Positions 1-64,000 of a DNA stretch of 64,000 bases are shown piece after piece. Both the position numbers and the translations under genes were made by a program. Under the pieces are notes generated by a model. That model worked only from the letters and a program-made list of their open reading frames with translations, did no database searches and was not told the DNA's origin. Origin of the DNA: Fibrobacteria bacterium (GTDB taxonomy: Bacteria; Fibrobacterota; Fibrobacteria; UBA11236); NCBI GenBank assembly GCA_025360005.1, contig JANYDA010000006.1, forward strand, positions 62,001 to 126,000. The letters run 5' to 3'. Position 1 is the stretch's first letter, and every line of letters begins with the position of its first letter.

Positions 1-127
1 CAGCGAAGACGTGCTCAAACTGACCACGGCGGACGAGATCGGCAGCTACTTGGGAGATAAGTTCGGCGCCAAACTGGTCGATCTGGGGATCACCAAGTTC
101 CCGGCCAAACGTCCCGCTGCATTCTGA
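1..127 (+). CDS. C-terminal end of an unidentified protein (partial)
   Basis: An open frame enters from the left edge and stops at TGA 125-127, leaving 41 residues that end in KRPAAF. The visible part has no motif I recognise; it is a mixed helix-like tail with the segment GDKFGAKLVDLGI. Codon use (GC-rich third positions) matches the downstream genes, so it is probably a real coding end rather than a chance frame. It lies 70 bp upstream of the lytic transglycosylase on the same strand. No function can be assigned from this fragment. Confidence 0.55.
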   Translation, partial: SEDVLKLTTADEIGSYLGDKFGAKLVDLGITKFPAKRPAAF

Positions 128-197
128 CTTTCCTTCCCTCCCGGATTCTCGCCCCACCTTGCCTTCTCCGGCGCGGCTTGATTGCTAGTTTTCAAAA

Positions 198-2756
198 ATG
201 GCCGGCGCTTGGAAATATCTCGCCTTCACCCTATGCTTGGGCGCTATCTGCGCTCCCGCGCCCGATCTCGCGGCCGGGCCGGGCAAAACACCTTCCGCCT
301 CCTCTCCCGCAGCCTCAGCATCCGCCCCGCAGCCCGATAAGAATGCCGCGCCGGATACGGCCAAGGCGGCCGCCGCTCTGGCCGCCGCCGTACGCAGGGC
401 CAATGATTCCACCGTTGCTGCCCAGCAGGCCGCCCATCCGGTGGCTGCTAAGAGCGCGTCGGAATCCGCACCCGCCTCCGGTCCCACGGTAACGCCGCCT
501 CCGGTTCCCTTGGCCCCCGTTCCCGCGCCCGCTCCGGGCGCCTCCGCCGCCCGGGCCACCGTGGACTCGCTTTTGAAAACCGGCCCCATGGTCAATCGGG
601 ACGAGGACAGCCTGGCGCAAGCGGAAGCCGATTCCGGCGCGTCTCCCCTCGGCAAACCGTCTCTGCCGTTCCCGATGAAGAAACCCGGCCGCAAGGACGT
701 AGCGGCGTTCCAACTCTCGGTGCTGAACGCGGTCACGGCCATGGAAAGGAAAGATTATGCCAAGGCCAGGAAGGTGCTGGCCAAAAGCGAACCCAGCGAG
801 CGCTTGGCGCAGGTATATAAAACCATCCTGATGGCCAACGCCTACATGGGCCTGGCGGATTACACGCGGGCGGACAGCGTCTTGCAGGCCTGCCTGGAAT
901 GGGTGGGAGGATCCGTATGGCAGGGTTACCTGCTCAATCGCCGTATCCAAATCTTTCCGCTCACCCGGCCCGGCGATTCCGCCCGCATGCAATTCTACGC
1001 CAAGGTGATCCAGGCTCCGGTCGCGACCCAGGTGAAGGTGAATTTCCTTTATGGACTGCTCCGCTTACAGGGATTCACGGGATCAACGGCGGGCTTCGAG
1101 ACCTTGATCAAGCGCCTGGTGGCATCCGCGCCCGCGGACAAACGCCTGGACACGCTTTACCAGCTCCTGGCGCCCAACTTGCCCGCGGGTACGGGCAGCT
1201 GGGAGGCGCAGAACATGATGCTGGATCTGGAAAGCAAGCTGGGCTTCACCGAGAAGGCGATAGCCCGCAGCGAGGCCGCGCTCAGGCTGGTGCCGGGCAA
1301 GGCGGAGAAGCAGCAACTGCATTGGAACTACGCCAACCTGCTCTACAAGAGCAGGGAATACCAGAAGGCCATTCCTTCCTTGCTGAAATTCATGGAGAAG
1401 TACGGCGAAACGCCCGATGCCCTGCTGCAAATCGCCCGCTGTTATGATCGCCTGGAAGAGCCTAAGAAGGCCATCATCTGGTACGATAAATTGCTGGAGA
1501 AATTCCCCAAGGCCGATAAGACCTCGGAAATCTACTGGCTGCGGGCCTGGGATTTGGAACAGCAGGGCGACTATACGGAAGCCATCGAGTTCTACTTCCG
1601 GCAATTGGCGGATTTCAGCGCCAACAAGCGCGGGGACTGGGCGAATTTCCGGATCGGGCTTTGCCAATACAAGGCCGGCAATGCCGCCGCGGCCCATCAG
1701 GCTTTCAAGGCCATCCGCGATCAGGTGAATTCGAGCGCCTATCCGGCGGGTTTGTATTGGGAAGCCAAGTCGCTGGATTCCCTCAAGGATTCCCTGGGCG
1801 CGCGCGCCACCTTGACTTTGTTGACGGCCAAATATCCGCTCAACTTCTATGGGCATCTGGCCCGCCAGGCCTTGCAAGCGCGCGGGCAGTGGGCGGACAG
1901 CCTGGAACCCTGGCGCCGTTTCGCTCCCTCCACGCCGGAAGGCATCAAAGGTTGGATGAAGCGCGAGATGTCCGGTTATCGCGAGCGCTTGGACAATGAA
2001 TTCGAAAGCGATTACCTCTCTTTGGGAAAGCTCTTGCAATTCCGCCTGGATACGCTGGCCATCCTCACCCTGCGCACCGTGCCCGCCAAGGTGAAGAACA
2101 ATCCCTGGTTCCTTTACACCACGGCGCGCCAGCTCAAGAACAGGGAACTCTGGCGCGAATCCTACCGGCTGGGCCTGCAACTCAGCTATAAGATCCCCCC
2201 CGACAAGTGGGGAAGCGCGCCCAAGGAAGTGCTGCGCCTGATCTTTCCCCGCCCCTACGAAGGCCTGGTGCAGAAGTACGCGGCCCAGCGCGGCCTGGAT
2301 CCCGCTTTCATCTATGCGCTTATGCGGCAGGAATCCGGTTTCGATCGCGATATCAAATCCGGGGCCGGCGCCATCGGCCTGATGCAATTGATGCCGGCGA
2401 CGGGGAAGTCGGTGGCCAAGAAGGAAAAGTGGCCGCGCTTCGATCCTTACAGCCTGGCGGAAGCGGACGTGAACATCAGCCTGGGCACCGCTTACTTGCG
2501 GGACCTCCACAGGGAGTACCAGGGGAATCATTATTGGGTATTGGCCAATTACAATGCCGGACCGGAAGCCACTAAGCGTTGGCTTGCCTTGCCGGCGGGG
2601 ATCCCGGGCGGCGAGCGGCCGCTGGAGGCCGCCATCGAGGATATCAGTTATTGGGAAACCCGCGACTACGTCAAAAAGGTGATGGGCAATTATTGGACCT
2701 ATCGCATCCTGTGGAACAACCGCGCCCGGGCATCCACCCAGACCGCCGCGCGTTGA
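198..2756 (+). CDS. Exported lytic transglycosylase, Slt70-like, with TPR-like solenoid
   Basis: This 852-residue protein should cleave peptidoglycan glycan strands in the periplasm, forming 1,6-anhydromuramic ends. Residues 1-25 form a signal peptide. Residues 25-160 are Ala/Pro/Ser-rich and low complexity. Residues 170-650 read as helical TPR-like repeats (for example YAKARKVLAKSEP and YQKAIPSLLKF), matching the U-shaped superhelix of Slt70. Residues 690-840 are the SLT domain: catalytic Glu712 in RQESGF, then GLMQLMPATG and the NYNAGP motif of family 1 transglycosylases. The ATG at 198 has no clear Shine-Dalgarno sequence but places the signal peptide correctly. The low-complexity part contains RANDSTVAAQQAA, which closely resembles a segment of the repeat protein at 47466-49277. 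Confidence 0.93.
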   Translation: MAGAWKYLAFTLCLGAICAPAPDLAAGPGKTPSASSPAASASAPQPDKNAAPDTAKAAAALAAAVRRANDSTVAAQQAAHPVAAKSASESAPASGPTVTPPPVPLAPVPAPAPGASAARATVDSLLKTGPMVNRDEDSLAQAEADSGASPLGKPSLPFPMKKPGRKDVAAFQLSVLNAVTAMERKDYAKARKVLAKSEPSERLAQVYKTILMANAYMGLADYTRADSVLQACLEWVGGSVWQGYLLNRRIQIFPLTRPGDSARMQFYAKVIQAPVATQVKVNFLYGLLRLQGFTGSTAGFETLIKRLVASAPADKRLDTLYQLLAPNLPAGTGSWEAQNMMLDLESKLGFTEKAIARSEAALRLVPGKAEKQQLHWNYANLLYKSREYQKAIPSLLKFMEKYGETPDALLQIARCYDRLEEPKKAIIWYDKLLEKFPKADKTSEIYWLRAWDLEQQGDYTEAIEFYFRQLADFSANKRGDWANFRIGLCQYKAGNAAAAHQAFKAIRDQVNSSAYPAGLYWEAKSLDSLKDSLGARATLTLLTAKYPLNFYGHLARQALQARGQWADSLEPWRRFAPSTPEGIKGWMKREMSGYRERLDNEFESDYLSLGKLLQFRLDTLAILTLRTVPAKVKNNPWFLYTTARQLKNRELWRESYRLGLQLSYKIPPDKWGSAPKEVLRLIFPRPYEGLVQKYAAQRGLDPAFIYALMRQESGFDRDIKSGAGAIGLMQLMPATGKSVAKKEKWPRFDPYSLAEADVNISLGTAYLRDLHREYQGNHYWVLANYNAGPEATKRWLALPAGIPGGERPLEAAIEDISYWETRDYVKKVMGNYWTYRILWNNRARASTQTAAR

Positions 2757-2838
2757 AAGCCATTCCCTTCTTTGCAAACCCTGGCGGGCTACGGTTCCGG
2801 ACGAACCGGCCAGAGGCGTAATTTCTAGTTTATCCCCC

Positions 2839-3537
2839 ATGCAACGGCGGGTTCCCGCATTTTGGATCGGCTTGCTGTTGGGGATGCTCCTCCTCTCCGC
2901 TCCGGTGCGCGCCGGGGAAGGCAAATGTTGGTCGGTGGCCCGCCTGAAATATGGGGGCGGGGGGGACTGGTATGCGGGCCCTTCCATGCTGGTCAACCTC
3001 TCCAAACGCCTGCGTTCCGATCTGGGATTGGACACCTGCCCTGACGATCATCCCGTAGCCATCATGGACGGCAACCTTTACGAGTACCCCATTCTCTTCA
3101 TGACGGGGCACGGGAACGTGACGTTCTCCGAGGAGGAGCGCAAGGCGCTGCGCGAGTACCTCTTGCGGGGAGGCCTGCTTTTCGCGGACGACAATTACGG
3201 CATGGACACGTCTTTCCGGCGCGAGATGAAAATCCTCTTCCCCAACCATCCCATGACGGCCATGGGGTTGCGCCATCCCGTGTTCAGTTCCCACTACAAA
3301 TTCCCCGACGGCCTTCCGAAAATCCATCAGCATGACGGCAAACGCGCCACCGCCTACGGAATTGCCGTGGAAGGCAGGACCGTGGTATTCTACAGCTATG
3401 AAAGCGATCTGGGGAACGGGTGGGAGGATCACGAAGTGTATAACGATCCCCTCGAATCGCACGAGGCCGCGCTGCGAATGGGCGTAAACGTGGTGGCCTG
3501 GTTCCTGCAAGGCGCGATGGCTACCGCGGTCCCGTAG
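2839..3537 (+). CDS. DUF4159 domain protein, exported
   Basis: A 232-residue protein with an N-terminal signal peptide (residues 1-25, ending VRAGEG). The rest matches the DUF4159 pattern: W-S-V-A-R-L-K-Y-G-G-G-G-D-W-Y near the start, YPILFMTGHGNVTFSEEE in the middle, and RGGLLFADDNYGMD with conserved acidic and aromatic residues. The fold is related to class I glutamine amidotransferases, but the catalytic role is not established. It lies just before a DUF4175 gene, a common pairing in Bacteroidota-like and Fibrobacterota genomes, often beside MoxR/DUF58/BatA genes, which are not in this window. The gap to the next gene is 26 bp, so the two are probably co-transcribed. Confidence 0.85.
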   Translation: MQRRVPAFWIGLLLGMLLLSAPVRAGEGKCWSVARLKYGGGGDWYAGPSMLVNLSKRLRSDLGLDTCPDDHPVAIMDGNLYEYPILFMTGHGNVTFSEEERKALREYLLRGGLLFADDNYGMDTSFRREMKILFPNHPMTAMGLRHPVFSSHYKFPDGLPKIHQHDGKRATAYGIAVEGRTVVFYSYESDLGNGWEDHEVYNDPLESHEAALRMGVNVVAWFLQGAMATAVP

Positions 3538-3563
3538 CGGGGCTGTTACCGCCCCCCAATCCC

Positions 3564-6500
3564 ATGGAAGCCCTCCGCCAAATCCCCACCTTGCTATTGC
3601 GGCAACGCAGGCAGCGGGCCTTAGCGGGCGCGCTCCGCGTGCTATGGTCCGCGATCGCCTTGCACCTTTGCCTGCTCGCGGCGCTGGGCTGGCTTTCCCT
3701 CCGCTTTCCGCTTTCGCCCGCCTGCCTTACCCTGCTGGCCTGGTCGTATGCCATTTACCTGGCCTTGCCGATAGCCTTCTGGATCCGCTGGAGCGCGCGC
3801 GCCAATGCTCCGGAGGCGATAGCGCGCGATCTCGATCGCGCCAACCCGCTGGCCCCGGATCCTTTCCGCACCGCGCTCTCGCTGGAAAATCACGGCGAGC
3901 CCACCTTACGGGCGCTGGATTCCCTGTATGCCGAGTGGTTGCCCCGGTTTGCTTACCCGCGCGCTCCTATTTTGACGCGCTGGCATTCCGCCTCGCTGGC
4001 CGCGGGCGCCGCCGCGCTATTGGCCGCGGCCCTCCTTACCGGCCGCCCCGGGGAATTTTTCCGCCGGGTGTCCCTGCCGTGGGAAGCGTTGGATCGCCTT
4101 CCCATCTTGCGCTTTGAACTGGATCCGGAATCGCTGGTCTTGGGAGTGGGCGATACGGCCAAGGTGCAAGGCCGCGCCAGCAACCTTGTCCCGGGCCAGG
4201 CGGCATACGCCTATGTGCGCAGCGCAGGCGGCGAAACCCGCTTCCCCGTTGCCTTCACGCCTAAGGGGGAATTCGCTTTCGCCTCCGGGCCTGCGGAAAG
4301 CGATTTCTCCCTTTCCTTCGCCGGCGAGAACGGCCGCAGCGCGGTCCTCCGCTACCGGGTCTTGCCCGCGCCCATATTGGAACGCGTGCGCGCCATAGTG
4401 CAGCCTCCCGCCTATACGCGCCTGCATGCGGATACCTTACCCGCCGGGGTCACCCGTTTTCCCGTGTTCGCGGGATCGCGCGTGGCCTGGGCCGCGGATT
4501 CCGATCGCCGTTTGCGCCGTTTGGGCTGGGCTTTCCGCGTGGCCGCCCCCCCGCCTCCGGAAATGGATTCAACGGCCAAGCCTCCCGCCCATCCCGCCTT
4601 GCCGCGCCCTCCGTCCGGGCCCGCGGGCCGCCCGGCGGAGCATCAGGCATGGTACCGTAACTCGGAGGATACCCTGGGGCCCGGGAAGGCATTCCGCATC
4701 GAACGGGAAATCCGCGTCCCCACCGAATACTCCTATTGGCTGGAGGACGAAGACGGCATCCGCTCGCGGCCCATGCTGCCCGAGAGGGTGGATATCATCC
4801 CCGACCTGGCCCCGGAAGTGGAGCTGGTATCCCCGGGGGCGGATACCCTCCTCGATCGGGATGCCAAGCTAACGCTCGCTTTCCGGGTCAAGGACGATTT
4901 CGGCCTATCCTCCCTGAAGCTGGCCTACCGCGTGTTGAGCGATGGAAAGGTGCGCAGCGAGGGGTTGCGCGACGGCAAGGATTGGCTGAAGCAAGCGCGC
5001 GCCGGCCTGGTGGAAACGCAATGGGACCTGGCGGCTCTCAACCTGCGGCCGGACAACGTGGTGGAATTCCGGCTCACCGCGGTAGACAACGATACCGTGA
5101 ACGGCCCCAAGAGCGGATCCTCGGCCACGCGGAGCTTGCGCATGCCCACCGTCCAGGAAGTGCTGGCCGCCGCCCGCCTAAAGGAACAGAGCGCCGTCGC
5201 CAACCTCAAAAGCGCCCTCCAACGCGAGAAGCAATTGCAGCGGAAGCTGGAGCGCGAACAGGACGCTCCCAGGGAAGAGGGCCCTCCCATGTTGGCGGAC
5301 TACGAGATCAACCGCATCATGGTCGAAGATCCCGCCGATCTCCAGCGCCGCGCGGAAGCCACCCTGGCTCAGTTGCAGCAGTCCATGGAAAGGCAATCCC
5401 CTCAGGACGGAGCCGGCTCCGATAAACCCGCCCAGTCCCAGCGCGACATGTCGCAGGCGCAAACAGCGGCCAAGGAGTTGCGGGACTTCCTGAAACAAAG
5501 CGAACCTTCTTTGCCTCATGGCAACCAAAGCATGCTGCCGGCCGAGGAGCGCGGCCGGAACCTGGAGAACCTGCTCAAAAGCCAACAGGAACAGGCCGCA
5601 AAGCTGGCCGCCCTCAAGGACAAGGCGGCCAAGGCGGCGGCGGGTAAGCCGGGGATGGATATGGCGCGCGCGCCGTTGGAAAACCTGGCCAAGGATCTGG
5701 ACAGGAACATCCAGAACCAAAGCGATTTGCGGAAAATGCTCCAGGAGCAGGCGGCCCAGGCGAAGGCCAAGAGCGATATGATGGACCAGGCGATACAGGA
5801 ACAGATGCGCATGGCGGAGGATATGAAAGGCGCCAGCGATGATTTGAAGAAGTCGATGGAGCAAGGCGCTAAGAACGGATTGCTTTCGCCGGAACTAATG
5901 GAGAAGATGAAGAAGGTCCAGGAGCTCCTCAAGGAAGTGCTGCCGGACAGCCTGCAAAAGCTGATGCAGAACAAGTTGCAAGGCCAGGAAGTGAACGAAA
6001 CCGAGCTGCGGGAGAAGATGAAGGAAATGCTGGAGAAGCAAGCCGAGCTTTCCGAGAACCTGACCCGGGCCCTGGCCATGCTCGACCAGTTGAAGGATCG
6101 CAAACGCATGGGCGAACTGAAACAGGCGCTGGCGGAATTGTCGGCGCGCGAACAAAGTCTGCAGAAAGACCTGGCGGCGGGGAAGGCCGGCCCGGCAGAA
6201 GAGTCGGAGCAGAAATCCATCCAACAGGAAACCAAGCAGGCCCTGGCCGATTTCGCCGCGCATGCGGCCGGCAAAAAAGAACTCCAGGACATGGACAAGA
6301 AGCTGGAAGCGCATGCCGTGGACAAGGACATGCAAAGCGTGATGCGATCCCTCGCCTCCGCCTCCAAGGGGAAATCGCCCCAGGAACAATCCACTGCCGC
6401 CGCGGCCGCGGCCAAAGGGGCGGTTAAGGCCGCGGACAAGCTGGATGAGATGGCGGGAATGTTGGGGGATGCCATGTCCGGCATGGATGGCGGCGTGGAC

Positions 6501-7607
6501 ATCGGCGAAGCCCAGGACCTGTTGCAGGAATCCCTGGCCCTTTCGCGCCTGCAAATGCTCATCCGCAGCGGGTCCGCCAAACGGCAGGCGGAAGGTTGGG
6601 AGTCCGATGAGGCTTCCCTCTATGGCAGCGTGGCCCAGACGGCGCAATGGTTGAATGAGAGGGTGAAGGCATTGGCCGCCAAGATCCCCTTCATGGGCGA
6701 GTCCCTTACGGGAGAGTCGCGTGCGTTGGCCGCCGCCGCCCGCGAAGCTTCTTCGCAGTACACCTGGGATGGGGCGGAAAAATCCCTGCGGCACAATCAG
6801 AACCTCTCGCGGGAGTTGCTGAAGCTCTTGAAGATGGCGGAGAACTCGGCGCAGGGAGGCGCATCGGGTTCCGGATCCGGAAAAGGGAAGCCGGGGTCTT
6901 CGGGCCAGGGTGAGGGTCAGGGAGGAGATCTCTCCGGGCAATTGCAAGGCATGAGCGGGAAACAAATGGCCATAAATCAAGCCACCTTCCAGTTGCTCAA
7001 GGCGATGATGGAAGGACGGCAACCGGGAACGGGAAAAGGCGCGGGACAGGGCGGCCCCGGAGGCGGCAAGCCGGCCGGGGAATCCGGTCAGAGCGGCCAA
7101 CCCGGGCCAGACGGAAAAGGCGGGGAGGGTGGAGAGGGCGGAAAGAGCGGTACCGGCAATCCATCCGGGACCGAGGGCGGTGTGGGCGGCCTGGCCAACC
7201 AGCAAGGCGAGTTGGGCGAGGGTCTGGAGTCCCTGGCGGAAGGTTTAGGCGAAGAAGGCGGCACCGCCCGGAAGATCCGCGGTCTGGCCGATGAGGCGCG
7301 CCGGTTGGAAGAGGATCTGCGCCAAGGCCGGTTGACTCCGGAAGAAGTGCGGCGGCGCCAGGATCGTTTCCAATCCAAATTGTTGGAAGCCTCCAACGCC
7401 ATGCAGGAACGCGGGCAAAGCGAAAAGCGCGAAGCCGAAACCAGCCGGGGACGTCCCGCCCAGGTTTCCCCGGAGTCCAAGTCCGCCGAAGAGGCGCGCA
7501 TGCTGCAATTGCTCCGTGAAGCCCGCAAGAGCGCCAAGGGGCTACCTTTGTCCCAAGGCCAGCGGAAATACCTGGACGAGTATTATGAGACCCTGTTGAC
7601 CCAGTAG
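3564..7607 (+). CDS. DUF4175-type large membrane-anchored coiled-coil protein
   Basis: This 1347-residue protein has two hydrophobic segments near the N terminus (about residues 24-45 and 53-75) and a third near 140-155. An Ig-like beta region follows to about residue 520. Residues 530-1080 are a long, charged, Gln/Lys/Glu-rich helical region with strong coiled-coil character. Residues 1085-1220 are Gly/Ser-rich and probably disordered. A final helical segment (about 1230-1347) has RRRQDRFQSKLLEASNAMQE. This matches the organisation of DUF4175 proteins, usually about 1100 residues and encoded next to DUF4159. A structural role in the envelope is plausible but unproven. Its high GC content produces long antisense open frames that I treat as shadows. 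Confidence 0.82.
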   Translation: MEALRQIPTLLLRQRRQRALAGALRVLWSAIALHLCLLAALGWLSLRFPLSPACLTLLAWSYAIYLALPIAFWIRWSARANAPEAIARDLDRANPLAPDPFRTALSLENHGEPTLRALDSLYAEWLPRFAYPRAPILTRWHSASLAAGAAALLAAALLTGRPGEFFRRVSLPWEALDRLPILRFELDPESLVLGVGDTAKVQGRASNLVPGQAAYAYVRSAGGETRFPVAFTPKGEFAFASGPAESDFSLSFAGENGRSAVLRYRVLPAPILERVRAIVQPPAYTRLHADTLPAGVTRFPVFAGSRVAWAADSDRRLRRLGWAFRVAAPPPPEMDSTAKPPAHPALPRPPSGPAGRPAEHQAWYRNSEDTLGPGKAFRIEREIRVPTEYSYWLEDEDGIRSRPMLPERVDIIPDLAPEVELVSPGADTLLDRDAKLTLAFRVKDDFGLSSLKLAYRVLSDGKVRSEGLRDGKDWLKQARAGLVETQWDLAALNLRPDNVVEFRLTAVDNDTVNGPKSGSSATRSLRMPTVQEVLAAARLKEQSAVANLKSALQREKQLQRKLEREQDAPREEGPPMLADYEINRIMVEDPADLQRRAEATLAQLQQSMERQSPQDGAGSDKPAQSQRDMSQAQTAAKELRDFLKQSEPSLPHGNQSMLPAEERGRNLENLLKSQQEQAAKLAALKDKAAKAAAGKPGMDMARAPLENLAKDLDRNIQNQSDLRKMLQEQAAQAKAKSDMMDQAIQEQMRMAEDMKGASDDLKKSMEQGAKNGLLSPELMEKMKKVQELLKEVLPDSLQKLMQNKLQGQEVNETELREKMKEMLEKQAELSENLTRALAMLDQLKDRKRMGELKQALAELSAREQSLQKDLAAGKAGPAEESEQKSIQQETKQALADFAAHAAGKKELQDMDKKLEAHAVDKDMQSVMRSLASASKGKSPQEQSTAAAAAAKGAVKAADKLDEMAGMLGDAMSGMDGGVDIGEAQDLLQESLALSRLQMLIRSGSAKRQAEGWESDEASLYGSVAQTAQWLNERVKALAAKIPFMGESLTGESRALAAAAREASSQYTWDGAEKSLRHNQNLSRELLKLLKMAENSAQGGASGSGSGKGKPGSSGQGEGQGGDLSGQLQGMSGKQMAINQATFQLLKAMMEGRQPGTGKGAGQGGPGGGKPAGESGQSGQPGPDGKGGEGGEGGKSGTGNPSGTEGGVGGLANQQGELGEGLESLAEGLGEEGGTARKIRGLADEARRLEEDLRQGRLTPEEVRRRQDRFQSKLLEASNAMQERGQSEKREAETSRGRPAQVSPESKSAEEARMLQLLREARKSAKGLPLSQGQRKYLDEYYETLLTQ

Positions 7608-7711
7608 AGTGGCGGTGGCCCTCCCGAGCGCTTGAGGCGCTCGACGGGCCACCGCTTTTATGAGATGGAGTGGCGGTTGTCCGCTGGAGCGCTTGAGGCG
7701 CTTGACGGGCC
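7607..7711. repeat. Two 44-nt direct repeats, the first folding into a hairpin
   Basis: Two copies, 7607-7650 and 7668-7711, are identical at about 38 of 44 positions and offset by 61 nt. Both contain GAGTGGCGG and GAGCGCTTGAGGCGC followed by GACGGGCC. In the first copy, GGTGGCCC (7614-7621) pairs with GGGCCACC (7646-7653) and CGAGCGC pairs with GCGCTCG around a TTGAG loop, giving a 40-nt hairpin just after the DUF4175 stop codon. Only GCTTTTA follows it, so it is a weak candidate for an intrinsic terminator and may instead be a REP-like element. The second copy has lost the outer arms. Confidence 0.7.
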
Positions 7712-7739
7712 AAAGGTTCGGGAGAGTTGGGAGGATGGC

Positions 7740-8531
7740 GTGAGAATTTGGATTTGGATCGACGCGCGGGTGGTGCGGTTCGGGGAATCCTTCCTGCGGA
7801 TGTGCGTGAACTCCCTTGCCTTCCTGCGCTTCTGCCTGGATATGTTCCTGGCCATCCCTTCCGTGTTCAAGAACTTCCACTTCACCATCGACCAGATGTA
7901 CCTTATCGGCATCACCTCCATTCCCTTGGTGGGCCTCACCTCCATTTTCACCGGTGCGGTGGCTGCCTGGCAGGCCGCCTACAACTTCGCGGATTATGTG
8001 CCGCTGCGTTATGTGGGCACGGCGGTGGGCAAATCGGTCATGCTGGAAGTGGGTCCCGTTCTCACCGCCTTGGTGGTGGCCGGACGCGTGGGCGCGGCCA
8101 TGACCGCGGAGCTGGGTACCATGGCCGTCACCGAGCAGCTGGACGCCATGAAGGTCCTGGATCTCAATCCTTTCCGCTTCCTCATGGCCCCGCGCCTGCT
8201 GGCGGGCATGATCATGCTGCCTATGCTCACCATCTTCTCTTCTTTCATCGCCATCCTGGGAGCCCTGGGCGTGGTCACTTTGTTCAAGGATCTGTCCCCG
8301 GAATCCTTCTTCTACGGCGTCCGGCTCTTCTATACCAACTGGGACATGTTCGTCGGCATCCTCAAATCCTTCGTTTTCGGCATCATCATCTCCCTCTTCG
8401 GCTGCTATTACGGATACACCAGCACCCATGGCGCCGAGGGCGTGGGCCGGGCGACCATGGCCTCGGTGGTGGCGAGCAATGTCTCCGTGCTGATATCGGG
8501 GTTCCTGATTTCTAATTTCCTGTTGAGATAA
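7740..8531 (+). CDS. MlaE/YrbE-family ABC transporter permease
   Basis: This is the membrane permease of an Mla/Mce-type lipid transporter. It works with an MlaF-like ATPase and an MCE-domain protein to move phospholipids between the inner and outer membrane. The 263-residue protein has about five hydrophobic segments. It contains the conserved core EVGPVLTALVVAGRVGAAMTAELGTMAVTEQ, seen as GPVLTALVVAGRVGAA then TAELGTM, with LDAM and LAPRL-like MAPRLLAG after it. I chose GTG 7740 because GGGAGG lies 6 nt upstream; the frame stays open to ATG 7632, but that would translate the repeat region. The ATPase and MCE genes are not adjacent here. Confidence 0.9.
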   Translation: MRIWIWIDARVVRFGESFLRMCVNSLAFLRFCLDMFLAIPSVFKNFHFTIDQMYLIGITSIPLVGLTSIFTGAVAAWQAAYNFADYVPLRYVGTAVGKSVMLEVGPVLTALVVAGRVGAAMTAELGTMAVTEQLDAMKVLDLNPFRFLMAPRLLAGMIMLPMLTIFSSFIAILGALGVVTLFKDLSPESFFYGVRLFYTNWDMFVGILKSFVFGIIISLFGCYYGYTSTHGAEGVGRATMASVVASNVSVLISGFLISNFLLR

Positions 8532-8586
8532 GACCCGATGGGGTCGATGCTGACGCCGACGGGCGTCAAGCGTCGGGCGTTGGGCG

Positions 8587-8630
8587 AAAAACCTGGAAAC
8601 GCGCGGACAGCGCTTTCCTGCGGTTTTTCT
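8587..8630 (+). terminator. Intrinsic terminator after the MlaE permease
   Basis: AAAACC pairs with GGTTTT, and inside it GGAAA-C-GCGC pairs with GCGC-TTTCC around a GGACA loop. An A-tract precedes the stem and a T-tract (TTTTTCTTT) follows it. It should end the 2839-8531 group before the glnD-like gene, and its flanking A/T tracts would allow it to act in both directions. Confidence 0.72.
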
Positions 8631-8698
8631 TTGAGCCGAAGCAGTGCGGAAAAAGTTTTATGCCGCCCGACGGCAGGGGGACGCCCTCAGGGAGTCTT

Positions 8699-11374
8699 AT
8701 GATCCAACGCTACCTCACCAACCTCGGCATGCAGGGCGATTTCGTCGACTCCTTGCGAGAATGTTATAACCGGCGGGAGCCCGGCGATCGCATCGCCTCC
8801 ATCAAGGCCGTAATGGCCCGCCATCGCGAGCGCATCCGCGCCATCAACCGCAGCGGCGCCTCGGGGACAGATACCGTCCGCTTCATCAGCGAGATGGTGG
8901 ACACCTTGCTGCGCGTAATGTGGGATCACGTGGAGATGACCGTACCCAATGAGGCGAATCTGGTGGCCGTGGTGGCGGTGGGCGGTTATGGCCGTTTGGA
9001 GCTTTGCCCGCAATCGGACATCGATCTGCTCATCCTCACCACGGAGAAGCCCACCAAGTACGAGAAGGAACAGGCCGAGACCATCGTGCGCAACCTGTGG
9101 GACTACGGTTTCATCCTGGGCCACTCCGTCCGCAGCCTATCCCAATGCGAGGAGGCCTCCACCAAGGATCCGGAAACCTGGACTTCCTTCCTCAACGAGC
9201 GCTTCGTGGCCGGCGACCACGATCTGTACCGCAAGTTCGTGCGCATGATGTCCAAGCGCTTGTTCCCCTGGCGTACCACGGCGCTCATCGAAGCCAAGAT
9301 CAAGGAACGCGAGCAGCGCAAGAGCCAGGTGGGAGTGCTGGTGCAGATGCTGGAGCCCAACCTCAAGGAAGGATTGGGCTGCCTGCGGGACGTGCATTCC
9401 ATGATGTGGATCGCTAAGGTCAAGCATGACTGCAACAACTTCGGCGATCTGGTGCGGGAAGGCCTCATCACTCCCCAGGAGCTGGAGGATATCCGCGTCG
9501 GCTACGATTTCCTCTTGCAGGTGCGTTGCTGCCTGCATTTCATGACCAACAAGAAGGACGATCACCTGGGGTTCGCCATCCAACCGGAGGTGGCCGCGGA
9601 ACTGGGCTTCAATGATGACGAGAACCAGAAAGCGGTGGAAGTCTTCCTGAAGATCTTCTACCACCACACCAAGACCATCCTGCGCGTCACGGAAGGCGTC
9701 ATCTCCCGTTGGGTCAAGAACAAGGAGAAGACCTCCAAGCCCGCCGTGCTCAAGGATCATCCCCACTTCCACACCGCGGACGGGGCGCTCGATCTCAAAG
9801 CGCGCGTGGGCAACCCCTTCCTGGATAATGTCGGCCTGATGTTGGAGTATTTTGAGATCTCCAACCGACGCGAGCTGGGGCATTCCCATCATGCCATCCT
9901 GCGCATCAAGCAAGCCGTCAGCATCCTATCCACCAACCAGGACATCGATCTCAAATCCCATCTGCCGGAATTCCTGCGCCTGTGCCAGAGCAAGGAACGG
10001 GTGGGGCGCATGCTCCGCACCATGAATGACGTGCGCCTCATCGGCCTGCTCATGCCGGACTTCAACTACATCTATTGCCACAGCCAGCACGACATCTACC
10101 ATATCTATACCACGGATGAGCACACCATCACCGTGGTCCGCCAGCTGGCCTACCTCTCCAAGCAGACCGATAAGGATCTGGAATCGCTGCAAAGCGCGCT
10201 GGCCCAGGTCAGCGACATGGAACTGCTCATCCTGGCCTGTTTCTACCATGACATCGGCAAGGGGGTAGGGCCCCAGCACAGCGTCAGCGGCGCCCGGATG
10301 GTCTTCGAGTACATGCAGAAGATGGGGATGTCCCCTTCCCGTTGCAAAGAGGCCTCCAACCTGGTCCTCTACCACCTGTTGATGAACGAAATCATCCAAC
10401 GGCGCGATTTGGACGATCCCAAGACCATAAGGGACTTCATAACGAAAGTGGAAACCCCCGCTACCCTCCACAAGCTCTATGTATTGACCTTCTGCGATGT
10501 CTCTTCGGTGCATCCGGATGCCTGGTCCAGCTGGAAAGCCTCCCTTCTGCGCCGCCTCTATGAGCTGGCCCTGACGGAAATGCAAAGCCCCTTCCAAGCG
10601 GTGTTGGAATCCCGCAGCCTGGAAGACCAGCTCATCGAAAACGTCTCCAAGCGCGTCTCGGAGGCGGAAGTACGCCGCCATCTGGAGATGCTGCCCCGCC
10701 AATACGCCTCCTCTACCACTGCGGAGGATATCGTTACGCACATCAACCTGCTGGCCAACCTGGACGTCCAGAAGTTCAATGCCCGCATCCTGGAGCGCCA
10801 AACCCATTGGGAGGTCACCGTGGTCGCCAATGACGATGATGCGCTCCTTTGCGCCATCGCGGGCACCATGGCCCATTTGGAGCTTTCCATCCTGAGCGCG
10901 CGTATCTTCACGCGCGTGGACGGCAAAGCCATCGATAAGTTCTGGGTATCCGTGCCCGAAGGCGGCCAACAGGGCAGCTCCGGGTTCGAGCAGCGCCTGA
11001 TCAAGGAGCTGGGGAAGAATTTCCAACTCTCCACGCAGGAGCTGCGCGAACTGCAATCGCGTATCAAGCCCAAGCCCGCCTTCGGCAGGGTGCGGGACAT
11101 ACCGATGAAGCCGGCAGTCAGCTTTTCCAACGCCATCTCGGACAGCTTCAGCACCATCGATCTCACTTGCAACGACCGGATCGGTCTGCTTTTCCAGGTG
11201 ACCAAGGTCTTCAGCGATCTGAAATTGGATGTGCACGGCGCGATACTCACCACCGAGGCCGACAAGGCGATGGACGCTTTTTATATCACCGATGGGTCCA
11301 ACAAGAAGATCGAAAACCCGGAACTCGTTGATCTCATTGTGACTACGTTGATCAAAGAGCTGGGCGACACCTGA
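8699..11374 (+). CDS. glnD: GlnD-type [protein-PII] uridylyltransferase / uridylyl-removing enzyme
   Basis: GlnD modifies the PII nitrogen-signalling protein by adding UMP when nitrogen is short and removing it when glutamine is plentiful. The 891 residues show the full domain order: nucleotidyltransferase with GGYGR (from residue 95) and SDIDLLIL (from 106, metal-binding Asp107 and Asp109), the linker EPNLKEGLGCLRDVH, an HD phosphohydrolase with YHDIGKG (His517-Asp518), and two ACT domains starting near residues 703 and 819. Length matches the family (about 850-950). ATG 8699 is preferred because AGGGAG lies 4 nt upstream; ATG 8660 is in frame but has a poor site. No glnB/glnK lies nearby, so a PII-like substrate other than classical GlnB cannot be excluded. 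Confidence 0.88.
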   Translation: MIQRYLTNLGMQGDFVDSLRECYNRREPGDRIASIKAVMARHRERIRAINRSGASGTDTVRFISEMVDTLLRVMWDHVEMTVPNEANLVAVVAVGGYGRLELCPQSDIDLLILTTEKPTKYEKEQAETIVRNLWDYGFILGHSVRSLSQCEEASTKDPETWTSFLNERFVAGDHDLYRKFVRMMSKRLFPWRTTALIEAKIKEREQRKSQVGVLVQMLEPNLKEGLGCLRDVHSMMWIAKVKHDCNNFGDLVREGLITPQELEDIRVGYDFLLQVRCCLHFMTNKKDDHLGFAIQPEVAAELGFNDDENQKAVEVFLKIFYHHTKTILRVTEGVISRWVKNKEKTSKPAVLKDHPHFHTADGALDLKARVGNPFLDNVGLMLEYFEISNRRELGHSHHAILRIKQAVSILSTNQDIDLKSHLPEFLRLCQSKERVGRMLRTMNDVRLIGLLMPDFNYIYCHSQHDIYHIYTTDEHTITVVRQLAYLSKQTDKDLESLQSALAQVSDMELLILACFYHDIGKGVGPQHSVSGARMVFEYMQKMGMSPSRCKEASNLVLYHLLMNEIIQRRDLDDPKTIRDFITKVETPATLHKLYVLTFCDVSSVHPDAWSSWKASLLRRLYELALTEMQSPFQAVLESRSLEDQLIENVSKRVSEAEVRRHLEMLPRQYASSTTAEDIVTHINLLANLDVQKFNARILERQTHWEVTVVANDDDALLCAIAGTMAHLELSILSARIFTRVDGKAIDKFWVSVPEGGQQGSSGFEQRLIKELGKNFQLSTQELRELQSRIKPKPAFGRVRDIPMKPAVSFSNAISDSFSTIDLTCNDRIGLLFQVTKVFSDLKLDVHGAILTTEADKAMDAFYITDGSNKKIENPELVDLIVTTLIKELGDT

Positions 11375-11382
11375 GTTACCTC

Positions 11383-11426
11383 GCGCGTCGATGACGTCGG
11401 CGCGCATCATCGCAAAATTTTTTTTT
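11383..11426 (+). terminator. Probable intrinsic terminator of glnD
   Basis: Starting 8 nt after the glnD stop, GCGCG (11383-11387) can pair with CGCGC (11401-11405), or alternatively CGATGA (11389-11394) with TCATCG (11407-11412). Nine T residues follow at 11418-11426. The alternative pairings make the exact stem uncertain, but the position and T-tract fit a terminator. Confidence 0.5.
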
Positions 11427-11445
11427 CATTTCGGAAAAGAATTGC

Positions 11446-11474
11446 TTGACTAATCAAGTCAACAACTTTATCAT
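11446..11474 (+). promoter_or_regulatory. Near-consensus sigma-70-type promoter with overlapping palindrome
   Basis: TTGACT (11446-11451) and TATCAT (11469-11474) are separated by exactly 17 nt, five of six matches to each consensus box. Transcription would start near 11481. The -35 box is the left arm of an inverted repeat, TTGACT-AATCA-AGTCAA (11446-11462), which could be an operator. This is the clearest promoter in the window and drives the unit encoding the 28-residue Lys/Ala protein. Confidence 0.72.
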
Positions 11475-11494
11475 TTAGTTATCAGTCGAGCAGA

Positions 11495-11638
11495 TGCAGG
11501 ATAAAATTGATTAGCAAGCAAACGAATCAACAACAACGGCAGAGCAAGCAGAACGCGAAGCTCAGCGAAACCCGGGGTCTCTCAAAATCCCGGATCGCAT
11601 CCCGGCCAATAACCACGGCCTCGAAGCTGTATCCTGCA
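11495..11638 (+). promoter_or_regulatory. Structured 5' leader or small RNA closed by a 9-bp helix
   Basis: TGCAGGATA (11495-11503) is perfectly complementary to TATCCTGCA (11630-11638), enclosing 126 nt. Inside are further short helices: TTGATT/AATCAA near 11507-11530, CCGGG/CCCGG near 11572-11594 and GGCC/GGCC near 11604-11620. The element sits between the promoter and the ribosome binding site of the micro-protein gene, so it would form most of a leader of more than 200 nt. It resembles no riboswitch class I know. The multibranched architecture is read by eye and was not folded. Confidence 0.5.
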
Positions 11639-11696
11639 ACAACCCGTAACGTTTCTCACTAAACAAATTTTTTAAAACTCGAAGGGAGGTGATCGA

Positions 11697-11783
11697 ATGG
11701 CCGCCAAGAAGAAAGCAACGAAGAAAGCCGCTAAGAAAGCGACGAAGAAGGTAGCTAAGAAAGCTTCCAAGAAGAAGAAGTAG
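11697..11783 (+). CDS. 28-residue Lys/Ala-rich basic micro-protein
   Basis: ATG 11697 to TAG 11781 encodes only 28 residues, made of repeating A-K-K / T-K-K units and ending in KKKK; about 16 residues are lysine. Translation signals are excellent: AAGGGAGGTGATC, close to a full anti-Shine-Dalgarno match, ends 3 nt before the ATG. The composition resembles the C-terminal tails of bacterial histone H1-like and AlgP-like proteins, so binding to nucleic acid (DNA or ribosome) is a reasonable guess, not a demonstrated role. It has its own promoter, a structured leader and a strong terminator, so it should be a dedicated, highly expressed transcript. It is too short for most gene callers. Confidence 0.78.
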   Translation: MAAKKKATKKAAKKATKKVAKKASKKKK

Positions 11784-11828
11784 GTCATCTTAGATAGGCA
11801 CCCTTATCAGGTGCGTATCAAAAGATTA

Positions 11829-11861
11829 AGGGAGGTCAGGGTTTCCTTGACCTCCTTTTTT
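11829..11861 (+). terminator. Strong intrinsic terminator of the micro-protein gene
   Basis: GGAGGTCAGG pairs with CCTTGACCTCC (one G-U pair) around a GTTT loop, immediately followed by TTTTTT and preceded by AAG. It lies 45 nt after the stop codon of the 28-residue protein and defines a transcript of about 380 nt from the promoter at 11446-11474. Confidence 0.88.
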
Positions 11862-12243
11862 ATTGCCCGCTCCTCTTCATCCCCACCCGAAATCCCCTTC
11901 ATCAACCCCACGAGATCGGTTTCGATCCTAGTCTGCGCACGCGATCGAAAGTCCGAATGCGGTTCCTAAGTCCTTGAATTATCATGAGAAGCAAAAGCAT
12001 TTTGCGAAACCAGTGCCGCGGGAGGAATCCTTCCTAAAGTATGGGCCGCTTTTCTGATCCAAGCGGACACGGTAGGGAAGGAGCCGGAAGGTTAGCCGGG
12101 AATGAAGGTGAGGGGAATGCTATCCCGGCAGAATTTTCCTAGTTGAAGCCCAGATGCGCGCCTAATAGGCGAGTCGCATACGGCTATGCGGGAAGAGGCA
12201 AGGGGAAGGCAGGTAGGTGGAACCCGGGCATTCCCGGCCGCCG
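11862..12243. other. 382-bp gene-free gap downstream of argS
   Basis: No convincing coding frame or known RNA gene was found. Two perfect small hairpins sit side by side: CGCCT-AAT-AGGCG (12159-12171) and CGCATA-CGGC-TATGCG (12175-12190). A third, CCGGG-CATT-CCCGG, lies near 12223-12236, just past the argS stop on the minus strand, but it lacks a T-tract. Purine-rich runs fill 12070-12120. The stretch could be the 3' untranslated region of argS or an unrecognised RNA. Confidence 0.4.
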
Positions 12244-13989
12244 CTACATCTCTTCGATGGGGGGGACTCCGATCAGATCGAGAGTCTGACCCAGGGCTAT
12301 GCGCGCGCAGTCGATAAGGAAGAGGCGCTCTTTCTCTTCGGCGCTCCCCAATACGCGGCAGTTATGGATAAAGCTATGCGCGCCTTCCGCGATCTCGAGC
12401 GCGTATTGCGCCATGGGGCAAGGATCGTTCGCTTCCAAAGCGGTGCCGACTTTATCGGGGAAGAGGCTTAATGCGCGGATCAAGGCCTGGGCCTGGGGCT
12501 CGGGCAATTTGGCGAATTCGATCCCCGCCGTCCCGGCCTGCGCCGGACGATCCGGTCCCGGACGCCCGGCTTTCTCCGCGCTCTTGCGCAGGATGCTGCA
12601 CAGCCTCACATGGGCGTTCTGGACGTAAGGGCCGGAGTCGCCCTCGAAACTCAAGGCCTTGTCCCATTCAAAGCGGATATCGTTGAGGCGGCGGTTCTTC
12701 AATTCGCTGAAGACGAGCGCGCCCACGCCTATCTGCATGGCCAAGCCTTCTTTACCGGCGGCTTCGGGATTCTTTTCCCGGATGATCCCCAGGATTTTCT
12801 CGCGCGCGCCCTCGATCACGTCCTTTAGGAGGCTGGACTGGCCGCTGCGGGTCTTGCCTTTTTCCCAGCCGCCATCTTCGCTCTTGATCAGCACCAATCC
12901 GAACGGCACATGCTCCACTTGCTTATGCCAGGCGAAGCCCGCCAATTCCAGGACCTTGTTCAATTGCTGGAAGTGCAGGCTCTGGCCGTTGTCCACCACG
13001 TACAGGCATTTGTCGAACCCGTAGGTTTCCTTGCGGTAGATGGCGGCGGCGATGTCGCGCGTTATGTACAGGGTGGCGCCGTCGGTTTTGCGCAGCATCA
13101 CCGGGGGCAGATTATGCTGGGCGAGGTCCACTATCTCGGCTCCCTGGCTCGCCTTCACCAGGTCCTTGCCGGCCAGCAGATCCATGGTCTTGGGCATATG
13201 ATCCAGGAAGTAAGCCTCGCCGATGTAGCTGTCGAACTCCACGTCCAGGAAGGCGTAAATGCGTTGCAGCTCCCGCAAGGTGATATCCTTGAAGGCCTGC
13301 CATAAGCCGCGATAGCGCGCATCGCCGGATTCCAACCGCTGGAACGCTTCCCGTGCCTGGTCCTCCAGGGAGGGGTCGTCTTTGGCGGCGTTCGCGAACG
13401 TCGTGTACAAGGCGTTCAGCCGCTCGATGGTCATGGCCGCCAAATCCGATTCCCGCAAACCCTCGCGCAGGAACATGACGATAAGCTTGCCGTACGAGGT
13501 GCCCCAATCGCCCAGGTGGTTGATGCGCACCACCTTGTATCCGGCGCGCGCATAAAGCTTGCCCAGCGAGTTCCCGATCATGGTGCCGCGCAGATGGTGG
13601 AAGGCCAGCTCCTTGCCCATGTTGGGGGACGAGTAGTCCAGTACCACGGTTTTGCCCTGGCCGCGCGTGGTGGATCCGTAGGCGGCGCCTTGCTCCGCGA
13701 TGGCACCCAAGGTGCGGCGCGCGAAATCGGCCGGGTCGATGAAGAAATTCAGGTAGCCGTTGAGCGGCTCAACCTTGACGATGGAGGCGTTGGTGGCGAT
13801 CAGCCCGGCGAGTTCCGCCGCGATGGCGGGCGGAGCCTTGCGGAGCTTCTTGGCGAGCGGAAAGCAGGGGAAGGCGAAGTCCCCATGCCCGATATGCTGG
13901 GGAAGGGTGATGGCCTGGACGATTTCCTGCGTGGAAAGGCCGGTGTGGGGAGCCAGCAGCTCCGCGATTTCGTCCTTATAAGTCCTCAT
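12244..13989 (-). CDS. argS: Arginyl-tRNA synthetase
   Basis: ArgS charges tRNA-Arg with arginine in the cytoplasm using ATP. The 581-residue protein has the ArgRS-specific N-terminal domain (HIGHGDFAFPCFPLAKKLRK), the class I signature DYSSPNMGKELAFHHLRG with a HxxH-like HIGH motif, the INHLGDWGTSYGKL segment, and the C-terminal DALR anticodon-binding region (VQNAHVRLCSILRK onward). ATG 13989 is used; a TTG at 14001 is also in frame and has AGGAAG about 9 nt upstream, so the true start could be four codons earlier. Either way the start overlaps the end of rsfS, which implies translational coupling. Confidence 0.95.
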   Translation of the reverse strand: MRTYKDEIAELLAPHTGLSTQEIVQAITLPQHIGHGDFAFPCFPLAKKLRKAPPAIAAELAGLIATNASIVKVEPLNGYLNFFIDPADFARRTLGAIAEQGAAYGSTTRGQGKTVVLDYSSPNMGKELAFHHLRGTMIGNSLGKLYARAGYKVVRINHLGDWGTSYGKLIVMFLREGLRESDLAAMTIERLNALYTTFANAAKDDPSLEDQAREAFQRLESGDARYRGLWQAFKDITLRELQRIYAFLDVEFDSYIGEAYFLDHMPKTMDLLAGKDLVKASQGAEIVDLAQHNLPPVMLRKTDGATLYITRDIAAAIYRKETYGFDKCLYVVDNGQSLHFQQLNKVLELAGFAWHKQVEHVPFGLVLIKSEDGGWEKGKTRSGQSSLLKDVIEGAREKILGIIREKNPEAAGKEGLAMQIGVGALVFSELKNRRLNDIRFEWDKALSFEGDSGPYVQNAHVRLCSILRKSAEKAGRPGPDRPAQAGTAGIEFAKLPEPQAQALIRALSLFPDKVGTALEANDPCPMAQYALEIAEGAHSFIHNCRVLGSAEEKERLFLIDCARIALGQTLDLIGVPPIEEM

Positions 13990-14395
13990 CCTCGTCGGCA
14001 ACCGTTTCTTCTTCCTGGGTGGCGTAGTCTTCCGGCTTCAGGCGCGTGGACTTGGCGTCCGCCCAGAGGCGTTCCAGGGAATAATAGCTCCTGGTGTCCT
14101 TTTCGAAAAGATGGATGATGAGATCGCCGTAGTCCAGCACCGCCCAGCGCACGCCGGTATGGTATTCGGATCGCAGCGCCTTGATGCCTTCGCGGCTCAG
14201 GGCGCGATAGGCATGGTGCAGCACGCCGCGCATCTGCGTCTCGTTCTGGCAGGTGCAGATGAGGTAGAAATCCGTCAGGGAGCTCAGGCCACGCAGATCC
14301 AGCAGCACGGCATCCTCCACCTTCTTGGAAAAGAGGATCCCCGCCGCCTTCTCGGCCAATGCCTGCGCTTCGACTACTGTTTTGGTCTTTGCCAT
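13976..14395 (-). CDS. rsfS: Ribosome silencing factor RsfS (YbeB/Iojap family)
   Basis: RsfS binds ribosomal protein L14 of the 50S subunit and blocks joining with the 30S subunit when nutrients are short. The 139-residue sequence carries the family signature: DAVLLDLRGLSSLTDFYLIC, the SEYHTGVRWAVLDYGDLIIH block, and F-E-K-x-x-R-x-Y-Y-x-L-E-R-L-W. The C-terminal 20 residues are acidic (EEETVADEDEDL), beyond the usual family core. It overlaps argS downstream by 14 nt and the LytR_C gene upstream by 22 nt, so the three genes form a tight operon. Confidence 0.95.
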   Translation of the reverse strand: MAKTKTVVEAQALAEKAAGILFSKKVEDAVLLDLRGLSSLTDFYLICTCQNETQMRGVLHHAYRALSREGIKALRSEYHTGVRWAVLDYGDLIIHLFEKDTRSYYSLERLWADAKSTRLKPEDYATQEEETVADEDEDL

Positions 14396-14778
14396 CTCTT
14401 GATCAACTCCTCGTAGTCCTTTCCGATGAAGACCGTGGCATCTACCATGGCCAAGGGATCGAAAAGGTGGATCAGATTATCCGTGTGCAAAACTTTCGCT
14501 AAATCCCGCGCTACCGGCTCGTTCGCGGTGCGCGCCACCACTATGGTATGCGCGTAGTTCCATCCGCCGGCGTTCCCGAACTCGATGATGTCGAATCCCT
14601 GGTCCGTCAGGTAATTGCGGAACTGCTCCGCCGCGCCCGGTTTCCCGCAACCGTTCAGGATCTGGATCTGCCCCGTATTGGGTACGAATGCCGGAGGCTT
14701 CTCTTGCTGGCAACCCCAGACCAAGCACATCAAAGGCAATGCGAAGCAACGGATGGTTTTGGGTATGCATGCGGTCAT
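14374..14778 (-). CDS. Lipoprotein with LytR_C domain
   Basis: A 134-residue protein whose N terminus is a lipoprotein signal (hydrophobic residues then LVWGC at the predicted cleavage site). Residues 38-110 match the LytR C-terminal (LytR_C) domain: IQILNGCGKPGAAEQFRNYL, then a WNYAHTIVVAR strand and a final KDYEELI helix. In other phyla this domain follows LytR-CpsA-Psr catalytic domains, but here it stands alone, as is common upstream of rsfS in several Gram-negative groups. A cell-wall role is possible but undefined. Overlaps rsfS by 22 nt. Confidence 0.75.
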   Translation of the reverse strand: MTACIPKTIRCFALPLMCLVWGCQQEKPPAFVPNTGQIQILNGCGKPGAAEQFRNYLTDQGFDIIEFGNAGGWNYAHTIVVARTANEPVARDLAKVLHTDNLIHLFDPLAMVDATVFIGKDYEELIKRWQRPKQ

Positions 14779-14821
14779 TGGGAAAGGGAAAGGGGGGCGG
14801 CGCGGAACGGCTCAATATGCG

Positions 14822-15406
14822 TTAGCGTGCCCAGGGGCTTACGAACGGATCCAGCTGGGACCCATACGCCTTGTAGGCATCCTGCCCATTGAAAAGATGG
14901 AGGGAAAACGTGGTGTTATCGGTAGGCTTGTACTCCAGGCCCACACGGGGAAAGATGAGGGATGAGTTTGCCCTGGGATCCTGGAATCCGGAATGCGAGA
15001 AAGCCCCGCTGGAATTGTATAACGGGGTGTAGAATCCCACGTCTGCGGAAAGCGTAAGCGGATCGGCGAGCTTATAGCTCAACGTATTCAAGTAAAGGCC
15101 CGAAGAGGCGCTTCCCACGGATCCGGATGCGAAGTTCATGGAGTAGCTCTGGTGCATGGAAAAGCGATTGGGATTCAGGAAGGAAAATCCGGAAACGCTG
15201 TTCTGCGGCTGGTATTCCGGCGCCAGCATGGATCCCCGGTTGAACTCCTGCGGTTCCGTCAAAACGGTTTTCGGTCCTGCGGGTCCGAAGCCGGGAGCGG
15301 ATTCATCCGCGCGCGCGCCGGAAAGTGCCGTCACAAGCACAGCCATTCCCGCCAGTACAGGCAGGTAAAAGGCGGTTTGGTGGGAGGATTTTGCTGTTTT
15401 CGGCAT
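14822..15406 (-). CDS. Exported protein of unknown function, beta-strand rich
   Basis: I do not recognise this 194-residue protein. Residues 1-35 are a signal peptide ending near GARADES. The rest is rich in Ser, Asn, Tyr and alternating hydrophobic residues (LYLNTLSYKLADPLTLSADV, then PRVGLEYKPTDNTTFSLHLF), a pattern expected of outer-membrane or surface beta strands. ATG 15406 is chosen over an in-frame ATG at 15433 because the latter is embedded in TATAATG, a likely -10 promoter box on the minus strand, so transcription probably starts downstream of it. It is followed 43 bp later by the LytR_C lipoprotein gene. Confidence 0.6.
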   Translation of the reverse strand: MPKTAKSSHQTAFYLPVLAGMAVLVTALSGARADESAPGFGPAGPKTVLTEPQEFNRGSMLAPEYQPQNSVSGFSFLNPNRFSMHQSYSMNFASGSVGSASSGLYLNTLSYKLADPLTLSADVGFYTPLYNSSGAFSHSGFQDPRANSSLIFPRVGLEYKPTDNTTFSLHLFNGQDAYKAYGSQLDPFVSPWAR

Positions 15407-15451
15407 CGGACTTCTACCCTGGCCTGGTTCCATTATAATATAGAATGGCGA

Positions 15452-15802
15452 TCAATTCGCGGGAATATTTTTCCCGTCCACCTTGACGATTTTAGGCTGA
15501 TGCCCAAGCAACTCTTTTGAATCCATAAAGGCATAGGTCATTACGATGATGATATCCCCTACATGCACCAGGCGGGCCGCCGCTCCATTGACGCAGATCT
15601 CGCCCGACTCCGGTTTCCCGGCTATGGCATAGGTCTCAAAGCGTTGGCCATTATTGATATTCACAATATTGACCTTTTCGAATTCCCGGATGTCGGCGAG
15701 CTTTAATAAAATCGGGTCGATCGTGATCGACCCGTTGTAATTGAGGTTCGCGTCCGTTATGGTGGCGCGATGAATCTTGGATTTGAGAATTTCCCTGAGC
15801 AT
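15452..15802 (-). CDS. panD: Aspartate 1-decarboxylase (pyruvoyl enzyme)
   Basis: PanD converts L-aspartate to beta-alanine for pantothenate and coenzyme A synthesis. The 116-residue proenzyme has the family layout: catalytic Lys9 in [11 protein letters not shown], the self-cleavage site Gly24-Ser25 in NYNGSITID, which yields the pyruvoyl group on Ser25, and the C-terminal [19 protein letters not shown] block. Length is typical (115-140). No other pan genes are nearby. The stop codon lies 45 bp before the unknown exported gene, and an AT-rich stretch with a possible -10 (TATAAT near 15433) sits between them. Confidence 0.96.
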
Positions 15803-15815
15803 TACCCCTAATTTA

Positions 15816-16442
15816 CTAAAATCCCAGCGAAAGCAGGGCGGATGGCCCGCCCTCCGGATTCAAGCCCAGATTCCAGCTGAATCGGCCCGCTTCCTGGTTA
15901 TCCACGTAGCGGGTTCCGATATAGGCGTCCCCGGCGCTCACCAGCATGGCAACCAAGGTGGCCAAGGGGTAGTAAGGGTAAATGCTGTGGGTCTCTTTGT
16001 TCTGGTGCAGGAAGGTCAAAGCGATTCCCGCCACCGCCACGGAGGAAAGCCCCAAGCCGAAGTAGGTTCTTTTCGTCCGGTATTGGTAATAGCCCGGCAA
16101 AACGAAGGATATGAATGGGGTGAGGTTGTTCGCATCCTGTTTCCGGTAGCTGCGATCGATATCGTCATCGGCCATGCCGGCTTTTTTCTCGGCCAGCCAA
16201 TGATCCTCGGTAACGCCCAGCTTCTTCCAGGGTTCGGAAAAGTATTCGTTGGGCGAGATTCCCACTTCCAAAAGCTTCAGGAACTTGGACTTGGACATGC
16301 CGCTTTCCTTTACCTTCTGGAACTCTTCCTGGCTGATGCCCATGTCTTCAGCGGTGGTGTTCTCCCATTCATCGGCGAAGACCTTTATCGCGGTGAGATT
16401 GAGGAACAGGACCAGAACCAGGAGTTTTTTAATCAACGGCAT
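15816..16442 (-). CDS. Membrane protein of unknown function with signal peptide
   Basis: A 208-residue protein with a signal peptide (residues 1-23, ending KVFADEW). Residues 25-105 are charged and helical, with repeated short units around [18 protein letters not shown] and [16 protein letters not shown] that look like degenerate helical repeats. Two hydrophobic segments follow (about 108-145, [20 protein letters not shown], and 153-175). The PGYYQY...TKRTYFGLG pattern recalls DUF5683-type membrane proteins, but I am not certain. It lies 13 bp upstream of panD on the same strand and may be co-transcribed. Confidence 0.62.
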
Positions 16443-16528
16443 ATTAAGAGATTCCCGTTTTTAAAGGTGCTGGTTTAAAATACGGCCATTCCCAAGAAAA
16501 TGCATATGGCCGGCAAAGAAAAGGTCTA

Positions 16529-16615
16529 TGGTGCCGGGGGGGGGAATCGAACCCCCACAGAGTTGCCCCTATCGGATTTTGAGTCCGACGCGTCTACCAA
16601 TTTCACCACCCCGGC
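16529..16615 (-). tRNA. tRNA-Leu (anticodon CAA)
   Basis: The minus strand folds as a class II tRNA: acceptor arm GCCGGGG/CCCCGGC, discriminator A at 16532, D-loop with GGTAGACGC, anticodon stem TCGGA/TCCGA with loop CTCAAAA (anticodon CAA at 16579-16581, reading UUG), a long variable arm (TAGGGGCAACTCTG) typical of leucine tRNAs, and T-arm GGGGG-TTCGATT-CCCCC. The 3' CCA is encoded (16529-16531). The run of nine G on the plus strand is explained exactly by acceptor plus T stem. Confidence 0.97.
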
Positions 16616-16781
16616 GATGGATCCAACCCCCAGTTCAGGGCGAAACAAATATAACTTAAATGGGCAAAATGCACGTAAAAAAGCTAAGAGCATAAGGTTG
16701 CCGCTGAAGATCGAGAGCGGCGCGGCTTGAGCGAGCCCGTCCTTTCCCCCACGCTACTTCCATGCTGAAAGGCGAACCCGT

Positions 16782-19088
16782 ATGGCGAAGCAAATCCTGA
16801 TCGATTCCTATTTCGGATTGGTCCGAACCGCCATCGCGGAAGGGTCCATGCTTATGGACTACTATGAAGAGTCCCCCGATCAAGGGCGGGCCAAAGGCAA
16901 TATCTATCGCGGCGTGATCAAGAGAATCGATGCCCCCATCCAGGCCGCATTCGTCCGCTTCGGCGGCGGCAGGGACGGCTTCCTGCCTTTGCGCGATGCC
17001 GAGTCCGGCCGTAAGACCCCCAAGGTGGGGGATGTCCTGCTGGTGCAAGTGGTGAAGGACGAAGTAGGCGATAAGGGCGCGGCGCTCACCACCAAACTTT
17101 CCCTGTCGGGCAGGTACCTTGTCTACATCCCGGCGCGGGAAAACGAAGGCGGAATTTCCAGCCGCATCACCGATGAGGATCGCGCGGCCCTGAAGAAAAT
17201 CCTGGGCGGGATGTCCATCCCGGAAGGCGGCTCCGTCATCCTCCGCACGGCGGCCATGCACAAACGTCCGGCTGAACTGCAGGCCGATCTGGATCGCCTC
17301 ACGGAAACCTATTGCGAGATCGAAGACAAATTCGGGCAAGGCGGTGAGCCCGGCCTGATGTTCAAGGAGGTACCACCCGCGTTGCGGTATCTCCGGGAAT
17401 ACTATACCCCGGAAATCGAACGCATCTGGGTCAACCAAGAAGAAGTGCTGAACCAGTGCCGGCAGTTTTTTCATCTCTATGAACCGGCTTCCGCCGCCAA
17501 AGTGGCTTTATCCCACGACGGACCGCTCATGTTCCAGAAAATGGGGTTGGAGGCGGACGTGGATCGCCTCAATTCCCGTAAAGTCTCCCTGCCCTCGGGC
17601 GCGAATATCGTCATCGATCAGGCCGAGGCGTTGGTGGCTATCGACGTGAACTCCGCCAAGGCCGGAGGGCGCGGGGAAGACGGCCGCAAACGGGGCGAGG
17701 AACGCCGCCCCCACGGCAAGGTGGAGCCCATCGTCGAGTCCGATGCCATGCGTGCGGATCCGGCGGAAATTTCGGCGGGTGACAGGGAGGAAGTTGGGGG
17801 CCATGGCTCTGCGGAAGCCATTGCCGATACGGACCGGATGGCAAAAGGAAATGCAAAGGGTCGCGGGAAAAGGGGCGCTGCGGCCAAGGGGGATGCCAAA
17901 GGCCGGGCCGTGGGGAACGCTTCGGACCTGGAGGATACCGTATTCGCCGTGAACCTGGAAGCCGCCGGGGAGATCGCGCGGCAACTCCGCTTGCGGGACC
18001 TGGGCGGCATCATCATCGTGGACTTCATCGATATGGAGGAGGAGAAGCACCGCCGCCGCATCGAAGAGGCCATGCGGAAGGCCTTGTCCGACGACAAGGC
18101 CAAGGTAAAGGTGTATGACATCAGCCCGCTGGGCATTATGCAAATCAGCCGGCAACGCCTGCGCAAGGCCGGGCCCAATTTTTCCCGGCAGGCCTGCGAG
18201 CCCTGCCAGGGCAGAGGTTGGCATCCTTCGTCATCGGCAGCCGCGCTCACCGTATTGAGGAAGCTGGAGGAACGGCTGCACGGAAAAAAGGCGGGCCAGA
18301 ACCTTTCCGTAGCGGCGCCCTACCCGGTGGCCAATAAGCTGCTGAACGATTTCCGTGAACAGATCCTGTCCATGGAAAGGCTTTTCGGATGTACCCTGCG
18401 CGTTACCGCCCTGCCCGCCTCTTCCGGCGAAGCCGCCATTCTGCCCCAGGTCCCCGCTCAGGAAGACGGGCGGGACCGGGAAGCGGGCAGGCCGCAAGAC
18501 CCGATGCGGAAGCCGGAACCCCGGTCTAACCGCGCCGCGTCGAATGGGAATGGCCCGGCCATGCCGTCGCGCCATCGGTCGGCGGGTAAGCGGACGGAGG
18601 GCCCGCTTTCCAAAGCCGGAGTCGCGGAGGGCCCCCCGATGGAGGGCGGAACCGAATCGATGGGCCCGGCCGCGGCAGAGGCGGAATCCAAAAGCGGCGA
18701 TGCGAATCGGAGAGGGCGCACTCGCGGCGCCGGTTCCCGGCGTCCTTCGGGCCGCGCGGGAGGCCCGGCGGTTGCCGGCGGTTCCCATCCGGCCAACGCA
18801 TCGGCGCCATCGGATATGCCCGCCCGGAGGACGGTACCGCTGGTGATCCAGGCAGCCGGGCCGCCGCAGCCCAAACAGAACCGCGACCCTGCGCCGCAAC
18901 GAGATGGCGGTGCCCGCGTACCTTCCCAGGCCCGGGCGCCGGTGTCGACGGCGGCGGATTCCGCCGATGCTGCCGATGCGAAGAATGCTGCGCCCGGGGG
19001 CGAACCTCATCGCCGGCGACGCAGGTCGAGACGGGGCAGAGGCGGGGGTAAGGGCGGGGCTTCGCGCAGTCCTATCGAGAAAGCTTGA
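16782..19088 (+). CDS. rng: RNase E/G-family endoribonuclease with catalytic-domain insertion
   Basis: This 768-residue single-strand endoribonuclease should process rRNA and tRNA precursors and start mRNA decay. It has an S1-type RNA-binding region (NIYRGVIKRIDAPIQAAFVRF), the 5' sensor region, and the DNase I-like core with metal-binding Asp288 (VAIDVNS) and Asp414 (IIIVDFIDM). The Zn-link is Cys472-x-x-Cys475 (CEPCQG). Between the two catalytic Asp residues is an extra segment of about 85 residues (roughly 297-381), rich in Gly, Lys and Arg; in E. coli RNase E the same Asp residues are 43 apart, here 126. Residues 560-768 form a Pro/Arg/Gly-rich tail ending in RRRRRSRRGRGGGKGG, likely for RNA or partner binding. 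It lies beside tRNA-Leu, on the opposite strand. Confidence 0.93.
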   Translation: MAKQILIDSYFGLVRTAIAEGSMLMDYYEESPDQGRAKGNIYRGVIKRIDAPIQAAFVRFGGGRDGFLPLRDAESGRKTPKVGDVLLVQVVKDEVGDKGAALTTKLSLSGRYLVYIPARENEGGISSRITDEDRAALKKILGGMSIPEGGSVILRTAAMHKRPAELQADLDRLTETYCEIEDKFGQGGEPGLMFKEVPPALRYLREYYTPEIERIWVNQEEVLNQCRQFFHLYEPASAAKVALSHDGPLMFQKMGLEADVDRLNSRKVSLPSGANIVIDQAEALVAIDVNSAKAGGRGEDGRKRGEERRPHGKVEPIVESDAMRADPAEISAGDREEVGGHGSAEAIADTDRMAKGNAKGRGKRGAAAKGDAKGRAVGNASDLEDTVFAVNLEAAGEIARQLRLRDLGGIIIVDFIDMEEEKHRRRIEEAMRKALSDDKAKVKVYDISPLGIMQISRQRLRKAGPNFSRQACEPCQGRGWHPSSSAAALTVLRKLEERLHGKKAGQNLSVAAPYPVANKLLNDFREQILSMERLFGCTLRVTALPASSGEAAILPQVPAQEDGRDREAGRPQDPMRKPEPRSNRAASNGNGPAMPSRHRSAGKRTEGPLSKAGVAEGPPMEGGTESMGPAAAEAESKSGDANRRGRTRGAGSRRPSGRAGGPAVAGGSHPANASAPSDMPARRTVPLVIQAAGPPQPKQNRDPAPQRDGGARVPSQARAPVSTAADSADAADAKNAAPGGEPHRRRRRSRRGRGGGKGGASRSPIEKA

Positions 19089-19095
19089 TCGGGTC

Positions 19096-20334
19096 TTAAG
19101 GGGTCAACGGCACCGGTTGCGACAGGAATTTCAAGGGCTTCAGGTTCATCAAAGCGTAGTCGTTGGCCGCCTCCAGACTGGGAAAACGGCCGATGCGCAC
19201 CTGGTACATGCGCTTGCCGCCACGGTTGGATTCCAGCAACTCGGCTGCCAGGCCGTGTTTCTGGAGGCTGGCCATCATCGTCTGGGCATTGGATCCCTGG
19301 GAAAAGGCGCCCAGTTGCAGGGTATAGCCCTTCGCGGTCTCCGATCCCGCAGGTAACATCGGCGCTTCCGTAACCTTCTTGCTACTGTCGGCGGGTTTGC
19401 CGGAGGCGGGCCCAGGCTCCGGGGGCGCTCCGGCGGCCGCCAGCGAATCCCTGACGGGCGGGAGCGGGCGGGGAAGGCCGGATCCGGATTTCCAGCGCGA
19501 GGTATCCGCCCCGGCGTTCAGCTTGCGCAGGTAACGCGCTTCCGGCGATTGCGGGTAACGCGAAAGCAGCCGGTTCATCAGGTTCTTTTCTCCGGTCCTG
19601 TCGATGCCTTGCCGGAGCTGTGCTGCCAAGAGCAGCAGCGGCCCGCGCTCCTCCTCCGGAGCTTTCTCCATGGCGTTGCGGGCCGCTTCCCAGGCTCCGT
19701 CGCGATCGCCTTTGGCCGCTTTGGCCCTGGCCAGCCCTTCCAAGGCCAGCGGAAAATAATATTCGTCGGGCTTGGAGCGAACCAGGAGTTTTTGGAACCA
19801 GGCTTCGCCGGAATCGAGATAGGCCGCCCGGTCCGGACGCGACTGTGCCATGGACAGGCAGGCATTGCCCATCCAATAATGGGCCGGTTCCTTCCAATCC
19901 CCGTTGGGAAAGCGGAACAGGTAATCGCGGAAGAAGGGGATGGCCAGGGAATACTTGCCCGCGGCGTAGTTGATTTGCCCCAACCGGAACAGGCTTTCCT
20001 CCCCTTCCGGAGTGGCCGCGCCGGCCTTGACGGCCTGTTTGAAATACTCGGAGGATTCCTTCGCTTCCGGACTGAGCTTGCCCATCATCAGGAGCAGGAA
20101 GGGATTTGCGGCGTCTTCCGCCAGCGCGGATTTGCAAACCGCATAGGCCGAATCCAACCAACCTTTGCGGGCCAGGGTAAGGATTTCTTCCGTTGTCGAG
20201 GAATGCGGCGGCACGGGTTCCGCCTTGGACAGATCCGGATGGGCAGGCAAGCTCGCGCCCGAGGGCGCGGCGGACAAGGAGAGGAGTAGGACGGCCATGA
20301 TGGCGGCGCGGGAGCGGGTGTTGGTGGGATTCAC
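19096..20334 (-). CDS. Exported TPR-like protein with C-terminal SPOR domain
   Basis: A 412-residue protein with a signal peptide (residues 1-27). Residues 50-270 are helical repeats of TPR type (for example LGQINYAAGKYSLAIPFFRDY and ALEGLARAKAAKGDRDGAW). A Pro-rich linker follows (about 285-330). Residues 335-405 form a SPOR domain: GYTLQLGAFSQGSNAQTMMA, then MYQVRIGRFPSLEAANDYA. SPOR domains bind denuded septal peptidoglycan, so a cell-division or envelope role is likely. The gene converges with rng at a 7-bp gap and overlaps the LapA-like gene upstream by 4 nt. Confidence 0.83.
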   Translation of the reverse strand: MNPTNTRSRAAIMAVLLLSLSAAPSGASLPAHPDLSKAEPVPPHSSTTEEILTLARKGWLDSAYAVCKSALAEDAANPFLLLMMGKLSPEAKESSEYFKQAVKAGAATPEGEESLFRLGQINYAAGKYSLAIPFFRDYLFRFPNGDWKEPAHYWMGNACLSMAQSRPDRAAYLDSGEAWFQKLLVRSKPDEYYFPLALEGLARAKAAKGDRDGAWEAARNAMEKAPEEERGPLLLLAAQLRQGIDRTGEKNLMNRLLSRYPQSPEARYLRKLNAGADTSRWKSGSGLPRPLPPVRDSLAAAGAPPEPGPASGKPADSSKKVTEAPMLPAGSETAKGYTLQLGAFSQGSNAQTMMASLQKHGLAAELLESNRGGKRMYQVRIGRFPSLEAANDYALMNLKPLKFLSQPVPLTP

Positions 20335-20675
20335 AGGCCGAGACGTTTCTCCAAATCCGGATTGCCGACGGCGGGTTTGCCCGCGATGGTTGCTGACGAC
20401 TGCAAGCGGGCGATTTCCGCCTGCAACTTCGCCATCTCCAGGGCGCCGCGGCGCACCTTGCGTTTGAGGGAAAGGGTGCGCGGCAGGTCGATGGCCAGGA
20501 AGAGGGTGGCTCCCAGCGTGAATGCCAGACCCATCCAGATGGCTTGGAACAAGGTAAAGCGGTATTTGAAAAACACCAGTTCTTCCGCCTGGCCCAGGTA
20601 GGCGTGGTTCTGGACGATGAGGATCCCTATCAAGATCAAAATGGCCAGGAAGAAAAAGCGTTTAAGATAGGTCAT
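20331..20675 (-). CDS. LapA-like (DUF1049) inner-membrane protein
   Basis: A 114-residue protein with two transmembrane segments (about residues 6-22 and 42-62), separated by the typical short loop (NHAYLGQAEELVFFKYRFTL), then a basic helical tail (LKRKVRRGALEMAKLQAEIA). This matches LapA/DUF1049 proteins, which in E. coli work with LapB in controlling LPS synthesis; that role is inferred only. ATG 20675 is chosen because GGGGAGG lies 5 nt upstream; the frame extends further but would lie inside miaB. It overlaps miaB by 14 nt and the SPOR gene by 4 nt, indicating an operon. Confidence 0.75.
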   Translation of the reverse strand: MTYLKRFFFLAILILIGILIVQNHAYLGQAEELVFFKYRFTLFQAIWMGLAFTLGATLFLAIDLPRTLSLKRKVRRGALEMAKLQAEIARLQSSATIAGKPAVGNPDLEKRLGL

Positions 20676-22014
20676 GCGACCCTCCCCATGGAGCGATAGC
20701 CTCGCCTCGCAAGACCAATCCGCTGCGGGAGAGAATGCGCGCCCGGACCAAGGATCCCTTGCCCAGGCCCGGAGCATCCGGGATGATGACTTTCTTGCAG
20801 CAACCGGTTTTGCCGACCCATTCGTTACGGTCCCGGGAAGAGCGATCCTCCAGGAGGATTTCCTCCACGCGGCCCGACATGGCGTCCAGGCGCTTCTCCG
20901 TGATGCCCATCTGTAATTGGATCAGCCGCTCCAGCCGCGCGTGCTTTTCTTCCGCGCCCAGGGTTTCCGGCTCGTCGAAGGCGGGCGTCCCCTCGCGCGG
21001 GGAATAGGAGAACATGAAGGCGCTGTCGAAACCCACCTCTTCAACCAGGGAGAGGGTCTCGCGGTAGTCGGCTTCCGTTTCGCCCACGAAACCGGTGATG
21101 ATGTCCGTGGTGATGCCGAGATTGGGTATGCTGCCGCGCAGCTCCGCCACGATTTCCAGGAAGCGCTCCCGCGTGTATTGCCTGCGCATCTTCTTGAGCA
21201 TGGCGTTGGATCCCGATTGCACGGGCATATGCACGTGATTGCAGATCTTTTCCGATTCGGCCATGGCGCGGATGGTGTCGCTGTCGAAGTGGCGCGGATG
21301 CGGGGATGTGAAGCGGATCCGTTTCAGGCCTTCCACCCGGTTCAATTTCCGGAGCAGGGAAGCGAAGTCGTCCCCTTCGGTGCGGTAGGAGTTGACCGTC
21401 TGGCCCAGCAGGCAAACCTCTTGCACGCCTTCCGATACGGCCCGTTCCACCTCCGCGATGATGGAGGGCGCTTCCCGGCTGCGTTCCACCCCGCGTACGG
21501 TTGGAACGATGCAGTAAGTGCAGCGCTTGTTGCAGCCGCGCATGATGGTGATATGGCAGGTCACGGCGGAATCCAGCTTGGCCATGATGCCGTCATAGTT
21601 CTCGAACGCATTCTGTTCGGTCAGCACGGCCGCGGTCCCGCCCTTGCGCTGGAACAGCAATGCCTCCAGTTCCCGGTAATTGTCGGGACCCACCACGTAG
21701 TCGACATGATCCAGTTCCACCGGGATCTTATCCCCGTGGTTCTGGGCCATGCAGCCGATCACGGCGATGCGGACATCCGGATTGCGGCGCTTGTAATGGC
21801 GCATGGCGGCGATGCGGGCGTAGGCCCTGTCTTCCGCCCCGCCGCGGATGGAGCAGGTGTTGACGATGAGCACGTCCGCTTCCTCCGCATCCCCCGTCGC
21901 CAACATGCCCTTCTTCTCCAGCATGCCCCCGATGAGATTGGAATCGTACACGTTCATCTGGCAGCCGAAGGTGGCCAGGAAATATTTTCCGGCGGATCCG
22001 CCGTCCGGGCTCAC
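20662..22014 (-). CDS. miaB: tRNA-2-methylthio-N6-dimethylallyladenosine synthase
   Basis: MiaB is a radical-SAM methylthiotransferase that modifies A37 of tRNAs reading codons that begin with U. The 450-residue protein has the N-terminal UPF0004 domain (TFGCQMN, then VNTCSIR and IGCMAQ, whose three Cys hold one FeS cluster), the radical-SAM motif GCNKRCTYCIVP (second cluster), and a C-terminal TRAM domain (RVEEILLED...). GTG 22014 is chosen because its bases overlap the HAD stop codon (GTGA), and it places the FGCQMN motif at the usual distance. The longer open frame upstream is read through the HAD gene in another frame. It may be relevant that tRNA-Leu(CAA), a UUG reader, lies 4 kb away. 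Confidence 0.95.
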   Translation of the reverse strand: MSPDGGSAGKYFLATFGCQMNVYDSNLIGGMLEKKGMLATGDAEEADVLIVNTCSIRGGAEDRAYARIAAMRHYKRRNPDVRIAVIGCMAQNHGDKIPVELDHVDYVVGPDNYRELEALLFQRKGGTAAVLTEQNAFENYDGIMAKLDSAVTCHITIMRGCNKRCTYCIVPTVRGVERSREAPSIIAEVERAVSEGVQEVCLLGQTVNSYRTEGDDFASLLRKLNRVEGLKRIRFTSPHPRHFDSDTIRAMAESEKICNHVHMPVQSGSNAMLKKMRRQYTRERFLEIVAELRGSIPNLGITTDIITGFVGETEADYRETLSLVEEVGFDSAFMFSYSPREGTPAFDEPETLGAEEKHARLERLIQLQMGITEKRLDAMSGRVEEILLEDRSSRDRNEWVGKTGCCKKVIIPDAPGLGKGSLVRARILSRSGLVLRGEAIAPWGGSHDLS

Positions 22015-22706
22015 GGCCGGTCTCCCGCTTGCGCGCCGATGCGGGCTTCCAAGGCGGCGATGCTCCGGGGCAAGGCATCCATGGATGCGAATACGGATTC
22101 CGGATTCTCCCGCACCAAGGCTTCTGCGGGCGCCATGCCGCCGGTGAACCCCAGGAAATGCGTGCCGGCCCGTTTCGCAACCCGCAAATCCTGCAAACCG
22201 TCCCCGATCATCAGGGTCTCTTGCGCGGACACGCCTTCCGCTTCCATGATCTGCCGGAGCGCGCCCGGGTCGGGTTTTTTTCCGAAGGGATTGTCGCCGC
22301 CCACCAGGCGGGTGAAATGGCCCGCCATCCCCAGCCCGGCCACGATTTTGCGGGCGGGTTCGTCCGGTTTGTTGGTCAAGACCGCTTTGCGCATCCCCGC
22401 CAGCATCTGCAGTGACGCCAGTACCCCCGGATAAGGCCGCGTTTCCGCCAGGCAATTGTCCCGATAAAATTCCAGAAAGGCCTCCAGCGATCCGTCGATT
22501 TCATCCGAGGAAGCGTCGCCGTCCCCGGATGCCATCAGGCTGCGGGTGATCAAGGTGCGGGCGCCGTCCCCCAGGAATCCGATGATGGTGTCCAACGGCA
22601 GGGGGGAATGCCCGGCATGGGCGATAGCATGGTTCACGGCTGCGGCGAGATCGTTGGCCGTATCCGCCAAAGTGCCATCCAAATCGAAAACTAATAGCTT
22701 TATCAC
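22011..22706 (-). CDS. HAD-family phosphatase, phosphoglycolate phosphatase-like
   Basis: A 231-residue HAD-superfamily hydrolase. Motif I is FDLDGTLAD (nucleophile Asp followed by acid/base Asp), motif II is the VLTNKP segment, and motif IV is MIGDGLQDLRVAKRAG. The helical cap between motifs I and II is the C1 type seen in phosphoglycolate phosphatases (Gph) and pyrophosphatases. Substrate cannot be fixed from sequence. GTG 22706 is the only near start and puts motif I at residues 7-13, normal for the family; the upstream ATG at 22772 would overlap the divergent DUF2334 gene. Downstream it overlaps miaB by GTGA. Confidence 0.82.
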   Translation of the reverse strand: MIKLLVFDLDGTLADTANDLAAAVNHAIAHAGHSPLPLDTIIGFLGDGARTLITRSLMASGDGDASSDEIDGSLEAFLEFYRDNCLAETRPYPGVLASLQMLAGMRKAVLTNKPDEPARKIVAGLGMAGHFTRLVGGDNPFGKKPDPGALRQIMEAEGVSAQETLMIGDGLQDLRVAKRAGTHFLGFTGGMAPAEALVRENPESVFASMDALPRSIAALEARIGAQAGDRP

Positions 22707-22748
22707 TTCAGAAAGATAAACTTCAACGCTGAGCCCGGCCAGGGACGT

Positions 22749-23561
22749 ATGCGCTTCCTTCTTTCCATCCATGACGTTTGGCCCGGAAACTTTCCGTTAG
22801 TCGCCGGATATTTGGCGCGTTTGCGGTCCTTGGGCGCCCGCCGCATAGGCCTGCTGGTGGTGCCGGCGTTCCATGGACAACCTCCCATGGACCAAAGCCC
22901 GGATTTTCTGGCTTGGTTGCGCCAGGAAAGCGCGGAGGGCACGGAGCTTTTCCTGCATGGATACCATCATTTGATGATCGAATCGGCGGCACCGGGGACC
23001 TATCTGGGCGGACGCAGCGCCTATGGGCGCTGGGTGAATAGGACATTGGTTTCCCGGGAGGCGGAGTTCTGCGGATTACCGGGCGGGAAAAGCGATGGGT
23101 TGCTGGATCTGGGACTGGAATGCTGGCGGCGGACGGGCCTGCCCTTGACGGGCTTTGTCGCGCCTACCTGGCACGGGTCGCCTTCGCCGGAAAGCCTGCG
23201 CGCCCGCGGGCTGGAGTTATGGGAAACCCGCTTCAAGGTAGAGCGGCTCGCGGACCGCGTTTCCCGTTTCGTCCCTCCGCTGGCATGGGATCTTTCGCGG
23301 GGGAACGGACCGGAATTGTTCGGGGGCAGGGCCTGGCTCCGGGCCGCATTGGCATTGCCCGTCATCAAGGTGGCCATCCATCCGGGCGATTTGGAAGGCG
23401 AAAGGACGCGGGCCATCCTGGAAAGCATCTTCCGATCGGGCCGCAATATCTCCTATCGCGAGCTTTTTCGGCCGGAAGGCGTCCCGGCCGCGTATGAACC
23501 CCAGGGTAACCGGCAGGATACCCTAACGGCCCCGGGAAACCCAGCTCCCCGGACACCCTAG
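22749..23561 (+). CDS. DUF2334 / polysaccharide-deacetylase-like protein
   Basis: A 270-residue protein resembling DUF2334 members of the carbohydrate esterase/NodB-like fold. Motifs: SIHDVWP at the N terminus (metal-binding HD pattern), LLVVPAFHG, and LFLHGYHH (HxxxHH-like). GFVAPTWHGSP corresponds to the substrate-binding block and KVAIHPGD to the final His motif. It probably removes acyl groups from a glycan or acts on a related substrate, but none can be named. There is no signal peptide. It is divergent from the HAD gene with only 42 bp between starts, so the two promoters must overlap. Confidence 0.75.
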   Translation: MRFLLSIHDVWPGNFPLVAGYLARLRSLGARRIGLLVVPAFHGQPPMDQSPDFLAWLRQESAEGTELFLHGYHHLMIESAAPGTYLGGRSAYGRWVNRTLVSREAEFCGLPGGKSDGLLDLGLECWRRTGLPLTGFVAPTWHGSPSPESLRARGLELWETRFKVERLADRVSRFVPPLAWDLSRGNGPELFGGRAWLRAALALPVIKVAIHPGDLEGERTRAILESIFRSGRNISYRELFRPEGVPAAYEPQGNRQDTLTAPGNPAPRTP

Positions 23562-23617
23562 GACGGAACCTGGAGGCGCGGCTGCGGGACGGTATGCCGG
23601 GCGGATGGGCCGCCTAG

Positions 23618-23989
23618 TTAGGGCGCGGCTACGATGGTTATTTTGGCGGAAACCTCCGTGACCAGCTTTCCGTTCTTGTCATCCGTAGCCGTGATCAAGG
23701 TGGTTCCCGGTTTCTTCCCTAATACATATTGGGCGTTCGCTATCGAGGCGACGTTAGTGTCCGAACTGGCCAGGGTGAAATAGGTATAAGGATTGGTGGT
23801 AACTGTTCGTCCAGTAGCATCAACGAAGGTTTTGGATACGGCCCAGCGCGGGCTGGTTTCCCCTTCCGCCAGAGTCGACTTACCCGTGTTTACGAACTCC
23901 AGCTTGGTGGGATCCTTGGAGGCATCGGTGGTGCAACCCATGATCCCGTAACCGCAGACCATTACGGTCAATAGCTTCTTCATCGTCAT
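23618..23989 (-). CDS. Small lipoprotein with bacterial Ig-like fold
   Basis: A 123-residue protein with a lipoprotein signal (MKKLLTVMVCGYGIMGC, predicted lipidated Cys). The remainder has the pattern of a bacterial Ig-like group 2 (BIG2) domain: alternating beta strands ending in FTLASSDTNVASIANAQYVL, then GKKPGTTLITATDDKNG and VSAKITIV. Such domains usually mediate adhesion or structural contact on the surface. The start ATG 23989 has GGAG about 5 nt upstream. It stands alone, divergent from the M14 carboxypeptidase gene. Confidence 0.68.
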   Translation of the reverse strand: MTMKKLLTVMVCGYGIMGCTTDASKDPTKLEFVNTGKSTLAEGETSPRWAVSKTFVDATGRTVTTNPYTYFTLASSDTNVASIANAQYVLGKKPGTTLITATDDKNGKLVTEVSAKITIVAAP

Positions 23990-24216
23990 CTTCGCTCCAT
24001 TCCCATAGTATTTCTTTTTGACGCATGCGCCCGTGCCTTTGTTCGCCCATTGCCTTTTAAGGTGAGGGTGAGGGTGGAGGCCCGGGATCAGGAGGGCTCT
24101 ACTGAAACGTCTACTAATTTACAAAGCGGTATTCGGGAAAGGAGGGGATGGCCCGGCGGGCCGGAAGAATTATTATTAGCCTGAATCGGATTCCCCTTTC
24201 TGGATCGGACCCCGGT

Positions 24217-25398
24217 ATGCTAAAGATGATTGTGCCGTTAGCCCTGGCAGCCACCCTGATAGGCGCCGCGTCCATCGCGCAGGTATCGGCTGCCGTGCCC
24301 GCGCGGGTGGCCGCTTATGCGGACAGCGCCATTCAATGGGGATACGGATATGATTCCCTGTTGCGGGACCTGGCCATTTGGCGCAAGCATCCCAACGTGA
24401 GGATTGACTCCATCGGCGCCAGCTCGCAGGGGCGCGCCATCTGGATGGTTACCATTACGGATGGCTTGGACAGCCTGGGACCGGTGGATGATCCATCCGC
24501 CAGGAAGCACCGGGTCATCATCCATGCCCGCACGCACCCGGCCGAGGTGCAGGTGGAATATATCGCCAATGAAGCCATCAAGCAATTGCTGGATACGGGC
24601 TTTGCGGCCGAAAGGCTGCGCAGCGAATTCATCTTCAACATCATCCCCATGTACAATCCCGACGGTGTGGAGTTGGGGCACAGCCGCCTGAACGCCCATC
24701 TGGTGGATTTGGAAGGCGATTGGAACAAGCAGGTCCTGGAGCCGGAAGTGGTGGCCTTGAAGCGCACTTTCGAGACTTTCCAGGCGGGCCCCATTCCGGT
24801 GGACGTGGCCCTGAACCTCCATTCCGATACGGTCAATTGCACGCGCTTCTTTTTCTTCCACGCCGCCCTCGCCACGTCCGGATTCTACGCCGATCTGGAA
24901 AAGAATTTCATCGGCGGGGTGCAATCGCATTTCCCCGGCGGTATCCGCGACTGGAGCTACCTGAACGGCTGGAGCGATGGATTCCTGAGCCAATACCCGG
25001 AATCCTTCTGGTGGACCACGCAGCGCGAAAAGGTCATGGCCCTTACCTACGAGGATTCCAATTGCCCCAATGCCGGCGGGTTCGACAGCACTGGCCGCGC
25101 GCTGGTGCTGGGCGCCAGGGATTACGTGGCAGGGCGCATGCAGGCGGCGCTCCGGAAAGGGCCGCCTACCGTATCGCGCGTGTTACTCTCGCCGGAGGGC
25201 GTCAGGATTTACGGCGGTCCGCCCGGATCGTATTGGCAGGTGGACGACCTGCTTGGCAGGCGCCTCGCGGGCGGCTCGTTCGGTGCGCAGGGCATCCTGA
25301 TCGCATGGCGGGAATTGCGCGCGGCGCCCACGCGGATCCTCTCCGTCATGCGTCCATTTCAAACCACGGAACGCGTAAGGCTTCCGCTCAACCGGTAA
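24217..25398 (+). CDS. Exported M14-family zinc carboxypeptidase
   Basis: A 393-residue zinc carboxypeptidase, probably acting on peptides outside the cytoplasm. The zinc ligands are visible: HPAE in ARTHPAEVQVEY (HxxE) and the third His in LNLHSD. YNPDGV is the conserved substrate block, and ALTYEDS contains the catalytic glutamate. The M14 core runs from about residue 45 to 330, with a C-terminal beta-like tail (VSRVLLSPEGVRIYG). ATG 24217 is chosen because it begins a clean signal peptide (MLKMIVPLALAATLIGAA). An in-frame ATG at 24148 preceded by AAAGGAGG at only 2 nt is the alternative start. Confidence 0.85.
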   Translation: MLKMIVPLALAATLIGAASIAQVSAAVPARVAAYADSAIQWGYGYDSLLRDLAIWRKHPNVRIDSIGASSQGRAIWMVTITDGLDSLGPVDDPSARKHRVIIHARTHPAEVQVEYIANEAIKQLLDTGFAAERLRSEFIFNIIPMYNPDGVELGHSRLNAHLVDLEGDWNKQVLEPEVVALKRTFETFQAGPIPVDVALNLHSDTVNCTRFFFFHAALATSGFYADLEKNFIGGVQSHFPGGIRDWSYLNGWSDGFLSQYPESFWWTTQREKVMALTYEDSNCPNAGGFDSTGRALVLGARDYVAGRMQAALRKGPPTVSRVLLSPEGVRIYGGPPGSYWQVDDLLGRRLAGGSFGAQGILIAWRELRAAPTRILSVMRPFQTTERVRLPLNR

Positions 25399-25504
25399 AA
25401 GCGCCGTAATACGGGACCGCGGGGCCTGATGTTGCGGCTTGCTTGGGCGCTTTTCGTTGTTTGGGGAGCGATTTTCGGATCCGGCCTTGACTGGGTGGCG
25501 GCTT

Positions 25505-26053
25505 ATGGTAGTTTTCGGGATGATGACGCCTTCACTTTGCAAATCACTAATGGCCGCGTGCCTGCTGGTCGGTGCGGCTTTGAGCGGTGCCGGCCATGCG
25601 CAAGAGGCAGAGCAGCCGGCTCCGGAAACCACGGCGCCTGCGGATTTGGAAATTCCGGCGGTCTCGGGCGAAAATAATGTCGCCACCGCCCCATCGCTGA
25701 ACCTGGCTTCCGGCTTCGCCGGGGAACATGCTCCCTTGGCTTTGTTTTCGCTCGGATCGCTGGCCGTCGGCGGGGTCTTCTACGGAATCAGCAATTCCAT
25801 GCGCGGCGCGGATGTGGCCTATACGGCCAGGGATCGTTCGCAATTCACCTCCGCGGTGGGCGTGGCCGGATTGACCGCCCTGTTCGCAGCGGGCGCCTAT
25901 CTCTATTACGCGCACCAGGCCGCGTATGTGGCGGCTCATGTGGATGAGAAGGCCCCGGCCTGGGATGCGGCCATGACCGGAGGCGTGGCTCCGGACGGCC
26001 ACGTCGACATCGGAGCCCGTCTTACCCTGGCGCTGCCTTCCCTTTCCCGGTAA
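25505..26053 (+). CDS. Exported membrane protein of unknown function
   Basis: I do not recognise this 182-residue protein. It begins with a hydrophobic signal (LMAACLLVGAALSGAGHAQEAE), followed by an acidic Pro/Ala-rich linker. Two hydrophobic segments follow (about 73-95, PLALFSLGSLAVGGVFYG, and 115-135, VGVAGLTALFAAGAYLYYA), then a C-terminal tail of beta-like residues (GHVDIGARLTLALPSL). Several ATG codons (25439, 25505, 25520, 25523) are possible starts; 25505 has a GGTGG-type site. The short tail and paired hairpin suggest a small envelope protein. Confidence 0.5.
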   Translation: MVVFGMMTPSLCKSLMAACLLVGAALSGAGHAQEAEQPAPETTAPADLEIPAVSGENNVATAPSLNLASGFAGEHAPLALFSLGSLAVGGVFYGISNSMRGADVAYTARDRSQFTSAVGVAGLTALFAAGAYLYYAHQAAYVAAHVDEKAPAWDAAMTGGVAPDGHVDIGARLTLALPSLSR

Positions 26054-26117
26054 TTTTTACTTTCTTGATGATGCAAAGACCTCCGGACGGACAATCCGGG
26101 GGCCCGGGACCGATGCC

Positions 26118-27152
26118 ATGATGACGGCGGAAGAACTCCAAGCCAAACTTAAGAACGTCAAGATCAACGGCGCCGCCTGTTCCTACACGCTGGAGAAATG
26201 CCAATCGCTGGTCCCGCTGATTAATTCCATCAACGAGATCAAGAAAATCCGCAACGCCGTCATCCTGGCCCATTCATACGTAGCCCCGGAAATCGTCTAC
26301 GGGGTGGCCGACTTCACGGGCGATTCCTACGGCCTCAGCAAGGATGCCATGGGAACCAGCGCGGACACCATCGTCTTCGCGGCCGTGCGCTTCATGGGGG
26401 AGACGGCCAAGATCCTGAATCCGGGCAAGGAAGTGCTCATCCCCGGGCGGGATTCCGGTTGCACATTGGCGGACGCCGTCACGGGCGCGGACGTGCGCGC
26501 CTTGCGCTCGCGCTTCCCGGACCACACCTACGTGTGCTATATCAATACCAGCGCGGCCGTTAAGGCGGAGTGCGATGTCTGCGTCACTTCCTCCAATGTT
26601 TACGACATCGTGGAGGCAATCCCCAACGACAAGATCTATTTCCTGCCCGACAAGCTGATGGGCCGCAATCTCCGGGACGAAATGGCGCGCCGGGGCGTGG
26701 CCAAGGAGATCAAGATCTACGAAGGCTCTTGCTACGTGCATGAGCAATACGATCCGGAGATGATCCGGTTCATGCGCGTGAAGTTCCCCAAGCTGGAAGT
26801 GGTCACGCATCCCGAGTGCAGCCCGGAGGTCGTACGCGCTTCCGACTATGTAGGCAGCACCTCCCAGATGCTGAAGCACATCGCCCAATCCAAGGAACGG
26901 GATTTCCTGGTGCTGACCGAATGCGGCCTGGTGTCGCGTCTGCAAAGCGAGCATCCCGGCAAGAATTTCGTCGGCTCCTGCACCATGTGCAAATACATGA
27001 AGTCCAACTCCCTGCAGGATATCCTGCGCGTGCTGATCAAACCGGATGCGGAAGACCGCGTGGTCGTGGACGAAGCGGTGCGCCTCCGGGCGCTGGCCTG
27101 CATCGAAGCCATGTTCCGCTATACGGAAGGCGCAGTACCGCGGAATGCCTAG
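26118..27152 (+). CDS. nadA: Quinolinate synthase A
   Basis: NadA condenses iminoaspartate with dihydroxyacetone phosphate to make quinolinate, the first committed step toward NAD in bacteria, using a [4Fe-4S] cluster. The 344-residue protein has three matching cysteines, in SGCTLADA, LTECGLVSR and GSCTMCKYMK. Substrate-binding blocks are ILAHSYVAPEI, DFTGDSYGLSK and VTHPECSPEV. Length is typical. Neither nadB nor nadC is nearby, so this is a split pathway location. The stop codon overlaps the start of the following PfkB gene by 8 nt. Confidence 0.96.
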   Translation: MMTAEELQAKLKNVKINGAACSYTLEKCQSLVPLINSINEIKKIRNAVILAHSYVAPEIVYGVADFTGDSYGLSKDAMGTSADTIVFAAVRFMGETAKILNPGKEVLIPGRDSGCTLADAVTGADVRALRSRFPDHTYVCYINTSAAVKAECDVCVTSSNVYDIVEAIPNDKIYFLPDKLMGRNLRDEMARRGVAKEIKIYEGSCYVHEQYDPEMIRFMRVKFPKLEVVTHPECSPEVVRASDYVGSTSQMLKHIAQSKERDFLVLTECGLVSRLQSEHPGKNFVGSCTMCKYMKSNSLQDILRVLIKPDAEDRVVVDEAVRLRALACIEAMFRYTEGAVPRNA

Positions 27153-28428
27153 CCACGCTTTCCGGATCCACGGGGCCGGTTGCTGCCTGGCGGATTTCCT
27201 CCACGGCGATGTCGATTTCGCCTCCCCGCGCATCCGGCCCTACCATTCCCGCTTGCCGGGAGACGGGGGTCTGGAAATGGGCAAGGTGATTTTCCAGGAC
27301 GATTTGCTGCGCTTCTCCTCCCTCTCCCGGACCGAAGGATTCAAGACCGCGGCTAGTTGGGACGGCATTCTCGCCGATCTTACCGGAACGGATGCGCGTA
27401 CGCCCGCATTCAACGTGGGCGGGCCCGCGGCCGCGGCCTTGACGGCCGCCGCGCAATTCCTCAGACCTTCGCGCACTCCCGTTACCTACTATGGCGTTTC
27501 CGGGGACGACGCCTTGGCCGCGCGCATCCGAGCCCGTTTGGCGCACACGCCTTTGGACACGGGTTGCTTCCGGCGCAGGACCGGGCGCACCACCAGCGCG
27601 CATGTTTTCAGCGACCCGCAAGCGGATGGTGGACGCGGCGATCGTTTTTTCATCCACTGCCCCGGCGATGATTTCCCCTGCGAAGACGCCTTCCAGGGCG
27701 AGACCTTTTTCCAGGCTGCCTTCAATCTTTATGCCGGAACCGCCGAAACGCCCTCCCTGCATCGCGCCCTGCCGTCGCTGCTCCAGAAGGGCCGCCGCCG
27801 CGGCGCCCTCAACGTGGTGGGCGCGGTTTTCGATTTCGCGGCCGAGAGCGCCGCGCCGGGAAGTCCCTGGCCGATGGGGGAGGGCGAAGCCTACCCGTTC
27901 ATCGATTTGCTGGTGGCGGACGCGGAGGAGATCCACGGCCTGTCCGGTTTGCCCCGGAGCGCCGGCGTCCCCGCCGCCGTGGACGCATTGATGGCGCGCG
28001 GGCTGGTTTCCGCGGCGGTGACGCAGGGCGCGGATCCGGTCTATTACCGATCCATCGGCGGGATATTCGGGGAATGCCGGGGTTATGCGCCCGTGAATCC
28101 GGCGCTTGCCGGCATGATCAACGACCGGCACGGTAACCCCGGCGATACCTCCGGGGCCGGGGACAATTTCCTGGGCGGCCTGGTTGCGGACCTTGTCCTG
28201 CAACTCCTCGGGGACGATTTCTATCCCAAGGGCGAGCCGCATGTGGAAAGGGATCTGCTTTCGGTAAGCCCCTTGAGGCTGCGCCGGGCCATCGAATTCG
28301 CCAACGTCGCCGGCGGCATGGCCTGTTTGCAGGCGGGCGGCATGGGCGACGAGGCCCACACGGGAGAAAAGCTGGCACGCGTACGCTCCTTTCTGCCGCA
28401 GCCCTTGGCGGCGGGACGGCCTTGGTAA
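27145..28428 (+). CDS. PfkB-family carbohydrate kinase
   Basis: A 427-residue member of the ribokinase/PfkB family, which phosphorylates a sugar or nucleoside with ATP. The N-terminal part has the substrate-binding glycines (FNVGGPAAAALTAAAQF). The C-terminal signature is GNPGDTSGAGDNFLGGLVADL, seen as DTSGAGDNFLGG, with the catalytic Asp in GAGD. It is longer than ribokinase (about 310), with extra segments around 95-180. ATG 27145 lies inside the end of nadA (8-nt overlap), so co-translation is likely. The nad pairing does not reveal a substrate; the frame extends to 27046 but that part is a nadA shadow. Confidence 0.83.
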   Translation: MPSHAFRIHGAGCCLADFLHGDVDFASPRIRPYHSRLPGDGGLEMGKVIFQDDLLRFSSLSRTEGFKTAASWDGILADLTGTDARTPAFNVGGPAAAALTAAAQFLRPSRTPVTYYGVSGDDALAARIRARLAHTPLDTGCFRRRTGRTTSAHVFSDPQADGGRGDRFFIHCPGDDFPCEDAFQGETFFQAAFNLYAGTAETPSLHRALPSLLQKGRRRGALNVVGAVFDFAAESAAPGSPWPMGEGEAYPFIDLLVADAEEIHGLSGLPRSAGVPAAVDALMARGLVSAAVTQGADPVYYRSIGGIFGECRGYAPVNPALAGMINDRHGNPGDTSGAGDNFLGGLVADLVLQLLGDDFYPKGEPHVERDLLSVSPLRLRRAIEFANVAGGMACLQAGGMGDEAHTGEKLARVRSFLPQPLAAGRPW

Positions 28429-28448
28429 ACTTGCATCCCGGGATATAG

Positions 28449-28967
28449 ATGAGTAGCCGCACTTTCATGATCATAAACCTTCTGGTCAGCGCATTGGCGG
28501 TGGCGTTCCTGTTCTGGATCATCTATCTCAGGAAGGCCGGCGGGGAACCTTCTTCCTTGGCATTCCTCCCAGCAGTCAACGCGGGGTTGAACGCCGCCAC
28601 TTCGGTATTCCTGGTGCGGGGCTGGTTCGCCATCAAGTCGGGCAACCGCGCTCTGCACGCTTTCTGCCAGAAAATCGCATTCGTGGTCTCTTCGGTTTTC
28701 CTGGTATGCTATATCGTCTACCATACCGTGCACGGCGATACGCATTTTCCGGGTCATGGCCTCGCCAAAACAGCTTACTTCTCCATCCTCATTTCCCATA
28801 TCCTCCTTTCCATCGTCGCTTTGCCTTTGATCCTGGCCACCTTTTTCTTCGCCCTCACCGGCCGCCTTGATGTCCATCGCAAACTGGCCAAGATCACTTT
28901 TCCCATCTGGCTTTACGTATCCATTACCGGGGTAGTGATTTTCGCCGTTTTGAAGGCGTATGGCTAA
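28449..28967 (+). CDS. DUF420 membrane protein (YozB-like), oxidase-associated
   Basis: A 172-residue protein with four to five transmembrane segments (about 8-28, 40-58, 73-93, 113-135 and 147-168). Conserved His residues lie in CYIVYHTVHGDTHFPGHG and ISHILLS, matching DUF420 (B. subtilis YozB). DUF420 proteins are usually found next to heme A synthase and cytochrome oxidase genes, as here with ctaA, ctaB and cox downstream. An oxidase assembly or heme-related role is inferred from position only. The gene starts 20 bp after the PfkB kinase. Confidence 0.82.
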   Translation: MSSRTFMIINLLVSALAVAFLFWIIYLRKAGGEPSSLAFLPAVNAGLNAATSVFLVRGWFAIKSGNRALHAFCQKIAFVVSSVFLVCYIVYHTVHGDTHFPGHGLAKTAYFSILISHILLSIVALPLILATFFFALTGRLDVHRKLAKITFPIWLYVSITGVVIFAVLKAYG

Positions 28968-29054
28968 CTCCAAGACCCCGTTGGGCCAAGGCTGCATAGC
29001 CATGCCCGGCTGAATTTGATACGTTTTCGGTCCAATTATGAAGCCTCTCCGCTT

Positions 29055-30071
29055 ATGATTCCCGATTCCCCGCGCCCCTTCCGCGCCTCTTTGCACGCGT
29101 ATGGAATCGCGCTCTCTGTCTGCACTTTCCTGCTCCTGTTCGCAGGCGGGATGGTCACCAGCACCAACTCGGGTTTGTCGGTTCCGGACTGGCCCACCAC
29201 CTTCGGCCGCAATATGTTCCTGTTCCCCCCTTCCATGATGAAGGGCGGCATCTTTTACGAGCATGGCCATCGCCTTTTCGCATCGTTAGTGGGCCTTCTC
29301 ACCGTGGTCAATTGCCTGGCGCTGTGGCTGGCGCAGAAAAGGCGCTGGTTGAGCTGGGCGGGAACGCTGGCTTTATTGCTGGTGATCGTGCAAGGCGTTT
29401 TGGGCGGCATGACGGTGCGTTATAAGCTTCCCATGCCCGTCTCCGCGGCCCATGCCTGCACGGCGGAAATCTTCTTCGGCCTCACCGTGCTGATGGCCTT
29501 TGCCACTTCGCGCGCATGGATGGCTGCAGAGCCGCGCCGATTCGCCTGGACGCTTCCCGAACAAGCCCTGGCCATGGCATTTTGCTTGGCGGTGTTTCTG
29601 CAAATCGGGGTTGGAGCCGTGATGCGGCACAGCTATGCCGGCTTGGCCATTCCCACTTTTCCCTTGGCCTATGGACAGATTGTTCCGCCCTTTTGGAATT
29701 TTGGCATCCTGGTAAATTTCTTGCATACCCGCATAGGGGCGCCCCTGTTGGTCCTACTGGGGACCGTGCTCATCATAGCCGTCTTCCTTTCCAAGCGTAT
29801 GCCCGTTAAAGTGAAAGCGTTGGCGGGATTCCTGGGCTTGGCCCTGGTCTGCCAATGTTTGTTGGGGATGCTGACGATTTGGAGCGGTAAGGCTCCGGTC
29901 CCAACCACTTTCCATCTCTCCCTGGGCGCCTTGGTTTTCGCGACCGGATTGCTACTCTTGCTGGCCGTTCACCGGTTGCAAACCCCGGTATCCGGATTCT
30001 CGCAAGCGAAGGCTGATGGCATGAGCCCTCAATCCAAATCCCTGAATCGGAACGGCATGGCGGTAATATGA
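29055..30071 (+). CDS. ctaA: Heme A synthase
   Basis: CtaA oxidises the methyl group of heme O to form heme A for aa3/caa3 oxidases, in the inner membrane. The 338-residue protein has eight predicted helices. Conserved blocks include GGMVTSTNSGLSVPDWPTT, EHGHRLFAS, SAAHACTAEIFFG, MRHSYAGLA, LHTRIGAP and TFHLSLGAL, supplying His ligands in two four-helix halves. ATG 29055 is preferred; the frame reaches a TTG at 29016 that would add a soluble segment. The end overlaps the start of ctaB (ATGA). Confidence 0.92.
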   Translation: MIPDSPRPFRASLHAYGIALSVCTFLLLFAGGMVTSTNSGLSVPDWPTTFGRNMFLFPPSMMKGGIFYEHGHRLFASLVGLLTVVNCLALWLAQKRRWLSWAGTLALLLVIVQGVLGGMTVRYKLPMPVSAAHACTAEIFFGLTVLMAFATSRAWMAAEPRRFAWTLPEQALAMAFCLAVFLQIGVGAVMRHSYAGLAIPTFPLAYGQIVPPFWNFGILVNFLHTRIGAPLLVLLGTVLIIAVFLSKRMPVKVKALAGFLGLALVCQCLLGMLTIWSGKAPVPTTFHLSLGALVFATGLLLLLAVHRLQTPVSGFSQAKADGMSPQSKSLNRNGMAVI

Positions 30072-30997
30072 AAGCCGTTGCAGCCGCACCCATGATTCCG
30101 ATTTCCCAATCCGCTAATCCCGTGGCGCCCAAAGGCGGTATTGCTTCCTTCTTCGAGATGATGAAGCTGAAGATGGTCTTCCATATCCTCATCACCACTT
30201 TTGTCGGCTATTATCTGGGGAGCAAAGTCGAGATGGCTCCGGCCCTGCTCTGGCATACCTTGTTCGGCACGGGAGTACTGGCGATCGGCGCCTTCGCGTT
30301 GAACCAGGCCATCGAAAAGGAATTCGACAAGCTGATGGAACGCACGCGCGCGCGGCCCATCCCCACCGAGAGGGTGGGGAAGACGGCGGCGGTGGTGTTC
30401 GGATGCCTGTGTTTTCTGGTCGGAACCGGCTACCTCTGGATCTACGTCAATGTCCTCACGGCCTTCCTGGGCGGTTTGACCTTGGTGCTGTATGCCGCCG
30501 TGTATACGCCCATGAAACGCATGTCCAGCCTCAACACCTTGGTGGGAGCCATTCCGGGCGCGTTGCCGCCTTTAATGGGATGGACCGCCGCGCAGGATTC
30601 TATCGGCATGGGCGGCGTGATCCTGGCGGCCATCCTGTTCTTCTGGCAGTTGCCGCATTTTCTGGCGCTGGCATTGATGTACAAGGATGATTATCGTCTG
30701 GGCGGCTTCAAGATGCTGAGCGTCACGGACCCTTCCGGGGAGGCGTGCTTCCGGCATATCATCGTGCAGACCTTGATCCTGATCCTGGTCTCGCTTTTTC
30801 CTTTCGTATTCCGGCTGGCGGGACCTTGGTATCTGGCCATCGCCTTGATCGGCGGGGGGTATTTCATGTGGGCCGCCATCTCCTTGTCGCGCCGCCGTGA
30901 TCGGGACGCCGCCCGTATGCTCTTCTTTACTTCGCTCGCCTATTTGCCGGTGTTGCTTTTGGCGATGGCTTGGGACAAGGCGATCCTTTTTGTCTGA
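30068..30997 (+). CDS. ctaB: Protoheme IX farnesyltransferase (heme O synthase)
   Basis: CtaB (CyoE) adds a farnesyl group to heme B to give heme O, the substrate of CtaA. The 309-residue polyprenyltransferase has the two Asp/Asn-rich prenyl-binding motifs: NQAIEKEFDKLMERTRARP and the YKDDYRLGGFKML loop. VYTPMKRMSSLNTLVGAIPGA is a further family block, and about eight to nine transmembrane helices are visible. Its ATG overlaps the ctaA stop (ATGA), so the two enzymes of heme A synthesis are translationally coupled. Confidence 0.95.
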   Translation: MKAVAAAPMIPISQSANPVAPKGGIASFFEMMKLKMVFHILITTFVGYYLGSKVEMAPALLWHTLFGTGVLAIGAFALNQAIEKEFDKLMERTRARPIPTERVGKTAAVVFGCLCFLVGTGYLWIYVNVLTAFLGGLTLVLYAAVYTPMKRMSSLNTLVGAIPGALPPLMGWTAAQDSIGMGGVILAAILFFWQLPHFLALALMYKDDYRLGGFKMLSVTDPSGEACFRHIIVQTLILILVSLFPFVFRLAGPWYLAIALIGGGYFMWAAISLSRRRDRDAARMLFFTSLAYLPVLLLAMAWDKAILFV

Positions 30998-31311
30998 TAT
31001 CTTAAGCGACCCTTGCGGTTGCAGCGGTTGCGTAGACGTTAACCGCTTGTCCCTGCTCCGGTTAGAATCGCGGTTTGCGTCCGCTTCCTACGCGCGAACC
31101 CTTCGCTGACAACAAATCCCAATTGTTTCCGAATGTTATCGCGCATTTTCTTCCGCCGGCTCGGCGGGTTGCAACGATAATTTTTCTTTAACATGACCGA
31201 TGAATCGATTGAATTTCAAATGTCGCTTATTTATCTTTTTCCGCCGTTGATGCTGGCATCGGACAAAATCATTTTCCTACTCGCTCAACTCCTGCAACGG
31301 AGAGCTACTTA
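30998..31311. other. 314-bp spacer before the alternative complex III operon
   Basis: A 7-bp inverted repeat, AGCGGTT (31023-31029) with AACCGCT (31041-31047), could form a stem after ctaB but has no T-tract. A possible promoter, TTGAAT (31209-31214) and TATCTT (31232-31237) 17 nt apart, would serve actA. GGAGAG (31299-31304) is a good ribosome binding site for actA at 31312. A 39-codon frame covers 31193-31312 (separate entry). Confidence 0.45.
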
Positions 31312-31312
31312 A
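31193..31312 (+). CDS. Possible 39-residue micro-ORF coupled to actA
   Basis: ATG 31193 to TAA 31310-31312 encodes 39 residues, MTDESIEFQM then a hydrophobic stretch (LIYLFPPLMLASDKIIFLL). Its TAA overlaps the actA ATG (TAATG), the same coupling seen between coxA and coxC. Against it: no ribosome binding site upstream, and the candidate promoter at 31209-31237 would start transcription inside it. It is listed as a weak candidate. Confidence 0.2.
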   Translation: MTDESIEFQMSLIYLFPPLMLASDKIIFLLAQLLQRRAT

Positions 31313-31953
31313 TGGTATTCCCAAAGTGGACCAATAAGATCCCGGCGGTCGCCGCGGTATCCGCTTTCGTACTTCTCAATGTGCTTATCTTCGTCTTCTG
31401 GTATTGGTTCTCGCCCAAGCACCTGAACGTCGGATATCAGCCGGAACAGCCCGTGCATTACAGCCATAAGCTGCATGCAGGTACCATGGGCATGGATTGC
31501 CGGTATTGCCATTTCAACGTGGAGCGCGGCCAGTTCGCCGGCGTGCCTCCCACCGAAGTGTGCATGAACTGCCATGCCACGGTCAAAACCAATTCGCCCG
31601 AGATCGTCAAGATCCGCGAGGCCTTCGCCACCGGCCGCCCCATCCCCTGGGTGCGCGTCCACAAGCTCCCCGAGTTCGCCTACTTCAACCACAGCGCCCA
31701 CGTCAATAAGGGCGTCAGCTGCGTCAGCTGCCATGGCCGCATCGATCAGATGGAGGTAGTCCGCGAGGACCAGCCCCTCAGCATGTCCTGGTGCCTGGAT
31801 TGCCATCGCAACCCGGCCAAGAATATCCGCGACCGCAAACTCGTGACCAATCTAGCCTGGCGCCCGGATGGGGACCCGGTTGAGAATGGGCTCAAGTTCA
31901 TGGAAAAGTATCACGTCAATACCAGAACGGATTGCAATACATGTCATCGTTAA
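31312..31953 (+). CDS. actA: Alternative complex III subunit ActA, pentaheme cytochrome c
   Basis: ActA carries electrons within alternative complex III, which oxidises quinol in place of the bc1 complex. The 213-residue protein has an N-terminal membrane anchor (about 12-34) and five CxxCH heme sites: CRYCH, CMNCH, CVSCH, CLDCH and CNTCH. That number and spacing match ActA. The periplasmic part follows the anchor. The end overlaps actB by 13 nt. GGAGAG lies 7 nt upstream of the ATG. Confidence 0.93.
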   Translation: MVFPKWTNKIPAVAAVSAFVLLNVLIFVFWYWFSPKHLNVGYQPEQPVHYSHKLHAGTMGMDCRYCHFNVERGQFAGVPPTEVCMNCHATVKTNSPEIVKIREAFATGRPIPWVRVHKLPEFAYFNHSAHVNKGVSCVSCHGRIDQMEVVREDQPLSMSWCLDCHRNPAKNIRDRKLVTNLAWRPDGDPVENGLKFMEKYHVNTRTDCNTCHR

Positions 31954-34900
31954 ATCTGGACCCCAAGAATACCGGTAAGCAATACTGGAAAAGCCTGGAT
32001 GAACTGGGGGAGGCCCCGGAGTTCAAGAATTTCCTCGAGCGCGAATTCCCCGAGGGCGCGTCCGAGATGGGCAACGGCGTTTCCCGCCGCAAGTTCCTGC
32101 AGGTGATGGGCGCGGGCATGGCCCTGGCCGGCGTGTCCGGCTGCAAAATGGTCCGCCGTCCCGAACAGAATATCCTTCCCTATAACAAAATGCCGGAAAG
32201 CCTCATCCCGGGTGTGCCGCAATTCTATGCCACCGCCATGACCGTGGGCGGGGAAGCGGTGGGATTGCTGGTCGAGAGCCATGAAGGCCGGCCCACCAAG
32301 GTGGAAGGCAATCCCAAGCATCCTTCCAGCCTGGGCGCCACGGGCAAATACCATCAGGCTTCCGTACTGGGATTGTACGATCCCGATCGCAGCCAGTTCC
32401 CTGTCAAGGGCGGCCAAAGCTCCGATTGGAGCGTTTTCTGGTCAGAGGCGGATGCCTTGTTCGCGACCTATAAACAAAATGGCGGCCAGGGTTTGCGCTT
32501 CCTGAGCGGCTTTATCGGATCGCCTTCCTTGGCGGACGTGAAGGCGCATGTGCTCAAGACCTACCCCAAGGCCGTATGGACCACTTTCGAGTCCGTGAAC
32601 CGGGATGCGCAAGCGCAGGGTATCGCCGCGGTTACGGGCGCCGCCCTGGATCCGCATTATAAGTTCGAAGCCGCCAAGCGCGTGCTTTCCATCGATGCGG
32701 ACTTCACGGAAGCCGAATCCGATCACCTGAAATACGGCAAAGCTTTCGTCTCCACCCGCAATCCCGATCTGGGACCGGAGAAGATGAGCCGCTTGTACGT
32801 GGTCGAGTCGCAGTTTTCGCCCACCGGCGGCACCGCCGATCACCGCCTGCGCGTCAAGCCCAGCCAGGTCGTCAATGTGCTGATCCTGGTGGCCAAGGAA
32901 TTGGCGGGCCAGGGTTTGGGCTTGGGCGAATGGACTGCCGAAATCGGCGCTCTCACCGCCGATGCCGCCACCGCCACCGCCGGCGTCAGTGCGGCTTACA
33001 TCAAGGAATTGGCGAAAGATATCCTGGAGAACAAAGGCGCTTCCGTAGTGGTGGTCGGGAAATACCAGCCCGCCCTGGCGCATGCCATCGGCCACGTCCT
33101 GAACGTGGCCTTGGGTAGCGTGGGTGTTACGGTAGAGTACAAGCCCTCCGCCCTCAAGGCCCTGAACGGCGAGTCGGCCGGGTCCTACGAGTCCATCGCG
33201 GAATTGGCCGCGGCCATGGGCTCCGGCCAGGTGGAAACCCTGGTGATCCTGGATGCCAATCCCGCCTTCGGCACGCCTTCCGATCTCGATTTCGCCGCCA
33301 AGCTCGCCAAGGTCAAGCATGTTATCAACTTGGGACCGGAAGCCAATGAGACTTCCGCCCTGAGCGAATGGCACCTGCCGCTGAGCCACTTCATGGAAGA
33401 ATGGGGCGATGGCCTGGGATATGATGGCACCGCCTCCATCGCCCAACCCCTGATCCAACCCCTTTACGCCACCCAGGGCGTAGCGGAATTGCTGGCTGGC
33501 CTGTCCGGTTTCGAGCATCGCAAGAGCCACGATATCGTGAAAGAGTATTGGCGCAAGCAAGCCTCCGGCATGGATTTCGAGCACAAGTGGCGCGAATGCC
33601 TGCACGACGGCGTGATCGCCCGCAGCGCCTACGCTCCGGCCCATCCCGGCGCGGTCCAAGGCGGCATCGCCAAATTGGCGGCGGCCCATGCGGCCAAGGC
33701 CCCCAAGGCGGGCGGTCTGGAAATCATCTTCCGCGCGCATCCCAATCTTTATGACGGCCGGTACGCGAACAACGCCTGGCTGCAAGAACTTCCCGATCCC
33801 ATCACCAAGCTGACCTGGGACAACGCCGTTTTCGTTTCGCCCTCTTTGGCCGACAAGATCGGCGTCTCATCCCATCTGTTCAACAAGAACAAGACGGGAA
33901 CCAGCATGGGCGAATACCGCCATCGCCCCATGGTGCGCGTCACCGTAGGCGGCAAGTCGATGGAAGCGGTGGCCTGGATCGTACCCGGCCTCTCCGATGA
34001 AACCATCCTTCTGCATTTCGGCTACGGCCGCCGCGCCACCGGCAAGGTGGGCACGGGAACCGGTTTCGACGCCTACGCCATCATGAACAGCGCGTCCCCT
34101 TTCTTATCCGGGGACGTCAAGGTGGAGTCCACCGGCGGCTTATACGAAGTGGCTTGCACCCAGGATCATTGGTCCTTGGAAGGCCGCCCCATCGTCCGCG
34201 AGGCGGGCCTGGAAGGCTACGAAGAAAACAAGGAAGAAGCCTTTTCGGAAGAGAAGTGGAACGAACATCCCGTGGATCCCGCCACCGGCAAGGAAAGATC
34301 GTTGTGGACGGAAGCCTCCGAGGCTAAAGGCGGCGATCGCGGCACCTACGATTTCTCCCAAGGCATGCAATGGGGCATGGTCATCGACCTGAACAGCTGC
34401 ACGGGCTGCAATACCTGCCTGCTGGCTTGCACGGCCGAGAATAATATCCCCGTGGTGGGCAAGGAACAAGTCCTGCGCGGCCGCGAGATGCATTGGATCC
34501 GCCTGGATCGCTACTTCACCGGCAGCATCGATAATCCGGACTTGGTTTTTCAGCCCATGACCTGCCAGCAATGCGAAAACGCGCCTTGCGAAGAAGTCTG
34601 CCCCGTAGCCGCCACCGTGCACTCGCATGAAGGCCTCAACGACATGGCTTACAACCGCTGCGTCGGCACCCGTTACTGCTCCAACAATTGCCCGTACAAG
34701 GTGCGCCGGTTCAACTTCTTCAACTACACCAATCAGTGGAAGAATTCGCCCTTGTCCATGCAGAAGAATCCGGACGTCACCGTCCGCTTCCGCGGCGTCA
34801 TGGAAAAGTGCACCTATTGCGTCCAACGCATCAACCGCGCGCGCATCCAGTTCAAGAACAAGGGGCAGGAAACCATCCCGGACGGAGCCGTGACCCCGGC

Positions 34901-35090
34901 TTGCGCCCAGGCTTGTCCCACGGATGCCATCGTTTTCGGCAACATCAACGATGCTTCCAGCAGGGTGGCCAAGCTCAAATCCCATCCGCGCAATTACGGC
35001 GTGCTCAAGGATTTGAACACCAAGCCGCGGACCACGTACCTGGGACGGGTGCGGAATCCCAATAAAGCCATTGAGAAAATCCAGGCTTAG
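31941..35090 (+). CDS. actB: Alternative complex III subunit ActB, iron-sulfur protein
   Basis: ActB is the large iron-sulfur subunit. The 1049-residue protein has a Tat-like signal with Arg49-Arg50 in SRRKFLQVMG, followed by GVSGC, a lipobox-like site. The middle part is homologous to molybdopterin oxidoreductases but, as in other ActB proteins, is not expected to hold Mo. The C-terminal ferredoxin-like part has Cys groups CTGCNTCLLAC (from about residue 820), CQQCENAPCEEVC, CVGTRYCSNNCPYK and CTYC...CAQACPTDAI, enough for several FeS clusters. ATG 31941 lies within actA (13-nt overlap). Confidence 0.94.
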   Translation: MSSLNLDPKNTGKQYWKSLDELGEAPEFKNFLEREFPEGASEMGNGVSRRKFLQVMGAGMALAGVSGCKMVRRPEQNILPYNKMPESLIPGVPQFYATAMTVGGEAVGLLVESHEGRPTKVEGNPKHPSSLGATGKYHQASVLGLYDPDRSQFPVKGGQSSDWSVFWSEADALFATYKQNGGQGLRFLSGFIGSPSLADVKAHVLKTYPKAVWTTFESVNRDAQAQGIAAVTGAALDPHYKFEAAKRVLSIDADFTEAESDHLKYGKAFVSTRNPDLGPEKMSRLYVVESQFSPTGGTADHRLRVKPSQVVNVLILVAKELAGQGLGLGEWTAEIGALTADAATATAGVSAAYIKELAKDILENKGASVVVVGKYQPALAHAIGHVLNVALGSVGVTVEYKPSALKALNGESAGSYESIAELAAAMGSGQVETLVILDANPAFGTPSDLDFAAKLAKVKHVINLGPEANETSALSEWHLPLSHFMEEWGDGLGYDGTASIAQPLIQPLYATQGVAELLAGLSGFEHRKSHDIVKEYWRKQASGMDFEHKWRECLHDGVIARSAYAPAHPGAVQGGIAKLAAAHAAKAPKAGGLEIIFRAHPNLYDGRYANNAWLQELPDPITKLTWDNAVFVSPSLADKIGVSSHLFNKNKTGTSMGEYRHRPMVRVTVGGKSMEAVAWIVPGLSDETILLHFGYGRRATGKVGTGTGFDAYAIMNSASPFLSGDVKVESTGGLYEVACTQDHWSLEGRPIVREAGLEGYEENKEEAFSEEKWNEHPVDPATGKERSLWTEASEAKGGDRGTYDFSQGMQWGMVIDLNSCTGCNTCLLACTAENNIPVVGKEQVLRGREMHWIRLDRYFTGSIDNPDLVFQPMTCQQCENAPCEEVCPVAATVHSHEGLNDMAYNRCVGTRYCSNNCPYKVRRFNFFNYTNQWKNSPLSMQKNPDVTVRFRGVMEKCTYCVQRINRARIQFKNKGQETIPDGAVTPACAQACPTDAIVFGNINDASSRVAKLKSHPRNYGVLKDLNTKPRTTYLGRVRNPNKAIEKIQA

Positions 35091-35154
35091 GCGCAAGGGC
35101 ACTTGGGCACATGTACATAAAGGCACCGGGTAAGGGAAAAAGGCAAGGACCTCT

Positions 35155-36561
<1,407 letters not shown>

Positions 36562-36564
36562 GAA

Positions 36565-37119
36565 ATGGAAAAGACCATCTCCGACGTCAAACCTAAAGTC
36601 TTCGGTGTGCTGGCCCAATTCGCCAGCCCTAAGGATGTCTATCATGCCGCGGAAAAGGTCCGCGACAAGGGCTATAAAAAATGGGACGTGCACTCCCCGT
36701 TCCCCATCCACGGTATCGATGGGGCCATGGGCCTGGGAGATTCCCGCATGGGCTGGATCGCTCTGTTCTCCGCCATGGCCGGTTGCTTCGGCGGCTTCGG
36801 CCTGCAATACTGGATCAACATGTTCGCCCAGCCCGTGGTCATCGGCGGCAAACCCCTGAATCCGTACCCCGCCTTTGTGCCGGTCACTTTTGAACCCGGC
36901 ATTTTGTTCACCGCTTTCGGTTGCCTCATCGGCATGCTCGTCTTGAACGGGTTGCCGAGGTGGTACCATGCTTTGTTTACGAGCAAGAACTTCAAGAAGT
37001 TCTCCGATGACGGCTTTTTCATCTGCATCGAGGCCCGGGATCCCCGTTTCAGCCTGAATGAAACGCGCAAGCTGCTGGAAGACATCGGCGGCCGCAATAT
37101 CGAAGTCGTGGAGGATTGA
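36565..37119 (+). CDS. actD: Alternative complex III subunit ActD (DUF3341)
   Basis: A 184-residue DUF3341 protein. The N-terminal cytoplasmic part reads FGVLAQFASPKDVYHAAEKV and GYKKWDVHSPFPIHGID, then two transmembrane helices (about 66-88 and 113-135). The C-terminal domain is soluble (FFICIEARDPRFSLNETRKL). This matches ActD, a small subunit that contacts ActC/ActF. Role in catalysis is not known. It is in tight operon spacing with actC (3 nt) and actE (4 nt). Confidence 0.9.
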   Translation: MEKTISDVKPKVFGVLAQFASPKDVYHAAEKVRDKGYKKWDVHSPFPIHGIDGAMGLGDSRMGWIALFSAMAGCFGGFGLQYWINMFAQPVVIGGKPLNPYPAFVPVTFEPGILFTAFGCLIGMLVLNGLPRWYHALFTSKNFKKFSDDGFFICIEARDPRFSLNETRKLLEDIGGRNIEVVED

Positions 37120-37123
37120 ACCC

Positions 37124-37735
37124 TTGAAATCCCAAAACACCACCGTATTGGCCGTCGGCCTCGCTCTCGTCTCCGCCTTGCTGGGCTGCCGCGGCCAGAC
37201 CTCCGAAAAGACGCCCATCTGGATCAAGCATGGCATGGAGTTCCAGCCCAAACTGCTTCCTTACGGCCGCACCAATCTTTTCCCCGATGGCCGCGACATG
37301 CAGCATCCGCCGGAAGGCACCGTCGCCGTCGGCCTGCTCAAGGAAGACGACCTTTACTACCGCGGGGGCGCGGACACGGCCCATTACGGGGCCAATCCCA
37401 TGAAGATCGACGCCAAGCTGTTGGAGCGCGGACAGGAGCGTTTCCAAATCTATTGCACGCCTTGCCACGGCCGCACCGGCGTGGGCAACGGCATGGTCAT
37501 CGCCCATGGTTTCCCCATTCCGCCTCCCAACTTCCAGGATGAGCGCATCGTGAACATGGCCGATGGGCAGATCTTCCATACCATCACTTACGGCGTTCGC
37601 AACATGCCGTCGTACGGCAAGCAAGTACCCGAAGAGGACCGCTGGGCCATCGTAGCCTATCTGCGCGCCCTGCAACGGAGCAACCACGCCACCATCAATG
37701 ATGTTCCCGAGAGCGAACGGGCGAACCTGAAGTAA
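37124..37735 (+). CDS. actE: Alternative complex III subunit ActE, monoheme cytochrome c lipoprotein
   Basis: ActE is the outer monoheme c-type cytochrome of the complex and probably passes electrons toward the oxidase. The 203-residue protein begins with a lipoprotein signal (LAVGLALVSALLGC) and has one heme site, CTPCH, with a likely Met ligand in NMPSYGK. I chose TTG 37124: GGAGG lies 9 nt upstream and this start gives a proper signal. The longer frame from ATG 37058 would translate the end of actD in another frame. It is spaced 12 nt from actF. Confidence 0.9.
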   Translation: MKSQNTTVLAVGLALVSALLGCRGQTSEKTPIWIKHGMEFQPKLLPYGRTNLFPDGRDMQHPPEGTVAVGLLKEDDLYYRGGADTAHYGANPMKIDAKLLERGQERFQIYCTPCHGRTGVGNGMVIAHGFPIPPPNFQDERIVNMADGQIFHTITYGVRNMPSYGKQVPEEDRWAIVAYLRALQRSNHATINDVPESERANLK

Positions 37736-37747
37736 CAAGGATAAGGG

Positions 37748-38947
37748 ATGTCAAAGGATAATTACCGATTGAATGACAAACTGGGAGGCGGGCCCATCTT
37801 CTTGGGCGCGGGCGTCCTGGGCGCCGTGCTTTGCGTCGTCAGCTTTATGCAGAACCGCAAGGACTTCTTCGCGTCGTACCTCACGGCGTTCTGCTTTTTC
37901 CTGGCCATTTCCACCGGCTCTTTCTTTTTCGTTTTCGTCCAGCACCTGGCGCGGTCCGCCTGGAGCGTCACCATCCGCCGCGTCAGCGAAACCGTCGCCG
38001 CCAACCTGCCCTGGATGGCTTTGTTGTTCATCCCCGTCGTGCTCGGGGGCAAGGACGTGCTGCCCTGGCTCGACAAGAATATGATGGCCAACGACGCCTT
38101 GGTGCACATGAAGCACGGTTACCTGAATCCCACCTTCCTTTACATCCGCCTCGCGGCTTATTTCGGTCTCTGGACCGTTTTCAGCCTTTACTTCCTGCGC
38201 ACCTCGCGTAAGCAGGACGAAAGCAAGGATCCCGCCCTGACCACGCAGATGGGCAAGGTAGCCGCCGGTGCCGCCGCCGTTTTCGCGCTAAGCCAGACCT
38301 TCTTCGCCTTCGATTGGATCATGGGCCTGGACCCGCATTGGTTCTCCACCATGTTCGGCGTGTACTTCTTCGCCGGTTCCGTGGTCTTGCAATATTGCTT
38401 TCTCATCCTCACCAGCGCGGCGCTGCGCCGGAAAACCGGCCGCAAGGACATTTTCCGCACCGATCATTTCCACGATGCCGGCAAGCTGCTGTTCGGCCAC
38501 AACGTGTTCTGGACCTATATCGGCTTCAGCCAGTTCTTCCTGATCTGGTACGCAAACATGCCGGAAGAAACCCTGTTCTTCCAGCACCGCGCCGCGGGGT
38601 CTTGGAAGTTCATCAGCCTGATGCTGCCTTGGTGCCACTTCGCAATCCCCTTCCTCTATCTCATGTCCTGGCACGTCAAGCGCAATATCGTGGCCCTTTC
38701 GGTGGGCTGCGTGTGGCTTGCGACCATGTGCTATATCGATCTCTATTGGCTTATCCAGCCCAACTTCCACCAGGCCGGCGCCCATTTCGGCTTGAGCGAT
38801 ATCGCCTCCATCCTCGCCATAGGCGGTTTCTTCCTGTTCTTGTTCATCCGCCGGCTCAACAGCGCCAACCTTATTCCTTCCGGCGATCCCCGCTTGGCGG
38901 ACTGCCTTACCTATGATAACGGGGTGATCACTAATGAACAGCACTGA
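37748..38947 (+). CDS. actF: Alternative complex III subunit ActF, membrane protein
   Basis: ActF is the second large membrane subunit, an NrfD-related fold partner of ActC. The 399-residue protein has about ten transmembrane segments, including FFLAISTGSFFFVFVQHLAR, VFALSQTFFAFDWIMGLDP and WSTMFGVYFFAG-like WFSTMFGVYFFAGSVV, then the FLYLMSWHVKRNIVALSVG region. The sequence DWIMGLDPHWFSTMFGVY is strongly conserved in ActF proteins. The stop lies inside the next gene (14-nt overlap). Confidence 0.92.
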   Translation: MSKDNYRLNDKLGGGPIFLGAGVLGAVLCVVSFMQNRKDFFASYLTAFCFFLAISTGSFFFVFVQHLARSAWSVTIRRVSETVAANLPWMALLFIPVVLGGKDVLPWLDKNMMANDALVHMKHGYLNPTFLYIRLAAYFGLWTVFSLYFLRTSRKQDESKDPALTTQMGKVAAGAAAVFALSQTFFAFDWIMGLDPHWFSTMFGVYFFAGSVVLQYCFLILTSAALRRKTGRKDIFRTDHFHDAGKLLFGHNVFWTYIGFSQFFLIWYANMPEETLFFQHRAAGSWKFISLMLPWCHFAIPFLYLMSWHVKRNIVALSVGCVWLATMCYIDLYWLIQPNFHQAGAHFGLSDIASILAIGGFFLFLFIRRLNSANLIPSGDPRLADCLTYDNGVITNEQH

Positions 38948-39491
38948 TTCCCACAAAGAAGGTTCCGAGATATCGCACGTGGAGGGAGGGCATGAAACGT
39001 CCGACTTCAACTGGAATGGCGTCATCTGGTCCTTGCCTATCGCCGTGGTCATTCTCATCAGCTTCTTTGCACTGTGCATCGCCTGGTTCAAAGGCGCCAA
39101 AGACAGTGAGATCGCGGAGAAGCAGGCGGAATACCAGACCACCGAACTCAACGAGCTGCATGCCAAGGAAGCGGAAGTCCTCTCCTCCTACAAATGGGTG
39201 GATAAGGACAAGGGCCGCGTGCAAATCCCCATCGATCGCGCTATGGAACTGGTGGCGCAGGAGCATATGAATACCTCCGGGCGGGAATGGAAGCCCATCA
39301 CCGACACCTATCTGCAAGGCGCCGCTTTCGCGACCTTGGCGGCGAGTCCGGAGCGGGAGGGAGCCGGTTCCGGCGTTTATATCGAGGATGTGGATACCGG
39401 TAAAGAGAAAAAGGCAGCCAAGGAGGCTTCCAAGGAAAGGGAAACCAAACCCATGGCGGAAGGCCATAAGGCGACGGAAAGAGCTAAGTAA
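38934..39491 (+). CDS. Single-span membrane protein of the act/cox operon (ActG position)
   Basis: A 185-residue protein starting inside actF (14-nt overlap). Residues 30-52 form one transmembrane helix (VIWSLPIAVVILISFFALCIAW). The next part is helical and contains KGRVQIPIDRAMELVAQEHM, a block also seen in small proteins and SCO-adjacent subunits that accompany cytochrome oxidases. The C-terminal 40 residues are Lys/Glu-rich. Its place matches the ActG slot in other alternative complex III operons, but sequence similarity to ActG is not something I can confirm by eye. Confidence 0.7.
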   Translation: MNSTDSHKEGSEISHVEGGHETSDFNWNGVIWSLPIAVVILISFFALCIAWFKGAKDSEIAEKQAEYQTTELNELHAKEAEVLSSYKWVDKDKGRVQIPIDRAMELVAQEHMNTSGREWKPITDTYLQGAAFATLAASPEREGAGSGVYIEDVDTGKEKKAAKEASKERETKPMAEGHKATERAK

Positions 39492-39497
39492 GAGTCC

Positions 39498-40400
39498 ATG
39501 GCAATCGTCAAGTCCATCCGTATCTGTTTAGGCCTCCTGGTCGCTTCGGCAATCTGGATCTGCCCGGGGGTTTCCGCCTTCGGCGGGAGCTATGATACGC
39601 AGACGGAAACGGCCAAAGGCCCTGATGGACAATCGTTGCCGGCCAACCTGGTGGACGTGGGGATCGAAGAGCATCTCGGCGAACAGGTCCCGCTCGACAC
39701 TCCCTTCAGGGATGAAACGGGCAAGGACGTTACCCTGGGCGATTATTTCAAGCCGGGTAAACCGGTCCTCTTCAACTTCGCCTACTATCAATGTCCCATG
39801 CTTTGCAACCTGGTGCTCAGCGGTATGCTGGAAGGCATGAAGAAGATCGACTGGTCGCCAGGCAAAGAATACCAGGTGGTCACGCTCAGCATCGATTCGC
39901 GCGAAGGCCCGGATTTGGCGGCCGCCAAGAAGGCGACGCATATCGAGGCGCTGGGTCGGCCGGATGCGGCTGCGGGTTGGCACTTTCTCACGGGAAAAGA
40001 AGAGGATATCCGCAAGGTGGCCAAGGCCATCGGGTTCAAATACCAGTACATCAAATCCACCAATGAATTCGCGCATGCCGCCGCAGTGTACACCATTTCT
40101 CCTACCGGGATGATTTCCAGGTACCTATACGGAGTGGAGTTCAAGCGCAAGGATTTGCGCCTTGCGCTCCTGGACGCTTCCGAAGGGAAGACGCTTTCCT
40201 TCGGGGACAAAATCGAACTCTTCTGCTATCGCTACGATGCGAATGCGAAGAGCTACGTGCTTTTCGCGCGCAATTTCATGAAGGGTTCCGGATACGTGGT
40301 CGTCGCGGTTCTGGGCTTGTTTATGTTCGGCCTGTGGCGCAAGGAATTCAAACGTCGGGACGTCGCTCGTAGACCCGTGGCCGCGGGTACCGGCACATAG
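39498..40400 (+). CDS. SCO1/SenC-family copper chaperone
   Basis: SCO proteins deliver copper to the CuA centre of cytochrome oxidase subunit II. The 300-residue protein has a signal peptide (1-29), then a thioredoxin-like domain with the copper-binding CPMLC pair (in YYQCPMLCNLVLSG) and the conserved third ligand His in NEFAHAAAVYTISP. A C-terminal transmembrane helix (about 265-283, YVVVAVLGLFMFGLWR) is an extra anchor. Position just upstream of coxB supports a role in assembly of this oxidase. Confidence 0.9.
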   Translation: MAIVKSIRICLGLLVASAIWICPGVSAFGGSYDTQTETAKGPDGQSLPANLVDVGIEEHLGEQVPLDTPFRDETGKDVTLGDYFKPGKPVLFNFAYYQCPMLCNLVLSGMLEGMKKIDWSPGKEYQVVTLSIDSREGPDLAAAKKATHIEALGRPDAAAGWHFLTGKEEDIRKVAKAIGFKYQYIKSTNEFAHAAAVYTISPTGMISRYLYGVEFKRKDLRLALLDASEGKTLSFGDKIELFCYRYDANAKSYVLFARNFMKGSGYVVVAVLGLFMFGLWRKEFKRRDVARRPVAAGTGT

Positions 40401-40432
40401 AATCTTTTAAATACCGGGTATAAGAGAAGAAT

Positions 40433-41374
40433 ATGGACAACAGCAAAACATTCTGGCTCCCTGAAAAGGCATCCACCTTCGTAGACACGGTGGATCCGGC
40501 CTTCGATCTCTATCTCTGGATTTCCATTTTCTTCTTCGGGCTCATCGTGATCCTCATTACGGTGTTCACGGTGAAGTACCTGCGCCGCCGTCCCGATCAG
40601 CTCGCCACCGCCCAAATCACCCATAACCTCACCCTTGAATTGAGCTGGACCATCATCCCGCTCATCATCGTGATGGGGTTGTTCTTCCTTGGGATGAAGG
40701 GTTATCTCCATATGCGCGTCGCTCCCTCCGGCTATATGCAGGTCAATGTGAAAGCCCAGAAGTGGAGCTGGGGTTTCGAGTACCCGTCCGGCGCCATCAA
40801 CGATACCCTGGTAGTGCCCGTGAATACGCCGGTCAAGTTGGTGATGACTTCCCGGGACGTGCTGCACAGCTTCTACATCGCCGCTTTCCGCACCAAGGCG
40901 GACGTGATTCCCAACCGTTACCATGCACTCTGGTTCCAGGCCACCCGCACCGGGATCTTCCCGGTGCAGTGCACCCAGTATTGCGGTACCAACCACTCTT
41001 ATATGCTCACCGCCGTCAAGGTTGTGGAACAGGAGGCCTACAACGAATGGCTGGCCACCGCTTCCGATCCCGGCAAGGGCAAGACCCCGGCTGAGTTCGG
41101 CGCCATCCTCTACCAGAAGCGAGGGTGCAGCGCCTGCCATAGCGTGGACGGCAGCAAGGCCGTGGGCCCATCTTGGAAGGGTTTATTCGGCCGGCAGGAA
41201 AACTGCGGCGCGGGAGGCATGATCATGGTGGACGAAGCCTATATCCGCGAATCCATGATGGTCCCCACCGCAAAAGTGGTCATGGGCTACCAGCCTGTGA
41301 TGCCCATTTTCAAAGGCGTGCTTTCCGAACGGGAAATCGTCGCGCTGATCGAATACATCAAGACCTTGAAGTGA
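40433..41374 (+). CDS. coxB: Cytochrome c oxidase subunit II with fused cytochrome c (caa3 type)
   Basis: CoxB takes electrons and passes them to heme a. The 313-residue protein has two transmembrane helices (about 21-45 and 65-85), the aromatic entry region WSWGFEYP, and the CuA site CTQYCGTNHSYM (Cys, Cys, His, Met) near residues 182-193. After the CuA domain comes a fused c-type heme domain: CSACH (from about residue 225) with a Met ligand in QPVMPIF. The fusion identifies this as a caa3 oxidase, with its own electron carrier built in. Confidence 0.95.
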   Translation: MDNSKTFWLPEKASTFVDTVDPAFDLYLWISIFFFGLIVILITVFTVKYLRRRPDQLATAQITHNLTLELSWTIIPLIIVMGLFFLGMKGYLHMRVAPSGYMQVNVKAQKWSWGFEYPSGAINDTLVVPVNTPVKLVMTSRDVLHSFYIAAFRTKADVIPNRYHALWFQATRTGIFPVQCTQYCGTNHSYMLTAVKVVEQEAYNEWLATASDPGKGKTPAEFGAILYQKRGCSACHSVDGSKAVGPSWKGLFGRQENCGAGGMIMVDEAYIRESMMVPTAKVVMGYQPVMPIFKGVLSEREIVALIEYIKTLK

Positions 41375-41398
41375 CAGCCTAAAACTGGACGGATCAAA

Positions 41399-43005
<1,607 letters not shown>

Positions 43006-43006
<1 letters not shown>

Positions 43007-43659
43007 TGGCCAACGCTACTGCCGGTTTACCCGAACACCACGTAGCCCATCACTTCGATACGGCGAATCAGGAGTTCGATTCCATCAAGACGGGGATGTG
43101 GCTGTTCCTGGCTTCGGAAATCATGATGTTCGGCGCCTTGTTCGTAGGCGCGCTCATCTTCCTTACCTTGCATCCGGCCGCGTTCCGGGAAGGGGCCAAC
43201 CACCTGGACTGGCGCCTGGGCGCCATCAATACCTTTTTCCTTTTGACCAGCGGTCTTACCATGGGTCTGGCCGTCATCGCCGCGCAGGCCGGTCAACAGG
43301 CCAAGGTGCGTATGAACCTCGTCATGAGCCTGTTCCTGGCATCCGGGTTTCTGGTCGTCAAGGCTTATGAATATTCGCTCAAGATCCACCATGGCACCTT
43401 GCCGGGCCGCCTCTGGCACGGCGAAGGTTTCCACGATCCTTTTGTGCACGTTTTCTACGGCTTCTATTTCGTGATGACGGGCCTGCATGGGTTGCACGTC
43501 CTGATCGGCATGGGCCTGATGATTTTCGCCTTGACCCGCGCCTCCAAGGTGCAGTTCAGCCGTTCCTATTTCACTCCCATCGAAATGGTCGCTTTGTATT
43601 GGGCCCTGGTCGATTTGGTCTGGGTTTTCCTTTTCCCTCTTCTCTATCTGATTGGGTAA
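43006..43659 (+). CDS. coxC: Cytochrome c oxidase subunit III
   Basis: A 217-residue integral membrane protein that supports proton uptake and oxidase stability. Typical blocks are KTGMWLFLASEIMMFGALF near the N terminus, RLGAINTFFLLTSGLTMGLA, and FVMTGLHGLHVLIGMGLM near the C terminus, with the family Glu in SEIMMFG. I chose ATG 43006, whose A is the last base of the coxA stop (TAATG); a longer frame to 42619 is a coxA shadow. Subunits II, I, III and IV are in caa3 order. Confidence 0.96.
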
Positions 43660-43663
43660 TCGC

Positions 43664-44149
43664 ATGAGCAACCACGAATATCCCGGCCACGCCATTCCCA
43701 AGCCGGTAATCATAGGCAGCTATTTCACCTTGCTGTTCCTGGCCGCCGTCATGATCGGGCTTTCCCGCCTGGACGTAGCGCGCTTCGGCATAGACTGGAT
43801 GGACTTGCACGCCCTCAAGACCTGCATCATTATGTCCGTGGCCCTGGTTATGGGCATCATCGTTTCCATGTTCCTGATGGGATTGCGTTACGAGAACAAG
43901 CTGCTCAACATGACCATCTTCTTTTCCAATTTCGTTTTCCTTTTCATCTTCGTGCTTTTCACCTGGGTGGATACCTCCTTCCGCGGCGAAGTGGATCCCA
44001 GCTTCAAGGAAAAGATCAACTTCACCTCTCCGGTCAAGGACGAAGAGCCCGCCGCCGTCCAGGAAGGCGCTGCCGGGGCCGTGATCGCGGCTCCCGCAGC
44101 CGAAGCCAAGCCCGCGGCGGCTCCCGCTTCGGCCGCCCCGGCCAAATAA
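43664..44149 (+). CDS. coxD: Cytochrome c oxidase subunit IV (prokaryotic)
   Basis: A 161-residue small oxidase subunit with three transmembrane helices (about 16-36, 47-70 and 79-101). The first contains YFTLLFLAAVMIGLSRLDV and the second HALKTCIIMSVALVMGII, matching bacterial COX4 (CtaF-like). The last 40 residues are an Ala/Pro/Glu-rich tail not usual in the family. ATG 43664 is 4 nt after the coxC stop; an in-frame TTG at 43652 would overlap coxC. Confidence 0.85.
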   Translation: MSNHEYPGHAIPKPVIIGSYFTLLFLAAVMIGLSRLDVARFGIDWMDLHALKTCIIMSVALVMGIIVSMFLMGLRYENKLLNMTIFFSNFVFLFIFVLFTWVDTSFRGEVDPSFKEKINFTSPVKDEEPAAVQEGAAGAVIAAPAAEAKPAAAPASAAPAK

Positions 44150-44184
44150 TCCCGCCTTACAGCGTCGATCCGAAAGGACCTCTT

Positions 44185-44889
44185 TTGGCAAACCAGTCTT
44201 CGTCCAACCCCGCGCGGGGGGCTTCGACCCCCGGCCGCGGCGGGGACGAGCCCGTGATCGCGAAAGGCCCCTTCTTCCTTTTCCTGATGATGATGCCCAT
44301 CTTCATCTTGATCATCGCTTTCATGCTGGTGGCCATGCAATACAAGCAATTGCACGCTTTTGTCGCGGCCAAACCCATGGCTTTGGATGCGCTTCCGGTT
44401 TCGCCCCAGGCGGAGGAGAAGGTGCGCGCCAGAATCCGGGATTTTTTCGGCGCGGCCTCGGCCGATACGCTCGCGCTTTCCGCGGAAGAGATCAATCATC
44501 TCAGCCGCACCAGCAAGTCCCTCAGCGATCAGCACCTGGATTACCATCTCGATCTGGTGGATACCTTGTTGGTGGCCAGGAACAGCCTGCCCGTCGGCAG
44601 CCTGCGCGGAGGCCTGGGCACCATGGCCGGCCTGCTCCGCGTGAAAGGCTTTCTGAATTCGGAGATGAAGGGATATCCGGAGCTGAAGGAAGGCAAGATC
44701 ACCATGATCCCCGTGGGCGCGGTGATGAACGGTTTGCCCGCCCCTGCATCCGTCTTGAGCCAAAAGGGGCCGATCGATGTGCGCGAGTGGGTTGAGGATA
44801 AGGACTTCTACGACAAAGCCCTGCAGGATCTTTCCGAAGTGAAAGTGCTTCGGGATCATCTGCTCCTGATCAAAAAACACCGATCCTGA
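44185..44889 (+). CDS. Single-span membrane protein of unknown function at the end of the cox operon
   Basis: A 234-residue protein starting at TTG 44185 (AGGAC upstream). Residues 28-51 are one transmembrane helix (GPFFLFLMMMPIFILIIAFM). The rest is soluble and mostly helical. LSDQHLDYHLDLVDTLLVAR and the Gly-rich GSLRGGLGTMAGLLRVKGFL suggest a compact domain, and the C-terminal part (DVREWVEDKDFYDKALQDL) is charged. I recognise no family. Its place 35 bp after coxD suggests an oxidase accessory role. Confidence 0.6.
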   Translation: MANQSSSNPARGASTPGRGGDEPVIAKGPFFLFLMMMPIFILIIAFMLVAMQYKQLHAFVAAKPMALDALPVSPQAEEKVRARIRDFFGAASADTLALSAEEINHLSRTSKSLSDQHLDYHLDLVDTLLVARNSLPVGSLRGGLGTMAGLLRVKGFLNSEMKGYPELKEGKITMIPVGAVMNGLPAPASVLSQKGPIDVREWVEDKDFYDKALQDLSEVKVLRDHLLLIKKHRS

Positions 44890-44903
44890 AATTCGCGACC
44901 GCG

Positions 44904-46373
44904 CTAGCGGATCCCCGGTATTGCAACCGGTCTTGCTTTTTCCGTTACCGTTTTGCCTATCCCCAGCATGGTCAGCATGGGGCCTGTCATGGCTGTGGTC
45001 ACCAGCGCCATCAAAACCATCAAGGTGAAAATGCGCTGCGAAAGGATTCCCAGATCCAGACCGATGTTGAGCACGATCAATTCCATCAGGCCCCGGGTAT
45101 TCATCAAGGCGCCCAAAGCCAAGGCTTTGCGCCAAGAGGCGCCGGTAAACCGAGCGGCCATGGCCACTCCTCCCAGCTTGCCCGCCACGGCCAATCCCAA
45201 TACTCCCGCGAACGCGCACCAATCGCTCGGGCTCCGCATAATGCGCATATCGGTCCGCAGGCCCGTCGCCGCGAAGAAGACCGGCAGCAGGAACAGGGAT
45301 GCCGCATATTCCAATCGCTCCCGCAGGAACTTCCTGAACCCGGGGGTGGAAGGCATTATGATTCCCGCCAAGAAGGCCCCGAATAGGGAATGGATGCCGA
45401 TGGCCTCCGTCGCCAGCGAACTCAGGAACACGAAGATGAGGGCAAGCGATGCCGTTCCGCGCCCGGGATTGGAAATATGGCCGTAGCGGATCGCCAACCT
45501 GGCGGCCAGCGGACGCATCAGGAAGATCATGGCCATGGTAAAGGCGATAGCGAGAGCGGCCATGACCAGCACGGCAGAAGAGGATTGGGCCCGGGCCAAG
45601 GCGAGAACCAAGGCCAGCAAGGTCCAAGCGGAAACGTCGTCGATGGCGGCGCTGGCCATGGCGGTGGTTCCCAACTCCGTAGCGGATAGGCCGCGCTCTT
45701 CCAGTATCCTCGCCAATACCGGAAAGGCCGTGATGCTCATCGCGATGCCCATGAACAAGGCGAAGGCGGGGAACCGGCTTCCATCCGGCGAGTATTTCCC
45801 AAAGAGCAGGATGGCCGCGACCATGCCCATCAGGAAGGGCAGCAGGATGCCCACATGGCTCACGAAGACGGCGATCTTGGCGTGCTTGCGCAGCGATCCC
45901 AAATCGATTTCCATTCCCACCGCGAACATGAAAAGGATGATCCCTACCTGGCTGAGCAGATTCAAATGGCCAAAACTCGGTGCCGGGAACAGCCGGCTTT
46001 CCAATCCGGGCAGGATATGCCCGAGCAAGGTGGGGCCCAGGATAATTCCGGCCGCCATTTCCCCGATCACGGATGGCTGGCCCAGTTTCCGCCCCAGGCT
46101 ACCCAGCAATCCGGCCGCGGCTATTATCACGGCAAGCTGGCACAAGAGAAGGGGAAAAGGCCGGGTGAAGGCATCCACGAAGTAAGAAAGGGATCCGGGA
46201 GCGGAATGGGATCCGGATTCCGTGGTCGGCTGGGCGGGCACGATTGGCATATCCCGGGAGTCCGCAATCGCGAGGACGTTCCTGGGTCGGGGGTGGGTCA
46301 ATATTTTCCAGGCGACCAGGGAAAAAAGGATCAGGAGAATCAGATAGCCGATAATGCCTTTTGAGTTCGTCAT
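44904..46373 (-). CDS. Cation:proton antiporter, CPA2 family
   Basis: A 489-residue transporter exchanging Na+ or K+ for H+. After one N-terminal helix and a periplasmic linker (about 30-70), it has the CPA2 fold: LGQPSVIGEMAAGIILGPTLLG, then VGIILFMFAVGMEIDL, and TAMASAAIDDVSAWTLLALV, where the paired Asp residues (IDDVS) are the ion-binding site. No C-terminal TrkA domain is seen. ATG 46373 is taken as start because the frame's earlier ATG (46415) adds a short unrelated stretch. The gene converges with the cox operon end, 14 bp apart. Confidence 0.88.
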   Translation of the reverse strand: MTNSKGIIGYLILLILFSLVAWKILTHPRPRNVLAIADSRDMPIVPAQPTTESGSHSAPGSLSYFVDAFTRPFPLLLCQLAVIIAAAGLLGSLGRKLGQPSVIGEMAAGIILGPTLLGHILPGLESRLFPAPSFGHLNLLSQVGIILFMFAVGMEIDLGSLRKHAKIAVFVSHVGILLPFLMGMVAAILLFGKYSPDGSRFPAFALFMGIAMSITAFPVLARILEERGLSATELGTTAMASAAIDDVSAWTLLALVLALARAQSSSAVLVMAALAIAFTMAMIFLMRPLAARLAIRYGHISNPGRGTASLALIFVFLSSLATEAIGIHSLFGAFLAGIIMPSTPGFRKFLRERLEYAASLFLLPVFFAATGLRTDMRIMRSPSDWCAFAGVLGLAVAGKLGGVAMAARFTGASWRKALALGALMNTRGLMELIVLNIGLDLGILSQRIFTLMVLMALVTTAMTGPMLTMLGIGKTVTEKARPVAIPGIR

Positions 46374-46492
46374 TTCCGCGGGCCCTTTGGGGGTATGCAC
46401 CGGGAAAGTTAGCAAAGGGATCGGCCTCTTCCTCTCCGCTCTTCCGCTTCCATGGCAAGCGGCTTAGGGACAGCAAGCGCGCACCGGTTGCG

Positions 46493-47143
46493 TCACGCGG
46501 CGATGAGCTGCATTTCCGATTCCACTCCGGCCAACTCCAAACCAGGCGCGTCTTCCGCCACGGGCCGCAAAATCCCCCGGCTGATGACGGCTTTGGCGCT
46601 GACGGGCGCGCGCGCGAAAGCCAGTTCACGGGTGCGTCCCACCCCTTGCAATTCCTTCTTGAACCGCGTCAGGCGGCGTGTGATGGCCACGCGGGAAACG
46701 CCCATGCGGATGGCTATCTCGCGATGGTTGAGGCCCTGTTCCAGGCTCAGCCGAAGGATTTCCCGCAGCTTGCCGCGCACGCCCGGCATGATCTTCTGCA
46801 AGCGCATGCGATGAAGCACAAGATCCTCTTCCGGTTCGCAATTGAGGAGGGTTTCCTCTTCCATCGCCAATTTGCCGCGGCGATCGTATTGCTTTTTGAC
46901 GCGCTGGCGGCGGCTAAAGCAATCGTGCTTGGCGATGGCGCCTATCCAGGTAAGCGGATCGCACTTCCACTCGAAATCCTTCCAGGCACGGAAGGCTTTG
47001 ATGAACACATCGTGGGATGCGTCCTTCGCTTCCTCCCGGTCCTTCAGGAAATAAAGGCAGATGCCGAACACCTTCTGATGGTAACGGTTGTAAAGCTGGC
47101 TCTGCCAATCGGCGCTGTTCCGCAACTCTTCAAGTCCCGACAT
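46493..47143 (-). CDS. ECF-like RNA polymerase sigma factor
   Basis: A 216-residue sigma-70 family factor. Region 2 is YHQKVFGICLYFLKDREEAK with DVFIKAFRAWKDFEWKCDP, binding the -10 element. Region 4 is a helix-turn-helix, REILRLSLEQGLNHREIAIR and GVSRVAITRRLTRFKKELQ, binding the -35 element. Regions 1.2 and 3 are missing, as in extracytoplasmic-function factors. The C-terminal 45 residues (AFARAPVSAKAV...) are an extra tail after region 4. No anti-sigma gene is adjacent, so how it is controlled is unclear. Confidence 0.87.
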   Translation of the reverse strand: MSGLEELRNSADWQSQLYNRYHQKVFGICLYFLKDREEAKDASHDVFIKAFRAWKDFEWKCDPLTWIGAIAKHDCFSRRQRVKKQYDRRGKLAMEEETLLNCEPEEDLVLHRMRLQKIMPGVRGKLREILRLSLEQGLNHREIAIRMGVSRVAITRRLTRFKKELQGVGRTRELAFARAPVSAKAVISRGILRPVAEDAPGLELAGVESEMQLIAA

Positions 47144-47465
47144 TTTTTCCTTCTTTCCGAGCCGCTTGCTTGCGCGGACTCATGGCCCTTCGACGGAAAA
47201 AATATCCAGGTTTGTTGCCGCCCCATGGGGCGCGCGAACACAAAGCGCTCCATTCTGTGAGCAGGAGGAATCCCTTTTCGGCCGGCCCGGCGGCGGTATT
47301 TCGGGAACGTGAAGGGAGCGGAAGGCGTTGCCGTTTGAAAGCGGGGTAGGAAGGCAATCCTACGCGTCTTGCTTGCAATAGACGGCGATGGGAGAGAATG
47401 GGTAATCCGGAAAAAAGAAAAGCCATGCGGATTCCGCGTGGCTGGAAGGCAGGATTGAAGTGAAG
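47144..47465. other. 322-bp spacer between sigma factor and repeat-protein gene
   Basis: No convincing coding frame is present. It holds the promoter region of the minus-strand sigma factor gene (not resolvable by eye) and the terminator of the repeat-protein gene (47411-47443). The rest has no repeat or RNA signature I can identify. Confidence 0.5.
47411..47443 (-). terminator. Intrinsic terminator of the 11-residue-repeat protein gene
   Basis: On the minus strand AGCCACGCGG pairs with CCGCATGGCT (one wobble pair) around an AAT loop and is followed directly by TTTTCTTTTTT. It lies 22 bp past the stop codon of the gene ending at 47466. Confidence 0.85.
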
Positions 47466-49277
47466 CTACTTCGCGGCTGGAGCGGCGGCAGGCGAGGCCG
47501 CGGCGGGTTTGGCCGTCTTGTCGCGTTTGTCCTGCTCACGCTGTCCGGGAAGGGAGGACCGGCGCTCCGATCCCTTGCCATGGCATTGCATTCCCTGGGC
47601 GCCGTCCGGCCAGCATAACCCGGTTTCCGGGCGGCAGGGGAATTGGAAGTGCAGCAACATGGGTTCCGGCGAAAAGGGTTGGCGTATTTTCCTTTTCGGA
47701 GGGATCAAGCTCGCCTCCGCCAGCACGGTGACGGTAGGGAGCAGATAGGCGCCATCCAACTGGGAATTGTCGCTGAATTTTCTCTGGGCCGGCACATAGG
47801 TTTCGATGACCTTGACGGGTTTCAACTCGCGTATATAGAGGCTGTCCGGGCTGTAAGGGTAGAGCAGCCTGCGCGGCCGGGTCCTGGATTTGGCCCACCG
47901 CATCACGCTATCCAGCACGCGGGCGCGGGAAGGCACCTTGATGGTTTCGCCTTCCGCCACCACCGGGTCACGGAAGGAAAAGGCCGAGATGGCTCCGGCT
48001 TCGCCATACGCGATGCGGATTTGGAATTCGTCCCCCAGCACCACGCGGTCGTCCAGTTTCCGGACATAGCGGCCTGCGTAATAAGCGGGCACGGGCGGGT
48101 AAACCTTCCCCTTGTCGCCGTCCGGGATCTTTTTCTGGACCATGGTGATCTCGAAATTGGCGAAGACGTATCGGTCCGCTTTTTCCTTGAGCAGGTTCTT
48201 GAGAATCGCATCGGTCTTGGTATGGATGAGGGAATCCGGGAGGAAGTCCTTCTCGCCCAGCATGGGAACGCCCTCGTTGGAATAGGCGATGTCGGAAGTC
48301 CCCGGTACATAGGCGATGGAGCTGCCGTTCTTGCCGCGATAGCGTATCACCACGTCGCTCGATTCCGGTTTGAGCGGATCCTTGAAGCCGAATTGGGACT
48401 GGAAGTATTTGATCTGTTCCTTGTTGAGCGGGCGGTCCGTAATCCGGTAGGTGCGGGCCGAAACGCTGTCATCCTTGGGCGGAGGCGGCCTGTTGCCGGC
48501 GCCTTTGAGGGAGTCCGCGCGCGCGGCCTTCTGCCCGGCGACCACCGAATCATTGGCGCGCTTTACGGCTGCGGCCAAGGTTCGCGCGGCCTTGAGGGAA
48601 TCCGCCTTGGCGGTTTTCAATGCGGAGGCCAGGGAATCCCTGCTCCTTTTTGCCGCAGCCGCTAGCACGGAGGCCTGTTTCAGAGAGTCCCGCCGGAAAG
48701 CCTTACGGGCAAGTAGGAGCGAGTCCCTGGTTCTGGCGGCGGCAATGGACGATGCCTTGGCGGCGGCGGCTACGCCGGCGGCGGTTTTGAGGGAATCCAT
48801 TCTGGCGGCCCGATGCGCGGCGAGGGAATCCTGTCTGGCCTTGTAATGGGTGGCGGTGGAATCCCGCACGAACTTCCTGCGCGCCAAGGATGAATCCCGC
48901 AAGGCTTTGCGATGCGCCAGGGTGGAATCCATCACGAACCTATTCCTGGCGTTGGCGGAATCCCGCATGCTCTTGGAGCGGATGGCGAGGGAATCCCTCA
49001 CGAATTTCCGGCGCAGCTCCAACGAGTCCCGCAAGGCCTGGGAATGGGCGGCGATCGAATCCTGGATGGCTTTACCGCGCAGGGCGATGGAATCCTTGGG
49101 GGGCGGCGCGGGGGCGTCCTTGGAGACGGCGATGCCTTGTCCGGGCGCGGCGGTTTGGGAAATGGCTACCGGTGCGGCCGCTGCGCCTGCCGTGGCCGCG
49201 ACCGGTTTGGGCGCATCCAGGGCGTGAAGCGGCAAAGCCATGGCGGCCAGAATCGAAAACAATACCACTCTAATCAT
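47466..49277 (-). CDS. Exported protein with ten perfect 11-residue repeats and a C-terminal beta domain
   Basis: A 603-residue protein I do not recognise as a family. Residues 1-20 are a signal peptide. Residues 61-170 are ten consecutive 11-residue units of the form [R/Q/K/M]-D-S-x-x-x-x-x-x-x-x, for example RDSLELRRKFV and RDSLAIRSKSM. Residues 170-285 continue as looser Ala/Lys helix with RDSL/ADSL spacing, including KRANDSVVAGQKAA. Residues 300-545 are a soluble, beta-rich domain (YRITDRPLNKEQIKYFQSQF onward). The C-terminal tail is Lys/Ala-rich. An 11-residue period suggests a hendecad coiled coil or surface rod. ATG 49277 starts the signal peptide. Confidence 0.7.
   Translation of the reverse strand: MIRVVLFSILAAMALPLHALDAPKPVAATAGAAAAPVAISQTAAPGQGIAVSKDAPAPPPKDSIALRGKAIQDSIAAHSQALRDSLELRRKFVRDSLAIRSKSMRDSANARNRFVMDSTLAHRKALRDSSLARRKFVRDSTATHYKARQDSLAAHRAARMDSLKTAAGVAAAAKASSIAAARTRDSLLLARKAFRRDSLKQASVLAAAAKRSRDSLASALKTAKADSLKAARTLAAAVKRANDSVVAGQKAARADSLKGAGNRPPPPKDDSVSARTYRITDRPLNKEQIKYFQSQFGFKDPLKPESSDVVIRYRGKNGSSIAYVPGTSDIAYSNEGVPMLGEKDFLPDSLIHTKTDAILKNLLKEKADRYVFANFEITMVQKKIPDGDKGKVYPPVPAYYAGRYVRKLDDRVVLGDEFQIRIAYGEAGAISAFSFRDPVVAEGETIKVPSRARVLDSVMRWAKSRTRPRRLLYPYSPDSLYIRELKPVKVIETYVPAQRKFSDNSQLDGAYLLPTVTVLAEASLIPPKRKIRQPFSPEPMLLHFQFPCRPETGLCWPDGAQGMQCHGKGSERRSSLPGQREQDKRDKTAKPAAASPAAAPAAK
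48768..49097 (-). repeat. Ten tandem 33-nt coding repeats (11-residue hendecads)
   Basis: Within the gene above, the motif GGAATCC or a close variant recurs on the plus strand every 33 nt (near 48789, 48822, 48855, 48888, 48921, 48954, 48987, 49020, 49053, 49087). In translation each unit is 11 residues and begins with xDS. Units share the D-S pair and a His/Arg at position 7 but differ elsewhere, so the array is old rather than freshly duplicated. Confidence 0.85.
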
Positions 49278-49315
49278 GCTGGGCTCCGCGGAAATTGGAA
49301 ATGGGGGTCGGCGGC

Positions 49316-50146
49316 TCAATACTGAGGCGAACCCAGGACCTTGAAGTAGTAATAACCGGTGTTGGCGATGGCGCGATTGTAATTGTGGTCCACGTACTTG
49401 AAGGCTTCCCGGCAATAGTCGAGTCCCCGGGAAGCGGGAACTTCCGCGGACAGGCAGCCCGGCTTTAAGCCCCTGGTAGGATAGAGCTGCTTATAGCCAT
49501 AATCGGATTCCGCATTGAAGAACGCGTTCAGCAGGCTTTGTTCGCCGCGCGTCCAGTTGTACCAAAACCGGTTATAGAGATCCCAACTTTGGGAATTATC
49601 GTAGACGAAGGATTCGAATCCGAGCATGGCCTTCAGGCCTTTGAAGGCGGGCTGCCAAACCGTGGCCGGATTGCCCCCATGGAACAAGGAACAGCTGTTG
49701 CCGATGAACCAGCGGTTGTACCCCACTCCAAAGCCGAGGTTGGTCGGGAAAACCTGTCCATAGTTTCCGCCGGCTCCCAGATACGGCGAGCCATCGAACC
49801 CATGCCCGCCATAATAAACGAAATCGCAGTACTCGCGGTTACCGGAAGCTTGGGAAGGGTTGGTGATGGCGCTCCAGGTAACGTCCTTGTTACGGACATC
49901 CAGGGCTATGGTGGGAGGGTTGGAAACCGGTCCTGCCGAGGGAGCCGAATACCCGTTGACATTGACGTTGGCGCCCCACCAGAAATTCTGGCCGGAGGCG
50001 ATCATGTAATTAAGGTTGGTGGTTCCCCCGCCGTTCCCCAGGTAATCGTCGATGGCGAAGGTTCCGATGTCCAGGGAAATGGGGAATGCTTTGGGCATGC
50101 CCAGAGCCAGCGTGGAAGCGGTCAGAGCGCAGAGGATTTTGGTCAC
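49316..50146 (-). CDS. Exported His/Cys protein, caspase-like (DUF6345-like)
   Basis: A 276-residue protein with a signal peptide (1-22). The core has FVYYGGHGF (candidate catalytic His in GGHG) and, about 45 residues later, NRWFIGNSCSLFHGG (candidate catalytic Cys in NSC), followed by W...FKGLKAMLGFESFVYD. His-Gly and a downstream Cys after a beta strand is the layout of clan CD (caspase-like) peptidases and of DUF6345 proteins. Several further Cys could form disulfides (GCLSAEV, DYCREAF). Whether it is a peptidase is inference. It lies 38 bp upstream of the repeat-protein gene on the same strand. Confidence 0.6.
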   Translation of the reverse strand: MTKILCALTASTLALGMPKAFPISLDIGTFAIDDYLGNGGGTTNLNYMIASGQNFWWGANVNVNGYSAPSAGPVSNPPTIALDVRNKDVTWSAITNPSQASGNREYCDFVYYGGHGFDGSPYLGAGGNYGQVFPTNLGFGVGYNRWFIGNSCSLFHGGNPATVWQPAFKGLKAMLGFESFVYDNSQSWDLYNRFWYNWTRGEQSLLNAFFNAESDYGYKQLYPTRGLKPGCLSAEVPASRGLDYCREAFKYVDHNYNRAIANTGYYYFKVLGSPQY

Positions 50147-50177
50147 TTTGAATTTTCTCCTGTTTAGTCCGGCCCGC

Positions 50178-51077
50178 CTATGGGGTGCCGGACCGTATCG
50201 AAAGCGAGGCCGCGGAGGGGGAAGTAAACAACCTTTCGCCCAAGGAAAGCGTGGGAAGCCTGGTATTCTGACCGGGCATTACCGCGCTTGGTTCGATGAG
50301 CACCTCGTAGACTTCCAATTGATTCCTTTTCGTGTCTCCGTCCGGGTGTGAAATCCGTAACAGCCGCAGTGGATATGTTCCGCCTGGAATGGGCCCGATT
50401 TCAACTATGGAGTCGAACCCGATTTTCCAAAAGTAAGGCGATCCGGGAATATAGAAACACCATTCCATTTTTCCCTCGCTATATCCGCCGAAGTTGAACA
50501 GGGAAGAGTCCACCATCCCTTTGTAAGAATATTTGGGCCTCAAAAGGGGGAAGAAGGTATCCGGATGCCTGGAGAAGGGCGAATTCAAAAAGGTTTTTCG
50601 GGAGCGGGAGTAGTGGAATCCAATCATCAGGCACTGGGCCGTATCGGTTTCGATTCGCAAGGTGAAGAGGACCGAATCGCTATTCCCTTTTTGCATTCGG
50701 GAGAATTGTTCCGGAAGAAAAACCATCGAATCGGCATTCTGGAACGGAAAGGAAAGAACCGGGATCGAATCCAGGGCGGGAATGCGGCCTTCCGGAAATA
50801 AGGAAACCCGGCCCGAAATTCGTTCCGAAATCCTGTAGTTGCTGAAATGAAGGACAAGAATGGAATCCGCCCGGCCCGCGATCGATAAGCGGGTGCTGTC
50901 GCCCGCATCCTCGCTCGGCCAATTGGTGCTGGAAGAAGCCCCGGCGAGCAAATCCGGATCCTGGATTCCCGTATCCTGGGTCGATAGGGAGGCGTCGTTC
51001 CCGGCCGGCTGCATACAACCGAACAGGAGGAAGAGCATCGGGGCGAATAATTTTTTCATGGTGACGTTCCGGGTCAT
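50178..51077 (-). CDS. Lipoprotein of unknown function, coupled to the TIGR02147 gene
   Basis: A 299-residue protein with a lipoprotein signal (MKKLFAPMLFLLFGC, lipobox FLLFGC). The remainder is beta-rich with Ser/Asp-rich loops (LHFSNYRISERISGRVSLF, then FTLRIETDTAQCLMIGFHY) and no known domain. ATG 51077 overlaps the stop of the TIGR02147 gene (ATGA), so the two are translated together; ATG 51059 is an alternative start nearer the signal. Such TIGR02147-plus-exported-protein pairs recur in Fibrobacterota genomes as far as I recall. Confidence 0.68.
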   Translation of the reverse strand: MTRNVTMKKLFAPMLFLLFGCMQPAGNDASLSTQDTGIQDPDLLAGASSSTNWPSEDAGDSTRLSIAGRADSILVLHFSNYRISERISGRVSLFPEGRIPALDSIPVLSFPFQNADSMVFLPEQFSRMQKGNSDSVLFTLRIETDTAQCLMIGFHYSRSRKTFLNSPFSRHPDTFFPLLRPKYSYKGMVDSSLFNFGGYSEGKMEWCFYIPGSPYFWKIGFDSIVEIGPIPGGTYPLRLLRISHPDGDTKRNQLEVYEVLIEPSAVMPGQNTRLPTLSLGERLFTSPSAASLSIRSGTP

Positions 51078-52015
51078 AGCGTATTGGGAATGATTTGGAA
51101 TACCACCGTGCACACTTTGTCCGTGCCTTTATCCTTCGCCAGAACATCCTGGATCTCCGCTTGGAAAACGGAGAATTTCTTGCGGATGGTTTTCAGGCTT
51201 TCATTGGAAACCGTGGTCACCTGCGTGCTGAAGGCTTTGAATTTGGTAATGTCGTCGCGCGCCAGGTCGTTCGTCAAGGCCTGGATTTGGCGGTTGTATT
51301 CCAGGGCCACCTCGCCGCCGAAACCGCCCGAGACCAGATGGTTGCGCGTGAGCGCGTAGCCGCGATCGGATTTCCTGACCAATTCCAGTTCCATCAGGAT
51401 ATCGATGGCTTCCTGGACCTGGGCTTCCGACAAGGGAGGATAAAGTTCCGCGGCTATTTCCCTGGGCGTGGACTTCTTCTTATCCAATCCCAGGTAGCTG
51501 AATACCACCGCGTAATGCCATTTGGCGTAGTATTTATGCTGGTTCTCCCGCACCACCCATGGTTTGGAATGGAGGAACCTGGAGAGTTTCTCGAACAAGA
51601 AATCCCTCTCTAGGTCCTTTTTGGCCTGGTTGTGCTGTACGAGCAGATCGAAATATTCATTCTCTTTGTCGCCCAGGGAAAGCGCGGCCGCGCAGCGAAC
51701 GCGCAGCTTGGGACCCAGATCGCGCTGGCCTTGGATGACGGCGTATAGGATTCCCGTCGATCCGAAATACTTCTGGGAGAAGGCCCGTTTGGAAAAGGAT
51801 GCATTGCCTTGCTGTCTCCATGCCACATACTCGTTCAAGAAGGACCGGTATTCCATGGACTGGAAAATATCCGGCTTCCCGATTTCGGCTTTAGGTATAA
51901 GAGAATTCAAAGGGCGACCCGGGAAAACAGGTTCTTGGCGATGAGGCGGATTATCCGCTTCAATCTGTGAGCGCCTTCCGGCAAGGGGAAAGGCCAGGGT
52001 AAAGGTCTTTTCCAT
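51074..52015 (-). CDS. TIGR02147-family protein, likely transcription regulator
   Basis: A 313-residue member of a family found as many paralogues in Fibrobacter and in some Myxococcota and Bdellovibrionota. From about residue 52: the KPDIFQSMEYRSFLNEYVAWR signature region, FSKRAFSQKYFGS with an HTH-like fold, VIQGQRDLGPKLRVRCAAAL, ENEYFDLLVQHNQAK, and a winged-helix-like C-terminal half (ELVRKSDRGYALTRNHLVSG). An extra 50-residue N-terminal part precedes the core. ATG 52015 (GGGGG upstream) is used. Binding DNA is inferred from the HTH-like segments. Confidence 0.8.
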   Translation of the reverse strand: MEKTFTLAFPLAGRRSQIEADNPPHRQEPVFPGRPLNSLIPKAEIGKPDIFQSMEYRSFLNEYVAWRQQGNASFSKRAFSQKYFGSTGILYAVIQGQRDLGPKLRVRCAAALSLGDKENEYFDLLVQHNQAKKDLERDFLFEKLSRFLHSKPWVVRENQHKYYAKWHYAVVFSYLGLDKKKSTPREIAAELYPPLSEAQVQEAIDILMELELVRKSDRGYALTRNHLVSGGFGGEVALEYNRQIQALTNDLARDDITKFKAFSTQVTTVSNESLKTIRKKFSVFQAEIQDVLAKDKGTDKVCTVVFQIIPNTL

Positions 52016-52129
52016 GCAACCCCCTTTTTCTGGGAGGAATCGGTTAAAAGTTACATACCGGACCGGCAATTCGGCAGTCTTTACCGTTTCGGGCCGCCTC
52101 GCACCGCGCCGGAACGAAGATTGGGAAGC

Positions 52130-52164
52130 TTAAAACGGAAAAGCGGTCCGCTGGGGGGACCGCT
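52130..52164 (-). terminator. Intrinsic terminator of korB
   Basis: On the minus strand AGCGGTCC and GGACCGCT form an 8-bp stem with a 7-nt loop, followed by TTTTCCGTTTT. A second GC-rich hairpin without a T-tract (CCCGGGGC with GCCCCCGGGG, 52213-52230) lies between it and the korB stop. Confidence 0.82.
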
Positions 52165-52242
52165 CGGCCCGGCTCAGGACCGCCTTTAGACGACTACGAG
52201 GAGAGAATTGATACCCGGGGCAAGCCCCCGGGGCCACGATCT

Positions 52243-53246
<1,004 letters not shown>

Positions 53247-53250
<4 letters not shown>

Positions 53251-55145
53251 TTTTGCGTCTCCAAAATCCGATGCAATTCCGATGCGAGATACGATACCTT
53301 GAAGGGCTTGCCCCTTACTTGATTGATGCCTTGGATCTGGATCCCGAAGGTGCCGCCCAAGAGCATCTTGAGCTGGCCCATGTTGAGCTCCGGAACGATG
53401 ACCCGGTCGAAGCCGTTCAGGATCTCGCCCAGGTTCTTGGGGAAGGGATTCAAGTAGTTCAGATGGACATGGCCCAGTTTAAGACCGGCTTTGATGCACT
53501 CTTCCACGGCCGTGGATACGGTGCCGAAGGTGCCGCCCCAGCTGACCACCAAGGCGTCGCCATCCTTGTGGCCGACCACTTCCGCCAGCGGGATGTCGTT
53601 GGCGATGCCGGCGATCTTGGCATGGCGTTCATTGGTCATGGCCTGATGGTTTTCCGGATCGTAAGCCACCGAACCCGTATTGCGCGCCTTCTCCAGGCCG
53701 CCGATGCGATGTTCCAACCCGGGCGTACCGGGGATGGCCCATTTGCGGGCGTTGCTGACCGGGTCCCGGGCATAGGCCTGGAAGGTTTCTCCGGCGACCG
53801 GAACGGCGAGATTGGTTTTCATGGCCGGGATGGCATTGTGATCGGGGATGAGCCATGGTTCCGAACCGTTGGCGATATAGCCGTCGGTGAGCAATACCAC
53901 CGGGGTCATGTACTTGAGGGCGATGCGGGCGGCTTCCACGGCCATGTTGAAGCAATCGCTGGGGGACTTGGCCGCCAGCACGGGAAGCGGACTGTCGCCG
54001 CTGCGGCCGAACATGACCATCAGCAAATCCGACTGCTCGGTCTTGGTCGGGAGGCCGGTGGAAGGACCGCCGCGCTGCACGTCCACGATGATGAGCGGCA
54101 ACTCGGTCATGACGCCCAGGCCCATGGCTTCCAGCTTGAGGCAGATGCCTGGGCCGGAAGTGGCGGTGACGCCCAGGCCGCCCGCATAGGCGGAACCGAT
54201 GGCGGAGGCGATGGCGGCGATCTCGTCTTCCGCCTGGAAAGTGATGACGCCGAAGTTCTTGTGCTTGGACAGGCCGTGGAGGATGTCCGAAGCCGGCGTG
54301 ATTGGATAGCTGCCGTAGAAAAGCGGCCGGCCGGATTTCTGGGAAGCGGTCAGCAATCCGAAAACCGTAGCCTCGTTGCCGGAGATCTTGCGGTACTTGC
54401 CTTGGGGCAGGGCCGCCTTCTTGACGCGGTAATGGGAGGTGAACAGTTCCACCGTATCGGCGAAATTGTATCCGGCCGTGAGCGCGCGCTTGTTGGACTC
54501 GGCGATTTCCGGCTTGTCCTTGTATTTGGTCTTGGGCCCGTACTTCTCGTCCAGCCACTTGAGAGTGTGGTTGAGGGGCCGATCGTACAGCCAGTACATC
54601 ATTCCCAAGGTGAAGAAGTTCTTGCAAAGCTCCGCGGACTTGCCCTTGAGGCCCGTCTCCTTGACCGCATTGATGGTCAGCTCCGTGATGTTGGCCCTGA
54701 TGACCCGGTAACCGGCGAGTGACCCGTCCTCCAACGGGTTGCTCTTCATCTCCGCCTTTTCGATGTCCTTTTCAGTGAAGCCGGCCTCGTCGATGAGGAG
54801 GATGCCGCCTTCTTCCAGGTCCATGACGTTGGCCTTGAGGGCCGCCGCGTTCATGGCCACCAGCACGTTCAGATCGTCCCCCGGTGTCTTGATGTCCTGC
54901 GAGGAGAAGTGGATCTGGTAGGCGCTGACGCCGGCGACGGTGCCGGCGGGGGCGCGGATCTCGGCGGGGAAATCCGGCATGGTGGCCAGATCGTTGCCGA
55001 AGATGGCGGAGGCATCCGTGAACTGCGTGCCCGTGATCTGCATGCCGTCGCCGGAATCGCCGGCGAAGCGGATGGTCACGGAATCCACGTCTATATGTGA
55101 TTTTTCGTTCGGAAAGATCGGAATGTTTTGAATGTCAGTCGACAT
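53247..55145 (-). CDS. korA: 2-oxoacid:ferredoxin oxidoreductase subunit alpha, gamma-alpha fusion (KorA-type)
   Basis: A 632-residue protein in which the gamma domain (residues about 20-195, VTIRFAGDSGDGMQITGTQF) precedes the alpha (pyrimidine-binding) domain, including YPITPASDILHGLSKHKNFG, FQAEDEIAAI and TSGPGICLKLEAMGLG. The C-terminal part (GGTFGTVSTAVEECIKAGLK) is the CoA-binding-like domain II. The fused gamma-alpha arrangement is the usual KorA of aerobes and many anaerobes. An oxygen-tolerant role in an oxidative TCA cycle is possible in this respiring organism. Confidence 0.93.
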
Positions 55146-55340
55146 AATTTGGAACGGCTCCAGCTGCGGGGATTTTTGTCATTGGGTCCGGGGGTAAGAT
55201 AGCAAAAACCGGATTTTTTCTCTCGGCAATTCTGCGGATTTTAGGACTCACGGGACCTGCCTTTTGGCATTTTCGATCCTGGAAATAAAGGCGACGAGAG
55301 CGTTCGTTTGCGTGCCGCGGACTCGGCGCCCCTGGCAAGT

Positions 55341-56561
55341 TTATTTCTTCAAGGAGTCGACTTCGCGCACCAGACTGGCCGGCAACCATTTGATGATACC
55401 GCCATTCCGGGGGGAATGCCATATCTCCAAATGGGTCCGCAACGAGTCGGGGCGCCGTTGGGAGGCATCCAGTTTGGCCAGATTGCCCACTGCGCCCAGA
55501 TAACCCAAAGGCAAATAGCCCGGCTGCGGATAAATCCGGCTCAATCCCCGGTATTCGGCCAGCAGATCCTCCTGTAGTCGGCGGGCGGAATCCAGATCGC
55601 CGTTGCGGAAGCGGAAGTCGGCGAGCATCTGCCGATAGGGCCGGTTGCCGGGGTAACGGGCCAGGAACGCTTGGATGGGCTGTATGCCGGCCTGGTAGCG
55701 GGCCGCATCATAATGGATCCACAGCAAGGATGTGCGCAGGATTTCCTTGAGGTAACGGGACTTGGGGATGGCCGCCTCCAATTGCCGCAGCGGGGCTTCC
55801 CTGTCCGCGCTGATGAAAGGCAGCCAGGCCACGCCTCTGAGCAAGGCCGCTTTGTAGTAGTCGTACAGGGCGATGGCCGCAGCGGCTTCGGCCCGATCGG
55901 ATAGCGGGGCCAGCAGGCCCACGGCTTTGCGCCCCAGGCGGGCTGCGCGAATGCGTCCGCCGGTGATGCTCGCTACGTAACTGAGTTGAAGCTCGGAGAG
56001 GCCGCGGTAGAGCGGGTAATTCGCATCCCGCCTGAAGAGGGAAGCGGATGAATCGGAAGCGCGGTCCAGCCCTTCCCAAAGCCGGGCGGCGGCGAAGAGC
56101 GCGGCAGTGTCCCCCAAATCGCCGAAGCGATTGATGCCTACCAGGCCGCGGAAGTAGGCGCGCGCAGGGCAATCGGGCAGACGGGACAAGATGCTGTCCG
56201 CGGCGGCATACTCTCCGCGATAGACTTGGTCCAGCCCGCGCAGGATGGCGGAGTCGTGCGCGGGTTCGTACAGGCCGGAGGCAAAGGAGGAGTCGGGTCG
56301 CACCATGGCGTCCGAACGCGGGGCGGGCGGGACCGACGCGGGCTTGGGTACCTGGTCCGGATGGCCATTACCAACGCCGGGTCGGTTTGCAACATATGGG
56401 TCCGCGCAAAGACCGATGGAGCCCAGGCAAACCAGCAGGAGAAATGCGAGGTGGGGTGCCGGATTTGTCCGCGGGCTATCGGTTGCCGCCGTATATTTGA
56501 GAGGGTTGGAATGGAAAAGGGGACGGCAGCGGCGGCATTCTAATGTAAATTTGGATGGCAT
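55341..56561 (-). CDS. Exported TPR-like protein of unknown function
   Basis: A 406-residue protein with an unusually long N-terminal region: 35 polar residues, then a hydrophobic signal (LAFLLLVCLGSIGLCADP). Residues 110-400 are helical repeats of TPR type (YRGEYAAADSILSRLPDCPA, YRGLSELQLSYVASITGGRI and FLARYPGNRPYRQMLADFRF). The C-terminal part has GYLPLGYLGAVGNLAKLD. No catalytic motif is seen. ATG 56561 is the only ATG before the signal. It lies only 1 nt from the divergent aroD start, so the true start may be different. Confidence 0.65.
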   Translation of the reverse strand: MPSKFTLECRRCRPLFHSNPLKYTAATDSPRTNPAPHLAFLLLVCLGSIGLCADPYVANRPGVGNGHPDQVPKPASVPPAPRSDAMVRPDSSFASGLYEPAHDSAILRGLDQVYRGEYAAADSILSRLPDCPARAYFRGLVGINRFGDLGDTAALFAAARLWEGLDRASDSSASLFRRDANYPLYRGLSELQLSYVASITGGRIRAARLGRKAVGLLAPLSDRAEAAAAIALYDYYKAALLRGVAWLPFISADREAPLRQLEAAIPKSRYLKEILRTSLLWIHYDAARYQAGIQPIQAFLARYPGNRPYRQMLADFRFRNGDLDSARRLQEDLLAEYRGLSRIYPQPGYLPLGYLGAVGNLAKLDASQRRPDSLRTHLEIWHSPRNGGIIKWLPASLVREVDSLKK

Positions 56562-56562
56562 C

Positions 56563-57384
56563 GTGGGTGAAAGTACAAAAAACCGATTTGGCGCCAGAAT
56601 CATCGGCATCGTCACCGCGGCCAACCATACCGATCCTGCTATTTGGAGCGCACTGGCGGAATGCGATACCGCCGAGTTCCGCGCGGACGGATTCCCCGCC
56701 GCCGCCATCGCGCGGGAAGCCCGTGATTTCAAACGGGAATGCCTGCGCCGGCTCGGCCGCCCCTTGGAAACCCTCTTGACCATACGGCTGAAACGGGACG
56801 GGGGCGCTTGGGCGGATTCGCAGGCCTCATTACGCGAGCCGGTATGGCGGGCCTTGGGCCTGGACGGCAGCGATCCGGCTTGCGATTGGATCGATGTGGA
56901 GGTGGAAGAGTTCGCATCCTTGCCGGCGCCTATGAGCAGCTTGCTGGCTTCCGGCTCCGCCAAACTGTTGCTTTCCCACCATGATATGGGGGAAACCTTG
57001 CCGCTACCGGGATTGCGGGCTTTGTCGCAAAGAATGCGCGCCTTCCATCCCGCCGGGATGAAATTCGCCATGACCTGCGCTTCCAAGGCGGAGCTGACAG
57101 AACTGATGGGTTTCGCCCGCGAAGTCGCGGCGGCAACGCCCAATGGCTGCGTGCTTTCCATGGGCGGCGCAGGCCGGGCCACGCGCGTGCTGGCTCCGCT
57201 GCTGGGCTGCCCTTTCACCTATGGCTATCTCACGGGAGGAGCCGTCGCGCCGGGCCAATTGTCCGCGCTCGAATTGGCGCGCTTCTACCGGGGGATTTCC
57301 GGTCCGCCCGCTGCGGGGAAAAACGATTCTCAACTATTGGATTGGGCCGAGGCCCGCATTGAGGGAGATATGCTTGCGGATTAA
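56563..57384 (+). CDS. aroD: 3-dehydroquinate dehydratase, type I
   Basis: AroD converts 3-dehydroquinate to 3-dehydroshikimate in the shikimate pathway through a Schiff base. The 273-residue protein has the family blocks AEFRADGFP near the N terminus, the LLSHHDMGETL block with the active-site His, and AGMKFAMT with the Schiff-base Lys. SMGGAGRATRVLAPLLGCPF and GGAVAPGQLS form the substrate lid. GTG 56563 is the best start before the first strand; TTG 56551 is the alternative. No other aro genes are adjacent. It overlaps the next gene by 11 nt. Confidence 0.88.
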   Translation: MGESTKNRFGARIIGIVTAANHTDPAIWSALAECDTAEFRADGFPAAAIAREARDFKRECLRRLGRPLETLLTIRLKRDGGAWADSQASLREPVWRALGLDGSDPACDWIDVEVEEFASLPAPMSSLLASGSAKLLLSHHDMGETLPLPGLRALSQRMRAFHPAGMKFAMTCASKAELTELMGFAREVAAATPNGCVLSMGGAGRATRVLAPLLGCPFTYGYLTGGAVAPGQLSALELARFYRGISGPPAAGKNDSQLLDWAEARIEGDMLAD

Positions 57385-60300
57385 GCTGTTGCCGGCCGGG
57401 ATGATCCTGGCCGCACTGATCGCTTGCCCCGGAACGGGATTCGGCCAGAACTTCGGCCAGAACAAGGTGCAATACCACCAATTCAAATGGTCCTATTTGC
57501 GCACCGAGCATTTCGACATCTATTTCCCGCAGGATGCCGATCTCATCGCCACCTTCGCGGCCCGCAACGTGGAGACCATGTATAAGAGCGTCTCCGCCAC
57601 CGTGGGCCACAAGCTGGGCGCGCGGGTGCCGATCATACTGCACAACTCCCACGCCGAGTTCGAGCAGACCAACGTCATCCGCCTGCCCTTGCACGAAGGC
57701 ATCGGCGGCTTCACGGAAATATTCAAGAACCGCATCGTGCTTCCCTTCGAGGGCAGCTATACCGAGTTCTACCACGTGCTCAAGCATGAGATGACGCATG
57801 CCGTGGTCTTCGATATGCTCTTCGGAGACAATGCCGCGTCCATGGTCTCCCACCAGACCGCCCAATTCCCGCTCTGGGTGAGCGAGGGCCTGGCGGAGTA
57901 TTCCTCGCTGGGATGGGATCTTTCCTCCGAGTTTTTCATGCTGGACGCCACCACCTTCGGCTACGTGGCGCCGCCCACGGAGGACTTCGGCGGATTCCTG
58001 GCCTATAAAGGCGGGCAATTGTTCCTGCATTTCGTCGAGTCCACTTATGGCAAGGGCACGGTGACCAAGCTGGTGCAGGCCCTGAGCGAGGCGCATGATC
58101 TGCCCCAGGCCTTCAAGAAGGTGACCAAGACCTCATTGGAGGAGGCGGGGGAGATCTGGCTGCGGGAACTGCGCTTCATCTATTGGCCGGAGCTGGGCCA
58201 GCGCAAGTACGGCAAAAGCGTGGCCCGCCAGCTGACCGATAGGAGCAAGGATCAATCCTTCTACAACCTGCAGCCCTCCATCTCGCCCAACGGCGAGGAG
58301 ATCGCCTTCTTCAGCGATCGCGAGTCCTGGGAGGCCATCTTCATCCTCAACATCAAGAGCGAGAAGGTGACCCGCTCCGTGATCCAGGGCGGCAAAGGGG
58401 AGAAGCACGAAAGCTTCCATTCCTTCAAGTCCGGCATCGCCTGGAGCCCGGACAGCAAGCAAATAGCCATCGTCAGCAAAAGCCACGGCAAGGACGTGAT
58501 CCATTTGGTCACCGCATCGCGCAGGCACAAGGGGCGGATCGTGCGGGAAATCAGCCCGGACGTGCAGGCCATCCTTTCCCCCAGCTGGTCGCGGGACGGT
58601 CGCTACATCGCTTTCAGCGGCATGAAGAACGGGCTGACGGATATCTACGTGTGGGATCTCGGGAAAAGCGAATTGAAGCAGCTTACCCATGACCTGGCGC
58701 ATGACGATCATCCCGTTTTCTCGCCTTCCGGCAAGTGGATCGCCTTCGAGTCCGACCGGCGTAACGCCGTGGTTACCCCGCTTTCCGCCAATCCCCTGGA
58801 CGGCTACGACAGCCTGCTGATGTTCAACGATATCTACAAGATCCGCCTGCAAGGAGACAGCCTGACCAAGGTGGCCGGCGGCCCTTATGACGAAAAGCAG
58901 CCTTCCTACGGCCCTTCCGATTCCAGCCTGGTCTTCATCTCCAACCGCTCCGGCATCGACAATATCTACCTCAGCCGGGATTCGGCCGGAATCTATACGG
59001 ATAAGCCGTTGACCAATCTCCTTTCCGGCTGCTTCACGCCCTCTTGGTCCTGGGACGGCAAATACCTGGCCTTCTCCCTGTTCGAGGAGGGCGGCTGGGA
59101 TATTTATCTGATGAAGGATCCCATGAGCAAGGTGATGGCGGCGGAACTGCCCAAGACGCGTTTCATCAAATCCCTGGAAGATTCCTCCCTGGGATACTTC
59201 CGCCCCATGAATTGGGCCAACCTCTCCAGCTACAATGCGGACAGCATCCGCACGGATTCCCTGGCCCGCCTGGATTCCATCAAGGTGGCCAAAGCCAAAA
59301 AGGATTCCAGCGAGAACGTCCGCAAGGCGAAAGCCGCCGCCGCCGTGGGCGCGGCCATCTACAAGGACTCGCTGGCGCTGGCCGCACGCAACCCCCGGGA
59401 TTCCGCGGGACTCAAGCTGCTGGCCCTGCGCCGGGATTCCCTCAATGCGGCCAATGGCCGCAAAGACAGCTCCGGCAGCGGCCCGCGCGGGGCAACCGCC
59501 GTGGCGCCCGGCAAACCCGTTTCCGATTCCGTCGCCAAGGCCTCGCGGGACAGCGCGTTGGCCGCCGCGGCTTCGCCCGGAAATCCGAAAGCGGACGCCA
59601 AGAAAAACGCTGAGGCGGAGGATTCCGCGCGCCAGGCCGAAGCCGATGAAACCAAGGAAGGCGGCAAGCCGCATAAAAAGAAAAAGGAAACCAAGTCGCC
59701 TTTCCTGACCGACAGTTCCAGCTATCTGGCCCAGGACGGCAGCTTCCGCAAGAACAAATACCACCCGGTCTGGAGCCTGGACAACGCCAACGCGGCTTTG
59801 GGGATAGACAACCAATACGGCTATGGCGGATTGGCCTACATCACCCTCAGCGATTTGATGGGGGACCAGGAACTGTCCTTCGCCTTGAGCATCAATGGCA
59901 GTTGGGAGAATACCAACGGCGCGGTATCCTACGACTACCTGGCCCTCAAGACCGACTTCTCCATAACGGCGTACCATCAGGCGCAGCTTTCCCAGTACAG
60001 CCTGTTCAACGACACCAGCTCCGTGTTCTCGTCCAGCCAGATCTTCCTCGATCGGCAATGGGGGTTCGGCGGCACGGCCAGCTACCCCTTCTCCGTTTTC
60101 AACCGCCTGGAATTCGAAGCGCGCACCCTCTTCACTTCGCGGACGCTTCAGAAGCAGGACGACGCCGGCAAGCTGAGCGCGGACGACAGCTACAAATCGC
60201 CCAGCATCAACGCCCTGTTCCCCAGCGTGCGCTACGTCCATGACAACACCATCTGGGGCATAGTGGGGCCCGTGAACGGGGAGCGCGTATACACCAATAT

Positions 60301-60886
60301 CACCGCGGTGCCGCCCGTATTCCAGGACAAGGTTTCCTTCCTTGAGATGGATGCGGACATGCGCAAGTATTGGGAGTTCTTCAAGAAGTACACTTTGGCG
60401 GTGCGTCTATCGGCCGGCGTTTCGGAAGCGCTGGGAAGCTACGAGAATCCGCACCAATTCTGGGTCGGGGGAGAGGATTTCACCTTTAATGCGTACGCGA
60501 ACTCAGTCAATCTACCCAAAAAGTTGGAAGAGTTATACTTTTCCCAATTCGATTTTCCGCTGCGCGGATTCGACTATTATGAATTCAAGGGAACCCGGAA
60601 ATTCGTCTCGAATTTTGAATTCCGGTTCCCTTTCATACGGGAGTTCAGCATTGTATGGCCGATCCCCATCAGCCTAAGGTATGTTATGGGCAACGTATTC
60701 GCGGATTATGGCGGAGCCTGGTCCACCGGGAACGCCTTCGATGAAATGGGCTTGGGGATAGGCTATGGCATGCGGATGAATCTGGGGATTTTCATCCTCA
60801 AGTACACGCGGGCCTGGGCGGTGAAGGACGTTGGGACCCACCAGAATCCGCAACGGGATTATTGGTCTTTGGGCTCGGAGTTTTAG
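57374..60886 (+). CDS. Exported zinc metalloprotease-like / beta-propeller / C-terminal barrel protein
   Basis: A 1170-residue protein with a signal peptide (1-26). Residues 40-260 resemble the peptidase MA family: HEMTH (His138-Glu139 and His142) is a zinc HExxH site, with Glu171 or Glu175 in WVSEGLAEYSS as third ligand. Residues 290-610 are TolB-like PD40 propeller repeats (ISPNGEEIAFFSDR, WSRDGRYIAFSG, FSPSGKWIAFESDR). Residues 619-775 are an Asp-Ser-Leu-rich low-complexity linker, and residues 790-1170 are beta strands ending with aromatic residues, as in an outer-membrane barrel. TTG 57374 (GGGAG 6 nt upstream) overlaps aroD; ATG 57401 is the alternative. Confidence 0.78.
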   Translation: MRIKLLPAGMILAALIACPGTGFGQNFGQNKVQYHQFKWSYLRTEHFDIYFPQDADLIATFAARNVETMYKSVSATVGHKLGARVPIILHNSHAEFEQTNVIRLPLHEGIGGFTEIFKNRIVLPFEGSYTEFYHVLKHEMTHAVVFDMLFGDNAASMVSHQTAQFPLWVSEGLAEYSSLGWDLSSEFFMLDATTFGYVAPPTEDFGGFLAYKGGQLFLHFVESTYGKGTVTKLVQALSEAHDLPQAFKKVTKTSLEEAGEIWLRELRFIYWPELGQRKYGKSVARQLTDRSKDQSFYNLQPSISPNGEEIAFFSDRESWEAIFILNIKSEKVTRSVIQGGKGEKHESFHSFKSGIAWSPDSKQIAIVSKSHGKDVIHLVTASRRHKGRIVREISPDVQAILSPSWSRDGRYIAFSGMKNGLTDIYVWDLGKSELKQLTHDLAHDDHPVFSPSGKWIAFESDRRNAVVTPLSANPLDGYDSLLMFNDIYKIRLQGDSLTKVAGGPYDEKQPSYGPSDSSLVFISNRSGIDNIYLSRDSAGIYTDKPLTNLLSGCFTPSWSWDGKYLAFSLFEEGGWDIYLMKDPMSKVMAAELPKTRFIKSLEDSSLGYFRPMNWANLSSYNADSIRTDSLARLDSIKVAKAKKDSSENVRKAKAAAAVGAAIYKDSLALAARNPRDSAGLKLLALRRDSLNAANGRKDSSGSGPRGATAVAPGKPVSDSVAKASRDSALAAAASPGNPKADAKKNAEAEDSARQAEADETKEGGKPHKKKKETKSPFLTDSSSYLAQDGSFRKNKYHPVWSLDNANAALGIDNQYGYGGLAYITLSDLMGDQELSFALSINGSWENTNGAVSYDYLALKTDFSITAYHQAQLSQYSLFNDTSSVFSSSQIFLDRQWGFGGTASYPFSVFNRLEFEARTLFTSRTLQKQDDAGKLSADDSYKSPSINALFPSVRYVHDNTIWGIVGPVNGERVYTNITAVPPVFQDKVSFLEMDADMRKYWEFFKKYTLAVRLSAGVSEALGSYENPHQFWVGGEDFTFNAYANSVNLPKKLEELYFSQFDFPLRGFDYYEFKGTRKFVSNFEFRFPFIREFSIVWPIPISLRYVMGNVFADYGGAWSTGNAFDEMGLGIGYGMRMNLGIFILKYTRAWAVKDVGTHQNPQRDYWSLGSEF

Positions 60887-60989
60887 ATTTGCCGGTCCGG
60901 CCGCCGGGATTCGCACCGGCCGCCTCCGGAACAACGGCCATGGCCGGGACGACCATCGAGGCGTTCCCGCCGGGCGAAGGAAGCGCATC

Positions 60990-61454
60990 ATGAGGCTCTC
61001 GGAACGATTCACGGAAAAATGCATCATCATCGATTCCCAGAAGCCCGGCAAGCGGGAAATCCTGGAAGAGATGGTGACCCTGCTTTGCCAGGCTTACGAG
61101 ATTGAAAACCGCGAGGGCATCCTGAAAGCGGTGCTGGGCCGCGAAGAGAAGATGTCCACCGGGATAGGCTGCGGACTGGCCGTGCCCCATGGCAAGGTGG
61201 ACTTCCTGGATAAGATGTGCGTGGTGGCTTGTTCGGTCAAACGCGGCATCGATTTCGAGGCCATCGACAAGGAATCGGTTTACCTGTTGTTCCTCATCGT
61301 ATCGCCATCCAACACCACCGGGCCGCATATCCGCGCCCTCTCCGCCATCTCCCGTATCATGGCCGATGCGGATATCCGCAAAAGCCTGATCGCATCCAAC
61401 AGCCCCATGGAATTCTACGCCAACCTGAAAATCGGCGAAGAGAAATACACCTAA
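60990..61454 (+). CDS. PTS EIIA domain protein (PtsN-like)
   Basis: A 154-residue PTS_EIIA_2 (fructose/nitrogen-type) domain protein. The phosphorylation site His is in GCGLAVPHGKVDFLD, and upstream is the REEKMSTGIG region typical of EIIA-Ntr. The family partners are HPr and regulators such as potassium channels, RpoN-related genes or kinases. None of those genes is adjacent here, so its role (regulation rather than sugar uptake) is inferred. ATG 60990 is preferred because AAGGAAG lies 6 nt upstream; the frame extends to 60831, a shadow of the end of the large protein. Confidence 0.85.
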   Translation: MRLSERFTEKCIIIDSQKPGKREILEEMVTLLCQAYEIENREGILKAVLGREEKMSTGIGCGLAVPHGKVDFLDKMCVVACSVKRGIDFEAIDKESVYLLFLIVSPSNTTGPHIRALSAISRIMADADIRKSLIASNSPMEFYANLKIGEEKYT

Positions 61455-61502
61455 GCAGGGGAGACCAGGCCTCTTCTCTCATTGCGCTTTGAATTTTGAC
61501 TG

Positions 61503-62642
61503 CTACCCCTCAGCGATTTCCCGTATCAGATCCGCCAGCCTCGCCAGCCCCGCTTTCCAGCTGAACTGAGTCCGGATCCATTCCGGACCTTCCGCGCCCA
61601 TCCCCTGCAACCGTTCCGGCGCAGCCAGCAACGAGGCCAGCTTTCCCCGCAAGTCTTCGGCATCGCCCGCGCGGAAAAGCACTCCCGTACGATCCTCCAG
61701 GATCGCTTCCGGGATCCCTCCCGTGCGCGCGGCCAGCACCGGGATGCCCAGGCTCTGCGCTTCCAGCAAGGTCAGGCCCAAACCTTCGACATGGTTGTTG
61801 CGGAGGGGCGGCAGGCTGGGAAGGATGAAGAGGTCCGCCTCCCGGAAAAGGCGGATCTTCTCCGCTTCGTCCACGGGGGCCAGGAAGCGGATTCTCGCTT
61901 GCAGGCCAAGCTCCTCCGCCTGCCGCCGCAGGGCCGCGCCTTCTTCGCCCTCCCCCACCAGGGTAAGGGTCCAGGCCGGGGAGCGCAACCGGCCCAAGGC
62001 TTCCAGCAGCAAGGCCGTTCCTTTGCGGGCCACCAGCCTGTGCATGCATAACAGGCGGGTTACGGTACCTTGTATGTTACTTCGGAGGGGATCGGGTCCG
62101 CTCTCGCCTTCCAATGGATTCCCGTAAGGGATGACTTCCAAACGCTGGCATTTGATCCCCAACTGCGAGACGATTTCCGCGGTATGATGCGAGCCCGCGA
62201 CCACGGCATCGGCGCCGGATAGGACGGCCCTCTTAACCATTCCCATCCAGAAACGGCCGGGATCGATCAGCTCGGCTCCGTGGACCAGCACCAGATAACG
62301 CGTGCGGCGGTCCAGTCGCTTCAACAGCCAGGAAGGGATGGCCGTGGTCCATTGCATATGCAGGAAGAAGTCCGCCTTGCCCCGCAGCCGGAAAGCCGGG
62401 ATGCCGATTAGGCTCCACCAGAACGCGCGCCAACGCGTCCGGCCGCGGCGTGCGGAAAGGCTTGCGCCCCCGGCCGGGGCGGGAAGATCCCGGCGCGCAT
62501 GATCGCTGCCGGCCAGCACATGCGCCAGCAATCCCCCGGGAAGATCCCGGGCGATCCGATAGGAATATGTCTGGAGACCGCCCACGTCCGGTGGATAATC
62601 CGTGGTGATCAAAAGGACGCGGACGCCGCGCAGGGTTGGCAT
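61503..62642 (-). CDS. Glycosyltransferase family 4-type enzyme (GT-B fold)
   Basis: A 379-residue GT-B glycosyltransferase that transfers a sugar from a nucleotide donor, probably to a surface glycan or lipid. The N-terminal half begins with the glycine-rich loop LLITTDYPPDVGGLQTYSYR. The C-terminal half has the donor-binding blocks LLCMHRLVARKGTALLLEAL, LVGEGEEGAALRRQAEELGL and LPSLPPLRNNHVEGLGLTLL (the E-x7-E motif, ending in EAQSLGIPVLAARTGGIPE). No signal or membrane helix. Acceptor and donor cannot be deduced. It stands alone. Confidence 0.9.
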   Translation of the reverse strand: MPTLRGVRVLLITTDYPPDVGGLQTYSYRIARDLPGGLLAHVLAGSDHARRDLPAPAGGASLSARRGRTRWRAFWWSLIGIPAFRLRGKADFFLHMQWTTAIPSWLLKRLDRRTRYLVLVHGAELIDPGRFWMGMVKRAVLSGADAVVAGSHHTAEIVSQLGIKCQRLEVIPYGNPLEGESGPDPLRSNIQGTVTRLLCMHRLVARKGTALLLEALGRLRSPAWTLTLVGEGEEGAALRRQAEELGLQARIRFLAPVDEAEKIRLFREADLFILPSLPPLRNNHVEGLGLTLLEAQSLGIPVLAARTGGIPEAILEDRTGVLFRAGDAEDLRGKLASLLAAPERLQGMGAEGPEWIRTQFSWKAGLARLADLIREIAEG

Positions 62643-62932
62643 GGTTTTCTCAAATTATCCAAGTTAAGGCCCTTGAAAGCAACTGCCCGGAAGAAAATCC
62701 CGCGCTAAGGTTATTGGAGAAGAAAGGGAAGCTTGTCGTTCGCCTGCCGATGAAGCGGGGAATAAGATCCCCCTAAGCCTCTCTGTCGGCAAAGCTTACA
62801 GGTTTCACGGAGCGCAAGAGCAGGGCTTTATCCGGCCTTTTTTGTTTATATTTGATTGCAGTCCGGTCCCACCCCTAGTGGATATTAGGCCGAGAGCCGA
62901 ATACTGCCCTGAGCAACCAGCGGGAAGCGTGC

Positions 62933-63697
62933 ATGGAAAAGCATCCGAAAAATCCCAAAGCCCTTCTTTACTGTTCCGTATGGCCGGACGAGGGGACGGA
63001 CTTTTCCCTGGAATCCCAGTCCGTGGAATTGCAGACCTATTGCCTCATGAACGGCTTGGATGTGATCGACATCATTTCCGATGTCGGGCCGCATGTAAAA
63101 GGGAAGATCCGGGCCGGCATGGAACGACTGCTCGCCAAGGCCATGCAAGAAGGCGTGGGCCACATAGTCATCCAGGACGTGGGCCGCGTGGGGAGGGATT
63201 CCCGCGAGGTCATGACGTTCCTCAGGGAAACCTTCGATGTGAACCGCACCGAGATCCATATCAGCGCCTGGAAAATCAGCACCGCTTCCGCGGAATGCGC
63301 GCGCCTATTGGCCATGGCAGGGGAAATCTTCACGCTCGATCAGCCGCGAGCGGCCCAGGAGCCCGTGGTCCGTTCGGAAAAATACCGCATCAAACCGCTT
63401 TGGGTGAAACTGTTCGGGATGCTCCAGGATGAACGCTATGCGGAGTTGCTCATCAAAGCTTTGTTCCAACTCAAGGATACCGTGAACCTCACCGAGAAGG
63501 AATACCTGGCCGTACATGGAGGTTACGATCACCTCAATATGTTCCGCGCCTTGGGGTTCCGCATCAAGGGTGAGAAGACCGACAATACCAAGCTGGTGGC
63601 CGATGTGCTTATCCGCTATTGGGATAAGCTGAAGCTGCACTTGAGCGCGGACCTGCATCGCATCATAGAAGGTTCCGAAACCGGCGCGGTCCTGTAG
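62933..63697 (+). CDS. Serine-recombinase-like protein with altered active site
   Basis: A 254-residue protein whose first 130 residues resemble the resolvase N-terminal domain: LLYCSVWPDEG aligned with the YxRVSxxxQ motif, FSLESQSVELQTYCLMNGLD, then HIVIQDVGRVGRDSREVMTF with the family Arg residues. The catalytic Ser of YxRVS is replaced by Trp17 and the Arg by Ser15. No recombinase or HTH domain follows; residues 135-254 are a helical region (YRIKPLWVKLFGMLQDERYA) I do not recognise. It probably does not cut DNA. Alignment is by eye. Confidence 0.6.
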   Translation: MEKHPKNPKALLYCSVWPDEGTDFSLESQSVELQTYCLMNGLDVIDIISDVGPHVKGKIRAGMERLLAKAMQEGVGHIVIQDVGRVGRDSREVMTFLRETFDVNRTEIHISAWKISTASAECARLLAMAGEIFTLDQPRAAQEPVVRSEKYRIKPLWVKLFGMLQDERYAELLIKALFQLKDTVNLTEKEYLAVHGGYDHLNMFRALGFRIKGEKTDNTKLVADVLIRYWDKLKLHLSADLHRIIEGSETGAVL

Positions 63698-63811
63698 GCT
63701 TTCCCCCATTCAAAGTCAGCTTATCGGCTGAACCGCAAGTCTCCCTTTCTACCTCCCGTCCTCACCGCACATCCGCACCTCCGCCCCAAGCGTGGAGCGC
63801 TCAGTCCGGTT

Positions 63812-63840
63812 TTGAACGCTTGGCATTCCTTTCTTATATA
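63812..63840 (+). promoter_or_regulatory. Likely promoter of the topoisomerase gene
   Basis: TTGAAC (63812-63817) and TATATA (63835-63840) are separated by 17 nt. Transcription would start near 63847, giving a leader of about 35 nt before the TTG start at 63883. The -10 region lies in an AT-rich run (TATATATATT) in an otherwise GC-rich window. Confidence 0.5.
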
Positions 63841-63882
63841 TATTGGAACCGACCTTAATCCGACCAGGAAGGATGGCTGAAT

Positions 63883-64000
63883 TTGGCCGTCGAAGCCACC
63901 AAGACCCTCATCATAGCCGAAAAACCCAGTGTAGCGGGCGATATCGTCAAAGCCCTGCCCGAGAAGTTTGAAAAGCACGACGCCTATTACGAGAGCCCTG
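63883..64000 (+). CDS. topB: Type IA DNA topoisomerase, probably topoisomerase III-like (partial)
   Basis: Only the first 39 residues are in the window. KTLIIAEKPSVAGDIVKAL is the start of a Toprim domain, with the conserved Glu in AEKPS, as in TopB/topoisomerase III (TopA has VESPAKA instead). The enzyme relaxes or decatenates DNA. TTG 63883 is used as start (AGGAAGG upstream, spacing about 9); no in-frame ATG is nearer. The gene runs off the right edge. Confidence 0.75.
   Translation, partial: MAVEATKTLIIAEKPSVAGDIVKALPEKFEKHDAYYESP

Follow-up and report, generated by a model that had tools for sequence, protein, structure and literature searches.

A conserved micro-gene for a 28-residue lysine/alanine protein in one family of Fibrobacteria and similar short genes in other phyla

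Within a 64,000-nt stretch of DNA from a Fibrobacteria bacterium (GCA_025360005.1, contig JANYDA010000006.1, positions 62,001-126,000, forward strand; GTDB lineage Bacteria; Fibrobacterota; Fibrobacteria; UBA11236), hereafter the window, we examined a gene of only 28 codons that is well supported by sequence comparison. It is probably a highly translated monocistronic gene for a very small and very basic protein, acting as a flexible polycation. A 420-bp stretch holds the promoter, a leader of about 216 nt, the Shine-Dalgarno (SD) sequence, the 28-codon ORF and a terminator, each where the original prediction had placed it. That description of the unit stood, but it had overlooked a palindrome in the promoter, the structure of the leader and the similar genes found elsewhere. 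The features, in window coordinates, are the following.

8660..11374, plus strand: upstream gene glnD (PII uridylyltransferase; Pfam PF08335, HD and ACT)
11446..11474, plus strand: sigma70-type promoter TTGACT-N17-TATCAT
11446..11462, no strand assigned: palindrome TTGACT-AATCA-AGTCAA (TTGAC-N7-GTCAA), candidate operator, arms conserved in relatives
11493..11639, plus strand: structured 5' leader RNA closed by helix P1, from fold z, consensus fold and covariation
11496-11503 with 11630-11637, plus strand: helix P1 of the leader, GCAGGATA pairing with TATCCTGC
11571..11593, plus strand: leader hairpin P2, variable in sequence, with pairing kept in most genomes and compensatory pairs
11597..11627, plus strand: leader hairpin P3, GGCC-AATAACCAC-GGCC, with a conserved A-rich loop
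11682..11694, plus strand: extended SD AAGGGAGGTGATC, complementary to the full 16S 3' end
11697..11783, plus strand: 28-codon ORF MAAKKKATKKAAKKATKKVAKKASKKKK
11828..11862, plus strand: intrinsic terminator, 14-bp stem (11828-11858) and T tail
12244..14001, minus strand: downstream convergent gene argS (arginyl-tRNA synthetase; Pfam PF00750, PF05746 and PF03485)

The source genome was compared with five relatives of the same genus, and identity among the six follows the elements as a footprint. Mean pairwise identity is 95% in the promoter, 97% in the 5' strand of P1, 100% in the SD, 90% in the ORF and 91% in the terminator, and is lower between and beyond them (variable part of the leader 47%, linker 47%, after the stop 46%, downstream 34%). 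The near-consensus promoter and the strong terminator that had been claimed are both present and conserved. The promoter (-35 TTGACT, 11446-11451; -10 TATCAT, 11469-11474; 17-nt spacer) agrees with the consensus at 10 of 12 positions, a match that is by itself within chance (3 sites found versus 1.7 expected in 4 kb); unlike this bare match, the conservation of the promoter in the genus exceeds chance. Transcription is predicted to start at about 11481, and this gives the leader its length of about 216 nt, in keeping with the more than 200 nt first proposed. The palindrome overlaps the -35 box and the spacer, and its arms are kept in 6/6 same-genus and 3/4 sister-genus genomes, one sister-genus genome being without it. 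It may be an operator. A search of the source genome for a second good copy found none, and for this reason the palindrome was rejected as a regulon box.

The almost perfect anti-SD match was borne out. The SD:anti-SD duplex is predicted at -24.6 kcal/mol, using the textbook 16S 3' end, which may differ from that of the host, whereas -15.8 kcal/mol is the best that any of 30 long ORFs in the window reaches, even when their starts are chosen generously. The comparison covered these 30 ORFs and one pattern search of the whole 4.98-Mb genome, where GGAGGTGAT-N1-9-ATG was listed at 19 places, one site twice, nearly all within long frames; besides the micro-gene, only two resemble plausible gene starts. 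Seven bases separate GGAGG from the ATG, and the SD core is invariant across the genus and the family. The high expression originally suggested for this very small basic protein would agree with such a conserved full-length SD.

Codon comparison of the ORF in the six genomes gave pS of 0.32 and pN of 0.037, a ratio of 0.11, which indicates that the lysine/alanine frame is under purifying selection at the protein level. The internal lysines are unchanged across the genus and substitutions are mainly among Ala, Val and Thr; lysine makes up about half of the residues in a regular A-K-K rhythm. A chance ORF or an AAG microsatellite was ruled out by pN/pS and by the varied codons. Gene callers usually apply a limit of 90 nt, and the micro-gene, at 87 nt including the stop, falls below it.

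The original prediction had looked to the relatives for conservation of the frame and its ribosome binding site, and both are kept: an ORF with GGAGGTGAT is present in all ten genomes of the family, comprising the six of the genus and all four of the sister genus, with the repeat varying in length from 19 to 42 aa. The same pattern of ORF and SD was not found in 91 other Fibrobacteria, where the absence from the order-level neighbour is weak evidence because that genome is 79% complete. When ATGGCNRCNAARAARAAR was searched in 126 genomes of the class without requiring an SD, many starts were recovered; those outside the family whose DNA was read are either ordinary proteins or frames that arise by chance, and their SD is weak or absent. 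Such Fibrobacteria ORFs of other types include ones that begin MA[AT]KKK.

We then scanned the genomes of 84,980 species with GGAGGTGAT-N1-9-ATGGCNNCNAARAARAA, and this gave 53 places, about 47 of which are short Lys/Ala-rich ORFs from roughly 13 phyla, most of 12-36 aa and a few of up to 81. Carriers are found in Fibrobacterota, Eisenbacteria (22 aa, MAAKKKAAKKKATKKKAAKKKK), Patescibacteria, Verrucomicrobia (16 aa), Dadabacteria, Elusimicrobia, Omnitrophota, Planctomycetota, Acidobacteria (Sulfopaludibacter), a Deltaproteobacteria-labelled MAG and Woesearchaeota, with 13-aa forms in Rokubacteria and a Thermoflexus-labelled MAG. Nearly all come from metagenome assemblies, where individual cases may result from misbinning. 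Two contigs labelled Woesearchaeota (L076 and L092), with genes of 13 and 16 aa behind GGAGGTGAT, are either archaeal or misbinned. A terminator-like hairpin usually follows these ORFs, as read from their tails by eye and left unscored; the next gene is mostly convergent, and the neighbours differ between phyla. A phage origin was rejected, the viral scan having given four matches, none of them Lys/Ala-repeat micro-proteins.

Because the scan query itself required the SD, the link between SD and ORF was examined separately with SD-free patterns, which for Eisenbacteria, Patescibacteria and Verrucomicrobia sample about half of the sites by design. Across 47 Eisenbacteria genomes, a strong SD was present on 10/10 sampled Lys/Ala micro-ORFs. 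It was absent from the other MAAKKK starts, most of which are the same conserved Met inside a longer protein that reads as electron-transfer flavoprotein beta. A Verrucomicrobia family yielded five micro-ORFs bearing GGAGGTGAT or GGGGGTGAT. The picture was mixed in 145 unselected Patescibacteria, where K/A-rich starts are few and several are without a strong SD. These sampled sites confirm the link in Eisenbacteria and Verrucomicrobia, and less so in Patescibacteria. In Rokubacteria, L073 (5400-5215, minus strand) carries two tandem 13-codon ORFs for MAAKKKAAKKKKK, adjoining a gene that reads as rpmB from its sequence, without a family search; the two ORFs differ in their codons, and a separate extended SD precedes each. 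In a second Rokubacteria genome (G163), two starts that match lie 112 bases from each other.

All ten Eisenbacteria loci have a sigma54-type site, GG-N10-GC, at about 90-145 nt upstream of the SD; shuffled sequences seldom attain its score in nine of them, and it is weakest in L057. At four of these loci the codirectional upstream gene falls in one cluster of sigma54-activator response regulators, by Pfam for one of them. A sigma54-type promoter suggests another mode of control, so that the product, and not its regulation, would be the common part. This sharing of the product and the tandem copies in Rokubacteria both hint that the peptide matters. The site reads TGGCAC...TGC in L047, L049, L052, L054, L057, L059, L063, L078, L087 and L088. 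At several of these loci the upstream response regulator has GAYTDA or GAFTDA in its loop in place of GAFTGA. Just past the micro-ORF stop and ahead of the terminator stem, a hairpin GGACCTGGCACGTCC is conserved in L047, L049, L052, L054, L057, L059, L063, L087 and L088.

Taken together, these genes could form a cross-phylum family of Lys/Ala micro-proteins, the shortest of 12-13 residues, that would rank with the most strongly translated genes in each host. They would have been overlooked because they are below the length limits of gene callers and destroyed by trypsin; each would be a minimal polycation on the nucleoid, the ribosomes or polyphosphate. We advance this broader reading tentatively. 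The sequences are of low complexity and repeats this simple can evolve on many occasions, so common ancestry across phyla is not demonstrable, and convergence may account for the likeness. If phyla did converge on one design, that too would be informative. If the broader reading is true, these genes encode an overlooked class of bacterial proteins that may be very abundant and that fall short of most annotation limits. They would include near-minimal natural polycations, with the 13-residue products and the tandem duplicates as clean test cases, and would raise the question of how far charge alone organises nucleic acid or polyphosphate in cells.

No stable fold is expected of such a product, and we infer for it a biochemical role as a nucleic-acid-, ribosome- or polyphosphate-binding polycation. 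Its charge would bind, neutralise or bridge polyanions such as DNA, rRNA and ribosomes, mRNA or polyphosphate, and the micro-protein may associate with the nucleoid or the ribosome, as had been suggested. Through the palindrome and the leader, its production would come under the control of transcription and of RNA structure. A known protein family or structure was ruled out: five representatives compared with Pfam and NCBIfam at E 10 gave only chance matches far below the cut-off, a PDB sequence search at E 10 gave none, and literature searches for lysine-rich or AAKKK micro-proteins found nothing relevant. A close analogy is with the Lys/Ala tails of H1-like proteins (Chlamydia Hc1/Hc2, Pseudomonas AlgP), which likewise have Lys/Ala repeats of variable number, and a polyanion-binding polycation would be expected in both. 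The H1-like proteins are much longer: Hc2 has 165-237 aa (PMC2848022), and AlgP carries other sequence besides its 154-aa repeat domain (PMC9239181), whereas the micro-protein is 28 aa of repeat with no further domain. It shares the variable-number repeat with this class but matches no curated profile.

In a narrower form of the polycation reading, the cell would make the micro-protein when starved of nitrogen or energy, and its lysines would partner polyphosphate or DNA condensed in starvation, comparably to AlgP's KPAA tail. The composition resembles H1-type tails, and AlgP associates with polyphosphate granules, as described during nitrogen starvation (PMC9239181). The neighbouring glnD here, and the sigma54-activator response regulator beside the gene in several Eisenbacteria, point the same way, but other phyla have different neighbours, and we regard this narrower form as unlikely.

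The size, the charge and the very strong translation signal would also suit a small basic protein that is part of the ribosome or bound to it, lying in an rRNA pocket and made to match ribosome number. The known proteins of this kind, bTHX, bL37 and eL41, are tiny and basic, of about 25 residues, with fixed mixed sequences. The micro-protein is similar in size and strong basicity, with high expression likewise expected, but is instead a simple repeat of variable length. Its gene adjoins argS here; in other phyla the neighbour reads, by its sequence alone, as rpmB, glycyl-tRNA synthetase or Der. Neither the PDB nor Pfam gave a known chain that resembles it. The repeat number varies freely (mostly 12-62 aa), unlike that of a protein fitted to a site, the gene did not turn up in related families within the class, and the sigma54-type promoter of Eisenbacteria would be unusual for a ribosomal protein. 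A ribosomal protein is thus rather improbable, and the flexible polycation remains our preferred reading.

The leader had been expected merely to vary between relatives; instead it carries conserved, covarying helices. Its fold z is -4.2 in the source genome and -1.8 to -4.5 in the five others. All six fold alike, with P1 (GCAGGAU/AUCCUGC), a variable P2 and P3 with the loop AAUAAYCAY, and the RNAalifold consensus gives the same structure. In the alignment 91.3% of cells pair versus 85.3 in shuffles (0/500 as high) and 26-42% in slid versions; the covariation score is 0.257 versus 0.135 in shuffles (0/500 as high), and compensatory changes occur at four pairs. The structure was derived from the same six sequences on which it was tested, so this is moderate evidence that the helices are conserved and covary in the genus. 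A model of the whole leader finds one copy in each genus genome, no match in the sister genus and nothing convincing in other Fibrobacteria, whereas all four sister-genus leaders do have the P3 loop, in the form CCAATRAAYAC. A known RNA family was ruled out, since at the Rfam gathering score the leader has no match, the sole passing match in the window being a tRNA elsewhere. At a loose threshold Rfam gave only L20_leader, at 26 of 58.7 bits and off the leader; this match spans 11769-11868, the end of the ORF and the terminator, and is probably due to chance. In the source genome about 30 nt are inserted in the leader (window 11540-11570), and the five relatives lack them.

The conserved leader is a candidate new regulatory RNA, and its covarying helices in the genus, together with the hairpin loop conserved across the family, could suggest that it is the active part, with the ORF a minor by-product. 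The protein-level selection on the ORF argues against this, and the ORF and SD persist in the sister genus, which the leader model misses, and are shared by the genes of other phyla without obvious similarity of leader. We therefore consider it quite improbable that the RNA is the active part.

Homologues of glnD and of the convergent argS lie in the same places in relatives. Leader peptides of trp/his-type attenuators are short ORFs dominated by one residue and followed by a terminator, and the micro-gene shares these features, with a structured leader before it. Lysine-sensing attenuation, in which the speed of translation would set terminator formation and so control a downstream gene, is nevertheless ruled out as hardly credible, since argS is convergent and leaves no codirectional gene past the terminator to control; the next gene is convergent at most loci in other phyla, the structured RNA precedes the ORF rather than follows it, the ORF is duplicated in tandem in Rokubacteria, and a leader peptide needs no strong SD, while this frame has an exceptional one and is under purifying selection.

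Long proteins rich in Lys, Ala and Pro also occur in two other Fibrobacteria (L118 and L152); these H1-like proteins, of 358 and 377 aa, start with MATKKK without a strong SD.
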